In this document: piece after piece, positions 1 through 64,000 of the stretch
Position numbering within the stretch: the stretch's first letter is position 1
How the letters are laid out: each line of letters starts with the position of its first letter
Origin: Oscillospiraceae bacterium
Lineage (GTDB): Bacteria > Bacillota > Clostridia > Oscillospirales > Ruminococcaceae
NCBI GenBank assembly: GCA_017848115.1
Contig: JAGAKZ010000031.1
Location: forward strand, 86,700-150,699
Length of the DNA: 64,000 nt
Direction of reading: 5' to 3'
The notes under the pieces: generated by a model
Databases searched by the model: none
What the model saw: only the letters and a program-made list of their open reading frames with translations
What the model was told of the DNA's origin: nothing
Position numbers and translations under genes: made by a program

Positions 1-1359
1 ATTTGAAACAGCATTGTCAACACTTATTACACCAAGGTCATAATTTTCTGCTACTGCAACCATCTGAGGCTGACATGAACCACCACTCTGAGAACGTGTA
101 ACAAGTACTATAACAGCCGGTTCATTTTCCTGCATAAGACATTTTTTCACAAGTGACTCAAACGATTTCTGATATGGCAGACTTCCCTGATCGTTTACAG
201 AATACTCAACAAATATCACATCAGGAGATTTTGACAGAAGATCTCTCTTTGCTCTGAGTACTCCAAGAACTGAAGAAGTACCTGATAATCCTGCATTTAC
301 ATATCCGACATTACTTCCTGTTCCGAATGTATCTGCAAAATACTGATGGGAAAGTTTAGCGTAGCAAAGCTGTGCTCCGGCATTTGAGCCTTCTGTTATT
401 GATCCGCCTATATAACCTACTGTCACATTTTCTCCTGATTTTGCTTTCTGTATCTTATCAAGAAGTCTTTTGGTATTACCTACACGGTAAAGGGAATCCT
501 GACACATCTTCAAAGTCTTTGCATCAAGATTTTCAGAATAACTGTCATCATAATTATCATCAACCGGCGGTTCATTTCCGGGCATAGACGTTGCAGGGAA
601 CTCCGATATCTGACCGAAAAGATACTTCACCATATAAGTCATATCTGCTGAGCTTATAATTTTATTTCCGTCAAGGTCAGCATAATAACTGAAATCAGCA
701 AAACTCAATTCACCTATGATACCTTGTTTTAAATAAATAAGATCAACTATATTTATATATCCGTCACCGTTTATATCTCCGGGACCTCTCTTAGTCGGTG
801 TAACCGACTGAGACTTTTCACCATATGCAGCTACTTCATCAATGTAAAAATCTATAGTGCTTTCAGGAGTTTCAAAGTACAATATAATATCAGTTGCACC
901 CGAAGGAACAGTATAGTTCTCTGCAAGAACAGTTGTCCATTTATTTTTTTCCACACTGACTGTAGCAAGATGATCGTATATCACTTCACCTGACGCATTG
1001 TTATACTGCATAGTCATAGAAATTTCTTCAGTTGCTTCACCTGTATCATACATAACAGCACCGCTGAAATCATAAGACTTTCCTGCCTTAAAATCAGCAC
1101 CAAGCCCGATCATAGCACCATTCCATGAGGCAGTTCTTCCGGATACATATAACGAATAACCGCCCTCATACGCTGTTTTGTTGGTATATTCCACTGTTGC
1201 GTTTCCACGGGCAGTCCAGCCATCATTATTTCCCTCAAATGTACTTCTGAGTAGTTCAGATGATGCACTGACATTTTCGACCTGAATAAAGCATGACATA
1301 TTAACAGCAGTAATCATTGCCAATAATCCGCTTATCATTCGTTTCGCTTTCTTTACCAT
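1..1359 (-). CDS. Secreted dockerin-bearing SGNH/GDSL esterase, partial
   Basis: The gene starts at an ATG (1359) behind AGGAG and stays open to the left edge: 453 codons, no stop. Residues 1-33 form a signal peptide (MVKKAK, hydrophobic core, SASS). About 35-180 looks like a carbohydrate-binding beta-sandwich of the CBM4/9/22 kind. About 192-250 is a type I dockerin with two calcium loops (GDINGDGYINIVDL and ADLDGNKIISSADM). After an acidic Pro-rich linker an SGNH hydrolase begins near 285, with GGSITEG at 318-324 (likely nucleophile Ser320) and the block EYSVND. The catalytic C-terminus is missing. By family knowledge such proteins de-acetylate plant cell-wall polysaccharide and are carried on a cellulosome by dockerin-cohesin binding. 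The dockerin sits between binding and catalytic domains instead of at an end. Domain calls are by eye; the exact CBM and CE families are uncertain. Confidence 0.88.
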   Translation of the reverse strand, partial: MVKKAKRMISGLLAMITAVNMSCFIQVENVSASSELLRSTFEGNNDGWTARGNATVEYTNKTAYEGGYSLYVSGRTASWNGAMIGLGADFKAGKSYDFSGAVMYDTGEATEEISMTMQYNNASGEVIYDHLATVSVEKNKWTTVLAENYTVPSGATDIILYFETPESTIDFYIDEVAAYGEKSQSVTPTKRGPGDINGDGYINIVDLIYLKQGIIGELSFADFSYYADLDGNKIISSADMTYMVKYLFGQISEFPATSMPGNEPPVDDNYDDSYSENLDAKTLKMCQDSLYRVGNTKRLLDKIQKAKSGENVTVGYIGGSITEGSNAGAQLCYAKLSHQYFADTFGTGSNVGYVNAGLSGTSSVLGVLRAKRDLLSKSPDVIFVEYSVNDQGSLPYQKSFESLVKKCLMQENEPAVIVLVTRSQSGGSCQPQMVAVAENYDLGVISVDNAVSN

Positions 1360-1442
1360 ATTTTTCACTCCTAATTTTAAATAAGTTGGAAACTATAATC
1401 ACTGTATTAATTATATCAATAAAATTATAATTAATCAATACC

Positions 1443-1500
1443 TTTTTTATAAAAAAACAAACCGTCTGTATAACCAATAGATTATACAAACGATTTGTTT
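1443..1500 (-). terminator. Terminator of the transketolase operon
   Basis: Arms 1455-1473 and 1482-1500 form a 19-bp stem with two G-U pairs. On the minus strand a T7 run follows the second arm. It lies just past the transketolase C-half stop and separates that operon from the esterase gene. Confidence 0.85.
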
Positions 1501-1516
1501 TATTTAAACTATATTT

Positions 1517-2470
1517 TTATTTTTTGAACTTCTCAACAGCTTCTTTTGTCTTGGAAACGATATTGTCTGCGCAAAGTCCGAATTTTTTGAGAAGGTCTAC
1601 AGCAGGTCCGCTGTATCCGTATTCATCATTTACACCGATCTTTATAACCGGAACAGGACAGCACTGTGTTACAGCTTCTGATACAGCTGAACCGAGTCCG
1701 CCGATAACGCTGTGTTCTTCTGCTGTTATGATAAGACCTGTTTCTTTTGCAGCCTTGCAAACTATCTCTGTATCAAGTGGTTTTATAGTATGGATATTTA
1801 TTACTCTTGCATTGATACCATCTGCTTCAAGCTGTTTTGCTGCCTGCATAGCTTCATTTACCATAAGGCCTGTTGCGATTATAGTAACATCATTGCCTTC
1901 TTTGAGAGTAATGCCTTTGCCTATTTCAAACTTGTATGAAGCTTCGTCATTGAATATAGGTGTTGCGAGTCTGCCAAAACGAAGGTATACCGGACCGTTG
2001 TAAGCAGCTGCTGCTTTTACAGCGGCTTTAGCTTCAACACCGTCAGCAGGATTTATGATAGTCATTCCCGGAATAGTTCTCATAAGAGCTATATCTTCGT
2101 TACACTGATGTGTTGCACCATCTTCACCAACAGATATACCTGCGTGTGTTGCACCTATTTTAACGTTAAGATGAGGATAACCGATAGAGTTTCTTACTAT
2201 TTCAAAAGCACGTCCTGCTGCAAACATTGCAAAACTGCTTGCAAAAGGAATTTTCCCTGATGCTGCAAGACCGGCTGCAACACCCATCATATTTGCTTCT
2301 GCTATACCGCAGTCAAAAAATCTTTCAGGATATGCCTTTTTAAACATTACTGTCTTGGTAGCTTCTGCAAGGTCAGCATCAAGAACTACGAGATCTTCGC
2401 ATTCAGCGGCAAGTTCTTTAAGAGCCTCTCCGTAGCTTTCACGTGTAGCTTTTTTAATTACTTCTGCCAT
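1517..2470 (-). CDS. Transketolase, C-terminal subunit
   Basis: 317 residues. Carries the pyrimidine-binding and C-terminal domains of transketolase as a separate polypeptide. Visible landmarks are the FFDCGIAEANMMGVAAGLA block near 50-70 (the Glu is the TPP-activating residue in the family), the GATHQCNEDIALMR block, and the C-domain with EEHSVIGGLGSAV. It must pair with the N-half encoded 27 bp upstream to make the TPP enzyme that moves two-carbon ketol units in the non-oxidative pentose phosphate pathway. The start ATG has GGAAAGAA upstream. Split transketolases are normal in many Clostridia. It is the last gene before a strong terminator. Confidence 0.95.
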   Translation of the reverse strand: MAEVIKKATRESYGEALKELAAECEDLVVLDADLAEATKTVMFKKAYPERFFDCGIAEANMMGVAAGLAASGKIPFASSFAMFAAGRAFEIVRNSIGYPHLNVKIGATHAGISVGEDGATHQCNEDIALMRTIPGMTIINPADGVEAKAAVKAAAAYNGPVYLRFGRLATPIFNDEASYKFEIGKGITLKEGNDVTIIATGLMVNEAMQAAKQLEADGINARVINIHTIKPLDTEIVCKAAKETGLIITAEEHSVIGGLGSAVSEAVTQCCPVPVIKIGVNDEYGYSGPAVDLLKKFGLCADNIVSKTKEAVEKFKK

Positions 2471-2497
2471 AACTTATTCTTTCCTTTCTCCGTATTA

Positions 2498-3337
2498 TTA
2501 TGCTTTTAGTTCAGCAAGACGAGCGTTGAGTTCTTCCATAGCCTGATCGTACTGTTCCTTGTTTGGTGCAGTTCCGTGCCATGAACACTTGTTTTCCATA
2601 AATGAAACGCCCTTGCCCTTTGTACTCTTCTGAACGATAACAACCGGTTTTCCGGAAATCTTTTCAGCTTCATCAAATGCTTTTTCGATACTGTCAAAAT
2701 CATGTGCGTCCATTGTAATTACGTGCCAGCCAAATGCTGCAAATTTGTCTGTTATAGGTTCAGGTGAGCATACTTCGGAGATAGGTCCGTCTATCTGAAG
2801 TCCGTTATTGTCAACAATTGCAACAAGATTGTCAAGCTTATAGTGTGCTGCAAACATAGCAGCTTCCCATACCTGACCTTCTTCGATTTCACCGTCACCG
2901 AGAACTGTATATACCTTATAGTCAGCGTTGTCAGTCTTGCCTGCAAGAGCCATTCCGCATGCAACTGAGATTCCCTGACCGAGTGAACCACTACTCATAT
3001 CAACACCCGGAATATGAATACATGGATGTCCTTGAAGAAGTGCACCGATATGTCTTAATGACTTCAGTTCTTCTTTATCGAAAAAGCCCTTATTTGCAAG
3101 TGTGGAATAAAGTGCAGGAGCACAATGTCCCTTTGAGAGAACAAATCTGTCTCTTTCTTTCATATCAGGATCTGATGGATTTACATTCATCTTTACCCAG
3201 TAAAGATATGTGAGAAGATCACATATTGAAAGAGATCCGCCCGGATGTCCGGACTTCGCATTAAATGTTCCTTCAATAACACCCATTCTTATTTCTGTGG
3301 CTGTTATCTCAAGCTGTTTTTTTATTGTAGCGTCCAT
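2498..3337 (-). CDS. Transketolase, N-terminal (TPP-binding) subunit
   Basis: 279 residues. Contains the diphosphate-binding half of transketolase: the GHPGGSLS motif near residue 30, the SKGH block near 68-71, and the TPP/metal motif GDGEIEEGQ starting at 147 and ending with DNN at 176-178. It forms the active enzyme with the C-half directly downstream. AAGGAG lies 9 nt before the ATG. Both halves are same-strand and closely spaced, so co-translation and obligate pairing are likely. The full length of both halves (about 596 residues) is close to a standard transketolase without extra domains. Confidence 0.95.
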   Translation of the reverse strand: MDATIKKQLEITATEIRMGVIEGTFNAKSGHPGGSLSICDLLTYLYWVKMNVNPSDPDMKERDRFVLSKGHCAPALYSTLANKGFFDKEELKSLRHIGALLQGHPCIHIPGVDMSSGSLGQGISVACGMALAGKTDNADYKVYTVLGDGEIEEGQVWEAAMFAAHYKLDNLVAIVDNNGLQIDGPISEVCSPEPITDKFAAFGWHVITMDAHDFDSIEKAFDEAEKISGKPVVIVQKSTKGKGVSFMENKCSWHGTAPNKEQYDQAMEELNARLAELKA

Positions 3338-3364
3338 AAAAAAAATCTCCTTGTGATAAATTTT

Positions 3365-4282
3365 TTAAATATTTTTTAATTTATTTAGTATATTGTCGAA
3401 ATACTCCGGCAATTCACTGTCAAATTCAAGATATTCATTTGTTACAGGATGAATAAAACCTATTTTTTTGGCGTGCAGACACTGGCCTTGTATTCCCTTA
3501 TATTCTGTTCCATATACATCATCACCAAGAACGGGATGTCCGATATATTTCATATGAACTCTTATCTGATGAGTACGTCCTGTTTCAAGACGAAGCCTCA
3601 AATGAGTATATCTCTCATACTCACTGATAACACTGTAATGCGTTACCGCTTCTCTTGAATTTAGATCAGTGACACACATTTTCTTACGATCTGTCTTATG
3701 TCTGCCGATAGGCGCATTTACTGTACCTTCATTTTCTTTGAACTTTCCGCAGACTACAGCTTCATACTCTCTGGTAAATGAATGTTCTTTTATCTGTGCG
3801 GCAAGTCCTGCATGAGCAATATCATTTTTGGCAACTATAAGAAGTCCGCTGGTATTTTTATCAATACGATGAACTATACCGGGTCGTATAACTCCGTTAA
3901 TAGAAGAAAGTCTGCCCTTACAATGATACATGAGTGCATTTACTAAAGTTCCGTTATAGTTTCCGGCTGCCGGATGAACTACCATTCCTTTGGGTTTGTT
4001 TACAACAAGAAGATCATCGTCTTCATAAACTATATCAACAGGAATATTTTCAGGTTCTGCCGAAAGTTCCTTAGGCTCAGGTACATTCAGCACAACTTCA
4101 TCATTTGATGATATTTTATAATTTTTAGACACCGGTTTTCCGTTTACAATAACCATATTTTCGGATATCATTTTCTGAACTGCACTGCGTGTTATATCAT
4201 CACACTGAGCACATATCCATTTATCTATCCTCTCTCCTGCAGCATTGTCAGATACCATATAAATTCTTTCTGATGACATCAA
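3365..4282 (-). CDS. RluA/RluD-family 23S rRNA pseudouridine synthase
   Basis: 305 residues. An N-terminal S4 RNA-binding domain (about 13-65, ERIDKWI... to VVLNV) is followed by the pseudouridine synthase domain with the family motif GIVHRIDKNTSGLLIVAKN; the Asp of HRID is the catalytic nucleophile. The C-terminal half carries LETGRTHQIRVHM. The layout matches RluD/YlyB, which modifies helix 69 of 23S rRNA, but the exact target base cannot be read from sequence. Its start overlaps the lspA stop by 4 nt. lspA followed by this gene is a conserved pair in Firmicutes. Confidence 0.93.
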   Translation of the reverse strand: MMSSERIYMVSDNAAGERIDKWICAQCDDITRSAVQKMISENMVIVNGKPVSKNYKISSNDEVVLNVPEPKELSAEPENIPVDIVYEDDDLLVVNKPKGMVVHPAAGNYNGTLVNALMYHCKGRLSSINGVIRPGIVHRIDKNTSGLLIVAKNDIAHAGLAAQIKEHSFTREYEAVVCGKFKENEGTVNAPIGRHKTDRKKMCVTDLNSREAVTHYSVISEYERYTHLRLRLETGRTHQIRVHMKYIGHPVLGDDVYGTEYKGIQGQCLHAKKIGFIHPVTNEYLEFDSELPEYFDNILNKLKNI

Positions 4283-4791
4283 TATCTTCTCCTGCCCGGT
4301 TTTCTGCTTTTAAGCTTGTCCTTCTCAGGTTCCTGAAAAAAGAGAAAATAAATCACCAAAAGGAAAACTCCTACTGTAACACATACATCCGCAAAATTAA
4401 ATATAGCAAAATCAAACAGTTTTACTTCAAAATAATCAACCACATATCCACATCGTATTCTGTCTATAAGATTTCCTATACCACCACTTATAACAACAGC
4501 ACTTACGATCATGGCAAATTTTGATTCTCTATAGCACTTTAACATATATATGGTAAACAATATAAGTCCAACCGATGCAACACCGATTGTAAACCATTGT
4601 TTATCACTCATTATGCCAAATGCTGCTCCGGTATTTTCGGTATAGGTAAAATCAATTATTTCTGTATCTCCGAATTTTATAAACGGCTTTGATATTCCAT
4701 TTGTAGCTAACTCGCCGACAGCCCATAATTTTATCATCTGATCTATACAGACAAGTATTGCTGCAACAATTATCATAAAAATTATTATCAT
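4279..4791 (-). CDS. lspA: Lipoprotein signal peptidase (signal peptidase II)
   Basis: 170 residues, four predicted membrane helices. Both catalytic aspartates are in their conserved blocks: GGIGNLIDRI and FNFADVCV. The NTGAAFGI motif is also present. LspA cuts the signal peptide from diacylglyceryl-prolipoproteins in the membrane, ahead of the lipidated Cys. The C-terminus is basic (KSRKPGRRRY), fitting an inside tail. GAGGTGG precedes the ATG. It overlaps the following pseudouridine synthase by 4 nt, implying translational coupling. Confidence 0.97.
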   Translation of the reverse strand: MIIIFMIIVAAILVCIDQMIKLWAVGELATNGISKPFIKFGDTEIIDFTYTENTGAAFGIMSDKQWFTIGVASVGLILFTIYMLKCYRESKFAMIVSAVVISGGIGNLIDRIRCGYVVDYFEVKLFDFAIFNFADVCVTVGVFLLVIYFLFFQEPEKDKLKSRKPGRRRY

Positions 4792-4835
4792 TTATCCACC
4801 TCATCTGTCCGGATATAAATCATATAACATCATCT

Positions 4836-4885
4836 GCAAAAGAAGCTTGCCGCTCTTTGATTATACAAAACGACAAGCTCTTTGC
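4836..4885 (-). terminator. Hairpin between ileS and lspA
   Basis: GCAAAAGAAGCTTGCCG (4836-4852) can pair with CGACAAGCTCTTTGC (4871-4885), leaving a short bulge and one mismatch. In the minus direction no good T-run follows, so it may be a weak terminator or a processing hairpin and not a full stop. Confidence 0.4.
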
Positions 4886-4893
4886 AAAAAAAT

Positions 4894-7704
4894 TTATTTT
4901 ACAACTGCTGCACAACGTGCACAAAGAGTTGCGTGTTCTGCACATTTTCCTACTGTTTCGGAATATGTCCAGCATCTTTCACATTTTTCACCTGTTGCCT
5001 TTTCAACAGTTACTGTGATATCTGATGCCTGTCCGCTTGCACCAAGTGTCTGTGCATCAAACTCTCCGTTTCCGTCTGCAAATACTTCTACTTTTGAAAC
5101 GATGAATATCTCAGCAAGTTCACTTACCATAGCGTTTACAGTTTCAAAGTTACTTCCACAGTAAAGCTTAACGGAAGCTTCAAGTGATTTACCTATAACC
5201 TTTTCGTTTCTCTTGATTTCAAGTGCCTTATTTACAGACTGACGAAGATCATAAATAAGATTCCACTTTGCTTCAAATTCAGGTGTAACTTCTATACCGC
5301 TCTTTGCAGGCATCTGATTAAGGTAAATACTTGTTGTATCTTCGCCTTCACAATGTGGCATATAGCTCCAGATTTCCTCTGCTGTAAATGATGTGATAGG
5401 TGCAACAAGTCTTGCAACACCGCTGAGTATTCTGTACATAGCAGTCTGTGCTGCACGTCTTTCTTCTGACTTCTCACCTGTACAGTAGAGTCTGTCCTTG
5501 ATAATATCAAGATAGAAGTTGGACATTTCAGTTACACAGAAGTTATGGATAGCATGGAATACTATGTGGAATTCAAAACTTTCATAACCTGCATTTACCT
5601 TATCAATAAGTGCATCAAGTCTTGTAATTGCCCACTTATCTATTTCTGTAAGCTTATCATCGGAAACTGCATCAGTATCAGGATCGAATCCGTCACCGTT
5701 TGAGATGTTACCGAGAATAAATCTTGCTGTATTTCTTATTTTCTTATAAGCTTCTGAAAGCTGTTTTAAAATATCCTTGGATATTCTGATATCTGAATGG
5801 TAGTCTGAAGATGCTACCCAGAGTCTTAAAATATCTGCACCAAATTCTTTTACGATTTCATCAGGCATGATACCGTTGCCGAGTGACTTGGACATCTTCT
5901 TGCCCTGACCGTCAACGACCCAGCCATGAGTGCACACGTTTTTATAAGGAGCCTTGCCCTTATATACAACTGAAGTAAGAAGTGATGACTGGAACCAGCC
6001 TCTGTACTGGTCTGCACCTTCAAGGTAGAGATCAGCAGGCCACTGAAGTTCGTCATATTCTTCCATAACAGCAGAATGTGAAACACCACTGTCAAACCAT
6101 ACGTCCATGATGTCATATTCCTTTGTAAACTCGGAACAACCGCACTTACACTTTACAGTTGAAGGAATTATTTCGGAAACTTCCTTTGTCCACCATGAAT
6201 CTGCGCCTTCTTTTCTGAATGTATCAGAAATAGCTGCAATAGTTTCTTCTGTTACTATTGGTTCATTACATTCTTTACAGTATATGATCGGAATAGGAAC
6301 GCCCCATGTTCTCTGACGTGAGATACACCAGTCACTTCTGTCACGTACCATTCCCTTTATTCTTTCTTCGCCCCAGCCAGGGATCCAGTTTACGTCTTCG
6401 ATAGCCTTTATAGCTTTATCCTTAAAGCCGTTTACTGAACAGAACCACTGTGAAGTTGCTCTGAAGATTATCGGGCTGTTACATCTCCAGCAGTGTGGAT
6501 ACTGGTGAACGATCTTTTCAATAGCCAGAAGTGCATTTACTTCTTCAAGCTTTGCTGCGATCGCCTTGTTTGCTTCATTTGTGTCCATTCCGCTAAACTC
6601 GCCTGCTTCATCTGTAAGCTTTCCGTTTGCGTCAACAGGAACTATTATTCCGATTTCAGGATAGTTACGGCATACTTCATAGTCTTCTACACCGTGACCA
6701 GGTGCTGTGTGAACACAACCTGTACCACTTTCAAGAGTTACGTGATCGCCTACGATAATAGGAGAAACTCTGTCAAAGAGAGGGTGCTTTGTCTTTATGT
6801 ATTCAAGTTCTTTACCTGTAAATCTGCCCTGAGTTTCGTATTCTTCAATACCTGCAGCTTTCATTGTAGCAGCAACGAGTTCTTCTGCCATTACATAGTA
6901 CTCATCGTTTACCTTTACAAGTGTATAGTCATATTCAGGTCCGAGACAAACTGCAAGGTTACCAGGAATAGTCCATGTAGTTGTTGTCCATATTACAAAA
7001 TAAACCTTTGAAGGATCAACACCTGCAGCTGAGAAAACACCCTTGTCATCTGTAACATTGAACTTTACATAGATTGAGTGACAATCATCATTTGAATATT
7101 CGATCTCTGCTTCTGCAAGAGCTGTCTTACAGTCAGGACACCAGTAAACAGGCTTAAGACCCTTGTACATATATCCTTCTGTAGCCATCTTTCCAAAGAC
7201 TTCTATCTGTCTTGCCTCGTACTCAGGCTTGAGTGTAAGGTATGGATCGTCATAATTACCGATGCTACCGATTCTCTTGAACTGGTTCATCTGGTTCTTT
7301 ACATGACTCATGGCAAAGTCTCTGCAGTGTTTTCTGAGTTCTGCCGGAGAAACCGCACCATTTTCAACGCCAATAGCTTTGAGTGCCTTGAGTTCGATAG
7401 GAAGTCCGTGAGTATCCCAACCGGGAACATATGGAGCGCAGAAACCGCTCATATTTTTGTACTTTATTATAAAATCCTTGAGAATCTTGTTAAGAGCTGT
7501 TCCAAGGTGGATCTCACCGTTTGCATATGGAGGTCCGTCATGAAGTATGTAAAGTGGCTTACCTTCATTTTTCTCAATCATTTTGTAGTAAAGTCTTTCA
7601 GACTCCCACTTTTTCAAAGTTTCTGGTTCTTTTGTAGGCAGATTTCCTCTCATAGGGAAGTCTGTCTTAGGTAAATTTAAAGTATTGTTATAATCCTGAG
7701 ACAT
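4894..7704 (-). CDS. ileS: Isoleucyl-tRNA synthetase
   Basis: 936 residues. Class I synthetase that charges tRNA-Ile. The HIGH signature appears as HLGT (66-69) after DGPPYANG, and KMSKS as GKKMSKSLGNG near residue 600. The editing domain includes TTTTWTIPGN. The C-terminal zinc module CERCWTYSETVG...CARC is present, marking the bacterial type without the long eukaryote-like C-domain. The start lies 41 bp after divIVA, too little room for a T-box leader, so it seems to be transcribed with the division genes upstream. Antisense open frames across it are shadows. Confidence 0.98.
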   Translation of the reverse strand: MSQDYNNTLNLPKTDFPMRGNLPTKEPETLKKWESERLYYKMIEKNEGKPLYILHDGPPYANGEIHLGTALNKILKDFIIKYKNMSGFCAPYVPGWDTHGLPIELKALKAIGVENGAVSPAELRKHCRDFAMSHVKNQMNQFKRIGSIGNYDDPYLTLKPEYEARQIEVFGKMATEGYMYKGLKPVYWCPDCKTALAEAEIEYSNDDCHSIYVKFNVTDDKGVFSAAGVDPSKVYFVIWTTTTWTIPGNLAVCLGPEYDYTLVKVNDEYYVMAEELVAATMKAAGIEEYETQGRFTGKELEYIKTKHPLFDRVSPIIVGDHVTLESGTGCVHTAPGHGVEDYEVCRNYPEIGIIVPVDANGKLTDEAGEFSGMDTNEANKAIAAKLEEVNALLAIEKIVHQYPHCWRCNSPIIFRATSQWFCSVNGFKDKAIKAIEDVNWIPGWGEERIKGMVRDRSDWCISRQRTWGVPIPIIYCKECNEPIVTEETIAAISDTFRKEGADSWWTKEVSEIIPSTVKCKCGCSEFTKEYDIMDVWFDSGVSHSAVMEEYDELQWPADLYLEGADQYRGWFQSSLLTSVVYKGKAPYKNVCTHGWVVDGQGKKMSKSLGNGIMPDEIVKEFGADILRLWVASSDYHSDIRISKDILKQLSEAYKKIRNTARFILGNISNGDGFDPDTDAVSDDKLTEIDKWAITRLDALIDKVNAGYESFEFHIVFHAIHNFCVTEMSNFYLDIIKDRLYCTGEKSEERRAAQTAMYRILSGVARLVAPITSFTAEEIWSYMPHCEGEDTTSIYLNQMPAKSGIEVTPEFEAKWNLIYDLRQSVNKALEIKRNEKVIGKSLEASVKLYCGSNFETVNAMVSELAEIFIVSKVEVFADGNGEFDAQTLGASGQASDITVTVEKATGEKCERCWTYSETVGKCAEHATLCARCAAVVK

Positions 7705-7745
7705 TTTATAATCTTCCTTTACTGGTTATCATATATAAATTTATG

Positions 7746-8465
7746 TTACTTATTATTATTCTGCTGTCCGAACTGAAGTTCAGCATACTTGTTATCGCCT
7801 GTACCTGCGCCTATTACAGGTATAGACTGTGTTCTGAACGGATCAGGTTTTTCAACAGGTTCCTGATTTTCAGGTGCATAAGAAGGTGAAGGTGAAGGTG
7901 ATGACGGCTGTACAGGAATATCAACTTTTACAGCTTCTTCTTCCTGCACTGCTACTTCTACTTCATCATCTTCTTCGTCTTCGTCCTCATCTACCTGTGG
8001 CATAGATGATATCATTTCAAGATGCGACTTATACATATCAAAAAGATTTTTCTTAAATTCGGAAACCTGCTTTTGCATATATGAAAGGTTATCCTGTTCT
8101 TTTTTCAACTCTGCCTTTACTTCTTCAACGGCTTTTTTTGAATCCATTGTCGCATCGCTTATTATTTTTTCGCTTTCACGCTTCGCTTTTTCTATTATTT
8201 CCTCAGCTTTTGTATTTGCTTCGGTAACAACACGATGTCCTTCTTTTTGTGCAAAAAGAAGTGCGTCTTTTACTGCATCTTCATCTTTTCTGTATTCTCT
8301 TACTTTGTCAGCAAGAACCTGAAGTTTTGTGTTTATCTCTTCATTATCCTTTTCAAGTTGAGAATAATCAGCAGCCAGTTCATTCAGAAATCCGTCAACA
8401 TCTTCCTGCTTATATCCGAACGCTGCCTTTTCGAATTTTTGACTGTTTATGTCACTTGCCTTCAT
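7746..8465 (-). CDS. divIVA: DivIVA-domain cell division / polarity protein
   Basis: 239 residues from the ATG at 8465. I chose this over the upstream GTG (8477) because that GTG lies inside the ribosome binding site AGAGGTGA, which sits 8 nt before this ATG. The N-terminal motif KFEKAAFGYKQEDVDGFL is the DivIVA membrane-curvature domain (about 1-60). A long coiled coil rich in Glu/Lys (about 30-155) follows, then a very acidic stretch (DEDEDEEDDE) and a Pro/Ser-rich tail. Family role: binds negatively curved membrane at septa and poles and recruits partners. It follows sepF, as in the classical Gram-positive division cluster. Confidence 0.92.
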   Translation of the reverse strand: MKASDINSQKFEKAAFGYKQEDVDGFLNELAADYSQLEKDNEEINTKLQVLADKVREYRKDEDAVKDALLFAQKEGHRVVTEANTKAEEIIEKAKRESEKIISDATMDSKKAVEEVKAELKKEQDNLSYMQKQVSEFKKNLFDMYKSHLEMISSMPQVDEDEDEEDDEVEVAVQEEEAVKVDIPVQPSSPSPSPSYAPENQEPVEKPDPFRTQSIPVIGAGTGDNKYAELQFGQQNNNK

Positions 8466-8533
8466 CAACTCTATCACCTCTTAAAATAATACTATTTCCG
8501 TCTGCGTAGGAAACTCCAAAAATATTATGTAGC

Positions 8534-8998
8534 TTAAATAATTACCCCGTTATTTTCAAGCTCGCCCACCAGATCTTCACCTATAAAACCAACATTGTAA
8601 GGTGTAATGATATAAGTAAGATTTGCTACCGGCTTAAGGCTTCCGCCATTTGCATATGCAACACCAACAAGAAAATCTATGATTCTTCTCTTGTTTTCAG
8701 AAGATGCTGTTTCAAGGTTAAGAACAACTGTCTTCTTTGCTATAAGGTGATCTGCTATCTGTTTTGCATCTGTAAATACTTCCGGTTTAACCAGAACTAC
8801 CTGTAACTGTGCTGTCGCTTGAATATTCACTACTTTATTCCTCTTCTCATCAGGTGTTTCTATCATCTCGCTTGGCTGTGGCTGGTGTATCTGATGTGTT
8901 GCTACCGGCTGCATCTCCTGCTTTGGAGCTTCAGGCTGATAATCATCCTCCTGTTCCGGTGGTAAAAAGAAATCCTTCAAACTATCTAAAAGCTTCAT
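8534..8998 (-). CDS. sepF: Cell division protein SepF
   Basis: 154 residues. The N-terminal amphipathic segment MKLLDSLKDFFLPPE fits the membrane-targeting helix of SepF. A Gln/Pro-rich linker (about 20-55) follows, then the globular SepF domain (about 60-154) with VVNIQATAQLQVVLVKP and VVLNLE, ending in the family-typical end of the fold. SepF polymerises and anchors FtsZ to the membrane at the septum. It lies between yggS and divIVA, the conserved ylmE-sepF-divIVA arrangement (the ylmG gene is absent here). Confidence 0.94.
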   Translation of the reverse strand: MKLLDSLKDFFLPPEQEDDYQPEAPKQEMQPVATHQIHQPQPSEMIETPDEKRNKVVNIQATAQLQVVLVKPEVFTDAKQIADHLIAKKTVVLNLETASSENKRRIIDFLVGVAYANGGSLKPVANLTYIITPYNVGFIGEDLVGELENNGVII

Positions 8999-9048
8999 TA
9001 CATTTTTTCCTTTCCTCGCACATAAAATAAATAGAGAATTTATAACCT

Positions 9049-9084
9049 GCTTTTATCATCATGTGCGACCAAATGATAAAAAGC
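9049..9084. other. Hairpin between yggS and sepF
   Basis: GCTTTTATCAT (9049-9059) pairs with ATGATAAAAAGC (9073-9084), one bulged A, 13-nt loop. It lacks a T-run on the minus strand, so it is not a clear terminator; it may tune or process the yggS-sepF message. Confidence 0.4.
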
Positions 9085-9106
9085 CATACAAACAATTTTA
9101 AAAATG

Positions 9107-9802
9107 TCACTTATACACTCTTGCACCGAAAAGTGCACTGCCGATACGAATCATTGTAGAACCATATCGAACTGCTGTTTCATAATCACCTGACATTCCC
9201 ATAGACAAATGACTCATATTAATATTATCTATTTTTTTCTCTGAAATGTCAATATATATTTTTTGCATATTATATAAAAATTTTTCAGACTCAAAAACAG
9301 GCGGAACTGTCATAAGTCCACAAACTTTGATATTTCTTAACTCTGAAAGCTCATAAAGCATTTCTGTAAGCCTGTCCGGTGATACGCCGCCTTTTGCTTC
9401 CTCCCCGGCGATATTCACTTCGACAAGTACGTTTTGTACTTTTTTTGCACGTTCTGCGTGCTTATCAATTTCAAGAGCAAGTTTTACACTGTCCACTGAC
9501 TGTATCATATCAACGCTGTCTACTATGTATTTAACTTTATTTGTCTGTAACTGACCGATAAAGTGAACCGATGCAGGAGAATAAAACTCTTTTTTTGAAA
9601 GATACTCCTGTACCCTGTTTTCTCCGAGTATTTTTATACCGCATGAAGATATCGCATAATTCACAACTTCTGGAGATATTGTTTTGGTGACTGCCATTAT
9701 ATCAATATTTTCTCCGGAACGATTGTATTTTTCTTTAGCTTCATTAAGATTAAATACTATCCTTTTATAGTTTTCATCAATATAATCAAACTGTGTTCTC
9801 AT
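9107..9802 (-). CDS. yggS: YggS-family PLP-binding protein (PLP homeostasis)
   Basis: 231 residues, single TIM-barrel domain of the alanine-racemase N-terminal type. The PLP lysine is in IDIMAVTKT (near residue 40), and other conserved blocks are LGENRVQEY, HFIGQLQTNK, GLMTVPP, LSMGMSGDYETAV and RIGSALFGAR. The family binds pyridoxal phosphate and keeps vitamin B6 and amino-acid pools balanced; no enzyme activity is established. It overlaps the HlyD-like gene upstream by 4 nt and precedes sepF, as ylmE does in Bacillus. Confidence 0.95.
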   Translation of the reverse strand: MRTQFDYIDENYKRIVFNLNEAKEKYNRSGENIDIMAVTKTISPEVVNYAISSCGIKILGENRVQEYLSKKEFYSPASVHFIGQLQTNKVKYIVDSVDMIQSVDSVKLALEIDKHAERAKKVQNVLVEVNIAGEEAKGGVSPDRLTEMLYELSELRNIKVCGLMTVPPVFESEKFLYNMQKIYIDISEKKIDNINMSHLSMGMSGDYETAVRYGSTMIRIGSALFGARVYK

Positions 9803-11037
9803 CTCAAGGACATACCTCCAACAATAGTATCATCATAGAGCTGAACATATTCGCTGTCCGAAACTATTTTTGAAACAACGTAATCATCGGCACTGAAAAC
9901 AGGATCAATCTTTTTGAAGTCTACTTTTTCGCCGTGTTTTACATACACACCCTTTACCGGAACAGTCTGAACCGATGTAACACCGTTTTCAGTTACTTCC
10001 TGTTCCATGTCTCTTATCTGTATCGCTTCTCGTGAAATCCTGATCCCTTTATATTCCTCGCCCTGAATTTCTACATTTTCAACTCTGTGCTGTACAAAAT
10101 CATGCGACATATCTGTGCATACAAGCGTTATAATTTTTTCATTTCCATCATCACTGTCACGTATGCTTTCTATCTCAGCTACAAGTGTATTGTCACTTGA
10201 TGGAAAGTATAGATCAACTGTATCCCCAAGTGAGAGCCAGTCAGTTTTTTCAACAACGCCTACAATATACCACTTGTATCCGCTTATCAATTTTCCTACC
10301 GGCGTTCTTCCGTCACTGGTTTCATTTGTATCACTTATACTTTTTATCTGTGAAGAAGTAAGCTCCTGAGATTTATTATAATCAAGATATCCCTCATATC
10401 CGTCAACCCTGCTCGTAAAATATGCAGAGTACGGAACTTCTATGCTGTCACGCGGAGGTTCAAGCTTACTTTCAAGCTCATATTTTTCTGCTTCAAGCCC
10501 GGCTATCTTATCCGACAGCGAATCTATCTCATCAGTTACATACTGAAGAGTACTCATGTATATCAGTATTTCTTGCTTTGCATCAAAAAGAGCAAGAAAG
10601 TCTTTTTTCTCTTTACCAAACATTATATCCTGATATGCCTGTTCAATCAGCGAAGATAAATATGCCGGCTGAGATATTTCCTGAGTTCCCGGATTTTGTA
10701 TCTTGTTAAGTATTGCAATCTCGGAATCTATAGCTTCTATTCTTTCGTTTAATTGTATCTGCTTATCATCAGCATAAATATATGCCGCTGTCTCGCCTAT
10801 ACTGAGTCTTCCGCCATCATCTACCGCATAGCCCACAACACCGTCTCCGTCATAATAAAGGACTTCTTCATCTCTGACATATACGCCCTTAAAAGAAATT
10901 GAGTGTGATGCCGAAACAGCTACAGCGGTTTCTGTTACATAGTCATTTTCAAAAAGATGAATTATAACATTTATCACAGTCAACGTCATAAACAAGACAA
11001 GAATCGCTAAAAGCAGCTTTGCAGTACGGGTATTCAT
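9799..11037 (-). CDS. HlyD-like membrane-anchored adaptor protein
   Basis: 412 residues. One N-terminal membrane anchor (about 8-28, LLLAILVLFMTLTVINVII), then a barrel-sandwich half (about 40-95, VYVRDEEVLYYDGDGVVGY), a central coiled coil (about 95-205, with a KYELESKL type repeat), and a C-terminal beta domain. This layout is that of HlyD/RND-type adaptor proteins. Clostridia often have such a gene just before yggS and sepF. No transporter partner is next to it, so a role in cell envelope or division cannot be excluded. It overlaps hfq by 1 nt and yggS by 4 nt, so it lies in one operon with them. Confidence 0.75.
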   Translation of the reverse strand: MNTRTAKLLLAILVLFMTLTVINVIIHLFENDYVTETAVAVSASHSISFKGVYVRDEEVLYYDGDGVVGYAVDDGGRLSIGETAAYIYADDKQIQLNERIEAIDSEIAILNKIQNPGTQEISQPAYLSSLIEQAYQDIMFGKEKKDFLALFDAKQEILIYMSTLQYVTDEIDSLSDKIAGLEAEKYELESKLEPPRDSIEVPYSAYFTSRVDGYEGYLDYNKSQELTSSQIKSISDTNETSDGRTPVGKLISGYKWYIVGVVEKTDWLSLGDTVDLYFPSSDNTLVAEIESIRDSDDGNEKIITLVCTDMSHDFVQHRVENVEIQGEEYKGIRISREAIQIRDMEQEVTENGVTSVQTVPVKGVYVKHGEKVDFKKIDPVFSADDYVVSKIVSDSEYVQLYDDTIVGGMSLR

Positions 11038-11288
11038 TATTCTGCCTTTTCAGCCTGTGAAGCGCTACTGTCAAGTATTGAAATATGTCTTGAAGGCATA
11101 ATGGTCGATATAGCATGCTTATAAACCATCTGCTGTCTTCCGTCACAGTCAAGAATAACAATATAGCTATCAAAGCCCTTTACTACACCCTTAAACTGAA
11201 AACCATTTGTAAGATAAATTGTGATCATTATCTTTTCTTTTCTTGCCTGATTCAAAAAAACGTCTTGTAAGTTCAACTGTTTATTCAT
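11037..11288 (-). CDS. hfq: RNA chaperone Hfq
   Basis: 83 residues, the small Gram-positive form. Sm1 motif: [19 protein letters not shown]; Sm2 motif: [12 protein letters not shown] (YKHA is the family signature). N-terminal [13 protein letters not shown] matches Hfq helix 1. It forms hexamers that bind U-rich and A-rich RNA. It follows miaA, its classic neighbour, but here a hairpin terminator seems to divide them, and it leads the HlyD-yggS-sepF-divIVA run. The short acidic C-tail is typical for Firmicutes. Confidence 0.96.
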
Positions 11289-11362
11289 AATATAACTCCA
11301 TTCTTTGCAGATAAAATAAAATAAATAAAATCAAAAATCACGTCCTCTGCAAAAGACTGATT

Positions 11363-11400
11363 TAAAAAAACTTATCAAAGAAATCAATAAATTTTCTTTG
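11363..11400 (-). terminator. Terminator after miaA
   Basis: CAAAGAAA (11376-11383) pairs with TTTCTTTG (11393-11400). Reading on the minus strand a T7 run (11369-11363) follows a few bases later. It would end the mutS-mutL-miaA message ahead of hfq. Confidence 0.6.
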
Positions 11401-11426
11401 TTTATAATTACGCATCTTTTATTATA

Positions 11427-12368
11427 TCATATATTTCTCTGTTTGGCTATAATATTTTCACATTTTTTTATAAAAAAATTTATATCTGAATTTTCGTCCG
11501 CTTCTATCCAGTTCACATCAGGTTTATTTCGAAACCATGTAAGCTGTCTTTTGGCGTATCTGCGTGTTTCCTGCTTTATCTTTTCTATACACTCATCAAG
11601 AGTCGCAGTATTTTCAAAATATGGTATCAATTCCTTGCAACCTATCGCCTGATGTGCAGTTTTTATTTTTCCGCTCTCTTTATAAACTTCATATGCCTCA
11701 TCAAGCAGACCGTTTTCAAGCATGATATCGACACGTCTGTTTATTCTGTCATACAGATGCTGACGGTCGGTGTAAGTAAGTGCGGTCACTGTAAAATCAT
11801 ATGGTGATTTTTGTGAAAGGCTCTCTTTTTTGTAGTCACTGAGTTTCTTTCCTGTAACTTCATATACTTCAAGAGCACGTATAACTCTTGAAAGATTATT
11901 ATGATGCAGTTCAGATGCAGTTTCGGGATCGCACTCTGAAAGCTTGCTTAAAAGATATTCGTTTCCGTAAAGCTGTGCCTCTTCTTTTAAACGTGCCCTT
12001 ACACTTTCATCACTTTTTATATCGGCAAACTGAACATTATTTATAAATGATGAAATATAAAGCCCTGTTCCGCCTACGATTATCGGCTTTTTACCTCTTG
12101 AAATAATATCTTCTGCCACAGCATTTGCCATTTCCACATAATCAGCAACAGAAAAACTTTCTGTCCTGTCAAGAAAACCTATAAGATGATGAGGCACTTC
12201 ACTCATCTCATCTTTTGTAGGCTTTGCGGTAGCTATATCCATACCCTTGTATATCTGCATAGAATCAGCTGATATAACTTCACCGTCAAGTCTTTTTGCC
12301 ATTTCTACTCCGAGAGCAGTCTTTCCTGAAGCTGTAGGCCCTGTTATAACAAGTATATTGGTTTTCAT
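11427..12368 (-). CDS. miaA: tRNA dimethylallyltransferase MiaA
   Basis: 313 residues. P-loop GPTASGKT near residues 10-17, substrate motif SADSMQIYKGMDIATAKP, and VGGTGLYISSF, all diagnostic. It adds the dimethylallyl group to N6 of A37 in tRNAs that read UNN codons, giving the i6A that MiaB (17634-19007) then methylthiolates. It lies 11 bp after mutL, as the third gene of a mutS-mutL-miaA unit. Confidence 0.97.
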   Translation of the reverse strand: MKTNILVITGPTASGKTALGVEMAKRLDGEVISADSMQIYKGMDIATAKPTKDEMSEVPHHLIGFLDRTESFSVADYVEMANAVAEDIISRGKKPIIVGGTGLYISSFINNVQFADIKSDESVRARLKEEAQLYGNEYLLSKLSECDPETASELHHNNLSRVIRALEVYEVTGKKLSDYKKESLSQKSPYDFTVTALTYTDRQHLYDRINRRVDIMLENGLLDEAYEVYKESGKIKTAHQAIGCKELIPYFENTATLDECIEKIKQETRRYAKRQLTWFRNKPDVNWIEADENSDINFFIKKCENIIAKQRNI

Positions 12369-12379
12369 AAAAAAGCCTC

Positions 12380-14404
12380 CTACACTTTTCGTCTGAACTG
12401 TTTTTCAAGTTCATATTTTGTTATCACAAACATTACCGGTCTGCCATGAGGACAATGTCTTATATTTTCATCGTTATACACATCATTTACCAGTTTTTCA
12501 AGCTCAAGAGAACTGTTTTTGTCATTCATTTTTATTGCGGCTTTGCAAGCTACTGTATGAAGTATATCATCTATAGCTTCGGGACGCGGGTCAAGCTTGT
12601 TTTTTCTGAAGTTTTCCGCAAGTTCAGGAATAAGCTCATCAGGATTCAGATGCGCGATGATAGACGGTAAAGCCTTGACTGTTACATACGGACTGTTTGT
12701 AAGATCAAGAGAAAATCCCATTTTTTCAAGTAGCTCGCGATTTTCAGAAAGTGCATCTGCTTCATCAAGCGACAGCAGTATGCCTTCCGCACACATTATA
12801 AGCTGACTTGACTCATATCCCTGTTTTTTGAGTCTTTCAAATATTATACGTTCATGAGCCGCATGCTTGTCAACGATAACTATTTTGTCATCTATTTCCG
12901 AAATAATATATCCTTTAAAAGCCTCGCCTATATAACGAAGTTCTTTTTTCTCCTCAGCCGGCTTAACAATTTTTTCAGGTTCAGGCTCTGTTTTTTGAAG
13001 TGATGCTCTGTTTATATAGCTAAAGTTTTCAACTTTTTCTTCATTTTTTACAGGTTCTTCTATACGGCTGTGAACAATCGGTTTTATGGGAGAGTTTTCT
13101 TTTATAACAGCTGTATATGCAGGTACTGCCGAAAGATTTTGTGGTCTGACATTATTATTTTCAAACAGGTTTTCAGGCTTTTCGGGCTTAGTATTATTGC
13201 ATACAAAAACTTCATCAACAGTCTGCTGTGACTGCTCTGCCTTATTTTCTTTGAAAACTTCTTTTGAAATATCAGAAACAACATTCTGTAAAGGCGGTTT
13301 TTCAGATTTTTCAGGTACTACAGGAATTTCCGGCTGATAAACTTCTTCTTTTTCACTCTCGCTTGCAGAGCTTTTTGAAAATGCGGTCTTTTCAAGTTCA
13401 AAATCATATATCATACCTGCCTTCATAAGTGCTGACTTTACAGCAAAATAAATGCAGTTATAAATAGGCTTATCATCTGAAAAACGCACTTCAACCTTTG
13501 CAGGATGAACATTTACATCTACCGTATCGGGTGCAAGCCCTATTTTCAGTACACAAGCAGGAAATTTTCCCACCATTATGACGCCTTTATATGCTTCCTC
13601 AAGCGCTGATGCACACACCTGTGATTTTATATATCTCTCGTTTACAAAAAAATTCTGAAAAACTCTGTTTGCCTTGGAATACAGTGGTTTTACACAATAA
13701 CCGCTCACTCTTATACCATCAAGTTCATAATCCACTTCTATCATATCTGCCGCAAAATTTTTTCCGTATACGGCAAATATAGACGAATACAGATTTCCGT
13801 CACCTGACGTACTGAGTTCTGCTTTGTTGTCCCTTATCATACGAAATGATATTTCGGGGTGGGAAAGTGCTATCTTGTCAACTATACTGCTGACCATGTT
13901 TCCCTCAACAGTGTCCTTTTTCATAAATTTCTGTCTGGCAGGAACGTTGTAGAAAAGATCACGTATTATTATTGTCGTACCGTCAGGACAGCCTGTTTTT
14001 TCATGCATAACTTCCTGTGAACCTTCTGTTATGTAATGTGTTCCGAGTTCATCATCTTTTTGTTTTGTCATTATCTCCACTTTTGATACGGCACACACCG
14101 ATGCAAGCGCCTCGCCTCTGAAACCAAGAGTAAGAATACTGTTAAGATCTTCTCTTGATGTTATCTTGCTTGTCGCATGTCTTAAAAATGCCTTCGGAAC
14201 ATCATCAAATGCTATACCGCAACCATCATCCGTAACTCGTATAAAAGTAGAACCGCCACGTTTTATCTCAACAGTTATATGCCTCGCACCTGCATCTATG
14301 GAATTTTCGATAAGTTCTTTTATAACAGATGACGGTCTTTCAATAACTTCACCTGCTGCAATAAGTTCGGAAATTTCTTTGCTTAAAAGATTTATTGCCG
14401 GCAC
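12380..14404 (-). CDS. mutL: DNA mismatch repair protein MutL (endonuclease type)
   Basis: 674 residues. The GHKL ATPase N-domain shows ELIENSIDAGA, VTDDGCGI, LRHATSKI and GFRGEAL. A low-complexity Glu/Pro/Lys linker (about 345-470) joins the C-terminal domain, which carries VDKHAAHERIIFERL, the metal-binding endonuclease motif of non-E. coli MutL, and HCPHGRPV near the end. It should therefore nick DNA itself, which fits an organism lacking MutH. It starts 28 bp after mutS. Confidence 0.97.
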   Translation of the reverse strand: MPAINLLSKEISELIAAGEVIERPSSVIKELIENSIDAGARHITVEIKRGGSTFIRVTDDGCGIAFDDVPKAFLRHATSKITSREDLNSILTLGFRGEALASVCAVSKVEIMTKQKDDELGTHYITEGSQEVMHEKTGCPDGTTIIIRDLFYNVPARQKFMKKDTVEGNMVSSIVDKIALSHPEISFRMIRDNKAELSTSGDGNLYSSIFAVYGKNFAADMIEVDYELDGIRVSGYCVKPLYSKANRVFQNFFVNERYIKSQVCASALEEAYKGVIMVGKFPACVLKIGLAPDTVDVNVHPAKVEVRFSDDKPIYNCIYFAVKSALMKAGMIYDFELEKTAFSKSSASESEKEEVYQPEIPVVPEKSEKPPLQNVVSDISKEVFKENKAEQSQQTVDEVFVCNNTKPEKPENLFENNNVRPQNLSAVPAYTAVIKENSPIKPIVHSRIEEPVKNEEKVENFSYINRASLQKTEPEPEKIVKPAEEKKELRYIGEAFKGYIISEIDDKIVIVDKHAAHERIIFERLKKQGYESSQLIMCAEGILLSLDEADALSENRELLEKMGFSLDLTNSPYVTVKALPSIIAHLNPDELIPELAENFRKNKLDPRPEAIDDILHTVACKAAIKMNDKNSSLELEKLVNDVYNDENIRHCPHGRPVMFVITKYELEKQFRRKV

Positions 14405-14432
14405 AAACTCACTCCCTTTTTCTTAACTTTTC

Positions 14433-17060
14433 TTAACTGAGCATAGTATACATATCTTCAAGAAGTTCACGGCACTCACTGTCGGAAAGTTCTGCTATAT
14501 TCGTCTTTTTCAGCCTGTCAAGTGCATTTTCCCTGTTTATACTGTCAAAACTTATCTGCTGATCCTGACTGCTGTACTTCTCCATTATTTCCTGCTGTTT
14601 TTTTGTATTCTGCTCAAGTTCGGAAAGCAATGCCTTTGCTCTGTTTATTACCTTTGACGGTACTCCTGCAAGCCTTGCAACTTCTATACCGTAACTGTCA
14701 TCAACTCCACCGGGAACTATTTTTCTTAAGAAACGTATGCTGTCGCCATGTTTTCTTACAGCTATACTATAATTTTTCACTCCGTCAAGCTCATTTTCAA
14801 GTCCTATAAGTTCATGATAGTGTGTTGCAAACAATGTCTTACAGCCAAGATTTTTTCCTGTACAGATATGCTCGGCAACTGCTCTTGCAATACTTATTCC
14901 GTCAAAAGTTGACGTACCTCTGCCTACTTCATCAAGTATAACAAGGCTCTGCTTTGTTGCGTGTTTTAAAATTTCTGCGACTTCCTTCATTTCAACCATA
15001 AACGTACTCTGGCCTGAAGTAAGGTCATCAGATGCTCCTATTCGGGTAAATATTTTATCAACAACAGATACTCTCGCATATGCCGCAGGTACAAAAGAAC
15101 CCATCTGAGCCATAAGAGTTATCAGCGCTACCTGTCGCATATATGTAGATTTACCTGACATATTAGGACCTGTTATAACAGACATACGGTTAGACTTTGT
15201 ATCTATGTATGTATCATTAGGAACAAACACTTCATCACAAAGCATAAGTTCAACAACAGGGTGTCTGCCGTCTTTTATTTCGATAGTTCCGTCTATGGCT
15301 ATATCAGGCTTGGTATATCTGTTATCTATAGCTGTCTGTGCAAAAGAACACATTACATCGAGTACAGCTACAGCTGACGCAGTTTTCTGAACTTCATCAA
15401 GCTTTGACGCAACAAAATCCCTTATTTCATTGAATATATCCGCTTCAAGAACAAGTATCTTGTCCTTTGCTCCGAGAATGGTATTTTCAACATTTTTAAG
15501 TTCCTGTGTTATAAATCTCTCGCAGTTTGTAAGCGTCTGCTTTCTTATATAATCATCAGGAACAAGTTTATAATAAGAACGGGTAACTTCGATATAATAT
15601 CCGAAAACTCTGTTATAACCGATCTTAAGGCCCTTTATTCCTGTACGTTCTTTTTCTCTTTCTTCTATTCCGCTTATTATATCCGTTCCGCCTGACATTA
15701 TCCCTCTTAACTCATCAAGCTGAGCATTAAAGCCGTCCTTTATTACTCCGCCGTCCTTTACAGCGACAGGAGGCTCGTCAACTATTGAGTTTTCTATAAG
15801 ATTTGCTATTTCATCAAGAGTAAATATATCTTTATTAAGAGAACTGAGAAGCTTTGAATCAGACACATTTTCAAGCTGTTTTTTTATATCGGGAAGCATG
15901 AGCGATGTAGCTGACAATGCTTTAAGGTCACGAGGCGTAGCAGTCTTGTACATTACCCTTGTCATAAGTCTTTCTATATCATACACTTTATCAAGAAGGT
16001 CACGCAGTTCCATAAGTGTAAGTGAATTTTTGGTAAGTATCTCAACTGCATCAAGTCTTTCTATGATACGTGCAGGACTGAGAAGAGGCTGTTCTATATA
16101 GGACTTGAGAAGTCTTTTTCCCATCGAAGTTTCGGTTTTATCCATTACCCAGAGAAGTGAACCTTTTTTCTCCTTATTTCTTAGTGTTTCGCAGAGTTCA
16201 AGATTTCTTCTTGCAGAAAGATCAATACCCATATAGGCATTTTCGCCGACTATATCTATTTTAGTAAAACGTCCTGTAAGTGAGCGTTGTGTCTCATAAA
16301 AATAATCAAAAAGTCCGCATACGCTCTTTACACGTATATCATTTTTTTCAAGATAAAGCTCTTCAAAAGATGAAACTGAAAACTGTGCAAATACGATCTC
16401 TTCTTTCATATCAGGCTCAAAACATTCATCTTTGCGAACAGAAAAAGCACATTCGAGTTTATCTTTTATAAATTCATTTACTGATTTAAGTCCGGCAAAA
16501 TCATGATTGAAGATCATCTCTGAGGGATGATATCTTGAAATATCATTTATTATATCATTTTCAAGTTCTTTTCCGCTTTTTAACGATACAGCCGCTTCGC
16601 CTGTCGAAAGGTCGGCAAAACACAGAGCACACTCACCATCACTGTAAAAAGCACAACCTATGTAGTTATTTGCCGAATCATCAAGCATACTGCTCTCTAT
16701 AAGTGTTCCGGGGGTTACTATACGAACAACATCACGTACAACTATTCCCTTTGATTCTGAAGGATCTGTAAGCTGTTCGCATATAGCTACCTTATATCCT
16801 GCTTCTATAAGCTTTTTGGTATAAACATCACTGCTGTGAAAAGGCACTCCGCACATAGGAGCTCTTTCTTCAAGTCCGCAGTCTCTGCCTGTAAGTGTGA
16901 GTTCCAATGCTCGTGAAACAGTTATTGCGTCATCAAAAAACATCTCGTAAAAATCACCGAGTCTGAAAAAAAGTATATAATCGGGATACTTATCCTTAAT
17001 ATCACAGTACTGACGCATCATTGGCGATATTTTTTCTCTGTCAATATCTTTTAATAGCAT
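14433..17060 (-). CDS. mutS: DNA mismatch repair protein MutS
   Basis: 875 residues. Mismatch-binding domain I has the Phe-x-Glu motif in LGDFYEMF near 32-41. The ATPase has Walker A GPNMSGKSTYM, Walker B DEVGRGTSTFDG and FATHYHEL. Length and motif order are those of MutS1, not MutS2. It scans for mismatches and recruits MutL, encoded directly downstream. A possible ylbF terminator lies 40 bp upstream. Confidence 0.98.
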   Translation of the reverse strand: MLLKDIDREKISPMMRQYCDIKDKYPDYILFFRLGDFYEMFFDDAITVSRALELTLTGRDCGLEERAPMCGVPFHSSDVYTKKLIEAGYKVAICEQLTDPSESKGIVVRDVVRIVTPGTLIESSMLDDSANNYIGCAFYSDGECALCFADLSTGEAAVSLKSGKELENDIINDISRYHPSEMIFNHDFAGLKSVNEFIKDKLECAFSVRKDECFEPDMKEEIVFAQFSVSSFEELYLEKNDIRVKSVCGLFDYFYETQRSLTGRFTKIDIVGENAYMGIDLSARRNLELCETLRNKEKKGSLLWVMDKTETSMGKRLLKSYIEQPLLSPARIIERLDAVEILTKNSLTLMELRDLLDKVYDIERLMTRVMYKTATPRDLKALSATSLMLPDIKKQLENVSDSKLLSSLNKDIFTLDEIANLIENSIVDEPPVAVKDGGVIKDGFNAQLDELRGIMSGGTDIISGIEEREKERTGIKGLKIGYNRVFGYYIEVTRSYYKLVPDDYIRKQTLTNCERFITQELKNVENTILGAKDKILVLEADIFNEIRDFVASKLDEVQKTASAVAVLDVMCSFAQTAIDNRYTKPDIAIDGTIEIKDGRHPVVELMLCDEVFVPNDTYIDTKSNRMSVITGPNMSGKSTYMRQVALITLMAQMGSFVPAAYARVSVVDKIFTRIGASDDLTSGQSTFMVEMKEVAEILKHATKQSLVILDEVGRGTSTFDGISIARAVAEHICTGKNLGCKTLFATHYHELIGLENELDGVKNYSIAVRKHGDSIRFLRKIVPGGVDDSYGIEVARLAGVPSKVINRAKALLSELEQNTKKQQEIMEKYSSQDQQISFDSINRENALDRLKKTNIAELSDSECRELLEDMYTMLS

Positions 17061-17086
17061 ATTTCACATTCTTTCTTTAAATACTT

Positions 17087-17143
17087 TATAAAAATACAAA
17101 TGAGTACATGGATAAAAAATCCCCGTACTCATTGCCAAATCTG
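17087..17143 (-). terminator. Terminator after the ylbF-like gene
   Basis: ATGAGTAC (17111-17118) pairs with GTACTCAT (17136-17143), extended inward by part of TGGAT/ATCCCC with one mismatch and a T-rich loop. On the minus strand a T-rich tract (TTTGTATTTTTAT) follows, so it may end the ylbF transcript before mutS. Confidence 0.6.
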
Positions 17144-17154
17144 TAAACTAGATC

Positions 17155-17559
17155 TTAATGACAGCCGCTGCATGATGCACAGCTTCCGCTGCATGACTGT
17201 TCCGGCATACATGTATCCGGATCTTCTCCGTTTGCACACATAGTGATTATGTTGTTTATTTCTGAAAGAAGTGCATCCATATCATTTTTAGCTATGTTAA
17301 ACGCCATCATACTTTCATTTCCCATTATCTTTGTGTACATATCCTTTATAGTAACATCAAGTTCCTTGAGCTTCTCTGCGTCCTTGTCGTCTTTGGTCAT
17401 TTCGTTGTTAAGTTCCAGACGCTTTATATTAAACTCACCGATAAGCTTCTGAAGATCTGAATCCTTGTCGTTCTTATCCTTGGCAGCAAAATATGCGATA
17501 TATCTTTCATCCTGCTGTATCGCTTTTCCGAGTTCTCTTGTCATCTTGATTATATCCAT
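17155..17559 (-). CDS. YlbF/YmcA-family regulator
   Basis: 134 residues, helical. Similar in layout to the YlbF and YmcA subunits of the Y-complex, which steers RNase Y and carries iron-sulfur clusters. The first 110 residues are alpha-helical with many charged residues (YIAYFAAKDKNDKDSDLQKL). The tail holds a Cys-rich run, CSGSCASCSGCH, plus two upstream Cys (MCANGEDPDTC), suggesting metal or Fe-S binding. It lies between miaB and mutS; mutS in these bacteria often has a ylbF-like gene upstream. Confidence 0.82.
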   Translation of the reverse strand: MDIIKMTRELGKAIQQDERYIAYFAAKDKNDKDSDLQKLIGEFNIKRLELNNEMTKDDKDAEKLKELDVTIKDMYTKIMGNESMMAFNIAKNDMDALLSEINNIITMCANGEDPDTCMPEQSCSGSCASCSGCH

Positions 17560-17633
17560 TTTTTATTTCCTCCGGTTTTACTTTATTTTCAACTCTTTTA
17601 ATGATATCACGAGGTTTCTTTCTTGTCAAGTTT

Positions 17634-19007
17634 TTATGTGGTACATATTTTTCCGTCAACTGCCCAGTTCCTTGCACCTGTTACTTCAACATTTACAAAA
17701 GTACCTATAAGCGAGCTGTCGCCGTCAAAGTTTACTATGACAAATTCACTGCTCTTTCCTGTAAGCGTACCCTCTCCGCCTTTTGAGTTTGCTTCAACAA
17801 GTACTCTGAGTTTTTTACCCACCAGTTTTTTATAATCTTCTGTGGTTATCTCACGTTGCAGATCAAGCAGCCTCTGCATACGGCCCTGTTTTTCCTCATA
17901 TGTTATCTTATCATCGATAAGTGCCGCTTTTGTACCTGTTCTTTTTGAATATATAAAACTGTAGATATTGCTGTACCTTACTTTTTTTACGATGTCAAGT
18001 GTATCAAGAAATTCTTCTTCGGTTTCATTCGGAAATCCGATAAGTATATCACTTGAAAATGAAAAATCAGGCATTTTTTCTCGTGCATAAGAAATTATCT
18101 CAAGATATTTCTGCGCTGTATATTTTCTGTTCATGCGATTTAAAACATCGTCATTTCCCGACTGAACAGGAAGATGCAGATGTTTTCCGACTTTTTCACA
18201 TTCGTAAATAGCATCAATAAGCTCTTTGCTTGCATCTTTAGGGTGCGATGACATAAATCTTATGATAAAGTCACCCTCTACCGCATTTATCTGTCTTAAA
18301 AGCCATGGGAAATTTATATCTTTGTCAAGGTCATTTCCGTATGAATTTACGTTTTGTCCCAAAAGCATTATTTCCTTACAACCGTCATTTACAAGACTGC
18401 GTACTTCGTCAAGTATAAGTTCAGGCGCACGACTGCGTTCACGTCCTCTTACGTATGGCACTATACAATAAGTACAGAAGTTGTTACAGCCATACATTAT
18501 CGGAACAGATGCTTTGAATTTACAACTGCGTACCTGAGTAAGTCCTTCATGAATCGTCTCGTCAGGTCCTGAGGTATCATAGACACGCTTTTGTCCTTCG
18601 ATTATATTATACACATATGAAGGAAATTTATCAAAAGCATTTGTGCCGAAAACTATATCAACATATTTGTATGAACTTTTTATTTTTTCAACTATACACG
18701 ACTGTTCTGTCATACAGCCACAGACGCATATTATCATTTCCTTATTCTTTTCCTTGTATTGTTTTAAAAAGCCGAGATTTCCAAAAACACGTTCCTCGGC
18801 ATTTTCACGAACCGCACAAGTATTGAAGATAACGAGATCGGCCTGTTCGGGAATTTCGGTAATGCCATATCCCATATTCAACAATAAACCTTTGAGTTTT
18901 TCACCGTCTGTTACATTGAGCTGACACCCGTAATTATGAATATGTGCAAGTGGCGGTGCTTCTCTTTTCTCATTTAAAGCTTTTATTTTTTCTATATAAG
19001 ATGACAA
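17634..19007 (-). CDS. miaB: tRNA-2-methylthio-N6-dimethylallyladenosine synthase MiaB
   Basis: 457 residues from a TTG start at 19007, chosen because GGAGGA lies 6 nt before it and because MiaB proteins are about 440-460 residues; an in-frame ATG at 19073 has no good ribosome site. Domains: N-terminal UPF0004 with GCQLN and FNTCAVRENAEER (Cys ligands), radical SAM core with CNNFCTYCIVPYVRGRERSR (CxxxCxxC), C-terminal TRAM domain (TEDYKKLVGKKLRVLV onward). It methylthiolates i6A37, the product of MiaA encoded in the same region. Confidence 0.95.
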   Translation of the reverse strand: MSSYIEKIKALNEKREAPPLAHIHNYGCQLNVTDGEKLKGLLLNMGYGITEIPEQADLVIFNTCAVRENAEERVFGNLGFLKQYKEKNKEMIICVCGCMTEQSCIVEKIKSSYKYVDIVFGTNAFDKFPSYVYNIIEGQKRVYDTSGPDETIHEGLTQVRSCKFKASVPIMYGCNNFCTYCIVPYVRGRERSRAPELILDEVRSLVNDGCKEIMLLGQNVNSYGNDLDKDINFPWLLRQINAVEGDFIIRFMSSHPKDASKELIDAIYECEKVGKHLHLPVQSGNDDVLNRMNRKYTAQKYLEIISYAREKMPDFSFSSDILIGFPNETEEEFLDTLDIVKKVRYSNIYSFIYSKRTGTKAALIDDKITYEEKQGRMQRLLDLQREITTEDYKKLVGKKLRVLVEANSKGGEGTLTGKSSEFVIVNFDGDSSLIGTFVNVEVTGARNWAVDGKICTT

Positions 19008-19055
19008 AAAAATTCCTCCAGACAAATCAATAGTATTCAAATCACTAACACTACA

Positions 19056-19084
19056 ATCATACCACAAAATCACTGCATTTACAA
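19056..19084 (-). promoter_or_regulatory. Sigma-A promoter for miaB
   Basis: On the minus strand TTGTAA (19084-19079), a 17-nt spacer and TATGAT (19061-19056). It lies about 50 bp before the TTG start of miaB. Confidence 0.6.
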
Positions 19085-19086
19085 TA

Positions 19087-19128
19087 GAAAAAAATAATAC
19101 AGCCAGATTTTTTTACGTCTGACTGTAT
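19087..19128 (-). terminator. Terminator of the GGDEF gene
   Basis: ATACAGTCAGA pairs with TCTGGCTGTAT (19128-19118 with 19107-19097, one G-U pair), then TATTTTTTTC on the minus strand. It lies 13 bp past the stop of the GGDEF gene. Confidence 0.8.
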
Positions 19129-19140
19129 GTTCTGATATAT

Positions 19141-21069
19141 TTATTTTTCATTACGCTTATGATCAAAACCTGTTTTTTTCTTGACTTCAATTTTATTTTT
19201 GATCATACGTTCATCGGCTGTAATTATAAATTCGTTGAGAGATTCTATCTTATCAGCGTCATCTATGGCATATCCCATACTTACTATGACAGGATATTTT
19301 ACATCACTTCTGTTATTTCTCTTTGCAAGATATTTATTTACTTCTTTTATACATTCTTCCACGTCTTCACCGCTTATATCACCGACTATGATCTTCAGAT
19401 ATTCGTCACCGCCCATACGGAAGTTTCTTTCCTTTAAGGCTTTCGGACAAGTCGAGTATGATATTGCCTTGCCTGCTGTACATATAGCATCGTCACCTGC
19501 ATAATGCCCGAATACGTCATTTATGTATTTAAGGCAGTTAAGATCTGCCATAATCACCGCAAATTTTCGTTTTTCCGCTACAGCATCATCAAGTAATTCT
19601 TTAGAATACATATTAAAACCATTTCTGTTGTACAGACCTGTCATAGAATCAATAACTGCATTTTTCTCCATTGCAGAATACAAAAATTTTATCTCCATAA
19701 ATCTCCTTTGCGACTCAAGAGCAAGCTGAAAATTTCTCAACCAGAACTTATGCACAAGGCCGTCTATTATGTAGCCGTTTCCATAAGATAAAACTATATA
19801 TCCATAGCTCCTTTTCTTTGTGAAAACAGGAAAAAAATAAAATACAGTAGGTTTCTTTGATTCTTTCCAGAGTGCAGGCGACATCTCAGAAACATGAAAC
19901 GTTCTCTCAAAGTCAACTGATCTTGCGTATTCATCACCATCTACTCTGTCGCTTTCATAAATCAGATGAATCGTTTCAGTAAGTTTTGAATTATCCTGCG
20001 ATTTGTCCCAGCCTTCACACAAACATACATTCATATGCTCAAAAGGCTTTATAAACATCGTATACCAGTCCATTTTCCAGAAGAAATCATTAAATCCGTC
20101 CACTTCATGCAAATGTTCAGACATTTTATTATAAGGTGAAAAAAATCCGCCGGATTCTTCAAATATATCGAGAACTGCACCGAGCATCATTTTTGAACTT
20201 TCGTCCACACAACCACAGCTGTATGATATATTTTTGCTCGCATCACACTCTACATAGTATGTATCTTTCTTATATTCTTTCCCTCTTGCTATTTCGCATA
20301 TCATTTCCACGGCTCTGTATCCGACGGTTGCCGTATCTTTTCCCATTCCTGTAATGTATGACAGTTTTGGATCATTTTCACAGTACCCTGTAACAAGTAT
20401 GTCTCCAGGAACACTATATCCAAGGCTTTTTAGTGCCTCGCAGACACTATGCGCCATTCTGTCACTTGCACATGCTATAGCCTGCGGAAGACCTTTCTGA
20501 CTTTCAAGTAGCTGTTGTACAAATTCTCCGCCTTTATTATACCAGAAGTCACCGTAAAAAATCCTGTCCTCAGTGACATTAAGCCCTAGGTCACGCATTG
20601 CGTCACGATAACTCTGGAGTCGCATCTCTGCATGAGGATGATCTTTTATTCCTGTCATATAAGCTATATCACGACAGCCATGTTCGTAGTACAGATGATT
20701 TATAGATTCACGCACAACTCTGTCATCTGATCCGATAAGATTTATAAAGCCTTCTTTTTCAACATCGACACATATCACAGGACAACCTGCATTTCTGCAA
20801 CGTTCTGTTATCTTATCTATACCTGCAAATGATATCATATCCGGAGCGTATACAATACCATATAATTTATCAAAATCAGGTATATAATATACCTGCTCTT
20901 CCGTCTCACTATACTCCTCGAAACAACTGTTGTTAGTAGCAGTACAAAAAACCGCAACATTCATATTTTCTTCAAAAGCTTTATCACGAACCCCTTTTAT
21001 AAGCCTCTGCTGACATTTTCCGTCCGGCTCTGCTGTAATGACAGCTATACACTTTCTTTGTTCCAACAT
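19141..21069 (-). CDS. LacI-like sensor fused to a GGDEF diguanylate cyclase
   Basis: 642 residues, no signal peptide and no membrane segment, so cytosolic. Residues about 1-270 look like the periplasmic-binding-protein-like sugar-sensor fold of LacI-type regulators without a DNA-binding helix-turn-helix (IAVITAEPDGK start, CPVICVDVEKEGFINLIGSDD, RDIAYMTGIKDHPHAEMRLQSYRDAM, GDILVTGYCEND). About 280-465 is an unrecognised linker domain. About 470-640 is the GGDEF domain with DSMTGLYNRNGF and active-site FRMGGDEYL (GGDEY). The RxxD product-inhibition site is not seen at its normal place. It should make cyclic di-GMP in response to a small ligand, perhaps a sugar; ligand and output are not visible. 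Confidence 0.88.
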   Translation of the reverse strand: MLEQRKCIAVITAEPDGKCQQRLIKGVRDKAFEENMNVAVFCTATNNSCFEEYSETEEQVYYIPDFDKLYGIVYAPDMISFAGIDKITERCRNAGCPVICVDVEKEGFINLIGSDDRVVRESINHLYYEHGCRDIAYMTGIKDHPHAEMRLQSYRDAMRDLGLNVTEDRIFYGDFWYNKGGEFVQQLLESQKGLPQAIACASDRMAHSVCEALKSLGYSVPGDILVTGYCENDPKLSYITGMGKDTATVGYRAVEMICEIARGKEYKKDTYYVECDASKNISYSCGCVDESSKMMLGAVLDIFEESGGFFSPYNKMSEHLHEVDGFNDFFWKMDWYTMFIKPFEHMNVCLCEGWDKSQDNSKLTETIHLIYESDRVDGDEYARSVDFERTFHVSEMSPALWKESKKPTVFYFFPVFTKKRSYGYIVLSYGNGYIIDGLVHKFWLRNFQLALESQRRFMEIKFLYSAMEKNAVIDSMTGLYNRNGFNMYSKELLDDAVAEKRKFAVIMADLNCLKYINDVFGHYAGDDAICTAGKAISYSTCPKALKERNFRMGGDEYLKIIVGDISGEDVEECIKEVNKYLAKRNNRSDVKYPVIVSMGYAIDDADKIESLNEFIITADERMIKNKIEVKKKTGFDHKRNEK

Positions 21070-21107
21070 ACAACCCTCCCATCATAATTATATCAACTAT
21101 TATATTA

Positions 21108-21136
21108 ATTATATCATTTATTTATAATTGTGTCAA
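21108..21136 (-). promoter_or_regulatory. Perfect sigma-A promoter of the GGDEF gene
   Basis: TTGACA (21136-21131), 17-nt spacer, TATAAT (21113-21108) on the minus strand. The predicted start leaves a short leader (about 30 nt) with GGGAGG before the ATG. Confidence 0.85.
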
Positions 21137-21266
21137 TAAAGAATGTTCCATTTTATATGATATAAACAAAAAAATTAAAGATTATAAACGAGTATTACAA
21201 AACATTTTTCATTTATCTGAAAATTCACTCCATATTTTTTACCTGTTTCACACCACATTACGCCCC

Positions 21267-21295
21267 TTGTTTTTAGCCAAAAAATATGTTATTCT
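21267..21295 (+). promoter_or_regulatory. Likely promoter of the dnaD-dnaC pair
   Basis: TTGTTT (21267-21272), 17-nt spacer, TATTCT (21290-21295), about 43 bp before the ATG at 21338. It matches consensus only partly. Confidence 0.45.
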
Positions 21296-21337
21296 TATTT
21301 TATGGATTTTTTAAAATGACTTTATTTTTTTGGAGAA

Positions 21338-22372
21338 ATGAATATGGATTACTTCTTAAATGCAGGCCCGTGGGGGTCTATATTTGCCGTACCAAATGCC
21401 GTTGTTGACAACTATATAAAACTTGCATCGGGAAATGCAGTAAAAGTACTGCTCTACATACTCAGAAACAACGGAAAGCAAATCAACATCTCTGAAATAT
21501 GCACCGCTATAAATATAAACGAAGATGATGTAAAAGACGCTTTTAACTTCTGGCAGGAAGTCGGTATCCTCGGCACTCTTACTAACGAAAAGAAAGAAAA
21601 TAAATCAGACATACAAGTTCAGTCCCCTGCTCCTGTTACCGAAAAAACAGAAAAACAGGAAATAAAGGAAAAAACGGAAGAAGCACAAAAAACACCACCA
21701 AAACAAGCCCCTGTAAAACTTTCAAGCTCAACTTTTAACATACTGCCGTCAGAAATAGAAAAAATGAAAAACGAATCAAAAGAAATTAAAAATCTGCTTG
21801 AAGTAGCACAAAGTTGTCTTGGTGGAATGATAAACAACACCATGACACGTTCACTTATATGGCAACACGAATACTTAGGGCTTAATATTGATGTAATACT
21901 TATGCTTCTCACATACTGTTCATCAGTTCAGAAAGCAAATATTGCCTACATAGAAACTATAGCAATAGACTGGTATAAAAATGATATCAACACTCTTGAA
22001 AAAGCACAGAATGAAATCGAACGCATTTCAAAAGTAAACACTTTCAATCGTGAAGTATACAAATCATTCGGACTCACAAGAGAGCCTACTGAAAATCAGA
22101 AGAAATTTTTTGACCAGTGGCGTATGAAAGGCTACAGCACCGACCTTATCAACTTTGCCTGCGAAAAAATGATAGACACAGGAAAAAAACTTACTGTAAA
22201 CTATGTAAACGGAATACTTGAAAACTGGCGTAAAAAAGGAATTACCACACTTGAACAGGCTCAGCAGGAAAACAAAAATTTCAAAAAGAAGCCTGAATCC
22301 CAGTATGACGTTTCCGAATTTACAAAAGATCTCGCCATTACGCTCACCGAAAATACAAATAAAGGAATCTAA
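21338..22372 (+). CDS. DnaD-domain replication initiation protein
   Basis: 344 residues. The N-terminal part (about 1-90) resembles the winged-helix DDBH1 half; there is a charged Lys/Glu/Pro linker (about 90-145), then a DDBH2/DnaD fold (about 155-225, WQHEYLGLNIDVILMLLTYC) and a second helical repeat with LTREPTENQKKFFDQWRMKGYS near 250. C-terminal motif NYVNGILENWRKKGITTLEQA matches the YxxxILxxW signature of DnaD domains. It would help load the replicative helicase. It lies 5 bp before the AAA+ loader gene, so the two are likely partners. Confidence 0.88.
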   Translation: MNMDYFLNAGPWGSIFAVPNAVVDNYIKLASGNAVKVLLYILRNNGKQINISEICTAININEDDVKDAFNFWQEVGILGTLTNEKKENKSDIQVQSPAPVTEKTEKQEIKEKTEEAQKTPPKQAPVKLSSSTFNILPSEIEKMKNESKEIKNLLEVAQSCLGGMINNTMTRSLIWQHEYLGLNIDVILMLLTYCSSVQKANIAYIETIAIDWYKNDINTLEKAQNEIERISKVNTFNREVYKSFGLTREPTENQKKFFDQWRMKGYSTDLINFACEKMIDTGKKLTVNYVNGILENWRKKGITTLEQAQQENKNFKKKPESQYDVSEFTKDLAITLTENTNKGI

Positions 22373-22377
22373 TACAA

Positions 22378-23385
22378 ATGAATAAAAATATATTTGCCAG
22401 AGCATCAGAAATGATGAATACACGCCGTCTTTCAGCTATAGCCGAAAATGACAGACGAAACGCCGAAATAGAACAGAAAATCCCCGAAATAGCAGAAATA
22501 AACCGTATACTTTCTACTACAGGAATAAATCTCATCAAAATTATACGCAAAGGCGAAGATATCCAGCAAAAAATAAAAAGTCTTGAAAATCAGAACAGAC
22601 AAGCACAGGAAATGATAGCCTCTCTCCTTGTCAGAAACGGATATCCGCATGACTACCTTGAACTCAGATACAATTGCGAAAAATGCAGTGACACAGGATA
22701 TCACAACGGAAAAATGTGTAACTGCTTTGAAGAACTTATCGGAAAAATATCTGTAGACCAATTAAATGCGTCTTCACGCATTACACTCTGCAGTTTTGAT
22801 TCTTTTGATCTTTCGTACTATAAAAATATAATTTCTGAGGAAAACGAAAACTGCTTTGTTACCATGTCAAAAAATCTCGAATACTGCAAGCAGTACGCAA
22901 ATACATTTTCTCAAGATTCAAAAAATCTTCTTATGTACGGAAATCCGGGTCTTGGCAAAACACATCTCTCACTTGCGATAGCAGAACAACTTCTTAACAA
23001 GGGAGTAAACGTTCTTTACGACTCTACTGTAAACTTTCTTATAAAAATAGAAAAAGAACATTTCGGACGTATCGAAACAGACATAGACACATATGAAACT
23101 GTTGTAAATGCAGACCTTCTGATACTCGATGACCTTGGCACAGAAAATACAACTGATTTTTACAGGTCAACTCTCTACAACATACTCAATACCCGTATAA
23201 ACAAAGGAATCCCTACCATCGTAAGCACAAACCTTACACCTGATGAGATATCTGCAAAGTATGAACCGCGTATCACCTCAAGAATAGTCCTCACTTATAC
23301 ACATCTTAAATTTATAGGCAAGGACATACGTGGTATAAAATCATCGCAGGAAGCCAAAAATTACAGAGCCAATAATACATTTTAA
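22378..23385 (+). CDS. DnaC/DnaI-like helicase loader ATPase
   Basis: 335 residues. N-terminal zinc-type segment CEKCSDTGYHNGKMCNC (about 100-117), as in DnaI. The AAA+ core has Walker A GNPGLGKTHLSLAI near 185, Walker B LLILDDLGTE near 245 and sensor STNLTPDEI. DnaI/DnaC-type proteins load the DnaB-type helicase on the origin or at restart sites. It is the second gene of the dnaD-like pair. Confidence 0.92.
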   Translation: MNKNIFARASEMMNTRRLSAIAENDRRNAEIEQKIPEIAEINRILSTTGINLIKIIRKGEDIQQKIKSLENQNRQAQEMIASLLVRNGYPHDYLELRYNCEKCSDTGYHNGKMCNCFEELIGKISVDQLNASSRITLCSFDSFDLSYYKNIISEENENCFVTMSKNLEYCKQYANTFSQDSKNLLMYGNPGLGKTHLSLAIAEQLLNKGVNVLYDSTVNFLIKIEKEHFGRIETDIDTYETVVNADLLILDDLGTENTTDFYRSTLYNILNTRINKGIPTIVSTNLTPDEISAKYEPRITSRIVLTYTHLKFIGKDIRGIKSSQEAKNYRANNTF

Positions 23386-23414
23386 CCTTTTATACCGATA
23401 AACTGAAAAAGCCC

Positions 23415-23443
23415 TTGACATTATCATGGGTTTGTGCTACTAT
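23415..23443 (+). promoter_or_regulatory. Sigma-A promoter of tyrS
   Basis: TTGACA (23415-23420), 17-nt spacer, TACTAT (23438-23443), 48 bp before the tyrS ATG. The leader is short and leaves no room for a T-box. Confidence 0.8.
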
Positions 23444-23491
23444 TTTAATGTTATTGACGAAAGTTTTTATTATTTTGGAGGAAGAATTTTT

Positions 23492-24709
23492 ATGACATTA
23501 TTTGAAGAACTTAAAAGAAGAGGTCTTCTTGCACAGCTTACTGATGAAGATGAAATCAAAAATCTTATAAATGAAGGAAAAGCTACTTTTTATATCGGAT
23601 TTGACCCTACAGCTGATTCTCTCCATGTAGGACACTTTATGGCTCTCTGTCTTATGAAAAGACTTCAGATGGCAGGAAACAAGCCAATAGTTCTTATCGG
23701 TGGCGGTACTGCAATGATCGGAGACCCTTCCGGTAAAACAGATATGAGAAAAATGATGACAAAAGAAACTATCGACCACAACGTTGAATGTTTCAAAAAA
23801 CAGATGAGCAACTTTATCGACTTTTCGGAAGACAAGGCTATCGTTGTAAACAACGGTGACTGGTTACTTGACCTCAACTATGTAGATGTACTTCGTGAAG
23901 TAGGTGCATGCTTCTCAGTAAACAAGATGCTTACTTTTGAATGTTACAAGCAGAGAATGGAAAGAGGTCTTACTTTCCTCGAATTTAACTACATGATAAT
24001 GCAGAGTTATGACTTCTATATGCTTTACCAGAAGTACGGCTGTAATATGCAGTTCGGAGGAGATGACCAGTGGGCAAATATGCTCGGCGGTACAGAGCTT
24101 ATCAGAAAGAAACTCGGAAAAGACGCACACGCAATGACTATTACACTTCTTCTCAACTCAGAAGGTAAGAAGATGGGTAAAACAGAAAAGGGTGCTGTAT
24201 GGCTTGATCCTGCAAAGACAAGCCCGTATGACTTCTACCAGTACTGGAGAAATGTAAGTGATGCTGACGTTATCAAGTGCCTTAAGATGCTCACTTTTGT
24301 TCCTGTTGAAGAAATAGAAGAAATGGAAAAAACTATGGAAGGCGCTCAGTTCAACAAAGCAAAGGAACTTCTTGCTTATGAACTTACAAAACTTGTTCAC
24401 GGCAAAGAAGAAGCGGATAAGGCTGACGCAGCAGCAAAGGCTGTATTCTCAGGAAGCGGTAACAGTGCTGATATGCCAACAACAACACTTGGCGAAGAAG
24501 ACCTCACAAACGGCGAGATCGGTGTTCTCACACTTATGGTAAAGACAGGACTTGCTACTTCAAACGGTGACGCAAGAAGAACAGTTACTCAGGGTGGTCT
24601 TTCAGTAAACGATCAGAAAGTAACTGATCCGTCAGCCCTTATAAAGATCGATGGTGATGTTATCCTCAAAAAAGGTAAGAAAACATTCCACAAGGTTGTA
24701 AAAGGATAA
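23492..24709 (+). CDS. tyrS: Tyrosyl-tRNA synthetase
   Basis: 405 residues from the ATG at 23492, which has GGAGGAAG before it; an in-frame ATG 66 nt upstream lies inside the promoter and is rejected. Class I motifs: HIGH as HVGHF near 48-52 and KMSKS as KKMGKT near 230. The C-terminal S4 domain has TVTQGGLSVNDQKV. It charges tRNA-Tyr. The gene has its own promoter and terminator. Confidence 0.97.
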   Translation: MTLFEELKRRGLLAQLTDEDEIKNLINEGKATFYIGFDPTADSLHVGHFMALCLMKRLQMAGNKPIVLIGGGTAMIGDPSGKTDMRKMMTKETIDHNVECFKKQMSNFIDFSEDKAIVVNNGDWLLDLNYVDVLREVGACFSVNKMLTFECYKQRMERGLTFLEFNYMIMQSYDFYMLYQKYGCNMQFGGDDQWANMLGGTELIRKKLGKDAHAMTITLLLNSEGKKMGKTEKGAVWLDPAKTSPYDFYQYWRNVSDADVIKCLKMLTFVPVEEIEEMEKTMEGAQFNKAKELLAYELTKLVHGKEEADKADAAAKAVFSGSGNSADMPTTTLGEEDLTNGEIGVLTLMVKTGLATSNGDARRTVTQGGLSVNDQKVTDPSALIKIDGDVILKKGKKTFHKVVKG

Positions 24710-24731
24710 AAACTTTTTATATGTACAAAAG

Positions 24732-24764
24732 CAAGGCCTTCACTATGAGGGTCTTGTTTTTATA
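24732..24764 (+). terminator. Terminator of tyrS
   Basis: CAAGGCCTTCA pairs with TGAGGGTCTTG across a 3-nt loop (with two G-U pairs), followed by TTTTTAT. Confidence 0.82.
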
Positions 24765-24811
24765 AAGCAGAAAAATCATCACAACATTTATTTTCAAAGG
24801 AGAATTTGCTG

Positions 24812-26527
24812 ATGAAAAGTTTACTAAAATATTTTGACGGATATAAAAAATACCTCTTTCTCGGCCCTTTCTTTAAACTGCTCGAAGCGATATTTGAGCT
24901 GATAGTTCCTCTGGTAACCGCTAAGATCATTGACACAGGTATCGGAAACAATGACAAGGATTATATAATAAAAATGGGCGGAATCATGATACTCCTCGGA
25001 ATATCGGGACTTGCTTTTGCCCTCACATGCCAGTTTTTTGCTGCTAAATGTGCATACGGATATGCAACGTCACTCAGAAAATCTCTTTACAAACATATAA
25101 ATACTCTCTCCCATGCAGAAATAAACAAACTCGGTGCATCGACACTGATAACACGACTTACAAATGATACAAATGCTGTACAGACCGGTGTAAATATGGG
25201 CATACGACTTGCTACTCGTTCTCCTTTTCTGATTATCGGTGCTGTCATAATGGCTGTATCAATAGACCTGAAACTCTCGCTTATACTCATTGGTGCCGCT
25301 CCAATAATAGCTTTTATCGTATACAAAGTAATGTCAAAATCTATTCCGATGTATAAGCAGAATCAGAAAAGACTCGACAAAGTATCGCTTCTTACAAGCG
25401 AAAATCTTGAAGGAACCCGTGTTATAAGAGCATTTTCAAGACAAAAAGAAGAAATAGACGAATTTTCCTCAACAGCGGATGATCTGAGCAAACACGCTGT
25501 CATAGTAAGCAAAATATCCGCAGTTTTAAACCCTGCAAACTTTATGATACTTAATCTTGCCGCCGCATTGATAATATGGTTTGGCGGAATACGAGTAGAT
25601 ACAGGCAGTCTGACACAAGGTGAAATAACTGCCCTGATAAACTACATGACACAGATCTCACTTTCACTCGTTGTACTTGCAAATCTTATCGTATTTTTCA
25701 ACAAAGCCGCAGCAGGCGCTAACCGTATAACTGAAATTTTCAATATAAACTCCTCACTTACTGACGGAAAGGAAGATATCGTTGCGACAGGTGACACTGT
25801 ACTTGAATTTTCCGATGTATCATTCAGATATCCCGACGCTTCGGAAGAATCTGTAAGCAATATATCATTTACACTAAAAAAAGGAGAAACTCTTGGAATT
25901 ATCGGTGGTACAGGCAGTGGTAAAACTACTATAGCAAATATCATTCCAAGATTTTTTGATGTAACAAGCGGAGAAATAAAAATCTATGGAAAAAATATAA
26001 AAGAATACAAGATAAGCAGTATTCGTAAAATGATCGCTTCTGTTCCTCAGAAGGTATCCGTTATTTCGGGAACAGTAGCCGAAAATATAAGAATGGGAAA
26101 CAAATCTGCAACAGATGACGAAGTGATAGATGCACTTAAAACCGCTCAGGCATACGAATTTATAGAAAAGCTTCCTGACAAAATAAATGCACCTGTACTC
26201 CAGGGCGGAAAAAACTTTTCGGGCGGACAGAAACAGCGTCTTACGATTGCCAGAGCCATTGCCGCCAAACCTAAGATACTTATACTTGATGACAGTACAA
26301 GCGCACTTGATATGACAACTGACTTAAATCTCAGAAGAGCTATTGCAGACCTTCCCGAAAATCCGGTTGTCATAATGATATCCCAGCGTGCCACTTCACT
26401 GAAAAATGCAGATAAGATCCTCGTTCTTGAGGACGGTAAAGCAGTAGGATTTGGTACTCACGATTATCTCTGCGAAAACTGCGAAGTCTACAGCGAAATA
26501 GTTGAAATACAGAAAGCCGGTGAATAA
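24812..26527 (+). CDS. Heterodimeric ABC exporter subunit, degenerate NBD
   Basis: 571 residues from the ATG at 24812 (AAAGGAG 8 nt before; the in-frame TTG at 24806 is too near it). N-terminal six-helix transmembrane domain (about 10-310), C-terminal ATPase (about 330-570). Walker A GIIGGTGSGKTT, signature NFSGGQKQR, Walker B LILDDSTSALD. The residue after Walker B is Asp, not the catalytic Glu, marking the non-hydrolysing site typical of one subunit of BmrCD/LmrCD/TM287-288-type exporters. Its partner starts 3 bp downstream and has the canonical Glu. Confidence 0.92.
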   Translation: MKSLLKYFDGYKKYLFLGPFFKLLEAIFELIVPLVTAKIIDTGIGNNDKDYIIKMGGIMILLGISGLAFALTCQFFAAKCAYGYATSLRKSLYKHINTLSHAEINKLGASTLITRLTNDTNAVQTGVNMGIRLATRSPFLIIGAVIMAVSIDLKLSLILIGAAPIIAFIVYKVMSKSIPMYKQNQKRLDKVSLLTSENLEGTRVIRAFSRQKEEIDEFSSTADDLSKHAVIVSKISAVLNPANFMILNLAAALIIWFGGIRVDTGSLTQGEITALINYMTQISLSLVVLANLIVFFNKAAAGANRITEIFNINSSLTDGKEDIVATGDTVLEFSDVSFRYPDASEESVSNISFTLKKGETLGIIGGTGSGKTTIANIIPRFFDVTSGEIKIYGKNIKEYKISSIRKMIASVPQKVSVISGTVAENIRMGNKSATDDEVIDALKTAQAYEFIEKLPDKINAPVLQGGKNFSGGQKQRLTIARAIAAKPKILILDDSTSALDMTTDLNLRRAIADLPENPVVIMISQRATSLKNADKILVLEDGKAVGFGTHDYLCENCEVYSEIVEIQKAGE

Positions 26528-26530
26528 AAT

Positions 26531-28255
26531 ATGGATATACTAAAGAAAATCTTCTCTTACACAAAAAAATACAGCAAAGACCTTGCTGTTACAATAATCT
26601 TTGCTGTTATCGGTGTAGCCGGTTCACTTATAACACCTATCCTTACAGGTAAAGCTATAGACTATATCATTGGAAAGGGAAATGTTGACTTTAAGTCAGT
26701 TTCAAAAACACTCATATTTTTATGTCTTGCAGTAATAATAAGTGCATTTTCACAATGGATCATGACAAGAAGTACAAATCGTCTCTCATATCTCACTTCA
26801 TGCGATATACGAAAAGATTTCTTTGTAAAGCTTAATAAAGTACCTATAAGCTTTATTGACAAACATTCAAAAGGTGACCTTATCAGCCGTGCAACAAATG
26901 ATATAGAAACTGTCTCAGACGCTCTTACACAGTGTTTTACACAGTTTTTTACCGGTATAATAACCATTCTCGGAACACTCATTCTGATGCTGATAATAGA
27001 TGTCAAGATAGCTCTCATAGTTATTCTTCTTACCCCACTCTCTCTTGTAGCCGCTGCAGGTGTAGCAAAAGCTTCACATAAGGCATTTACCGAACAATCC
27101 GAAATAAGAGGAAAACTTTCGGGATTTACAGATGAGATGATAAAAAACCAGTCAATAGTAAAAGCTTTTTCATACGAAGATGACGCACAGGAATACTTTG
27201 ATAAGCTCAACTCACAGTACAGAGCAAGCGGTTTTAAGGCAACATTTTTCTCATCTGTTTCAAATCCGCTCACAAGATTTATAAACGGAATAATCTATGC
27301 CTTTGTAGCAATGTACGGTGCAAGCAGAGTTATAAACGGACACATATCGGTAGGTACTCTTGTAAGTTTTCTGTCATATGCAAATCAGTACACAAAACCC
27401 TTCAATGAGATCTCAGGCGTTATATCAGAACTGCAGAACGCCCTTGCCTGTGCCCGCAGAGTATTTGATGTAATATCAGCTGAAAATGAAAGTGACGACA
27501 GCAAACTTGCTGTAATCGAAAAATCAGACGGTTCTGTACGCTTTGAAAACGTAAGCTTTTCATATGTACCGCAAAAACCTTTGCTTCAGAATATCAACAT
27601 CAGCATAACGCCCGGTCAGCGTATTGCCATAGTCGGACCTACAGGTTGCGGAAAGACAACTCTTATAAATCTTCTGATGAGATTTTACGATACTACTGAC
27701 GGCGATGTAGTGATTTCCGGACATGATGTCAGGGAAGTTCAGAGAAACAGTTTAAGAAGCTGTTTCGGAATGGTACTGCAGGAAACATGGCTTTTCAAAG
27801 GAACGGTATCTGACAATATTTCTTACGGAAAACCTGATACAACAGAAAGTGAAATAATAGAAGCTGCAAAAGCTGCTCATGCACACAGCTTTATAAAAAG
27901 ACTACCTGGCGGATACAACACCATCATAGATGAAAACGGCGGAAACCTTTCACAAGGTCAGAAACAGCTTCTCACCATAGCCCGTATAATGCTCACAAAT
28001 CCCCCTATGCTCATACTTGACGAAGCAACAAGTAACATAGATATCCGTACTGAAGTACAGATCCAGAAAGCTTTTGAAAAACTCATGAAAGGTAAAACCA
28101 GCTTTATCATAGCACACCGACTTTCCACTATAAGAAACACAGACCTTATACTTGTTATGAAAGACGGTAATATAATCGAACAAGGCAACCATAAAGAATT
28201 AATGAAGAAGCAGGGATTTTACTATAATCTTTATGCTTCGGCTTCAAATGCGTAA
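26531..28255 (+). CDS. Heterodimeric ABC exporter subunit, catalytic NBD
   Basis: 574 residues. Transmembrane domain (about 15-320) and ATPase (about 335-574). Walker A VGPTGCGKTTL, Walker B MLILDEATSNID with catalytic Glu, His-switch in IIAHRLSTI. The signature is LSQGQKQ, an SQGQ variant where SGGQ is usual, as seen in the catalytic subunit of such heterodimers. With the subunit before it this forms an exporter, probably for drugs, peptides or lipids; substrate unknown. The operon ends in a strong bidirectional terminator. Confidence 0.92.
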   Translation: MDILKKIFSYTKKYSKDLAVTIIFAVIGVAGSLITPILTGKAIDYIIGKGNVDFKSVSKTLIFLCLAVIISAFSQWIMTRSTNRLSYLTSCDIRKDFFVKLNKVPISFIDKHSKGDLISRATNDIETVSDALTQCFTQFFTGIITILGTLILMLIIDVKIALIVILLTPLSLVAAAGVAKASHKAFTEQSEIRGKLSGFTDEMIKNQSIVKAFSYEDDAQEYFDKLNSQYRASGFKATFFSSVSNPLTRFINGIIYAFVAMYGASRVINGHISVGTLVSFLSYANQYTKPFNEISGVISELQNALACARRVFDVISAENESDDSKLAVIEKSDGSVRFENVSFSYVPQKPLLQNINISITPGQRIAIVGPTGCGKTTLINLLMRFYDTTDGDVVISGHDVREVQRNSLRSCFGMVLQETWLFKGTVSDNISYGKPDTTESEIIEAAKAAHAHSFIKRLPGGYNTIIDENGGNLSQGQKQLLTIARIMLTNPPMLILDEATSNIDIRTEVQIQKAFEKLMKGKTSFIIAHRLSTIRNTDLILVMKDGNIIEQGNHKELMKKQGFYYNLYASASNA

Positions 28256-28283
28256 AGATATCGTGTAAAATAACCTTAACATC

Positions 28284-28323
28284 AAAAAAATGTCCTCCGG
28301 ATTTTCGGAGGACATATTTTTTT
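28284..28323. terminator. Bidirectional terminator between ABC operon and rpoC
   Basis: ATGTCCTCCG (28290-28299) and CGGAGGACAT (28306-28315) form a perfect 10-bp stem, with A-run before and T-run after, so it works for the plus-strand ABC genes and the minus-strand rpoBC operon that converge here. Confidence 0.92.
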
Positions 28324-28334
28324 GATATCTTTTA

Positions 28335-31300
28335 TCAGATCACATTATCAGCTGAAAATGTTTCAGGCTTGTCGTTTTTAACAACCTTAACCTTATTATA
28401 CATTTCCATACCTGTTCCGGCAGGAACAAGCTTACCGATAATAACATTTTCTTTAAGTCCGAGGAGATTATCGCTCTTTCCTCTGATAGCTGCATCTGTA
28501 AGAGCCTTTGTAGTTTCCTGGAATGATGCTGCTGAGAGGAAGCTGTCTGAACTTGAAGATGCCTTTGTGATACCCTGAAGAACAGGAACAGTTGTAACGA
28601 GTGAAATACCAAATTCACCGGCATCGATTCTTTCCTGAAGTTCTGCATTGATAGCATCAATTTCCTTCTTGTCAACAAGTGAACCTGGAAGGAGATAGCT
28701 GCTACCACTGTCTTCAACCTTTATCTTTCTGAGCATCTGTCTTACGATAACTTCGATATGCTTATCGTTGATATCAACACCCTGCAAACGGTATACTTTC
28801 TGTACTTCGCTGATTATATAGTTCTGTACACATTCTGTTCCCTGTACTGCAAGTATATCTGCAGGATAGCAGTTACCTTCTGTGATTCTTGTACCCTTTT
28901 CGATCACGATGCCTTCTCTGACATCCTTATCCTTGATTCTGAGGTTCCAAGGAATCATATATGTTTCCTGCTCGCCTGTTTCTTCGTCTGTAATTATTAC
29001 ATTCTTTGTAGTCTTTACTTCTTCAATATGAACACGTCCTGCAATTCTTGCGATTATAGCTGCATTCTTAGGACGACGGCTTTCGAAAAGTTCTTCAACT
29101 CGAGGGAGACCCTGTGTAATATCTTCTGCTGAAGCGATACCACCTGTATGGAACGTTCTCATTGTAAGCTGTGTACCAGGTTCACCGATAGACTGAGCTG
29201 CAATGATACCAACTGCTTCACCGACAGATACGAGATTTCCGTTAGCAAGGTTTGCACCGTAACACTTAGCGCATACACCCTGCTTTGATTTACAGTGGAG
29301 AACTGAACGGATTTTGATACGTTCTACGCCAAGATTTACAACCTTGTTTACATCTTCTTCTGTCATGAGCTTTGTCTTAGGTACTACTACCTCACCCGTC
29401 TGAGGATCGCAGAGATTTTCAACAAGATAACGACCGAGAAGACGCTCTGAGAGTGGTTCGATCTTTTCGTTTCCTTCTCTGATTTCATATATTTCAAGAC
29501 CTTCATTTGATTCACAATCTGTTTCATGAATGATAACATCCTGTGATACGTCAACAAGACGTCTTGTAAGGTAACCTGAGTCGGCAGTTCTGAGCGCTGT
29601 ATCGGCAAGACCTTTACGAGCACCACGAGATGAGATGAAGTATTCGAGAATGTTAAGACCTTCACGGTAGTTAGCTCTGATCGGAATTTCGATAGTTGTA
29701 CCTGATGTATTGGCGATAAGTCCACGCATACCAGCGAGCTGTCTTATCTGGTTGATACTACCACGGGCACCTGAGTCAGCCATCATGAAGATAGGATTGT
29801 ATTTATCAAGATTTGATTTAAGTGCATCCGTTACATCATTTGTAGCCTTGTTCCATATATCAATTACCTTCTTGGACTTCTCAGCGCCTGATATATATCC
29901 GTATTCATACTGTTCTGTGATAACATCAATCTTACCCTGAGCTGTGTCAAGAATTTCTTTTTTCTGTGGTGGAATTACCGCATCACATACAGCAACCGTA
30001 ATAGCAGCCTTGGTAGAATACTTAAATCCAAGTGCTTTAACCTTATCAAGAACTTCAGAAGTAGTTGTCGTGCCATGTATTCTGATACAACGTTCTATGA
30101 TATCAGAAAGCTGTTTCTTACCTACAAGGAACGCTATTTCAAGATCGAACTGCTTGTCAGAATCAGTTCTGTCAACATAGCCGAGATCCTGAGGAATATT
30201 TTCATTGAATATAAGTCTGCCGACTGTACAATCAACAATTTTTGAAACTTTTCTTCCTGCAATTTCCTTTGTAATTCTTACCTTGATCGCAGCGTGAAGT
30301 GATACAATGTGCTCGTTATAAGCCATGAGAGCTTCGCTTTCATCTCTGAACACCTTACCCTCACCCGGTTCACCCTCTTTAAGCATTGTGAGATAATAAG
30401 AACCGAGTACCATATCCTGTGAAGGAACAGCAACAGGCTTACCATCTGAAGGCTTGAGAAGGTTATTCGCAGCAAGCATAAGGAATCTTGCTTCTGCCTG
30501 TGCTTCTGCTGAAAGCGGAAGATGTACAGCCATCTGGTCACCGTCAAAGTCAGCGTTATAAGCTGTACATACGAGAGGATGAAGCTTTAATGCACGACCT
30601 TCAACAAGAACCGGCTCGAATGCCTGAATACCAAGTCTGTGAAGTGTGGGGGCACGGTTAAGAAGAACCGGGTGATCCTTGATTACATTTTCAAGAGCAT
30701 CCCATACTTCTGTTCTTGCTCTGTCAACGAGTTTTCTTGCACTCTTTATATTAGCAATTACCTTTGTATCAACAAGTCTCTTTAAAACAAAAGGTTTGAA
30801 AAGTTCAAGAGCCATTTCCTTAGGAAGACCGCACTGATACATCTTGAGTTCAGGTCCTACAACGATAACTGAACGTCCTGAGTAGTCAACACGCTTACCG
30901 AGAAGGTTCTGTCTGAAACGACCCTGCTTACCTTTGAGCATATCAGAAAGAGACTTTAATGCTCTGTTATTAGGACCTGTAACAGGTCTGCCGTGTCTGC
31001 CGTTATCTATAAGTGCGTCTACAGCTTCCTGAAGCATACGTTTTTCATTTCTGATGATGATATCAGGAGCTTCAAGAGTAAGCATTCTCTTAAGACGATT
31101 GTTTCTGTTTATAACTCTTCTGTAAAGATCATTGAGGTCTGATGTAGCATATCTACCACCATCAAGCATAACCATAGGACGGATATCCGGAGGAATTACC
31201 GGAACAACATCAAGTACCATCCAGTGAGGTTTGTTACCTGAAAGTCTGAATGCTTCTATTATTTCGAGTCTTTTGAGAAGCTTTATCTTCTTCTGACCTG

Positions 31301-32243
31301 CCGGAAGATCCTTAAGCTCAGCCTTAAGCTCATCTGCAAGCCATACAAGACTGTTTATCCAGTTGTCTTTATTTGCTATTTCATCAAATTCGCCGTTTAC
31401 GTTTGCATCTGCGATATTCTGATTAAAAAGTTCTTCGATATACTCAGAACCCGTCTTTACTTTGATTCTGAGAGGGCTACCGTATTCTTCCTGTTCTCTG
31501 TTGTAACGCATTACTTTCTGGAGGAATACAGATCTTTTTACTACCTGGCCTTCCTGATAATCAGGATTTCCGCCGTTATCTGTGATGAGATAAATTCTCT
31601 TGGAGAGATAATCTATAATTTCTCTTTCACTTATACCGGTTACTTTAGCGAACTGTTCGATGTGCTGTGTGATGTATTCATCATATCTGCCCGGATCGTA
31701 CTCTTCAAGAAGTTCCTTAATTGCTTCGGCACCCATATCAGCGTAGAAATCATCGCCGTATTTTTCAAGTGCGTCAAGATATTCCTTTTCTGAAAGGAGC
31801 TGCTTTTTAATAAGCTCTGTTGTATTACCCGGATCGACAACTATATACTTGGTAAAGTAAAGTATTTCTTCAAGACGTTTCTGTGAAACTTCAAGCACCT
31901 GACCTATTCTGGAAGGTGTACCTTTGAAGTACCATATATGTGAAACCGGTGCCGCAAGCTCTATGTGGCCCATTCTTTCACGTCTTACTTTCGCTCTGGT
32001 AACTTCAACACCACAGCGGTCGCAGACTTTACCTTTGAATCTTATTTTCTTGAACTTACCACAGTGACATTCCCAGTCCTTTGTAGGTCCGAAAATCTTT
32101 TCGCAGAAAAGACCGTCACGTTCAGGTTTCTGTGTTCTGTAGTTTATAGTTTCAGGACGTTCAACTGCACCATATGACCATGTACGAATCTGTTCAGGTG
32201 AAGCAAGCCCTATTTTTATTGATTTGAATTCGTTAAATTCCAA
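28335..32243 (-). CDS. rpoC: DNA-directed RNA polymerase subunit beta'
   Basis: 1302 residues from a TTG start at 32243, chosen because GGGAGGA ends 8 nt before it and the protein then opens with [19 protein letters not shown] as beta' subunits do; the longer frame would put the ribosome site inside the gene. The N-terminal zinc finger is [19 protein letters not shown]; the active-site motif is [12 protein letters not shown] with the three Mg-binding Asp. A second zinc cluster ([13 protein letters not shown]) lies near residue 990. It follows rpoB in one operon and ends at a shared terminator. Confidence 0.97.
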
Positions 32244-32347
32244 AGCATTATCCTCCCACACCGGAGGCAAGATGCAAAGAGAAGAAAAACTATCTTCCCT
32301 CCGCTACTTAACTCCTAGTCTTAAACTATAAGCAAATATTACTATAA

Positions 32348-35300
32348 TTAAAATTCATCTTCGTCAGAAGTCAGATCATCATAATTGAAGTCGCCTTCAT
32401 CATCCATATCGGTAAATGAATCATCATCCATATCGTCCATATCAGCATCATCACCGTTTTCTATACCCATACCTGAATCAGCTGCTTCATCCAAATCATA
32501 ATAATTGTCAGTTACCGGCATTGATGTATCATCCGGTGCTGAAACCGGCTGAGGTATGATATCATCATCATCAAAAGTCTGTTTAAGATCTATTTCATTT
32601 TCTTCAGCATCAAGAACTCTTACATCAAGACCGAGTGACTGGAGTTCCTTGATAAGAACCTTGAATGCTTCAGGGAAGCTCGGCTTAGGAACGTTCTGTC
32701 CCTTAACAATAGCTTCATATGTGTTTACACGTCCTACAGTATCGTCAGATTTAACTGTAAGAATTTCCTGAAGTGTATATGCAGCACCATAAGCTTCAAG
32801 TGCCCAAACTTCCATTTCACCGAATCTCTGTCCACCGAACTGTGCCTTACCGCCAAGAGGCTGCTGTGTAACAAGTGAGTAAGGACCTACTGAACGTGCA
32901 TGGATCTTATCGTCAACGAGGTGATGGAGTTTGAGGTAATACATATAACCAACTGTAACCTTGTTATCAAAAGGTTCACCTGTTCTTCCGTCATAAAGCG
33001 TAAACTTACCGTCTTCGTTGAAGTCAACGCCGTTAAAGAGCATATCAGGATCATCAACCTTCTTGAGATGTTCATCAGCTGCTCTGAAACAAGCACGTAT
33101 ATCTTCTTCATGCGCACCGTCAAATACAGGAGTCATTATCTTCCAGCCAAGTGCCTTAGCTGCAATACCAAGATGTACTTCAAGTACCTGTCCGATGTTC
33201 ATACGTGAAGGAACGCCGAGAGGGTTAAGAACGATATCAAGTGGTGTACCGTCAGCAAGGAATGGCATATCTTCCTGAGGGAGTATACGTGAAACGACAC
33301 CCTTGTTACCATGACGACCGGCCATCTTGTCTCCGACAGAGATCTTTCTCTTCTGAGCGATATAGCAACGAACGAGCATATTTACACCGGGACTGAGTTC
33401 ATCACAGTTTTCTCTTGTAAATATCTTTACGTCAACAATAACACCGGCTTCACCATGTGGTACTTTAAGAGAATTATCACGTACTTCTCTTGCCTTTTCA
33501 CCGAATATTGCTCTGAGAAGTCTTTCTTCTGCTGTAAGTTCAGTTTCACCCTTAGGTGTTACCTTACCAACAAGTATATCACCTGCATGAACTTCAGCAC
33601 CGATACGGATAATACCGTTTTCGTCAAGATCCTTGAGAGCGTCATCGCCTACGTTAGGAATATCTCTTGTGATCTCTTCAGGTCCGAGTTTTGTATCTCT
33701 TGCTTCTATTTCATATTCTTCAATATGGATAGATGTATATATATCTTCACGTACAACTCTTTCGTTAAGAAGTACGGCGTCTTCGTAGTTATAACCTTCC
33801 CATGTCATAAATCCGATGAGAGCGTTTTTACCGAGTGATATTTCACCATCACATGTAGCAGGACCGTCAGCAAGAACCTGACCTGCTGTGATTCTTTCAC
33901 CTGTACTTACTATCGGGCGCTGGTTTGTACATGTACCCTGGTTTGAACGCTTGAACTTTGTAAGTTTATACTTATGTTCAATCAGGTTATCGTCCTTTAT
34001 GACAATTTCGTCTGCACAAACAGAAGTAACTACACCATCACAATCTGCAACTATACATACACCTGAGTCAACCGCTGCCTTGTATTCCATACCTGTTCCT
34101 ACGATAGGACTTTCTGTCTTGAGAAGCGGCACAGCCTGTCGCTGCATGTTTGAACCCATAAGTGCACGGTTAGCGTCATCGTTCTCAAGGAACGGAATCA
34201 TAGCTGTAGCAACAGAAACAACCATCTTAGGTGAAACGTCCATGTAGTCAACGATTTCTCTTTCACATTCGAGGATCTTGTCTCTGTAACGTGCATTTAC
34301 TCTTACTCTTGCAAATTTTCCTTCTTCTGTAAGCGGTTCGTTAGCCTGTGCAACTACAAAGTTGTCTTCAACATCAGCTGTCATATATACAACTTCATTT
34401 GTAACCACACCTGTCTCTTTATCAACTTTACGATAAGGAGCTTCGATAAATCCGTATTTATTTATTCTTGCAAATGTAGCAAGATATGAGATAAGACCGA
34501 TGTTAGGACCTTCAGGTGTTTCGATAGGACACATTCTTCCGTAGTGGCTGTAGTGAACGTCACGAACCTCAAATCCGGCTCTGTCTCTTGAAAGACCGCC
34601 AGGACCGAGAGCTGAAAGACGTCTCTTATGTGTAAGTTCAGCCAGAGGGTTTGTCTGATCCATAAACTGTGAAAGTGGTGATGAACCGAAAAATTCTTTT
34701 ATAGCCGCTGTGATAGGACGGATATTTACAAGCGACTGAGGTGTTATTGTATCAACATCCTGAGTCTGAAGGTTCATTCTTTCACGGATAACTCTTTCCA
34801 TTCTTGCAAAACCGATTCTGAACTGGTTCTGGAGAAGTTCACCTACAGAACGGATTCTTCTGTTTCCAAGATGGTCGATATCGTCAACTGTTCCTATACC
34901 TGAACAAAGGTTGAGGAAATAGCTTATTGTAGCGTATATATCATCGAGAATAATGTGCTTAGGAACGAGTTCTTCCACTCTCTTCTTTACATTTTCTTCG
35001 ATTTCTTCGTCATTAGCAGAATTTTCAAGGATATCCTTGAGAACTTTGAAGTAAACTTTTTCATTGATATCATACTTTTCTACATCAAAGTTTACATACT
35101 TTGTGATATCAACCATACCGTTACCGATGATCTTTACTTCTTTTTCAACAAGTCTTGTTTTCTTTTCACCTAAAGGAGTTGTGTAATCTTCCTTTACCTC
35201 AACTTTTACAAAAGCTTCGGACACACCTGCCTGTTCAATTTCACAAGCCTTCTCGTAGTTTATAAATTCACCTTCATCAGCCATAAATTCGCCTGTAAGA

Positions 35301-36196
35301 GAATTAACAACCGGTCTTGAAAGTCTGTGACCTGCAAGTCTTGAAGCGATACCAAGCTTTTTGTTGTACTTGTATCTACCAAATTTGCAGAGATCGTATC
35401 TCTTTGCATCAAAGAAAAGATTGTTGATATGAGAAAGTGCACTTTCAACTGTCGGCGGCTCACCCGGACGGAGTTTCTTGTAGACGTCTATAAGTGCATC
35501 TGAATTATTTTTTGTACCGTCTTTCTGGATAATAGTCTGATTAAGTCTTTCGTCAAAACCGAACATATCTTCGATTTCTTCGTCAGTACTTACACCGAGT
35601 GCTCTTATGAATGTAGTAAGCGGTATCTTTCTGTTTTTATCTATACGTACATATATTACGTCATTGGAGTCCATCTCGTATTCAAGCCATGCACCGCGGT
35701 TCGGAATAACAGTGGACTTGTAAAGGTTTTTACCTGTTTTATCCTTTTCAAATGAATAGTAAACACCAGGAGATCTGACAAGCTGGGAAACGATAACACG
35801 TTCCGCACCGTTGATTACAAAGGTACCGCTGTCTGTCATAAGCGGGAAATCGCCCATAAAAATTTCGCTTTCCTTAACATCGCCGGTTTCCTTGTTCCAC
35901 AGTGTTGCAGTAACTCTCAAAGGTGCTGCATAAGTAACATCACGCTCTTTACATTCAGCAATAGAATATTTAGGCGTTTCGTCAATTTTATATCCTGTAA
36001 AATTCAGAACTAAATTTCCGTTGTAGTCAGTAATAGCTGCTACATCATGAAAAACCTCTTTGAGTCCCTCCTCTTTGAACCATTTGTAGGAATTTTTCTG
36101 CACTTCAATAAGATTTGGCATCTCTAAAGCCTCGTTTATTTTACCGAAGCTCATTCTTACATTTTTTCCGAGCTGTTTAGGCTTGACATTCACCAT
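32348..36196 (-). CDS. rpoB: DNA-directed RNA polymerase subunit beta
   Basis: 1282 residues. The rifampicin pocket reads [20 protein letters not shown] followed by ALGPGG; key His and Ser are those of sensitive enzymes, so no resistance mutation is seen in this cluster. The C-terminal clamp part [18 protein letters not shown] is present. After [11 protein letters not shown] the chain continues for about 75 residues of very Asp/Glu-rich sequence to the stop. AGGAGGACC precedes the ATG. Upstream there is no rplL; a consensus promoter stands directly before the gene. Confidence 0.98.
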
Positions 36197-36358
36197 AGGT
36201 GTCTGGTCCTCCTTTTTGTTGATGGAGTGTTTTTGTCACTGTAAAAAATGACAATCACACAGGAATTAATCTGAAACTATTGCTATTTTAATACTTATGT
36301 GTTATACTGATACTGTTATAAAACAGGTATACAAATAGCCATTTTGATACATTATATT

Positions 36359-36387
36359 ATTATACTACAATCATTTCAAGGTGTCAA
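36359..36387 (-). promoter_or_regulatory. Perfect consensus promoter of rpoBC
   Basis: Minus strand: TTGACA (36387-36382), 17-nt spacer, TATAAT (36364-36359). The leader would be about 155 nt. Near its 3' part TTGTCA and TGACAA (about 36252-36230) could form a small hairpin upstream of the ribosome site. Confidence 0.88.
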
Positions 36388-36568
36388 TGGCTTAATTAAT
36401 TTTTGTAACAACAAACGGTTTTTTTAGCAAATCAACCATCTTTTTTGATTTATCGGATAGATAAAAAATTTTTAAATATTTCACATCTCATCAACGCATT
36501 ATTTTTCATTTTACGATGATGAGTTTTTTTATTTTTCAATTTTTTTCAAAAATGTTTCTTTACAACTA

Positions 36569-36597
36569 TTGATTTTTAATCCATAATATGTTATAAT
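36569..36597 (+). promoter_or_regulatory. Promoter of the YifB-Cof-RodA operon
   Basis: TTGATT (36569-36574), 17-nt spacer, TATAAT (36592-36597), about 56 bp before the ATG at 36653. It is divergent from the rpoBC promoter. The rest of 36197-36652 is AT-rich and has no gene. Confidence 0.75.
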
Positions 36598-36652
36598 TAT
36601 TACATAAATATGGATTTTCAAAAATATATAGTCAGGAAAGGACAATAAAATT

Positions 36653-38185
36653 ATGTTTTCTAAGGTAAATACTCTGGGTTTATTTGGTCTTAATGCTTTT
36701 CCGGTAGATGTTGAAACTGACATCAGCATGGGACAACCATCATTTGAAATAGTCGGTCTTCCGGATATGGTAGTAAAAGAAAGTCGTGAACGTATAAAAT
36801 CTGCAATGAGAGCCGGCGGAATAAAATTTCCGAACGCCCGTGTCATGATGAATCTTGCTCCTGCAGACACAAAAAAAAGCGGATCTGTTCATGATCTGGC
36901 TATTTTTATGGGAATTTTAAAATCAATGGAATATATAACAGAAAATACGGATGACTGCTGTTTTATCGGCGAAGTTTCATTAAACGGAAATATCAGACAT
37001 GTAAACGGAGTGCTGCCTATGATACTTGTAGCACAGAAAAATAACATCAAGCATGCTTTTGTTCCGTACGATAATGCATTTGAAGCATCAGTAGTTGACG
37101 GAATCAGTGTTTATGGTGTAAAATCTATTATGGACGTCATCAGCCACTTCAAAGGCGGAAAAAAAATCCCGGTTCAGAAAAAATATGAGCCTCAGGCAGC
37201 GCAATACTGCTCTATGGCTGATTTTAGTGATATCAAGGGACAACACGCAGCCAAACTTGCTCTCGAAATTGCTGCAGCAGGAGGTCATAACGCCCTGCTT
37301 ATCGGCAGTCCGGGAAGCGGAAAAAGTATGCTTTCAAAAAGACTTCCGTCAATTCTTCCGCTGATGACATTTGAAGAATCAATTGAAACAACTAACATTC
37401 ATTCTATTTCAGGACTTCTTGACAAGGATACTCCGCTTGTAACCGTAAGACCTTTCCGTTCTCCGCATCACACCATTTCTTCGGCAGGCCTTGCAGGAGG
37501 CGGTTCTGTACCACATCCGGGAGAAATCTCTCTTGCACACAACGGTCTTTTATTTCTAGATGAACTCGCCGAATTTGACCGACGTACACTTGAAATATTA
37601 AGACAGCCTCTCGAAGATCAGAAAGTCACTATTTCCCGTTCGGCAGGAACCATAACCTATCCCTCATCAATCATGCTGATAGCAGCGATGAATCCTTGTC
37701 CATGCGGTTTTTACGGCCATCCTAAGAAAAAATGTATATGCTCACAAAAGCAGGTTTCAAACTATCTTTCAAAAATTTCCGGTCCTCTGCTCGACAGACT
37801 TGATCTTCACATAGAAGTTGCGCCGGTTGAATTTGAACATTTGTCATCACAGACAAAGGAAGAAAGTTCCGAAACTATACGTATGAGAATTCAGAAAGCA
37901 CGTGAAGTACAACTTGAAAGATTTAAAGGGACTTCTATTTCATGCAACGCAAGAATTACATCATCAAAACTCCACGAGTTCTGCCCGCTTGATGATAACG
38001 CAAGAACATTTCTCGGAAATGTTTTTGATAAAATGGGACTTTCGGCAAGAGCATACGACAGAATACTGAAAGTATCACGCACAATCGCTGATCTGGACGG
38101 TAAGGACGTTATAAACAAATCACACATATCTCAGGCTGTACAATACAGATCTCTCGACAGAAAATACTGGAATCAGGGTGAATGA
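36653..38185 (+). CDS. YifB/ComM-family Mg-chelatase-like AAA+ ATPase
   Basis: 510 residues. N-terminal Lon-protease-like domain (about 1-165), then AAA+ with Walker A GSPGSGKSML near 220 and Walker B LLFLDELAEF, and a C-terminal Mg-chelatase subunit domain. A Cys cluster (MNPCPCGFYGHPKKKCIC) is characteristic. In Gram-negatives ComM is a branch-migration helicase for natural transformation; its role in Firmicutes is less clear. AGGAAAGGA lies before the ATG. First gene of a three-gene run. Confidence 0.93.
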   Translation: MFSKVNTLGLFGLNAFPVDVETDISMGQPSFEIVGLPDMVVKESRERIKSAMRAGGIKFPNARVMMNLAPADTKKSGSVHDLAIFMGILKSMEYITENTDDCCFIGEVSLNGNIRHVNGVLPMILVAQKNNIKHAFVPYDNAFEASVVDGISVYGVKSIMDVISHFKGGKKIPVQKKYEPQAAQYCSMADFSDIKGQHAAKLALEIAAAGGHNALLIGSPGSGKSMLSKRLPSILPLMTFEESIETTNIHSISGLLDKDTPLVTVRPFRSPHHTISSAGLAGGGSVPHPGEISLAHNGLLFLDELAEFDRRTLEILRQPLEDQKVTISRSAGTITYPSSIMLIAAMNPCPCGFYGHPKKKCICSQKQVSNYLSKISGPLLDRLDLHIEVAPVEFEHLSSQTKEESSETIRMRIQKAREVQLERFKGTSISCNARITSSKLHEFCPLDDNARTFLGNVFDKMGLSARAYDRILKVSRTIADLDGKDVINKSHISQAVQYRSLDRKYWNQGE

Positions 38186-38215
38186 TACAACCACGCAAAG
38201 GAATGAAACCCCAAT

Positions 38216-39019
38216 ATGATAAAACTTATAGCAAGCGATATGGATGGTACACTGCTCGATCCGCAAAAAAACTTTCCTCCGGATTTTTTCACTATACTTG
38301 ACAGACTCGAAAAAAAAGACATCAGGTTTATAGTAGCCAGCGGCAGATCATATTCTGCTTTGGAACCACTTTTTAAAGAACGTTGTGATAAAATGACTTT
38401 TATCTGTGACAACGGTGCTTTTGTTGTAATAAACGGAAAAATCGCAAGTATAAACGGAATTAAACCAAATAAATTAAAAGAAATAATAACTGTATGTAAA
38501 GAACAACTTCCGGATGTCTATCTTGTCTTATGCGGATTGAACGGTACATATATTTCTTCAAAATTTAACGAACAGTCTGAGGAAGAACTGGGATTTTATT
38601 ATTTTGTACGAACAGTATATGATGATCTTCTTGATGTTGACGACACAATTTTCAAAATAGCTATATTTGATAAAAAAAATCCTGCTGAAAACTCTTTTCC
38701 TGTATTGAACAGGTTTTTCGGTGATTGTATGGAACTACAGATATCAGGAAGTTGCTGGATGGACATAATGAACAAAGGCGTGTGCAAAGGAACAGGTCTT
38801 GCCACTATTCAGGAAGAACTGGGTATAAGCAAAGCTGAAACGATGGCCTTTGGCGACTTCTACAACGACATTTCCCTGCTAAATCAGGCAGAGTACAGTT
38901 ATGTAATGGAAAATGCAAATGATGATATGAAAAAGCATGGTAAATACATAGCTAAAAGCAATGCCGAATATGGTGTTACAAAAACTATATCCGAATATCT
39001 TTCAAATCTAGAAAAGTAA
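38216..39019 (+). CDS. Cof-type HAD-superfamily phosphatase
   Basis: 267 residues. HAD motif I SDMDGTLLD near 7-15, motif II VASGRS near 42, and motif IV FGDFYNDISLL near 222, with a C2-type cap between them. Such enzymes dephosphorylate sugar phosphates, cofactors or nucleotides; substrate cannot be read from sequence. It lies 30 bp after the YifB-like gene and 23 bp before the RodA-like gene. Confidence 0.9.
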   Translation: MIKLIASDMDGTLLDPQKNFPPDFFTILDRLEKKDIRFIVASGRSYSALEPLFKERCDKMTFICDNGAFVVINGKIASINGIKPNKLKEIITVCKEQLPDVYLVLCGLNGTYISSKFNEQSEEELGFYYFVRTVYDDLLDVDDTIFKIAIFDKKNPAENSFPVLNRFFGDCMELQISGSCWMDIMNKGVCKGTGLATIQEELGISKAETMAFGDFYNDISLLNQAEYSYVMENANDDMKKHGKYIAKSNAEYGVTKTISEYLSNLEK

Positions 39020-39042
39020 ATTTTTTCAGAAAGGAATGCACC

Positions 39043-40176
39043 ATGAAAAATATTTTTAAAGCTGTAGCAAAATATTTTAAACAACTTGACAAACTGCTGC
39101 TACTTGCAGTATGTCTTTGCACAACTCTCGGTATAGTTCTTCTGTACTCTCTCGGACAAACCGATTATCTTCACCCTGACACCTTCAAAACTCAGCTTTT
39201 CTCCATGCTTGCCGGTATTGCTGCAAGTCTTGTCATAGCAGCTATTGACTATAAAAAAATCTCAAAACTATGGTTTTTATATGTACCTGCCGCACTTGTA
39301 CTCGTAATTCTTACGTTCACCTCTATGGGCGTAGGCGTAAGCGGAACCGATGACGTTGCATGGTTAAAACTTGGTCCGGTTACTTTCCAGCCGGCAGAAA
39401 TACTGAAAATAGCTTTTCTGCTGTCGTTTTCATATCATCTGTACAAAGTAAGAGACAGCATGAATAATCTCATAAATACAATTTTACTCTGTATTCACGG
39501 TGCTATACCGGTAGCACTTGTACTCAAACAAGGTGACTATGGAACTGCACTGGTCTTCCTTGCAATGTTTCTTGTAATGATTTACTCAGCCGGAATATCA
39601 ATAGGCTACATCCTTCTCGCAGTTATAGCAATACCACCTGCCCTGTTCTTTGCATGGAAATATATTCTCGGCTCTGTTCACAAAGAACGCATTCTTATCC
39701 TTTTCAACCCCGGAAGCGACCCTGAAGGTATTGAATGGCAACAGGATCTCGGACTTAACCTGCTCGCATCCGGAGGAATAACCGGAAACGGTCTGTGTAA
39801 CGCTGACTATCGTGAAGTTCCTGAAATGCACAACGACTTCATTTTCTCATACGTCGGATATGTTTTCGGATTTGCAGGTTGTGTTGCGCTTATTGCACTT
39901 ATGGCATATATCTGTATAAAAATAATAGCAGACAGTCGAAAAACAAGAGAAGAACTTGGAAAAAATATATGTGTCGGTGCATTTGCAATGATTTTTACCC
40001 ACTGTGTACTTAATGTAGGCATGGTACTTAAAATAATGCCTGTTATCGGTGTTCCTATCCCCTTTGTGAGTGCCGGAGGTACAGCTTTGTTAAGTATGTA
40101 TGTCATGATGGGATTTGTACTCAGCACAAGAATGCATAATGAAAAAGTCTACAGAATGTTTGAATGGGAAAAATAA
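39043..40176 (+). CDS. RodA/FtsW-family SEDS glycosyltransferase
   Basis: 377 residues, about ten membrane helices. SEDS landmarks: LKQGDYGTAL (the RodA-type Q-x-D-x-G-T-A block), HNDFIFSYVGYVFGFAG, and MPVIGVPIPFVSAGG near the C-terminus. RodA/FtsW polymerise lipid II into glycan strands with a partner class B PBP. The GDYGTALVF and NDFIFSYVG forms lean to RodA, but no mreB or PBP gene is near to settle it. AGAAAGGAA before the ATG. Confidence 0.9.
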   Translation: MKNIFKAVAKYFKQLDKLLLLAVCLCTTLGIVLLYSLGQTDYLHPDTFKTQLFSMLAGIAASLVIAAIDYKKISKLWFLYVPAALVLVILTFTSMGVGVSGTDDVAWLKLGPVTFQPAEILKIAFLLSFSYHLYKVRDSMNNLINTILLCIHGAIPVALVLKQGDYGTALVFLAMFLVMIYSAGISIGYILLAVIAIPPALFFAWKYILGSVHKERILILFNPGSDPEGIEWQQDLGLNLLASGGITGNGLCNADYREVPEMHNDFIFSYVGYVFGFAGCVALIALMAYICIKIIADSRKTREELGKNICVGAFAMIFTHCVLNVGMVLKIMPVIGVPIPFVSAGGTALLSMYVMMGFVLSTRMHNEKVYRMFEWEK

Positions 40177-40332
40177 CTTATTTTTATCGATAAAAGCTGA
40201 AATATTTTCAAAAAATAGAAAATGTCAAAAAATTGAAAGTTTTTACTTTAAGCAACACATACAAAAAATAACAACATAATATATCAATATACCATTAACT
40301 TCATCAAAAAATTTTTTTAAACTTATTCCCTA

Positions 40333-40361
40333 TTGAAAAATCAGCACTGTCGTGATATAAT
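40333..40361 (+). promoter_or_regulatory. Promoter of guaA
   Basis: TTGAAA (40333-40338), 17-nt spacer, TATAAT (40356-40361), 36 bp before the ATG. The leader is only about 30 nt, so a purine riboswitch is not possible downstream of it. The 220-bp gap before guaA is otherwise AT-rich and empty. Confidence 0.8.
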
Positions 40362-40397
40362 TATATCGGTTTTAATTAACGAAAGGAATGATCAATC

Positions 40398-41375
40398 ATG
40401 GAAAATGTACGTCCGGAATCTATGGCAAGAATTACTACACCTGAACTCGCAGAGGCTTTCATAAACGAACAGGTAGCCGCTGTAAAGGCTCAGGTAGGAG
40501 ATAAAAAAGTTCTCCTCGCTCTCTCAGGCGGTGTTGACTCATCTGTTGTTGCTGCTCTCTTAATCAAGGCTATCGGTAAACAGCTCGTTTGCGTTCACGT
40601 AAATCACGGTCTTATGCGTAAAGGCGAAAGTGAACAGGTTATCGAAGTTTTCCGCAACCAGCTTGATGCAAATCTTATATATATTGATGCTACCGACCGT
40701 TTCCTCGACCTTCTCAAAGATGTTGCAGAACCTGAAAAGAAACGTAAGATCATCGGTGGCGAATTTATCAAAGTTTTTGATGAAGAAGCAAGCAAACTCG
40801 AAGGTATTTCTTTCCTCGCTCAGGGCACTATCTATCCTGATATCCTCGAAAGCGACGGCGTAAAGGCACACCACAACGTTGGCGGACTTCCAGAAGATAT
40901 GCAGTTTGAACTCGTTGAACCTGTAAAGCTCCTTTACAAAGATGAAGTACGTGTTGTAGGTAAGGCTCTCGGCCTCCCTGCTAACATGGTTGATCGTCAG
41001 CCATTCCCAGGTCCGGGTCTCGGCGTAAGATGTCTTGGTGCTATCACAAGAGATCGTCTTAACGCTCTTCGTGAAGCGGACGCTATTTTACGTGAAGAAT
41101 TTGAAAACGCAGGTCTTAACAAGACTGTATGGCAGTACTTTATCGCTGTTCCGGATATGAAGAGCGTAGGTGTTAAAGACAGCAAGCGTTACGAAGGCTG
41201 GCCTGCTATTATCCGTGCTGTAAATACTACAGACGCTATGAGTGCTACTATCGAAGAAATCCCATATGCACTTCTTCACAAGATCACTGCACGTATCACT
41301 GCTGAAGTTGAAGGAATCAACAGAGTTCTGTATGATCTGACACCTAAGCCGGTTGGTACTATTGAATGGGAATAA
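40398..41375 (+). CDS. guaA: GMP synthetase ATP-pyrophosphatase subunit (no glutaminase domain)
   Basis: 325 residues. It opens almost directly with the ATP-PPase domain: P-loop LALSGGVDSS at about 41-49, then HVNHGLMRK, LAQGTIYPDILES, and the C-terminal dimerisation part RQPFPGPGLGVRCLGAI to the end KPVGTIEWE. The glutamine amidotransferase domain of the usual 510-residue GuaA is absent, so it should need a separate glutaminase subunit or use ammonia. It converts XMP to GMP. No glutaminase gene is within the window. The gene has its own promoter and a strong terminator. Its last codons lie in a 26-bp repeat (see 45102). Confidence 0.93.
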   Translation: MENVRPESMARITTPELAEAFINEQVAAVKAQVGDKKVLLALSGGVDSSVVAALLIKAIGKQLVCVHVNHGLMRKGESEQVIEVFRNQLDANLIYIDATDRFLDLLKDVAEPEKKRKIIGGEFIKVFDEEASKLEGISFLAQGTIYPDILESDGVKAHHNVGGLPEDMQFELVEPVKLLYKDEVRVVGKALGLPANMVDRQPFPGPGLGVRCLGAITRDRLNALREADAILREEFENAGLNKTVWQYFIAVPDMKSVGVKDSKRYEGWPAIIRAVNTTDAMSATIEEIPYALLHKITARITAEVEGINRVLYDLTPKPVGTIEWE

Positions 41376-41392
41376 AATAATCAATCCCGAAA
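41367..41392 (+). repeat. 26-bp direct repeat, left copy (guaA 3' end)
   Basis: Bases 41367-41392 span the last codons of guaA, its TAA and the start of its terminator stem. They recur without mismatch at 45102-45127 in the same orientation. The flanking bases differ on both sides. This is the form expected for attL/attR at guaA, a known insertion hot spot for genomic islands. Confidence 0.85.
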
Positions 41393-41424
41393 ACCTCGCA
41401 ACGATGAGGTTTTCGGGATTTTCT
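41383..41424 (+). terminator. Terminator of guaA
   Basis: AATCCCGAAAACCTC pairs with GAGGTTTTCGGGATT (15 bp, perfect) across an 8-nt loop, followed by TTCTTTT. Confidence 0.9.
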
Positions 41425-41531
41425 TTTGTATTTTGATAACAGATTGATAGCAGGAAGCTGTGTACAGTTATTCTTCGTCACAAGTGGCTGGAGAGGTTGG
41501 TTTGAACAGATACAGATATTGAAATCTGTAG

Positions 41532-41825
41532 TTATATAAACCATATAGGTCCAACAATAAATATCCCCCAAAAGAAAACAGTAGCAAAAACAAATACTTC
41601 GGAAACACACCAATATATTAGTTTGGACTTTTTTATTGTAAGTGGCTGAATATTATAAATAACGATGACAAATAGCTGTAAAAGGATAAATAAAATAGTT
41701 TCTTCTACTGTTGAAGAAATAAAAAAGTCAGCATTGCCTTTAGTAACTCCCTTAGCTATAAGCCACAGATTGATAGTTAAAAAAGCCAAGAATGAAAGAA
41801 TCAGCTTAACACTTATTTTTTTCAT
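41532..41825 (-). CDS. Small integral membrane protein
   Basis: 97 residues, not recognised. It has about three hydrophobic helices (about 6-26, 40-58 and 72-96), with MKKISVKLI as an inward positive start. AAAGGGGA lies 7 nt before the ATG, which makes it a credible gene. It is alone on the minus strand in the block bracketed by the guaA repeats. Function unknown. Confidence 0.5.
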   Translation of the reverse strand: MKKISVKLILSFLAFLTINLWLIAKGVTKGNADFFISSTVEETILFILLQLFVIVIYNIQPLTIKKSKLIYWCVSEVFVFATVFFWGIFIVGPIWFI

Positions 41826-41869
41826 ATTATTCCCCTTTCCAACTTCTTAATTATTGACAAGCTCATTAT

Positions 41870-42621
41870 ACCACACCAACCCCAAAAATTCAAATGTTGA
41901 TCCGACCAGAACAAAAGACAACATCACCATTATCAAAGATGACATCGGGCAGGTCTATCACGAGCTGTTCGACAAGGCTCTCATCGAGTACAACGCCAAG
42001 CCAAAACGCAAGGACAGGATTATCAAGGACTACCACGAGCATATCCGCCACAGCCGTCAGGAATTGTTGAACGAGGTCGAGGACACGATTGACAAGCTTG
42101 ACAGTGAGTATCAGGAAAAGAAAGAAGCTGTCGGTCAGCTTGATGAGGATATTGCCGAAAAGGAAGCCACTCTTGCAGAGAATACAGCTCTCCTTGCAAC
42201 AGCGGCAAAGAAAGCAAGCAAAATCAAGGATATTGACGATATTCAGGTTAAGAAAACGATGTTCGGCGGTAATGTTTCCGTTGCTCCCGATGATTTCAAG
42301 AAGCTTACCGACCTTGCCAAAAAGCAGATTGTGGCGGAGAGCAAGGAAAAGGAACTGAACGGCAAAATTGCAACCTTGAAAACCGAGAAGCAAGAGCTTG
42401 CCAATAAAAACGCACAGCTTGAAAAGGAAAACACGGCTCTGAAGCAGGAGAACAGCTCGTTGAAATCCGTCAGGGAGAAGCTGACGATTACTTCGCTCCA
42501 AAAAGAAATCAGCGAATGGAAGAATAAGAATCAGAAGGTGCTTGATTTCATTGAAAAGCTTAATCTCACAAAACAGTTGCAGGAGTTTTTGAAACCGAGA
42601 ACGCATACGCTGAATAGATAA
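41870..42621 (+). pseudogene. MobV-family relaxase (plasmid mobilisation protein), decayed
   Basis: The open frame encodes about 250 residues with no normal start. The first part (NTRTKDNITI-like PTRTKDNITIIKDD, then YHELFDKALIEYNAKPKRKDRIIKDYHEHI) is the N-terminal block of MobV/Pre relaxases. It passes at once into the C-terminal coiled coil (about 75-240, runs of KE/EKE and TALKQENSSLK). The catalytic middle with the HxDExTPHxH motif is missing, and so is the extreme N-terminus. It is clearly richer in GC than its neighbours. I read it as a remnant of a mobilisable element with an in-frame internal deletion. Confidence 0.75.
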
Positions 42622-42624
42622 ATC

Positions 42625-42656
42625 AAAAGTGAGCTGTTGTAAACAGCTCACTTTTT
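42625..42656. terminator. Bidirectional terminator, mob remnant / AraC gene
   Basis: AAAAGTGAGCTGTT and AACAGCTCACTTTT form a perfect 14-bp stem with a 3-nt loop. It stands between two convergent genes and has an A-run and T-run built into the stem. Confidence 0.9.
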
Positions 42657-42664
42657 CATAATAA

Positions 42665-43396
42665 CTACTGTTCTGTAACATAATATTGCTCTCTGAATTT
42701 CTTTGGTGTTGTACCAGTTATTTTTCTAAACACATAAATAAATGAACTTTGCGAAGAAAATCCTAAAGCAACAGAGATATCCAAATAAGATAAATCCGAG
42801 TATTTCAGCAAATTTTGTGCTGTGTCTATTTTGGCATCCAAAACAAAGGCTTTTAAGTGAGTGCCTGTTTCCGAATAGAACAGACGTGATAAATAAGACG
42901 GATGCAATCCGCAATATTCAGCAAGAGAATTGACCGTTAAATCATCACCAAGATGTTCATAAATATGGTCAATGCATTTTCTTACGTGAAGCGAAATGAC
43001 GTGTTCTTTTCGTATTTCCTGCATACGTTCTGTAAAATCAAACTGAAGCTCCTGCAATAATTCAACTATACCCTCATAAATTTGATATTTATCCGCTTTG
43101 CGAATATATATATCTGCGAGAGTATATGCTTCATCGTGCCCCATACCACTTTGAATACAAGCCTTTGCAATTGCTGAAGCCATTATAGTAAGGTGATATC
43201 TGGCATTTTGCACAGGATTATCAGAAAGCTGTCTTGACAAGAATTCAGTGAGATTGTTTATATTTTCTCTTACTGCATCTATATCTCCGTTGCAGATATC
43301 ATCATAGTGTTTCATTTCTGCATTCATCGGTTTTCTGTGAATACCACTTGTTTTCTGCAAAAACAGTTGATAATTAAGTTCGTTTCTTACCTTCAT
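42665..43396 (-). CDS. AraC-family transcriptional regulator
   Basis: About 243 residues from the ATG at 43396, which follows GGTGATA; an ATG 15 nt upstream and one far upstream are other options. The C-terminal 100 residues are a double helix-turn-helix of AraC type (LTVNSLAEYCGLHPSYLSRL and ISVALGFSSQSSFIYVFRK, ending TGTTPKKFREQYY). The N-terminal 140 residues are helical and unassigned. It lies divergently next to a MATE efflux gene, the usual place for its target. Confidence 0.88.
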   Translation of the reverse strand: MKVRNELNYQLFLQKTSGIHRKPMNAEMKHYDDICNGDIDAVRENINNLTEFLSRQLSDNPVQNARYHLTIMASAIAKACIQSGMGHDEAYTLADIYIRKADKYQIYEGIVELLQELQFDFTERMQEIRKEHVISLHVRKCIDHIYEHLGDDLTVNSLAEYCGLHPSYLSRLFYSETGTHLKAFVLDAKIDTAQNLLKYSDLSYLDISVALGFSSQSSFIYVFRKITGTTPKKFREQYYVTEQ

Positions 43397-43521
43397 ATTA
43401 TCACCGCACATTCTCAAAATAGTCTCTATCGCTTCTATTATATCAGATTTTCGATACAAATACAAGAAAGCTGATATAAAATGCACTATACCAACTCTAT
43501 AATTAAATGGGAGGCGATATT

Positions 43522-44853
43522 ATGACTAAAACAAACGACTTGACCGAGGGAAAGGTAAGCCGAGTTCTTCTCGGTTTCTTTTTTCCTATGCTTTTTACCA
43601 ATCTGCTTCAACAAATTTACACCTTCGCAGATAGCGCAATTGTTGGCAAAGGACTTGGTGATAATTCACTTGCGGCAGTAGGCAATATGTCAGCTTTAAC
43701 ACTGTTGATAATAGGATTTGCACAAGGTATTACAAACGGATTTTCCGTTATTATAGCACAAAATTTTGGAAGCAAGGATATGTCAGCACTTCGAAAATCT
43801 ATTGCAATATCCATTAAGCTTTCGCTAATTCTATCAGTAATACTTACAGCAATAAGTCTGATTTTTTTGAAAAGCGTACTGATTGCTATGAAAACCGATG
43901 AAATCATCATAGAAGAAAGCTTGATATATGGCTACATAATCTTTGGCGGATTAACAGCAACAATGGCATACAACCTATGTTCCTGTATTTTAAGAGCGCT
44001 CGGAGATAGTAAAACACCGTTCATTGCAATTATAATTTCGTCCGCTCTTAATATCATTCTTGATTGTCTTTTCATTTTTATTCTTAAAACGGGTGTAGGA
44101 GGTGCGGCAATTGCTACAATTATTGCACAGATTGTTTCTGTTATTATCTGTATTATCCGTCTAAAAAAAACAGACAGCGTACAGCTTACACGTGAGGATT
44201 TCAAAAGCAATATTCCTTTATCACTTAGCCTATTGAAAAACGGTATTCCTATGGCTTGTATGAACTCTATTACTGCAGTTGGGTGTATGATTGTTCAATC
44301 CTATATAAATGAGCTTGGTGTTGTATATACTTCTGCATATTCAGCGTGCAACAAATATATAAATCTGTTTATGCTTCCATCTGTTACAGCAAGTTTTTCC
44401 GTATCGGCATTTACAAGTCAGAATTACGGTGCAAAAAAATATGACCGCATTAAATCAGGTGTTTATGTTGGTTTGATGATTGGATTAGTATCATATCTTG
44501 TGCTGGGTATGATTATGGTGTTATTCCCTTATACCCTTGCAAAAGTATTACTTAATGGTCAGCAGTCTATCGAATTAGCTGTGCAATTTTTGCGAATAAG
44601 TGGCGGTATGTTCTTTACATTAAATTTTCTGTTTGTTTATCGAAGTGCTGTTCAAGGTATGGGAAAACCTCTTGTTCCAATGTGTTCGGGACTTCTTGAA
44701 ATGGCACTGAGAATGCTTGTCATTGTAGTATGTGTTCCACGAATTGGATTTGTGACAACTGCATATGCAGAGGTTATTGCCTGGGTAGGTGCGTTAGTGC
44801 TTAATTACATTGCATATGTAATTGTAATTAATAAGAAACCAAGTAACTGTTAA
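43522..44853 (+). CDS. MATE-family multidrug efflux transporter
   Basis: 443 residues from the ATG at 43522; the in-frame ATG at 43507 overlaps the ribosome site GGGAGGCGAT and is rejected. Twelve hydrophobic helices in two halves. Family blocks: LTEGKVSRVLLGFFFPMLFT, FADSAIVGKGLGDNSLAAVGN and the second-half YTSAYSACNKY region. It exports cationic compounds by Na+ or H+ antiport. It is divergent from the AraC-type regulator, with which it likely forms an inducible unit. Confidence 0.92.
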   Translation: MTKTNDLTEGKVSRVLLGFFFPMLFTNLLQQIYTFADSAIVGKGLGDNSLAAVGNMSALTLLIIGFAQGITNGFSVIIAQNFGSKDMSALRKSIAISIKLSLILSVILTAISLIFLKSVLIAMKTDEIIIEESLIYGYIIFGGLTATMAYNLCSCILRALGDSKTPFIAIIISSALNIILDCLFIFILKTGVGGAAIATIIAQIVSVIICIIRLKKTDSVQLTREDFKSNIPLSLSLLKNGIPMACMNSITAVGCMIVQSYINELGVVYTSAYSACNKYINLFMLPSVTASFSVSAFTSQNYGAKKYDRIKSGVYVGLMIGLVSYLVLGMIMVLFPYTLAKVLLNGQQSIELAVQFLRISGGMFFTLNFLFVYRSAVQGMGKPLVPMCSGLLEMALRMLVIVVCVPRIGFVTTAYAEVIAWVGALVLNYIAYVIVINKKPSNC

Positions 44854-44932
44854 TCCGTATCCAATTATTACAACAAATTAAGCAGTTAAAACAAAAAAAT
44901 TTTGTATAATCAGAGAAAATGAAAGAATCCTA

Positions 44933-44961
44933 TTGAAATTATGCATAATATGTGGTATACT
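44933..44961 (+). promoter_or_regulatory. Promoter without a downstream gene
   Basis: TTGAAA (44933-44938), 17-nt spacer, TATACT (44956-44961). No open frame with a ribosome site follows; the next feature is a hairpin-rich stretch and a strong terminator at 45168. Confidence 0.65.
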
Positions 44962-45101
44962 ATCTCTGTTATCAAAGCTGATAACACAATGATAACAGGA
45001 GTCGAAGCACTCCAGATAATACAGACAATCTGTATAACAGAACGCAAAAGTTGATACAAATTCTAAACAAATATGTTTAGAATTGAACATCCGTTGCTGA
45101 G

Positions 45102-45127
45102 TGGGAATAAAATAATCAATCCCGAAA
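45102..45127 (+). repeat. 26-bp direct repeat, right copy
   Basis: Exact copy of 41367-41392, in the same orientation, 3.7 kb downstream. Together they bracket the membrane protein gene, the MobV remnant, the AraC/MATE pair and the start of the non-coding unit. No recombinase gene lies between them, so the element would be disabled or served in trans. Confidence 0.85.
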
Positions 45128-45167
45128 TTCTTTAAACATTAAGACAGATAACGATATAGAAATATTA

Positions 45168-45212
45168 CAAAGCCACTTTTGATATCAATGACAAAAGTGG
45201 CTTTGCGTTTTT
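45168..45212 (+). terminator. Strong terminator of the non-coding unit
   Basis: CAAAGCCACTTTTG and CAAAAGTGGCTTTG (45168-45181, 45192-45205) form a perfect 14-bp stem, followed by CGTTTTTAT. Confidence 0.88.
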
Positions 45213-45389
45213 ATGACATTGATTATTTATATATATTTGCCATAGCCAACTTAATGATAAATAAGAGATTTCTTAACAGATATAAATTGAGACATTACGT
45301 GTCCCATTAGAAAAACAGGTCATTGCTCGCTTTGTGTCCTGTACTTTTTTATGGTTTATAGATACAATATTTATAAAGGAGGTCCAAAA

Positions 45390-45896
45390 ATGAATCAAAT
45401 TAAAATCGGAGAATTTCTGAAAGAACTTCGTAAAGCCAAAGGTCTTACCCAAGAACAACTTGCTGAACAGTTTAATGTATCAAGAAGATCTGTATCAAGA
45501 TGGGAGACAGGTAACAATTTACCTGATTTGAGCATTCTTATTGAATTGGCAGATTATTATGAAATTGATTTGCGAGAGTTATTAGATGGAGAAAGGAAAA
45601 GCGAGAAAATGAATAAAGAAATGGAAGAAACGGTATTACAAGTAGCTGATTATAGTAATGAGGAAAAGAAGAGATTAATGAAAAATTTGCATTTTTTTTC
45701 TTGGATAGGTGTAATTGCGTTTACTATATTTATCGTACTAGAATACCTCGAATTAGCGGATAACGGAATTACAGAGAATATAGCGTCATTTTGTTGTGGA
45801 ATAGCTTTTGCGATGTTGATAATCGCAGTTATATACACAAATCGTTATATTTATAAGTTCAGCACTTTTAAAAAGAGATTATTACAGCGTAAATAG
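45390..45896 (+). CDS. XRE-family regulator with C-terminal membrane segments
   Basis: 168 residues from the ATG at 45390 (AAAGGAGG before it). Residues 5-60 are a Cro/C1-type helix-turn-helix (IGEFLKELRKAKGLTQEQLA, FNVSRRSVSRWETG). Then an acidic linker, and two hydrophobic helices at about 105-125 and 133-152. Membrane-tethered XRE proteins of this layout are common in Clostridia; targets unknown. It is a lone gene, between the non-coding unit and a region of gene fragments. Confidence 0.85.
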   Translation: MNQIKIGEFLKELRKAKGLTQEQLAEQFNVSRRSVSRWETGNNLPDLSILIELADYYEIDLRELLDGERKSEKMNKEMEETVLQVADYSNEEKKRLMKNLHFFSWIGVIAFTIFIVLEYLELADNGITENIASFCCGIAFAMLIIAVIYTNRYIYKFSTFKKRLLQRK

Positions 45897-45980
45897 TCGT
45901 ACATTTATTACAACAACAAATGTAAAAATTTCAGTTTGTCAGACCGATAAATTTCAATTTTTGGGTGAGATTCAAAAAAA

Positions 45981-46012
45981 ATAACCCGTGGAGAACTAAC
46001 TTCACGGGTTAT
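45981..46012. terminator. Terminator after the XRE gene
   Basis: ATAACCCGTG and CACGGGTTAT, 10-bp perfect stem, 12-nt loop, A-run before it and a T-rich tract after. It could serve both strands. Confidence 0.75.
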
Positions 46013-46024
46013 ACTTCTTTATGA

Positions 46025-46117
46025 CTATCTACATAAGATTTTCTTATAAAAAACACATTTGCAAAAAATACAACCGCTCATTGCAACAGTGACAAAGAAA
46101 AGTAGCAAAATCAAAGA
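46025..46117 (-). pseudogene. C-terminal fragment of a membrane protein
   Basis: On the minus strand about 30 codons read as a hydrophobic helix (SLILLLFFVTVAMSG) followed by a Lys/Arg-rich end, then a stop at 46025. With the histidine kinase fragment next to it, this fits the end of an ABC permease of a BceRS-BceAB type unit, but the fragment is too short to be sure. Confidence 0.3.
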
Positions 46118-46149
46118 TATAAACAACACTTATCAAATCCGTTACAATT

Positions 46150-46540
46150 TCAAAAACATATCCTTATTGTCAAGCGATCAACCACATATTCAGCTGTAAT
46201 CTCACCGCCCATACGCTCTACAAGTGTCCTGGCAATAGACAACCCTAAACCCGTAGAATAATGCGCAACTTCAACGGTATAAAATCTGTCAAATAGTTGT
46301 TCTAACTGTATGGCGGAAAGCGGTTTGGCAGTATTTGAAAATGTAATCTCGCCCATGTCAGACAGAGTAATATCTAAATCACCATCACTATACTTAACCG
46401 CATTATTTAACAGGTTGGCAAATATTCTTGTCAGTGATGCCTTGTCGATATTTAGCACAATGCGCTTGTCGGTTATAGTGAATTTCAGTATTATACCCTT
46501 ATCGGAAAGAACGGGATAAAACCTGCTTGTGTGAAACTAC
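46150..46540 (-). pseudogene. Histidine kinase, ATPase-domain fragment
   Basis: Only the C-terminal HATPase part of a sensor kinase is left: N-box FANLLNNAVKYSDGDLDI, the ATP-lid Gly block STGLGLSIARTLVERMGGEI, and a normal end (TIRICF). The frame runs back to about 46540, where a TAG stands directly before FHTSRFYPVLSDKG; the sensor, HAMP and phospho-acceptor His parts are absent. No response regulator is nearby, so it is a remnant. Confidence 0.8.
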
Positions 46541-46550
46541 AAACCAAAAT

Positions 46551-46720
46551 TTATCTGAATTTCTCCAGATGATAAAGCACTCCTTCCTCCGGTTCGGTAA
46601 TACCATCTTTATAATCATAACCCATTTTACGATAAAATCCCACCACTGTAATAGAAGCGGGGATTTCTATTCTATTCGCTCTTAAAAAGTATTCATCCTG
46701 CTCAAGTGTTTCTATGATTT
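46551..46720 (-). pseudogene. GNAT acetyltransferase, C-terminal fragment
   Basis: About 55 codons on the minus strand read ANRIEIPASITVVGFYRKMG then YDYKDG and end in LYHLEKFR, the C-terminal strand and FYRKMGY motif of a GNAT N-acetyltransferase. No start or acetyl-CoA loop remains. It was probably joined to its neighbours by deletion. Confidence 0.65.
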
Positions 46721-46744
46721 TTTACGGCTGTGCTTGTATAACAA

Positions 46745-47058
46745 TTATTGATTAATAATCCATTCCCCATTCTTGTCCGAACCTGCTCTTTCCAGAAGAT
46801 TCTTTTCTTTAAGTTGACGAAGATTTCGTTCGATCGTCCTTGAGGTAACGGATATTATCTTTGATAATTCGTCAGCGGTGATTTTAGGATTTACGGTTAT
46901 TTCTCTCAAAATAAGTTTTTGTGTTTTGCTGAGTTTTACACCGACATTTACAACGACATTTACACCGACGTTTACACCGACATTTTCATAATTAACATTC
47001 TTCAGGATAACTCTGAAATCAGTTGCAGATGAAATAAATTCAGGTTTGTAGTTTTCGT
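46745..47058 (-). pseudogene. C-terminal fragment of an AlbA_2/Schlafen-type regulator
   Basis: About 103 codons on the minus strand. They begin with NYKPEFISSATDFRVILKN, pass through a VGVNVGVNVVVNVGVK stretch made by imperfect 12-bp tandem repeats (about 46945-46992), and end with a winged helix (LSKTQKLILREI, KITADELSKIISVTSRTIER) and a stop at 46745. This layout is that of the tails of AlbA_2-domain ATP-binding proteins. A stop lies just upstream, so the N-terminal part is lost. Confidence 0.65.
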
Positions 47059-47239
47059 TTTATCCAAAAATATAATATGATTCAACAAGATTTCACTGTC
47101 TTCTTCAATATAAACGATATTTTTTGTAAACTAAGGATAATTTAAACGTATTTTCAAAACAAATGCAATACTCCAATACACCTGTTGCATTTACTTTGAT
47201 AATTAACCATCAAAATATTTTTATAACATCAAAAACATA

Positions 47240-47286
47240 TTGACATTCTTCTATCTATGATATATAATATAGAAAAACATCTATAT
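47240..47286 (+). promoter_or_regulatory. Perfect promoter and ArsR-type operator
   Basis: TTGACA (47240-47245), 17-nt spacer, TATAAT (47263-47268). ATATAG (47267-47272) and CTATAT (47281-47286) form an inverted repeat that overlaps the start site, placed where ArsR-family repressors bind. The arsR-like gene starts 11 bp later. Confidence 0.75.
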
Positions 47287-47297
47287 GAGGTGAGCAA

Positions 47298-47582
47298 ATG
47301 GAACTGAATTTTCAAAAAACAGCTGTTGTTTTCAAAGCATTCTGCGATGAAAACAGAATCAGGATACTGGAACTTTTAACAAACGGCGAAAAATGTGCTT
47401 GCAGACTACTCGAAGCGTTAAACATTACCCAGCCTACGCTTTCACATCATATGAAAATACTCATTGACAGTGGCATCGTAAGCGGTCGCAAAGAAGGCAA
47501 ATGGATGTACTATTCCATTTCAGCAGAAGGTCTGAAAAAGGCACAGGAATATATTGATTATCTGAAAGGTAAAGGTGTATAA
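47298..47582 (+). CDS. ArsR-family winged-helix repressor
   Basis: 94 residues. Winged helix with NRIRILELLTNGEKCACRLLEAL and TQPTLSHHMKILIDSGIV. The ELLTNGEKCAC stretch holds the ExxCxC-type ligand pair of alpha3-site metal(loid) sensors such as ArsR and CadC, so sensing As(III) or another thiophilic metal is possible. It leads an operon with a C_GCAxxG_C_C protein, an MFS transporter and a truncated flavodoxin. Confidence 0.9.
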   Translation: MELNFQKTAVVFKAFCDENRIRILELLTNGEKCACRLLEALNITQPTLSHHMKILIDSGIVSGRKEGKWMYYSISAEGLKKAQEYIDYLKGKGV

Positions 47583-47585
47583 ATC

Positions 47586-48023
47586 ATGACAAAATCAGAA
47601 AAAGCATTAGATTTATTTTCAAACAATTTCAACTGTTCACAAGCGGTACTTACGGCATTTGCCTCAGATTTCGGACTTGATGAAAAACTTGCGTTAATGC
47701 TCGGCACACAATTTGGTGGCGGAGCAAGAAACGGTGAAATGTGCGGTGCTGTATCGGGGGCTCTGATGGTACTCGGACTCAAATACGGTCACTATGAATC
47801 TGATAATACCGAACAGAAATCCCGTGCATATGCCATTGCAAGTGAATACACAAAACGTTTTAAAGAACTTAACGGCTCAATAGTATGCCGTGATTTACTC
47901 GGTTACGACCTTACAAAACCGGATGACATGGCTTGTATCAAGGAGAAAAATCTATTTGGCGATATATGTCCGAAAATGATCAAAAGTGCTGTCGAAGTGC
48001 TTGAAAGTATTATTGACAAATAG
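47586..48023 (+). CDS. C_GCAxxG_C_C-family redox protein
   Basis: 145 residues. It shows the family signature: Cys in NFNCSQAVL (near 19), GEMCGAVSGALMVLG near 50-64, a third Cys near 100 (VCRDLLGYDL) and the last ones near 118 and 128. The family is thought to bind a metal or an Fe-S cluster and often sits beside metal-responsive regulators. It lies 3 bp after arsR, so co-translation is likely. Exact function is unknown. Confidence 0.88.
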   Translation: MTKSEKALDLFSNNFNCSQAVLTAFASDFGLDEKLALMLGTQFGGGARNGEMCGAVSGALMVLGLKYGHYESDNTEQKSRAYAIASEYTKRFKELNGSIVCRDLLGYDLTKPDDMACIKEKNLFGDICPKMIKSAVEVLESIIDK

Positions 48024-48060
48024 ACTTCAATTATATTAAAAAGGAATGATATATTTTACT

Positions 48061-49245
48061 ATGTATTCAATTTTACTTGTAATCATCTATATTGCATTTA
48101 TTAGTCTTGGGTTGCCTGATTCATTACTTGGTTCTGCCTGGCCAGTTATGTCAGAAGATTTTTCTGCTTCGCTTTCAAGTGCAGGAATTATATCTATGAT
48201 CATTTCCGCAGGTACCATTATTTCAAGCTTATTTTCGGATAAACTTACACAAAAACTCGGCACCGGACTTGTGACGGCAGTCAGCGTTTGTCTGACAGCA
48301 ATGGCGTTGCTCGGTTTTTCACTTAGCAATTCATTTATTATTCTGTGTATCCTTGCCGTTCCTTACGGTCTGGGAGCAGGTGCAGTTGATGCGGCTCTCA
48401 ACAACTACGTTGCATTGCATTATGCTTCAAGGCATATGAGCTGGCTACATTGTTTCTGGGGCGTCGGCGCAACAATAGGCCCTTATATTATGGGCTGGGC
48501 AATTGGTGCAAATCATGGATGGCATACGGGATACAGAATAGTTTCTGTCATTCAGATTGCACTGACACTCTTGCTTTTCCTGACTTTATCGATATGGAAA
48601 AAAAGTAAGTCTGAAAATATTGACCATGAGGATTATACAGCTACTGTAGGGTTGCGTGATGCTTTTAATATTTGTGGAGTAAAAGAAATTTTACTGGCAT
48701 TTTTCTGCTATTGCTCTTTTGAATCAGTATCAGGACTCTGGGCAAGCAGTTATCTTGTTGAATATAAAAACGTTGCACCTAAAACAGCTGCGTTTTTTGC
48801 TTCTATGTTTTATATAGGCATAACAGCAGGAAGATTTATTTCAGGTTTTGTGTGCAATCAAATCGGCGATAAAAATATGATACGAATCGGCATAGCAATT
48901 ATGGGTTCTGGAATTGCACTTATTGCACTTCCGGCGAATAATGTGGTCTTTGCGTTAACAGGACTTGTTGTAATAGGAATCGGGGCAGCACCGATTTATC
49001 CATCGATTATCCACTCAACACCTGATCATTTTGGCAAAGAAAACTCCCATGCCATAGTCGGTATTCAGATGGCAAGCGCATATTGCGGAAGCACACTGAT
49101 GCCACCGGTTTTCGGTATAGTTGCACAATATATTCATATAGCACTTTATCCGATGTTTATGGCTGTATTGGCTTTTATTCTGTTTGCTATGACAGAACGA
49201 GTAAATAAGAAATGTAAAGACAAAACCAATTTCATTAATTCTTAG
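48061..49245 (+). CDS. MFS transporter
   Basis: 394 residues from the ATG at 48061; the ATG at 48046 would abut the AAAAAGGA ribosome site directly, though the chosen one has a rather long spacer. About 12 membrane helices. It opens MYSILLVIIYIAFISLGLPD with the SLLGSAWPVM block typical of a fucose-permease-like MFS branch. As part of an ArsR-led operon it may be an efflux system, but substrate is not readable. Confidence 0.88.
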   Translation: MYSILLVIIYIAFISLGLPDSLLGSAWPVMSEDFSASLSSAGIISMIISAGTIISSLFSDKLTQKLGTGLVTAVSVCLTAMALLGFSLSNSFIILCILAVPYGLGAGAVDAALNNYVALHYASRHMSWLHCFWGVGATIGPYIMGWAIGANHGWHTGYRIVSVIQIALTLLLFLTLSIWKKSKSENIDHEDYTATVGLRDAFNICGVKEILLAFFCYCSFESVSGLWASSYLVEYKNVAPKTAAFFASMFYIGITAGRFISGFVCNQIGDKNMIRIGIAIMGSGIALIALPANNVVFALTGLVVIGIGAAPIYPSIIHSTPDHFGKENSHAIVGIQMASAYCGSTLMPPVFGIVAQYIHIALYPMFMAVLAFILFAMTERVNKKCKDKTNFINS

Positions 49246-49275
49246 ATACAAACAATTATTTTTGAGGAGATACTA

Positions 49276-49512
49276 ATGAAACCATTACTTATAATATATT
49301 TTTCAGGTGTAGGCAACACTAAAACAGTTGCTGAAAATATGAAAAATTTCGCTAAAAATAAAATACTATCAGAGATTTATTCCATAGAAAATCTGCCTGA
49401 CAATTTTACAATAAATAACTATTCAGCTGTGATTCTCGGTACACCTACATATCACTCTGAACCTGCAAAACCGTTGATAAAATTTCATGAAACATTATTA
49501 AAAGCTACCTGA
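49276..49512 (+). pseudogene. Flavodoxin domain, truncated
   Basis: 78 residues. FMN phosphate loop FSGVGNTKTVAENM near 10-23 and FMN-binding loop LGTPTYHSEP near 54-63. About half of the flavodoxin fold, then KAT and a stop inside a terminator hairpin (49500-49534). It has a normal ATG and GAGGAG ribosome site. EFR1-type flavodoxin/ferredoxin proteins are about 250 residues, so most is lost. It is likely non-functional. Confidence 0.8.
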
Positions 49513-49534
49513 TATTAGAATTAGGTAGCTTTTT
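49500..49534 (+). repeat. Terminator-like hairpin, copy A
   Basis: AAAAGCTACCT and AGGTAGCTTTT, 11-bp perfect stem with a T-run. Similar hairpins stand at 56468-56501 (copy B) and 57895-57929 (copy C). Copy A cuts the flavodoxin frame. Confidence 0.75.
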
Positions 49535-49616
49535 GGTTGTAGTACAAAACATTTGTTTTTTTGATTTATACATATGATTTTGTAGAACTTTTCAATTTTA
49601 GTTTATGCATACATTT

Positions 49617-49985
49617 TTATTTTGAAAATTCTGTAGCTATCTTTCCTATCAGTTTATATTGTTCATCATTAATCTTTTTAGGATATACAGAATTTATATC
49701 ACGAAAAGCTTCAGCAAGGTCACGTAATATTTGTATTTGATTTTCCGATAAACTTACTGTAGAAATTGTTGTTGTTTTCTCCATACCTGATAAATAATCC
49801 ATAGATACATTAAAAATAGCAGCTAAAGTTCTGACAGTATCAAAAGTAGGACTTTGAATATTTTTTTCATATTTACTTATGATAGAACTTTCTTTATTTA
49901 TCTTTACTGCAAGTTGTTCCTGTGTCATTCCTCGTTCTTTCCTAAGTTTTTGTAATATCATACCGAAGTCATAACCATTGTTCAT
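49617..49985 (-). CDS. XRE-family regulator
   Basis: 122 residues. Helix-turn-helix at about 9-63 (ILQKLRKERGMTQEQLAVKI, SSIISKYEKNIQSPTFDTVR). The C-terminal 50 residues are helical (LSENQIQILRDLAEAFRDIN). GAGGTGC precedes the ATG. It lies head-to-head with the recombinase module at 50121-51502 and could be its repressor, though no direct evidence shows this. Confidence 0.88.
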   Translation of the reverse strand: MNNGYDFGMILQKLRKERGMTQEQLAVKINKESSIISKYEKNIQSPTFDTVRTLAAIFNVSMDYLSGMEKTTTISTVSLSENQIQILRDLAEAFRDINSVYPKKINDEQYKLIGKIATEFSK

Positions 49986-50120
49986 ATACGCACCTCAAAA
50001 AATTGATTTATAATCAAATTTTAAAGTATATATATTGAAAATAATTCAGTTTAATGATATAATATTTGATAAATACGCAAGTGTTATTTATAAAAAAATA
50101 TATATCGACCTCGCAAAAAA

Positions 50121-50149
50121 AAGTCGCAAATTTGAGTAATTTGCGACTT
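50121..50149 (+). repeat. Palindromic recombinase site, left
   Basis: Arms AAGTCGCAAATT (50121-50132) and AATTTGCGACTT (50138-50149) around the 5-bp spacer TGAGT. Near-identical arms recur at 51477-51502 with spacer ACTCA, the reverse complement. The two sites bracket the tyrosine recombinase gene. Such short arms with a 5-bp spacer are the form of core sites of Tn916-type integrases. Confidence 0.6.
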
Positions 50150-50196
50150 ATCCCTATGTTTGAATTATAGCACTAGTGACAACTTTAGTCAATAGT

Positions 50197-50225
50197 TTGA
50201 AGTGTAATTTATATATATGTACAAT
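50197..50225 (+). promoter_or_regulatory. Possible recombinase promoter
   Basis: TTGAAG (50197-50202), 17-nt spacer, TACAAT (50220-50225), about 100 bp before the recombinase ATG. A second TATAAT lies at 50232-50237. Both are inside the bracketed segment. Confidence 0.45.
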
Positions 50226-50284
50226 GTTAGGTATAATATTTTATAATAATCTTACAAAACAAATTAGATTTTAGAATTATTAAC

Positions 50285-50306
50285 CGTCAAAATTATCGTC
50301 AAAATT
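50285..50306 (+). repeat. Arm-type repeats before the recombinase
   Basis: CGTCAAAATT at 50285-50294 and 50297-50306, 12 bp apart. A third copy stands after the gene at 51419-51428, within the same TAACCGTCAAAATT context. They may be binding sites of the integrase N-terminal domain. Confidence 0.5.
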
Positions 50307-50324
50307 TTTAAGGAGTGATTATAT

Positions 50325-51407
50325 ATGCCCAAACGTGGAGAAAACATTTATAAAAGAAAAGATGGTAGATGGGAAGGAAGAATTAAAATTGAATTTAACG
50401 GAAAAGTTAAATATAAATATTTTTATGGAAAAACATATAAAATTGTTAAAGAAAAAATTGCTCTATTTAAAATAACTGACTCACCAACTTCTGAATGTTC
50501 TTATAAAACCATTGATTCACTTTTTAATGAATGGTTTACAGCTATACAGTTTTCCGTAAAACCTTCAACATTATATAATTATAAAACGAAAGTAAAAAAA
50601 CACATTATTCCTGCGTTTGGCAAGCTATATTATAATGAATTAGAAGTTTCAATGATAAATAATTTTATATCAGACAAAGTTTCAACGGGACTTTCAATAG
50701 GATATGTTTGTGATATTATTGCTGTTTTAAAATCCATGGCAAAATATATGTATAAGGTATATGGTTATAAAAATATTATTACAAATGTTACTATACCAAG
50801 AGGTAAAACTAAGGATCTATCATTACTTTCTGATGAACAACAGAAAATTCTTTTTAAAACTCTTACAACTTGTATAAATGAAACAAAACTATGTATATTA
50901 CTTAGTTTTTATACGGGAATAAGAATTGGTGAAGTATGCGGTTTAACATGGAGCGATGTTGACTTTATCAACAATACAATAAATATAAACAAAACAGTCC
51001 AACGCATACATGATACTGATAGTTCATTAACACGATTGATAATTGATATTCCTAAAAGTAAATCTTCAAAACGTATAATACCATTACCTACATTTATCAC
51101 TGAAATTCTTAAAAAATATAAGGGAGACGCTGACACTTACATTCTATCAGGCAATAATAATATAATGGAACCACGGACGTTACAGAGACGTTTTAAATCG
51201 ATATTAAAAAAATCAGGACTTCCGGATATTAATTACCACAGCTTAAGACATATGTTTGCAACAAATTGTATAAAACTTGGTTTTGATATAAAAACACTTT
51301 CTGAAATACTTGGACATTCATCAATTGAAATTACTTTAAAGAGGTACGTACATGCTTCTCTTGAAAGAAAAATTGAATGTATGAATTTGCTAAGTCCTAA
51401 ATTATAA
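50325..51407 (+). CDS. Tn916-type tyrosine recombinase
   Basis: 360 residues. N-terminal beta-rich DNA-binding domain (MPKRGENIYKRKDGRWEGR), SAM-like core-binding domain (about 65-150) and the catalytic domain, with Arg in YTGIRIGEVCGL, Lys in PKSKSSKR, His-x-x-Arg in YHSLRHMF, His in LGHSSIEI and Tyr in LKRYVHAS: all catalytic residues are there. AAGGAG precedes the ATG. Its promoter lies inside and the gene is flanked by two inverted palindromic sites. Related recombinases flip promoters or move conjugative elements; here no transfer genes are near. No hairpin terminator follows it. Confidence 0.93.
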   Translation: MPKRGENIYKRKDGRWEGRIKIEFNGKVKYKYFYGKTYKIVKEKIALFKITDSPTSECSYKTIDSLFNEWFTAIQFSVKPSTLYNYKTKVKKHIIPAFGKLYYNELEVSMINNFISDKVSTGLSIGYVCDIIAVLKSMAKYMYKVYGYKNIITNVTIPRGKTKDLSLLSDEQQKILFKTLTTCINETKLCILLSFYTGIRIGEVCGLTWSDVDFINNTININKTVQRIHDTDSSLTRLIIDIPKSKSSKRIIPLPTFITEILKKYKGDADTYILSGNNNIMEPRTLQRRFKSILKKSGLPDINYHSLRHMFATNCIKLGFDIKTLSEILGHSSIEITLKRYVHASLERKIECMNLLSPKL

Positions 51408-51418
51408 ATATCTATAAC

Positions 51419-51428
51419 CGTCAAAATT
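51419..51428 (+). repeat. Arm-type repeat after the recombinase
   Basis: Third CGTCAAAATT, 12 bp past the stop of the recombinase, in the same orientation as the two before it. Confidence 0.45.
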
Positions 51429-51476
51429 TTAGTCATAATCAATCCAAACATAATAAATATATATGCTATAGGTAAT

Positions 51477-51502
51477 TAGTCGCAAATTACTCAAATTTGC
51501 GA
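51477..51502 (+). repeat. Palindromic recombinase site, right
   Basis: AGTCGCAAATT (51478-51488), spacer ACTCA (51489-51493), AATTTGCGA (51494-51502). The outer right arm departs from the left site after 9 bp. The spacer is the reverse complement of that in the left site, so the two are inverted. It lies 51 bp before the lipoprotein gene. Confidence 0.6.
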
Positions 51503-51552
51503 AATGTTTTCATGATAAGGGAATTAAATTTTATTTAAGGGGAGGATTAATT

Positions 51553-52134
51553 ATGGCAAGAAAAAGAAATATATTTTTATCAAGCTTAGCTGCAATAGGA
51601 ATGACTATATCTACCGTTTCCTGTGGAGCTACTGATGTTAATTACGACATGTTGGAATGTGAAGAACTAATAGATGATTTTGCAGATTATACAACTGACA
51701 AAAACTGCAAAAAAATATGTAGTTTAATTTTTACAGATGAAATGGTTGAAGACTGCAACGTTTTGTATTATACAGAAATGAAACTACAAATCACAAACAG
51801 AAATCTCATATTCAAACAAAGTTTTGGTGATTTATTCGAGAGTATCAAATATGAATTTACAGATACTTCATTCAGTGAATTATCTGATGATAATTTAGAA
51901 ATAACCAAAGCCTTTTATGCTGATTTAGGATATACTGTTGGCATTTCTGAGGGGTATTGGGTTTCATCAACTTTTTCGTCTTCCGCCGGATATGAATACA
52001 ATGCTGATTTTGCTGTTGTCAAAATTGATGATGAGTGGAAAATTTCTCCTCAAATTTGGTTAGTAACATTCGGACAAAAACTTGAACCTTTACGTAAAGT
52101 ATTCACTGAAGAAGACTTCTATAGTATTTTATAA
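51553..52134 (+). CDS. Putative lipoprotein, unknown function
   Basis: 193 residues, not recognised. Signal peptide with a near-lipobox ending TVSC (Cys about 24), so likely lipidated by Lgt and cut by LspA. The mature part has several Cys (near 36, 53, 57 and 69) and an acidic start (DMLECEELIDDFADYT), then a mostly beta C-half (WVSSTFSSSAGYEYNADFAV). GGGGAGGA precedes the ATG. It directly follows the right recombinase site and leads a run with two small membrane proteins. Confidence 0.75.
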   Translation: MARKRNIFLSSLAAIGMTISTVSCGATDVNYDMLECEELIDDFADYTTDKNCKKICSLIFTDEMVEDCNVLYYTEMKLQITNRNLIFKQSFGDLFESIKYEFTDTSFSELSDDNLEITKAFYADLGYTVGISEGYWVSSTFSSSAGYEYNADFAVVKIDDEWKISPQIWLVTFGQKLEPLRKVFTEEDFYSIL

Positions 52135-52177
52135 ATACTTAATTATTTAGTTTATTAAATATAAGGGGGATTATATT

Positions 52178-52612
52178 ATGAACGAACATGATATTGACAT
52201 TATTGATGAAAAAGTTGATAACAACACTGCCGAAAAGGATCAGCAATCAACTGAAACAAACAAGGAAGATATGACATATTTTGACTGGACAATAGCAATT
52301 GCATTTATTATCTTTGTAGTTTACCTTTTAATTTGTATACTTAATGCAGGATTATGGAATTTAATAATAAAAATACTTGTTTCATTAACATTCGCAGGTT
52401 GTTATAAAGTAGCAGAAGAATCAGGACATGGTTTTGCACAATTCTTTTTTGGACTTTGTTTTTTATTATCAATTTTAAGAATTGTATTTTTAATACTTGG
52501 GAAAAATGGACTATTGATACTTATTGGATATTGCATTTTAACAGCTATTGCTTGCAAAATTGCATCTAATGCTGATAAGAAAAGAATTAAAAAAATAAAT
52601 GACGTACAATAA
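52178..52612 (+). CDS. Small membrane protein, unknown
   Basis: 144 residues, not recognised. Acidic soluble N-terminus (about 1-35), then about four hydrophobic helices (about 38-58, 64-80, 87-106 and 111-130) and a basic tail KKRIKKIN. AAGGGGGA precedes the ATG. The gap of 43 bp to the lipoprotein gene fits one operon. Confidence 0.6.
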   Translation: MNEHDIDIIDEKVDNNTAEKDQQSTETNKEDMTYFDWTIAIAFIIFVVYLLICILNAGLWNLIIKILVSLTFAGCYKVAEESGHGFAQFFFGLCFLLSILRIVFLILGKNGLLILIGYCILTAIACKIASNADKKRIKKINDVQ

Positions 52613-52644
52613 TAACATTTTAATTTGATAGGGGGAGATAAATT

Positions 52645-52944
52645 ATGGAGTGTATGCTATCTAACGGGATAACTGTGGCAATTTTGGTGCCCAATATTGC
52701 ATATATTATGTTTTACGTTATTGTGGGCTCAATTGTAGCCACAATATTTGGAAACGAATTCGGTTCAAAATTCGGAAAAGTTTTTGGTTTATCATCTTAT
52801 TTAATATGTATAGGAATGGAAATAGAGTCTAAGCACCCTCTACATGTTATCTTTTTCATTGTTATGCTTATACTCGTTATTTGTCTTTACAGATATTTAA
52901 AACCTTACATGACATCTGATAATACCAACGATCAAGATGGATAA
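52645..52944 (+). CDS. Small membrane protein, unknown
   Basis: 99 residues, not recognised. About three hydrophobic helices (about 8-34, 47-60 and 68-85), with GNEFGSKFGKVFGL between the first two. GGGGGAGA precedes the ATG. It ends the lipoprotein operon; a strong terminator follows 14 bp later. The three genes have no known partners in the window. Confidence 0.55.
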   Translation: MECMLSNGITVAILVPNIAYIMFYVIVGSIVATIFGNEFGSKFGKVFGLSSYLICIGMEIESKHPLHVIFFIVMLILVICLYRYLKPYMTSDNTNDQDG

Positions 52945-52957
52945 CCACACTACTATA

Positions 52958-52996
52958 AAGTTCAGCCTCAATTATATCAGGGCTGAACTTTTTTAT
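52958..52996 (+). terminator. Terminator of the lipoprotein operon
   Basis: AAGTTCAGCC and GGCTGAACTT, 10-bp perfect stem, 13-nt loop, then TTTTATTATT. Confidence 0.88.
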
Positions 52997-53004
52997 TATT
53001 TATA

Positions 53005-54679
53005 CGTAACTGTTCAGCACCTCAGTCTTCAATAGCGTAAAAAGCATTACCTTCAAAGACATTCAAAATAGCCTGAAAAGCATTTTTACCATGTTTCTTT
53101 GCTGTTCCAACATAGGACATTACAGCAAGATAATCACGAACACCTTCTTCAGAGCGAAAACATCCGGATACTTTTGTTTTAACTTTAATCATTCGTAAAT
53201 CACGTTCAGCTTGATTGTTATCAAACGCAACTTTGAAGTCTTTGAAAAAAAGCAGACTGCTCCCTTGTATTTATCCAGACGTTCAATGAGCACACGGATT
53301 TTCCCTTTTTTCTTTCTTCCTCGTTTTCCGGGAGTTTTTTCTTCCGGTAAAGGATTTTTTTCATATGCTGATTTCAGAATTTCAGCATATTGTTTATCGT
53401 ACATTTCAATATAATGCGTGTTTGCATGTGTTTCACCGTTAAGAATAGAAACTTCTTTGGTTTTCTTCATATTAACAAGCAGTATTTTGAAATGTTTTGC
53501 CCATTCCTGTTCTGGATAGTTCTCAAGAATTCCGTTCAGTTCTCTGAGTAGGTGGGCACAGCACACAGCATGCTCGACATCATACTTCCAATACGATGCC
53601 CAACAGTCATGCTGTATGATTCCTTTATAGAATGGCAGAACTCCAAATTCTTTCATGCCTTTTTCTCCTCGTTTCTGACTATAACCGAGAAGAGTATACA
53701 TAGATGTAACTGCACAATGAATCCAACCGGTTCTTCCATTTACTCTGGAGCCGGTTTCATCAAAATTAACAACTGTTTCTTTAAGTATACGTTTTTTGAT
53801 TGTATCAAGAACAGGTTGGACCTTATTACTGAATCGGGATACCATTGCTATAATGGTTGCTTTGGATATAGGAAGATTAAGAATACTTCCGGCAATTTCT
53901 TTTACTCTGTCTGTACTTACAGCACCAACTGTATTGAGTGCAACAAGCAATGATGAAATCTTATTACCGTAAGATATTCTTCCGTTGATTGATTCAGGAA
54001 ATTCACCTTTTAATTTTGCTTTATCAATTGGGCAAGTCACGTTAAGACTGCAATATTCTGTGATAGTCTGCTTGATTTCTACGTCAACCACATATCTCTT
54101 TTCGCCGGAGCATGCTTTTCCCTGGCATTTGTCCCAATTTGGGCATGCTTTGCATCTTGCTGGTATAACAGAGATAGTTACATCAGGATCCCCGGTTATT
54201 TCAAGATTATGTCCGTCATGTCCTTTTTGACCGCCTTGCTTTCTGTTTGTTTTTTCTCTTAGACTTGTCTTTTTATTGGGTTTCTTTAATCCGTCGCTTG
54301 AAGGTGGCTTTGAACTGTTGTTTGAGTTTTTGTTTTTCTTTTCTGTGAGTTCTGCTATTTTCTGAGTAAGAACTTCTATTTGTGCTGTGAGTTCCGAGAT
54401 TTGTTCACTTTGTTTTTGGTTTTGATTTATCAAGTCAGAAATCTGTTCACTTTGCTTTTTATTCTGTTCCAGCAGAACATTGTTTTGTTTCATCATAGCA
54501 CGAAACTCTTCGGTTATTTCAAACTGCATTCAAGACACCTTCTTTCGTAGTTTTATATACTTATTATACTACTAAAAAGATATCATTTCTATTAGAGATT
54601 TTAACAAGATATTATCAACTATGCTATGTTGAAAACCTTTAATTTTTTTCAGGAAGCTCTATACTCCTGAACAGTTACG
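53005..54679 (-). mobile_element. IS66-family insertion sequence
   Basis: CGTAACTGTTCAG (53005-53017) and its inverted copy CTGAACAGTTACG (54667-54679) bound a 1675-bp unit with one transposase gene. The short, single-gene form fits the ISBst12-like branch of IS66 without tnpA/tnpB. No 8-bp target duplication is seen at these ends, so one end may have been reworked. Confidence 0.8.
53022..54529 (-). pseudogene. IS66-family transposase, frameshifted
   Basis: The main frame gives 446 residues: an N-terminal coiled coil with repeated KQSEQIS, the Ser-rich SSKPPSSDG motif, a zinc-binding Cys cluster (ARCKACPNWDKC) and the catalytic core (NFDETGSRVNGR with the first Asp, IQHDCWASY with the second). 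At an A7 run on the plus strand (53245-53251) the frame breaks; in the other frame the protein goes on as FKDFKVAFDNNQAERDLRMI, which holds the catalytic Glu, to a stop at 53022. Removing one base restores a full-length protein. It could be a real mutation, slippage or an assembly error. Confidence 0.88.
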
Positions 54680-54765
54680 CAAAATGTATAAATTGTTACC
54701 GCTGTATTCATCATTGTCCTGCATTGGCATTATCTTTGTCAGGGAAAAGATGTGTGAAAAAAGTA

Positions 54766-54794
54766 TTGAAATAACTAGTTAAAGATGCTAAAAT
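54766..54794 (+). promoter_or_regulatory. Likely promoter of the AbiE pair
   Basis: TTGAAA (54766-54771), 17-nt spacer, TAAAAT (54789-54794), 57 bp before the antitoxin ATG. Confidence 0.55.
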
Positions 54795-54851
54795 TATAGT
54801 ATAGTCTCAAAAATTATATAATAATCGTGACAATGGTAAGGAGGAAGTTAA

Positions 54852-55451
54852 ATGTCTATCATATCACAGGTAAAAGACAGAATCACCGCTACACCTGATG
54901 GCGAAATACTGATGACATCAGATTTTTCTGATTTATCAAATATTACAACTATTCGAAAATGTCTTGGAAGATGCGCTACCGAAGGCTTAATCAGACGTGT
55001 CTTGGATGGTATTTATGAAAAACCAAAATACAGTTGTTTACTTGGAGAATATCTTCCAACTGATCCTGAAAAAATAGCATATGCTCTTTCACGAAAGTAC
55101 CATTGGACAATAGCGCCATGCGGAGATATTGCATTAAACAAACTCGGCCTCACTACACAAGTACCGACAGTGTGGTCATATATAAGCGACGGACCTTATA
55201 GAAATTTTAGTTGCAACAATATACAAATTAAATTCAAACATAAGGCCAACAGGGAAATATCGTTATTATCAGAAGAAACTATACTGGTTATTGAAGCTAT
55301 TCGCACACTTGGCAAAGAACACATAAATGATGAAATTATCAATCAACTAAAAAGAAAAATACCTCAAAAAAATAAATCTGTAATTCTAAACGAAGCTACG
55401 GCGTGTAGTGAATGGATTTATGAAATAATAAGAAAGGTCTGTACATCATAA
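54852..55451 (+). CDS. AbiEi-type antitoxin (DUF6088-like)
   Basis: 199 residues. N-terminal winged helix (about 15-60, TIRKCLGRCATEGLIRRVLDGIYE) and the family core PEKIAYALSRKYHWTIAPCGDIALNKLGL, as in the antitoxins of type IV AbiE systems. It should repress its own promoter and counter the toxin without touching it. The toxin gene begins directly at its stop (TAAATG). AAGGAGGAA precedes the ATG. Confidence 0.82.
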   Translation: MSIISQVKDRITATPDGEILMTSDFSDLSNITTIRKCLGRCATEGLIRRVLDGIYEKPKYSCLLGEYLPTDPEKIAYALSRKYHWTIAPCGDIALNKLGLTTQVPTVWSYISDGPYRNFSCNNIQIKFKHKANREISLLSEETILVIEAIRTLGKEHINDEIINQLKRKIPQKNKSVILNEATACSEWIYEIIRKVCTS

Positions 55452-56451
55452 ATGAAAAATATTGCATTACTTTCAAATGAAGAAAGACAAGAATTATTCC
55501 AGGCAACAGCTTTTAAAATGAGAATGCGTCCTGAAGTAATTGAAAAAGATTTCTGGGTATGTTTCATGCTAGATCATCTTTTTCATGAGTGTGAATATAG
55601 AGAAGCTTTTGTTTTTAAAGGCGGAACAAGTCTTTCAAAAGCATATCATGTAATAGAACGTTTTTCAGAAGATATCGACTTAATACTTGACTGGAGAAAA
55701 ATAATCAAAGATGATTCAAACCCTTGGGATGAACGTTCAAGAACTAAACAAGATAATTATAACAAACAAATAAACAAAGAGGCTGCTAAATTTTATCTTA
55801 ATACTCTTGTACCCATATTAAACCAAGAACTTTCTCTCAAAATAGGAAACGGTCAATGGGTAAAAGTCGATGATAATGATGAAATGATTATTGACTTTAT
55901 TTATCCTCAAATCTTTAAAACAGAATATATTATCCCTCATGTTAGACTGGAAATCGGTCCGCTTGCAGAATGGATGCCTTCTCACCTCACAGCCATCTCG
56001 CCTTTCGTAGCTGAACAATACGAAAAATTATTTACGCAGAAAAGTACAGATATACTAACTATTGATGTCGAAAGAACTTTTTGGGAGAAAATAACCATAT
56101 TACATAAAATCGCAAACTTTCCTGAAAACAAAACACTTCCACACAGATATGCCCGCCATCTTTATGATGTATACTGTCTTGGTAATTCAGATTATAAAAA
56201 AATCTGCATTTGAAAGAAAAAACCTCCTTGAAAAAGATATAATCTTTAAACAAAAGTTCTACTATACTAAAAGTGCTCATTATGAAACGGCAACCCTAAA
56301 AACTATAAATCTTATTCCATCTGCTACCATTCTGCCATCGCTCAAATCTGATTATATTGCAATGAAAAACATGTTTTATGGAGAATCCCCTGATTTTAAT
56401 GACATTCTGACATATTTAAAACAACTTGAATCTGAAATACATAATCTATAA
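55452..56451 (+). pseudogene. AbiEii-type nucleotidyltransferase toxin, frameshifted
   Basis: The first frame gives 253 residues with the nucleotidyltransferase motifs FKGGTSLSKAYHVIERFSED (G-G-T-S and the D-x-D of SEDIDL) and the later HKIANFPENKTLPHRYARH block. It ends early at an A7 run (56196-56202); the next frame continues KSAFERKNLLEKDIIF to LKQLESEIHNL and a stop at 56451. Removing one A gives a full-length protein of about 333 residues. In the family the toxin adds nucleotides, probably to tRNA or other targets, and aborts phage infection. All catalytic motifs lie before the break. Confidence 0.85.
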
Positions 56452-56467
56452 TCACAAAAAATAAATC

Positions 56468-56501
56468 CAAAGCTATCTGACTCTAAAATCAGGTAGCTTT
56501 G
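56468..56501 (+). repeat. Terminator-like hairpin, copy B
   Basis: CAAAGCTATCTGA pairs with TCAGGTAGCTTTG, one G-U pair. It is the terminator of the AbiE pair and belongs to the same hairpin family as copies A and C. Confidence 0.75.
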
Positions 56502-56571
56502 AGGTTATTTACAAGCTTTATTTACTATAAAACATAATTCTCCGTAAAAAAATAAATTTTTTTAATTTTTT

Positions 56572-56597
56572 TGTAAGATTTCTGTTTTTTCGAAGTC
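56572..56597 (+). promoter_or_regulatory. Possible ECF-type promoter
   Basis: TGTAAG (56572-56577) and CGAAGTC (56591-56597) lie about 65 bp before the sigma gene, where an autoregulated ECF promoter would be. The match is loose, by analogy with other ECF promoters. Confidence 0.3.
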
Positions 56598-56661
56598 TTA
56601 TATTATAGAAGGCCTTAATAGAATATCTTGAACTTAAAAATCTGTTGCAGGAGGTGGTAAA

Positions 56662-57153
56662 ATGAAGGAGTTTGAGAAAATCTATCAAAAATATTTCAAC
56701 GATGTATTCCGATATATCCGCAAACTATCCAACAACGAACATATTGCCGAAGAAGTTACGGCTGATACATTTTATAAGGCCATGAACAGCATACATAAAT
56801 TTCGGGGCGATTGTGATATTCGTGTATGGCTTTGTCAGATTGCCAAAAACTGTTACTTATCATATCTGAAAAAAAGAGGTCAAACAAAAAATGATGATGA
56901 TTTGGAATTACAATATTTTGCCGATCCAAATGAAACTCCCGAAGAAAAACTTGTAAAACAGGAAGAAATAGCACAAGTCAGAAAACAACTGCATGAGATA
57001 CCTGAACCATATAAGGAAGTTTTTATGTGGCGGGTATTTGCAGAGCTGAGTTTTAAACAAATAGGTCAAATGTTCAACAAATCTGAAAACTGGGCTTGTG
57101 TTACATATCACCGGGCGAGAACTATGATAAAAAATAGATTGGAGGAAAAATAA
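56662..57153 (+). CDS. ECF sigma factor
   Basis: 163 residues. Region 2 with FNDVFRYIRKLSNNEHIAEEVTADTF and region 4 with PYKEVFMWRVFAELSFKQIGQMF and SENWACVTYHRAR. An alternative sigma factor that redirects RNA polymerase under stress. AGGAGGTGG precedes the ATG. The anti-sigma gene begins one base after its stop. Targets are unknown. Confidence 0.93.
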   Translation: MKEFEKIYQKYFNDVFRYIRKLSNNEHIAEEVTADTFYKAMNSIHKFRGDCDIRVWLCQIAKNCYLSYLKKRGQTKNDDDLELQYFADPNETPEEKLVKQEEIAQVRKQLHEIPEPYKEVFMWRVFAELSFKQIGQMFNKSENWACVTYHRARTMIKNRLEEK

Positions 57154-57154
57154 T

Positions 57155-57838
57155 ATGAAAAAAGAATGTAGCATTAACCGTGATTTACTTCCACTGTACC
57201 TTGAAGGACAGGTCAGTACTGAAACGGCGAACTATATTAGAGATCACCTTGATACTTGCGATGAATGTCGTGCCGAACTCGAAACATTATCTGCGCCAAG
57301 TAAGATAGACTACATTGCTGCAGAAGAAGTTGATTTTGGCGACAGTGATGCTGTGGCTTTAAAAATAATCAAACATAACCGCAGAAGAAAAATAGTGCTG
57401 AATATAATTAAATTGTTAATTTTATTACTTATAATCTTAGGAATTTACGATTTCGCCAAGCCTACTACAATTAGCTATGGAACGTCTGAAATTTATTCAA
57501 AACAAGATATGGATGATGCAATTGATCTTATCAAAGAAAGAATCTATAACATTGAAGGTATAGTTTCAGACACTAAAAGCAAAATTTACTCTATCAGCTA
57601 TACAAATGATGATGTATGTCAACAAGAATTGAATGAGCATAAAGGACAAGCAATTGCTAAATATGGTGTACCTTATTCCGAGTGTATTGTTTTCAAAACA
57701 GAAATGCGACCACCGCTTTTCGGCGACAAACACCATGTTTTGAATTCTTACTTAAAATATAGCTGGGGCTGGACACTTGGAAGAATAGATGACGGCGACT
57801 GGGAAGTTATCACATTTGGAGGAGGTTATACGTTTTAA
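57155..57838 (+). CDS. Zinc-finger anti-sigma factor, membrane-bound
   Basis: 227 residues. N-terminal ZAS-type domain with INRDLLPLYLEGQVSTETANY and the zinc ligands in HLDTCDECRAELE. One membrane helix at about 83-103 (VLNIIKLLILLLIILGIYDFA). The outer C-terminal part (about 105-227) is unassigned; it ends WTLGRIDDGDWEVITFGGGY. It would hold the sigma factor at the membrane until released by proteolysis or a redox change. Confidence 0.9.
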   Translation: MKKECSINRDLLPLYLEGQVSTETANYIRDHLDTCDECRAELETLSAPSKIDYIAAEEVDFGDSDAVALKIIKHNRRRKIVLNIIKLLILLLIILGIYDFAKPTTISYGTSEIYSKQDMDDAIDLIKERIYNIEGIVSDTKSKIYSISYTNDDVCQQELNEHKGQAIAKYGVPYSECIVFKTEMRPPLFGDKHHVLNSYLKYSWGWTLGRIDDGDWEVITFGGGYTF

Positions 57839-57894
57839 CTTTAAAAAAAATTAAACAAAAATCCCTTGATACTTATAAAAGAATAATAAATATT

Positions 57895-57929
57895 AAAAGC
57901 TACCTGATATTGAAGTCGGGTAGCTTTTT
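57895..57929. repeat. Terminator-like hairpin, copy C
   Basis: AAAAGCTACCTGA pairs with TCGGGTAGCTTTT, with T-run. Nearly the same as copy A in stem and left half of the loop (CTACCTGATATT). It ends the anti-sigma gene and lies at the edge of a truncated methyltransferase. Confidence 0.75.
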
Positions 57930-57975
57930 GTATCTGCATAGCAATCAACTGAAAAATATAATACCTCGGAATATA

Positions 57976-58179
57976 CGCAGTTACCTCATTTCCCTGCTGT
58001 GCAAAATGAAAAGCGTATATTCCCGTTCCGGCGGCACAGTCGAGAATTTTTTGATTGCTGTCAATCAATTCATCAAGTATCCTGACTGTTGTAAGATACT
58101 CTATTCTTCTTGCATTGTTAGTAGATAAACGGTCTTCCTCACGATAGTTTTCATAATTTTCTACCACATAATTTTTCAT
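57976..58179 (-). pseudogene. SAM-dependent methyltransferase, N-terminal fragment
   Basis: The first 68 residues (MKNYVVENYENYREEDRLS, RIEYLTTVRILDELI, SAM motif I KILDCAAGTGIYAFHFAQQGNEVTA) are those of a class I methyltransferase. After this the frame leaves the family and runs out at 57841. Most of the Rossmann fold is missing. It lies next to hairpin copy C, so deletion at that repeat may have cut it, as with the flavodoxin at copy A. Confidence 0.7.
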
Positions 58180-58256
58180 AATACATTTCTTCTTTTCGTA
58201 TAACTATATAACAAAAATATTACCCCAAAATACAAGTTGGATATTTCAAAATATAC

Positions 58257-58757
58257 TCATTTTGATACTGAAAATAAGCAATCTCCATCTTCACAATAAC
58301 AAATCAGCCAGTCAAATTTCTTTGATACAATATAAAAATCATCAATCCACCTATCAATTTCAACCAATATAGAAATAATTTCACTGATATATCCTTCATA
58401 AACCCACCCATGACACAGAATAAGATAATACATCTTACTTTCATCAAAATCCGGCATAACTTGATTTATACTATCTATAAAATCCTCATAACTCCAGTCC
58501 AGATAAACCGATTTTGAATGATTTAACTGTTTTTGAAAACGAAGCCACAAATAACTAAGTTCATCAGAGGCAGGTTTTCTTCTGTCTTTGTACTCAAAAA
58601 ATGAGTAATAAAATTTATCAATTATTTCAGAATAACGTGATTTTGAAAATTCGTAAAAACGTTTTCTGTCGATATTTTTCTCTTTAATAATTTCCTCTAT
58701 CTCATCACGAACCTGGTATCTTATCGACATATTTTTTCTTTTCCATTCATCGTTCAC
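58257..58757 (-). CDS. Hypothetical protein, DUF6756-like
   Basis: 166 residues, not firmly recognised. Helical and Tyr/Trp-rich; the end WIDDFYIVSKKFDWLICYCEDGDCLF recalls families such as DUF6756 found in immunity or polyimmunity loci, but I would not rely on it. GGAGGCTAATT precedes the start. It lies alone, on the minus strand, with no toxin nearby. Confidence 0.65.
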   Translation of the reverse strand: MNDEWKRKNMSIRYQVRDEIEEIIKEKNIDRKRFYEFSKSRYSEIIDKFYYSFFEYKDRRKPASDELSYLWLRFQKQLNHSKSVYLDWSYEDFIDSINQVMPDFDESKMYYLILCHGWVYEGYISEIISILVEIDRWIDDFYIVSKKFDWLICYCEDGDCLFSVSK

Positions 58758-58853
58758 TTCAATTAGCCTCCTTGTTCTGACATTTATTTATAATATCTAT
58801 AATTGATAATATTATTTCATCTATTATACCAAATTTTTAATGCAATAACAAGA

Positions 58854-58882
58854 TTGACTTTTCCCGTATTGCATGCTATAAT
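58854..58882 (+). promoter_or_regulatory. Promoter of the GNAT gene
   Basis: TTGACT (58854-58859), 17-nt spacer, TATAAT (58877-58882). It is 170 bp before the GNAT start, giving a long leader. TGTATG and CATACA (about 58892-58911) form an inverted repeat close to the start site, perhaps an operator. Confidence 0.78.
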
Positions 58883-58942
58883 TCAAGTGTATGTAACAAT
58901 GCATACAAACAAATTCACAAAAATCAACTAAGGAGCGTTTTT

Positions 58943-58978
58943 TTGAAAAAGACAACTAAAAAGGAGATTGTAGCGTAA
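58943..58978 (+). CDS. Possible leader micro-ORF
   Basis: A TTG start (58943) 7 nt after AAGGAG opens 11 codons (MKKTTKKEIVA) and a TAA at 58976. The stop is directly before a 12-bp hairpin. This fits a leader peptide that couples translation to expression of the GNAT gene. There is no evidence beyond layout. Confidence 0.35.
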   Translation: MKKTTKKEIVA

Positions 58979-59018
58979 ACGGGAGGTTTGCGAATACATT
59001 CTCACACAAACCTCCCGT
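58979..59018 (+). promoter_or_regulatory. Leader hairpin before the GNAT gene
   Basis: ACGGGAGGTTTG (58979-58990) pairs with CAAACCTCCCGT (59007-59018), 12 bp, perfect. The right arm carries CCTCC and could instead pair with the GGAGG ribosome site of the GNAT gene (59037-59044). No T-run follows, so it is more like a translation switch than a terminator. Confidence 0.5.
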
Positions 59019-59051
59019 ATTGACGGTCAACAATTTTCAGGAGGAAAAACA

Positions 59052-59708
59052 ATGAATAAAAATGACTATATTATCCGTTTGGAAACAGAAAACGACTATT
59101 TTGAAGTAGAAAATCTCGCACGTGAAGCATTCTGGAATTTAAGTGTTCCGGGGTGCAGCGAACATTATTTTATACATGTACTCAGACAGCACGAAGCTTT
59201 TATCCCTGAACTTGACTTTGTTATCGAAACCGATGGAAAAATCATAGGCTGTATCATGTATTCAAAGGCCGAACTCGCAGATGAAAATGGTGTGATCAAA
59301 CCTGTTCTCTCTATGGGACCGCTCTGTATTCACCCCGATTATCAGCGACAGGGCTACAGCAAAATCTTACTTGAATACACTTTTGAAAAAGCTCTGGCAC
59401 TCGGATATGACATTGTTATAAATTTCGGAAATCCCGATAATTATGTTGCAAGAGGCTATAAAAGCTGTAAGAAGTACAACATCTGTTTTGAAGGTGATAT
59501 TTATCCTGCTGCTCTTCTTGTAAAAGAACTCAAAGAAAATGTTCTTGACGGCAGAAAGTGGATATATCATTCAAACAACGCAGATGAACCCTGTAATGAT
59601 GAGGACGCAGTTGAAAAATACGACAAACTTTTTTCAAAAAAGGAAAAAGCATGGCAACCTAGTCAGGAAGAATTCTACATTCACAGTCATTCTGTAATCA
59701 GCTGGTAA
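59052..59708 (+). CDS. GNAT-family N-acetyltransferase
   Basis: 218 residues. GNAT fold in the first 150 residues, with the acetyl-CoA loop IHPDYQRQGYSKILLEYTFEKA (R/QxxGxG/A type QRQGYS) near 95-110, preceded by VLSMGPLCI. Similar to YhbS-like acetyltransferases. C-terminal 60 residues (KWIYHSNNADEP onward) are also common in that subfamily. Substrate unknown. It has a strong AGGAGG site, its own promoter, a structured leader and a good terminator, so it is a single-gene regulated unit. Confidence 0.9.
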   Translation: MNKNDYIIRLETENDYFEVENLAREAFWNLSVPGCSEHYFIHVLRQHEAFIPELDFVIETDGKIIGCIMYSKAELADENGVIKPVLSMGPLCIHPDYQRQGYSKILLEYTFEKALALGYDIVINFGNPDNYVARGYKSCKKYNICFEGDIYPAALLVKELKENVLDGRKWIYHSNNADEPCNDEDAVEKYDKLFSKKEKAWQPSQEEFYIHSHSVISW

Positions 59709-59719
59709 ATTACCGATGT

Positions 59720-59756
59720 AAAGCCGGTGAGTTCATTAATACTCATCGGCTTTTGT
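59720..59756 (+). terminator. Terminator of the GNAT gene
   Basis: AAAGCCGGTGAGT and ACTCATCGGCTTT, 13-bp stem with one G-U pair, then TGTTGTTT. Confidence 0.85.
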
Positions 59757-59851
59757 TGTTTATCGGTAGTTAAATTTATTGACAGTTTTAGTCTGACTGG
59801 TTTATAATTATTTATATATCTGTAAAAAAATAAATTTATAAAGGTGATAGT

Positions 59852-60310
59852 ATGAATATAGAATCATTATCAAAAGAAGAATACGGCGATAATTATAACT
59901 CAGCTGTTTTAGAACAATGGAAAACCTGTGTTGAGATGGCTAACAGCAATGCCGAAAAGCGTATCAGTTCAAACAATGTATTTATCACACTAAACTCAGC
60001 ACTTCTGGCTGTTATCTCTTTTTCTCTGGATTATAAGAGCATTTTGCTTTCAGTAGTAGGCATTGTTTTGTGTATACTCTGGAAAAAATCAATTGACAAC
60101 TACAGAAGACTCGGAAAAATGAAATATCTGATCATTGATGAAATGGAAAAGAAATTACCTTTTACCCCATTTTTGTGTGAATGGAAGGAACTTAAAAACC
60201 ATCCTAAATATTCAACTCTTACAAAAACAGAAAAGTTTATGCCACGAATTTTTATAGCATTATTTTCACTTGCTATTTTATTGCCAATAGTTATAAGAAT
60301 TATTCAATAA
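59852..60310 (+). CDS. Small two-to-three-helix membrane protein
   Basis: 152 residues. A soluble start with YNSAVLEQWKTCVEMANSNAEKRISSNN, then helices at about 48-60, 66-80 and 130-150. The layout ('EQYK..VEMAD..SxRR..N' followed by two helices and PFxxEW) is that of a widely spread small-membrane-protein family, often seen near mobile or defence genes; I cannot give its name safely. AAAGGTGA precedes the ATG. Confidence 0.6.
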   Translation: MNIESLSKEEYGDNYNSAVLEQWKTCVEMANSNAEKRISSNNVFITLNSALLAVISFSLDYKSILLSVVGIVLCILWKKSIDNYRRLGKMKYLIIDEMEKKLPFTPFLCEWKELKNHPKYSTLTKTEKFMPRIFIALFSLAILLPIVIRIIQ

Positions 60311-60441
60311 ATCTTTTTTTGTACACTTTATCATCAGCAAAAATATTTCAATAAAAAATAATTATTTTTTAAGACCGATCCCGAAAAAAACGTACTTAAT
60401 TATTGAAAGCGCTTTTACATAAAATACGGGAGGTGACCGAC

Positions 60442-60996
60442 ATGGAGGACTATGAAATTATAGAACTCTACTTTGCAAGAGATGAACAGGCAATCACACA
60501 AACCGATTTAAAATACGGTAAACTATGCTATAAAATCGCATATAATATCCTCAGAAACAATGAAGATTCAGAAGAATGTGTAAACGATACATACATCGGA
60601 ACATGGAACGCTATTCCACCCACAAGACCATATAATTTTATGGCATTTGTCTGCAAAATTGCAAGAAACCTGTCACTAAAAAAACTGGAATTTCTAAGAC
60701 GCGATAAAAGATCTCAGGATATGGTCATATCCTTAAAAGAACTTGAAGACGTTCTGCCTGATAACAGATATGTTCAGAGTATAAGTGACGAAGAAACAGG
60801 TAAATTGATAAGCAAATTTCTCTATACACAAAAAGAAGATATAAGGAATGTTTTCATACGAAAATATTATTTTTTCGATTCGGTAAAAGATATCGCAAAA
60901 CGTTATCATTTTACCGAAAGCAAAGTAAAAAATATGTTGTTTTACACCCGTAATAAGTTGAAGAAATACTTGATACAGGAGGGCGTTGAAATATGA
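60442..60996 (+). CDS. ECF-like sigma factor
   Basis: 184 residues from the ATG at 60442, which has GGGAGGTGA before it; an in-frame ATG at 60403 lacks a site. Region 2 with KYGKLCYKIAYNILRNNEDSEECVNDTYIGTWNAIPP, region 4 with VFIRKYYFFDSVKDIAKRYHFTESKVKNML. This is a subgroup common in Clostridia. It overlaps the next gene by 4 nt, implying coupling to its presumed anti-sigma partner. Confidence 0.9.
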   Translation: MEDYEIIELYFARDEQAITQTDLKYGKLCYKIAYNILRNNEDSEECVNDTYIGTWNAIPPTRPYNFMAFVCKIARNLSLKKLEFLRRDKRSQDMVISLKELEDVLPDNRYVQSISDEETGKLISKFLYTQKEDIRNVFIRKYYFFDSVKDIAKRYHFTESKVKNMLFYTRNKLKKYLIQEGVEI

Positions 60997-62183
60997 AAAT
61001 ACCCAAAATCGTACATGCTATAGGTCATATTGATGATGAACTGATTTCATTGGCAGAAAACAAAACAAAAAACAGACCTGCTCTGTTACAACGATTTAAA
61101 ATTGCTGTTGCCTGCTTTGCTACACTCACCGTTGCCGGTATAATCATTCTTCCAAAACTCATTAACCATGACACAACAAATTCACCCGATGAAAACGGCA
61201 GATACAAAGATTTTCAAATAAGCGAATCTGCTGTTTCTGTCATATGGCCATGGGAGTTTAAAACTGTTTATGAACAATACAGCACGATTGAAGTTGACGG
61301 AGCTGAATACCACCGAAGCGGTAACAGTGTATCCGATTCACTTCTTGATGAACACATCGGAAAATTCACCGCTGTCGGATATGATGATATAAATGATAAA
61401 AAATATACCAAAGACTTTGATGTTTATACATTACAAAATGTAAATAAATCTCAATTTATCGCAGTCAGAATGGAAAACGACTGTTATGTTTTTAAAAATG
61501 CAGAATATAACCCACCCGATACTTTCGGAAAACTTCTTGACGAAGTAAATCTGCAGGAAATACTTCAACTAAACAGATTTTCCGAGAAAAATGACGGACC
61601 TGACGGACAACATTATATACTTGAAAACGATAGTTTGATATGGGAACTTCTCTATAACTGCCGTAATGCACCTTTCGTTGAAGATGAACACTGGCATGAA
61701 AGCGACAGAGAATACCTTAGTTTTACTATAACTTCAGACACTCTCGGTGTTTACAAAAGAGCCCTGTATATCACCACAGACGGCTATCTTTGGACAAATG
61801 CATTTGACTGGGCATATATTTTTGATATTGGAAAGTATACTGCCGAAAAAATCATAACATATGCAAAAGAAAACTCATCACCAACCGAATATGAACCATA
61901 CTTAAATTCAATAACAGGAAAAATCACCGAAATAACCGAAGAATATATCCTTGTCGATGATTCGGTTTTATGCAAAAATCCGTCTGACGGCATCACATAT
62001 AAGATCTTTCTCAATGACCTGCGTGTATCACGTTATGTGGATAATGGACTTATTGATGTCAAAGATACTGTACAAATAGGTTTTAAGGATAAAACAGATT
62101 TACAAGACGAAAATACAATAGACAGTGTCGTTTCAATCTCCAGAGTTACTATATCAAATGGAAATGCATTGATTTTAGAATAA
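60993..62183 (+). CDS. Presumed anti-sigma partner, membrane protein
   Basis: 396 residues. The cytosolic start (IVHAIGHIDDELISLAENKT) is like the partners of this sigma subgroup. One membrane helix at about 37-56 (IAVACFATLTVAGIIILPKL). The long outer domain (about 60-396) is unassigned, with a C-terminal beta part (GKITEITEEYILVDDSVLC) that looks OB-like. By overlap and layout it should sense an envelope signal and control the sigma factor. Confidence 0.8.
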   Translation: MKIPKIVHAIGHIDDELISLAENKTKNRPALLQRFKIAVACFATLTVAGIIILPKLINHDTTNSPDENGRYKDFQISESAVSVIWPWEFKTVYEQYSTIEVDGAEYHRSGNSVSDSLLDEHIGKFTAVGYDDINDKKYTKDFDVYTLQNVNKSQFIAVRMENDCYVFKNAEYNPPDTFGKLLDEVNLQEILQLNRFSEKNDGPDGQHYILENDSLIWELLYNCRNAPFVEDEHWHESDREYLSFTITSDTLGVYKRALYITTDGYLWTNAFDWAYIFDIGKYTAEKIITYAKENSSPTEYEPYLNSITGKITEITEEYILVDDSVLCKNPSDGITYKIFLNDLRVSRYVDNGLIDVKDTVQIGFKDKTDLQDENTIDSVVSISRVTISNGNALILE

Positions 62184-62264
62184 TAACACCATAAAATCAT
62201 ATATTTTTGATTTACTATAATAAAACAAATATTTTTTCATGAAAAGTTATTTATTGGTTAATTG

Positions 62265-62320
62265 TCAAAGTAAACGCAACACCTTCAAAGTAAATGCAAT
62301 GGTGTTGCGTTTACTTTGAA
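62265..62320 (+). repeat. 17-bp motif cluster, left side of the IS30-like element
   Basis: Copies of TTCAAAGTAAACGCAAC at 62265-62280 (+), 62284-62300 (+, two changes) and 62304-62320 (minus). The last two can form a hairpin. Single copies follow at 62464-62480 and 62572-62588. The rest of 62184-62505 is AT-rich and empty. Confidence 0.8.
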
Positions 62321-62414
62321 ACCAACATAAAAACAATTTAATATTACGCTATAAAACAATGATAAAAGTGCGCAATTATAATGATTGTGCATAAAAAAAG
62401 TTAAGTTAAAAACT

Positions 62415-62441
62415 AAAAAAGGGTATAGCAAAGCTAACCCT
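62415..62441 (-). terminator. Terminator of the IS30 transposase
   Basis: On the minus strand GGGTTAGC pairs with GCTATACCC (one bulged base), followed by TTTTTTAG. Confidence 0.75.
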
Positions 62442-62505
62442 GAATAAGTAATTTTTTTTTACATTCAGAGTAAACGCAACAGTTTTCTATTGTAAAAACA
62501 AGGAA

Positions 62506-63795
62506 TTATTTTTTAAAAAGTTTAGGTTTAAGAATAATCTTATCGTTGGGGATGATTTGCTGTCTAAGTAAACGCAACACTTCATAACCGTAAAGCTTCA
62601 CAAATAATTCAGCAGGCGAAAAACCATTCAGGTTTTTGCGTGAATAGGAATTGATATGAGACATCATAAGGTCGATATCATCTTGATTAAGGTGATCAAA
62701 TGAAGTACCTTTAGGGATTATTCTTCTAATCAAAGTATGATTATTCTCAACTCTGGGTTTTTCATATGAGGAGTAAGGATCACAATAAAAGACGTTGGAA
62801 CGCTTAATATTACCGCAGAATTCAATAGCAGTTGGATTGGAAAACTCCGCACCGTTGTCAGTTAGGATAACCTTGAATATTGCATTAAACGCATCTTCCG
62901 GAATAGTGTTGTACAGCCAGTCTATCACATCTGTTACCGACTTTGAATCATTACGATCTCTTATGAAAGCGAGCATCATGCTGCAGTTAGGAATCATAAA
63001 AGTCAGAAGAACTTTGCCGCCTTTCTTGCCCTCTACGGTATCCATTTCTGTAACAAGTGTATCAGGGTTTTCAGATATATATTTTTTGAAATCCTCATAG
63101 CTGCGGTTAGCAGTGCATTTCTTGTCAATCTTCATCTGCTTTTTCTTACCTTTGCGTACTTTGAACTTTACTGCACGCGGAAGATCGATGGTTCTTGCCG
63201 AAAGAGAACCACTATGTATCAGTCTGTATAGTGTGCTTTCAGAGCACATTATTACGTCAGAGTGATTGTGTATGATGTTGTATACTGACAAACCACGATC
63301 AATACACTCAGAAGCAAAAGAATCAATGCTACAAAACTCGCTATCAGTCAGATTGAATCCTTCTCTGGAATTTGACAGAACAGTTCTGTATTCCTTGTCG
63401 GCTTGTCTGGCATCATACATTTTCTTTTCAAGAGTGCATTTTGGCTTATGAGAACATCCATTACATACATAAGGTGGTGAACTCAATTTGCTACACACTT
63501 CTCTTTTGAATTTTGGACAGTTACTGTTGCATTCTTTACAGAAGCGACAGTTCTTTGTAACACAGTCAGGTTTTGAGATACATATCCCTTTCTCTTTGCA
63601 GTGGTAACGGTTTTCACATTCGTTTAGTCCGTATCCGTATGCTCCTTTTTTAATTGTTACCGCGTGTTTTCTCACCTCTCTTGAGATTGTGGATGTGGCT
63701 TTTCCAAGAATCTTTGCAATCTCTCCTATTGTCTTTCCTTCCCCAAGAGATACCTGTATTGTTGTTCTCTCTTCTAAGGTTAAATGCTTACTCAT
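62506..63795 (-). CDS. IS30-family transposase
   Basis: 429 residues from the ATG at 63795 (AGGAG before it). N-terminal helix-turn-helix (MSKHLTLEERTTIQVSLGEG, IGEIAKILGKATSTISREVRKH), a Cys-rich middle (about 60-125; CRFCKECNSNCPKF and CNGCSHKPKC) that may bind zinc, and the DDE core with EMDTVEGKKGG, VILTDNGAEFSNP and KPRVENNHTLIRR. The frame is intact, so it may be active. A copy of the 17-bp motif lies within the last 30 codons. Confidence 0.93.
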   Translation of the reverse strand: MSKHLTLEERTTIQVSLGEGKTIGEIAKILGKATSTISREVRKHAVTIKKGAYGYGLNECENRYHCKEKGICISKPDCVTKNCRFCKECNSNCPKFKREVCSKLSSPPYVCNGCSHKPKCTLEKKMYDARQADKEYRTVLSNSREGFNLTDSEFCSIDSFASECIDRGLSVYNIIHNHSDVIMCSESTLYRLIHSGSLSARTIDLPRAVKFKVRKGKKKQMKIDKKCTANRSYEDFKKYISENPDTLVTEMDTVEGKKGGKVLLTFMIPNCSMMLAFIRDRNDSKSVTDVIDWLYNTIPEDAFNAIFKVILTDNGAEFSNPTAIEFCGNIKRSNVFYCDPYSSYEKPRVENNHTLIRRIIPKGTSFDHLNQDDIDLMMSHINSYSRKNLNGFSPAELFVKLYGYEVLRLLRQQIIPNDKIILKPKLFKK

Positions 63796-63846
63796 AATAA
63801 TCAAACTCCTTTCTATGAGTATATGGTTATTATGCACCATTTTACC

Positions 63847-63992
63847 TTCAAAGTAAACGCAATACCTCCCCATGGGGAGGTATATGGTAGGGATGTTTTT
63901 TATTTCTCTTTTACTTTCAGACTAAACGCAACACCTATTATCTTCAAAGTAAATGCAACAGGTATATTTTCCCGTGTTGCGTTTACTTTGAA
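63847..63992 (+). repeat. 17-bp motif cluster, right side of the IS30-like element
   Basis: Copies at 63847-63863 (+), 63916-63932 (+, two changes), 63943-63959 (+, one change) and 63976-63992 (minus, exact). The plus-plus-minus order of the last three mirrors the left cluster. The window ends 8 bp further on. Confidence 0.8.
63862..63883. repeat. 22-bp perfect palindrome
   Basis: The sequence ATACCTCCCCA (63862-63872) is followed directly by its reverse complement. It lies 67 bp before the IS30 transposase start, directly after a copy of the 17-bp motif. It might be an operator or a cruciform. Confidence 0.7.
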
Positions 63993-64000
63993 AATTTATT

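Follow-up and report, generated by a model that had tools for sequence, protein, structure and literature searches.

A probable self-inverting promoter cassette carrying its own tyrosine recombinase in an Oscillospiraceae genome

The location of a tyrosine recombinase gene between two short inverted sites, next to a small lipoprotein operon, raises the question of whether the enclosed 1.4-kb segment inverts and, if so, which promoter and which genes would be affected by its inversion. The segment lies in a 64,000-nucleotide stretch of DNA, here termed the window, from an incomplete (81%) Oscillospiraceae genome, and it was compared with its relatives in assemblies that are mostly metagenome bins. 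Positions 50122-51502 very probably constitute a self-inverting promoter cassette that carries its own recombinase, and the grounds for this reading are set out below together with the alternatives.

The cassette and its core sites

The elements of the cassette are the following, in window coordinates and with the strand in brackets.

50122..50148 (+): left core recombination site, with arms AGTCGCAAATT / AATTTGCGACT and spacer TGAGT at 50133-50137
50281..50305 (+): direct repeat of two GTCAAAAT units directly 5' of the recombinase gene, a presumed arm-type binding site (sequence repeat)
50325..51407 (+): complete gene for a tyrosine recombinase of 360 aa, the presumed inverting enzyme (open reading frame and domain matches)
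51415..51439 (+): second copy of the direct repeat, directly 3' of the recombinase stop codon, a presumed arm-type binding site (sequence repeat)
51478..51502 (-): right core recombination site, inverted, AGTCGCAAATT ACTCA AATTTGCGA, with spacer ACTCA at 51489-51493

The left site reads AGTCGCAAATT TGAGT AATTTGCGA(CT) at 50122-50148 and, since its spacer and that of the right site are exact reverse complements, the two core sites are inverted relative to each other. The pattern TCGCAAATT-N5-AATTTGCGA, with up to three mismatches, has exactly two matches in the window, a number reached in none of 100 dinucleotide shuffles of the same DNA (mean 0.14), and the pairing is thus far from chance. Across the whole genome, the 25-base pattern at the same tolerance returns the two window sites, one site on contig C41 beside a paralogous recombinase 58% identical to that of the window, and one weak match on contig C21; cassettes of this recombinase family number three in the genome. 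Rfam and tRNA scans of the window gave no matches. These results bear out the initial annotation in its description of a complete tyrosine recombinase gene between two inverted core-type sites with reverse-complementary spacers, the left site starting one base away from where the annotation had the segment begin.

The recombinase matches Phage_integrase (PF00589) at 1.2e-29, together with a SAM-like core-binding domain. Residues R200, H305, R308, H331 and Y341, which we take to be the catalytic residues, are invariant in 29 aligned recombinases (the window included and L072, which has an internal stop, excluded), and with its conserved R, H-x-x-R, H and Y the protein is placed in the tyrosine recombinase family; the domain scan detected in it no resolvase domain of the kind that would mark a Hin-type serine invertase. 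Its matches among solved structures include XerA and the 'Int protein' chains 6en0 and 6emy, which are presumably Tn1549 Int. For an N-terminal arm-binding domain there is a weak AP2 match alone (E 0.034), seen in three of the 29 family members. Among the relatives described below, a paired GTCA motif is found just upstream of the recombinase in 51 of 76 loci (6 of 760 shuffles) and just downstream in 30 of 76 (4 of 760), while TGACG, the reverse reading of the motif, is scarce (2 upstream and 4 downstream). These paired motifs suggest arm-type sites as in bivalent integrases.

Paired sites and inversions across the family

Relatives were sampled as the best 80 of 582 in the genome collection, together with regions of relatives from further genome searches. 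This yielded 95 loci, of which five with short flanks were excluded, leaving 90 testable ones with the window included; from the 19 regions of the second search, L054 was left out as judged to be the same contig as L106, and L059, L060, L061 and L062 as truncated genes or flank only. The site test compared the 500 bp upstream of each recombinase with the 500 bp downstream, with a threshold score of at least 15. An inverted match at this threshold flanks the recombinase in 80 of the 90 loci (76 of 86 without identical copies, and 66 of 75 among loci from the best 80 of 582 alone), and ten have no detectable inverted pair; a direct match was obtained in eight. When the upstream flank of one locus was set against the downstream flank of another, the threshold was reached in 3 of 300 comparisons, so the arms alone fall short of it, and inverted pairs were absent from the 16 distant tyrosine recombinases scored (best score 12), a seventeenth having been dropped for its short flanks. 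The inverted arrangement of the window sites is hence a trait of the family.

Across 75 loci, conserved arms (about TTTCGCAAA, with up to 1.8 bits per position) contrast with a near-random 5-bp spacer (0.03-0.39 bits, 65 kinds). Within a site pair the spacer is identical in 74 of the 75 loci, a value that is partly built in because pairs were picked for near-exact match. The copies L066, L116, L119 and L121 were kept when the 90 and the 80 loci and their promoters were counted, and left out of the spacer, terminator, GTCA and neighbour counts; L099, with an inverted match 181 bp long, was excluded from the spacer statistics. A scan for palindromes alone was misleading at some loci, as it returned a single site in L009/L015 (= L044/L045) and took a terminator hairpin for a site in L010/L017 (= L051/L050); the true partner sites were identified by eye in the flanks.

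More distant relatives present the same arrangement to varying degrees. Five Enterococcus plasmid copies (33-35% identical) have inverted pairs scoring 17-26, and the E. gilvus copy of the cassette adjoins a WxL operon. A Vescimonas relative has an inverted pair scoring 21, Ruminococcus albus 7 a weaker one scoring 15, and in a Bacteroides relative the best inverted score, 10, is below the threshold for a pair; of the 40 relatives in plasmid records, 8 were fetched. Recombinase relatives also occur in 298 phage records, at 40% identity at best, and decayed copies exist, such as L048, which retains a single site and in which the recombinase match breaks off at residue 340.

Comparison of related loci reveals three pairs in which the cassette is inverted. 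One is that of L050 and L051, one locus in two genomes (a congener and C60, a contig of the window's own genome), where collinear flanks 98.3-99.4% identical enclose a 1240-bp cassette inverted at 99.4%. The cassette is likewise inverted between L091 and L093 (80% identical), where the flank matches on both sides are short (504 and 318 bp at 76-81%), and between L046 and L047 (84%), where one flank is adjacent and collinearity on the other side begins only at distances of about 6.7 and 2.3 kb. A helicase-type neighbour lies past the recombinase 3' end (D side) in L046, L086 and L128 and on the opposite, U side in L047, L052, L079 and L083, some of the matches in this comparison being only 129-163 bp long. 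The main reading of the initial annotation, that the segment inverts, thus gains from relatives flipped between common flanks and from locus-specific spacers that match within pairs; the check that this annotation itself had named, which would have counted against it had the arms lacked conservation near related recombinase genes and no relative been inverted, came out in its favour.

The window locus itself offers fewer comparisons. A homologue of its lipoprotein gene was found in one of 11 genus genomes, the window's own, and in none of the 10 congeners; with the gene found in no relative, inversion of this very locus was not seen. Window flank DNA matches six of the 11 genomes, through the HTH gene to the left of the cassette, recombinase relatives and a few short matches. 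From the behaviour of the related loci, we infer that the cassette is active in this strain as well. No sign of an inverted form was detected in Enterococcus raffinosus plasmids in sets of 3, 1 and 5 matched records, which were not read base by base; two E. raffinosus records have about 1.5 kb extra.

A tree was built from 49 recombinases, of which 45 carried a label for the neighbour side; this label has to change at least eight times on it, and not every change equals a flip, as neighbours vary between loci. The window's clade (22 rows) has 10 D and 8 U labels, and the other main clade 21 D and 2 U in 23 rows. All three inverted pairs fall outside the latter, which is a real limit on the inversion claim: either OFF predominates in that clade, or flipping is rare or biased there.

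Output of the putative switch and rival readings

The question of what an inversion would switch brings in the promoters, the terminator-like sites and the genes on either side.

49617..49985 (-): gene for an Xre/HTH_3 regulator, across the cassette from the presumed target (domain match)
50035..50063 (+): promoter-like site outside the cassette, TTGAAA-17-TATAAT, pointing in (consensus match only)
50121..50149 (-): hairpin of the left core site with a T-run immediately beyond the cassette edge, resembling a terminator for leftward transcription (RNA fold -17.1 kcal/mol, z -4.5)
50164..50192 (-): P_out, a putative promoter TTGACT-17-TATAAT whose -10 is preceded by TG, directed outward to the left across the left core site (consensus match)
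51553..52134 (+): lipoprotein-like gene, first of the presumed target operon (open reading frame, lipobox pattern)
52178..52612 (+): second gene of this presumed operon, for a small protein, presumably of the membrane (open reading frame; membrane nature by eye)
52645..52944 (+): third gene of this presumed operon, likewise for a small protein, presumably of the membrane (open reading frame; membrane nature by eye)

The product of the first operon gene is presumably lipoprotein-like, given its lipobox pattern. None of the three operon proteins has a Pfam or NCBIfam match, and PADLOC, run on the products of 51553..52134 and 52178..52612, returned none for these two.

P_out, the paired direct repeats and the left-site hairpin with its T-run are features additional to those of the initial annotation. 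Promoter-like sites in the window region overall are no commoner than in shuffles (29 against 25.9), but of 80 loci, 68 have an outward promoter scoring at least 10/12 and 16 a perfect 12/12, where 800 shuffles gave 75 and none. The Enterococcus plasmid copies reach 10/12 in three of five cases and 9 in two. Inward promoters between the upstream site and the gene, at 10/12 or better, occur in 18 of the 80 loci. Hence, to judge from the sequence, it is most likely P_out, and not the recombinase's own promoter, that does the switching. The proposal that the recombinase promoter, carried in the flipping segment, switches the lipoprotein operon is therefore upheld as regards inversion and revised as regards the promoter, the likelier switch being P_out on the opposite strand.

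The left-site T-run comprises eight T, the first two of which are able to pair in the stem. The right core site folds at -10.6 (z -2.0), and under a loose terminator rule both core sites pass, the right one weakly. Of the 37 loci with one outward neighbour, among which L050 and L051 are entered separately although they represent the same locus, 12 have terminator-like sites on the non-target side and 2 on the target side (Fisher p 0.006).

The mechanism that we propose would run as follows. The recombinase would bind the two inverted core sites, and strand exchange across their common 5-bp spacer would flip the 1.4 kb together with the recombinase gene and the outward promoter. In the present orientation P_out would fire to the left and probably be halted by the left-site hairpin and T-run, and the promoter-like site at 50035-50063 may feed the recombinase. 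After a flip, coordinate arithmetic would put the predicted start of P_out about 85 nt upstream of the first codon of the lipoprotein gene, and P_out would drive the three-gene operon 51553-52944. As P_out now points left and a flip would aim it at this operon, the operon is probably OFF in the present assembly.

The assignment of OFF to the present state has a competitor, which is also the reading nearest to the wording of the initial annotation. The segment would again be invertible, but the present state would be ON, with the recombinase and the lipoprotein operon co-transcribed from the recombinase promoter or from 50035-50063, and a flip would turn the operon OFF. It would fit the orientation of the recombinase, which points at the lone outward neighbour in 31 of the 37 loci, the good inward promoter outside the left site of the window, and the fact that the right site presents rightward transcription with no more than a weak terminator-like hairpin. 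Inward promoters of at least 11/12 outside the cassette on the U side also speak for it: only 4 of 76 loci have one, but this is above chance, as the shuffles gave 1 in 760. The promoters that point inward from between the left site and the gene, however, are weak next to the outward ones, and terminators are enriched on the non-target side, which would have to be shielded from a strong outward promoter, so that we place this reading on the unlikely side. That the cassette was once invertible and is now locked in the window is less probable again: decayed copies do exist and the lipoprotein gene is missing from the 10 congeners searched, but the window gene is intact with its invariant residues, and its sites and spacers are perfect.

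A different kind of alternative, also raised by the initial annotation, would make the segment a minimal mobile unit, excised and integrated by the recombinase, with the spacers as coupling sequences. The integrase-type enzyme, the arm-type repeats at both ends and the occurrence of cassettes at many loci, three of them in the window's genome, would be in keeping with such a unit, and two cassette pairs 80-81% identical, L088/L091 and L071/L077 (the latter with short flanks), have no common flank, making old movement possible. The spacers, however, are inverted and not direct, and match within loci, with direct repeats at threshold in just 8 of the 90. Moreover, the ten most similar cassette pairs (at least 83% identity) all have some flank in common, five of these pairs being copies of one locus (same genome or one transferred stretch), and the 11 genus genomes searched with the flank gave no empty-site pair. 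For these reasons mobility is disfavoured, and we consider it very improbable. Finally, the palindromes might be terminators or operator sites only, in line with the folding of the core sites as RNA hairpins; this would leave the locus-specific reverse-complementary spacers unexplained, as well as the natural inversions in relatives, whose inverted forms end in the sites, and it seems extremely improbable.

Related systems and neighbouring genes

Among known systems, the best comparison for the self-inverting cassette is with Salmonella Hin, a serine recombinase acting on hix sites in flagellar phase variation, the gene of which is presumably located inside the H segment. The Hin segment is the closest working analogue of the window cassette; it likewise has inverted sites and an outward promoter for a neighbouring operon (PMC9368917). 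The window cassette differs from it in having a tyrosine recombinase and locus-specific 5-bp spacers. Recombinase genes inside their own invertible segment are already on record as single cases (PMC5903667, PMC12324116). In the fim system of Providencia stuartii, an 844-bp putative invertible segment encloses a recombinase ORF beside a fimbrial locus; this is a single case in a Proteobacterium, with 14-bp imperfect repeats, and is likened here by description and not by sequence (PMC5903667). In the cod hsdS inverton of Streptococcus pneumoniae, the recombinase gene psrA is listed within the inverton it acts on, which swaps hsdS coding segments whereas the window cassette would flip a promoter (PMC12324116). 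In the hCom2 community, inverton group 139 (33 invertons, 32 of them from Clostridia) is tied to invertase group 35, a tyrosine recombinase that intersects these invertons or lies within 5 kb of them; by description, these groups may overlap the window family, and the sections of the paper at hand do not state that the recombinase lies inside the inverton and flips with it (PMC11892184). Integrases of the Tn916/Tn1549 type combine SAM-like core-binding and catalytic domains, as does the window recombinase; unlike in those elements, the sites here are inverted and relatives display inversion, excision not having been seen. A literature search, with most subscription papers, bioRxiv preprints and supplements outside its scope, found no description of this integrase-type family.

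It is possible, and we advance it tentatively, that the family forms a widespread class of self-contained switches in Clostridia and enterococci, in which an arm-site integrase-type recombinase has turned into a dedicated inverter inside its own outward-promoter segment. The spacers would then act as private codes allowing paralogous switches (for the lipoprotein operon, Zorya-like defence genes and a polysaccharide operon) to flip independently, and arm sites and the Xre regulator would bias or gate direction. A sequence rule combining paired core sites, a common private spacer, an outward promoter by the upstream site and arm repeats could serve to detect phase-variable operons of Clostridia with assemblies as the sole input, and genes for surface LRR proteins, polysaccharides, LytTR regulators and defence are found next to the cassettes. 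The mechanistic question raised is what makes an arm-site enzyme of the integrase type invert DNA and not excise it.

Outward genes were tallied from mechanically called ORFs, some of them doubtful, in 66 loci with at least 800 bp on each side; they lie on the 3' side only in 31 loci, on the 5' side only in 6, on both in 26 and on neither in 3, and the excess of the 3' side over the 5' side counts against the inversion reading. Domain scans covered 59 of 71 such genes on the 3' (D) side and 40 of 46 on the 5' (U) side, those left out being copies and mostly short or doubtful ORFs. The 59 on the 3' side include six LytTR response regulators, four BspA-type LRR proteins, three HA helicases and two Wzz proteins. 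HTH_3 occurs in 6 of the 40 on the 5' side, as in the window, and is not among the 25 families listed for the 3' side.

Several neighbourhoods deserve mention in their own right. In the window's genome, the C60 cassette (read in L050/L051) adjoins a glycosyltransferase operon, and the paralogous cassette on contig C41 (L044:7094-14596) lies between an ATPase gene and a Zorya-like ZorA/ZorB pair, with ZorB scoring under the NCBIfam cut-off; this might be a phase-variable defence locus. The same cassette, identical or nearly so, is present in Butyricicoccus, Blautia and Agathobaculum records (L115:7803-10400, L116 and L119); the identity spans all available flank, up to 6 kb (1.6 kb on one L116 side), the downstream core site of the L115-type cassette is followed after 449 bp by the start of a gene for the rRNA methylase Erm(B), and the cassette looks to be carried on a larger transferred element. 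In L099 (1504-11930), long genes with similar starts (by eye) flank the cassette on both sides, with the 181-bp inverted match noted above, and a flip might choose between two alternative proteins. On the recombinase-bearing plasmid pRUMAL02 of Ruminococcus albus 7 (L162), the recombinase relative sits among five further annotated recombinase genes.

Around the window cassette, the HTH gene and its upstream region (49617-50076) have relatives 74-76% identical in three congeners, and next to the one that was read (L145) there is a methylase-like gene (by eye) instead of a cassette. Just past the lipoprotein operon lies an IS66-family transposase gene (53189-54529), the match of which stops at position 246 of a 284-position profile. 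It is followed at 54852-56213 by a DUF6088 / AbiEii gene pair, likely a type IV toxin-antitoxin system.
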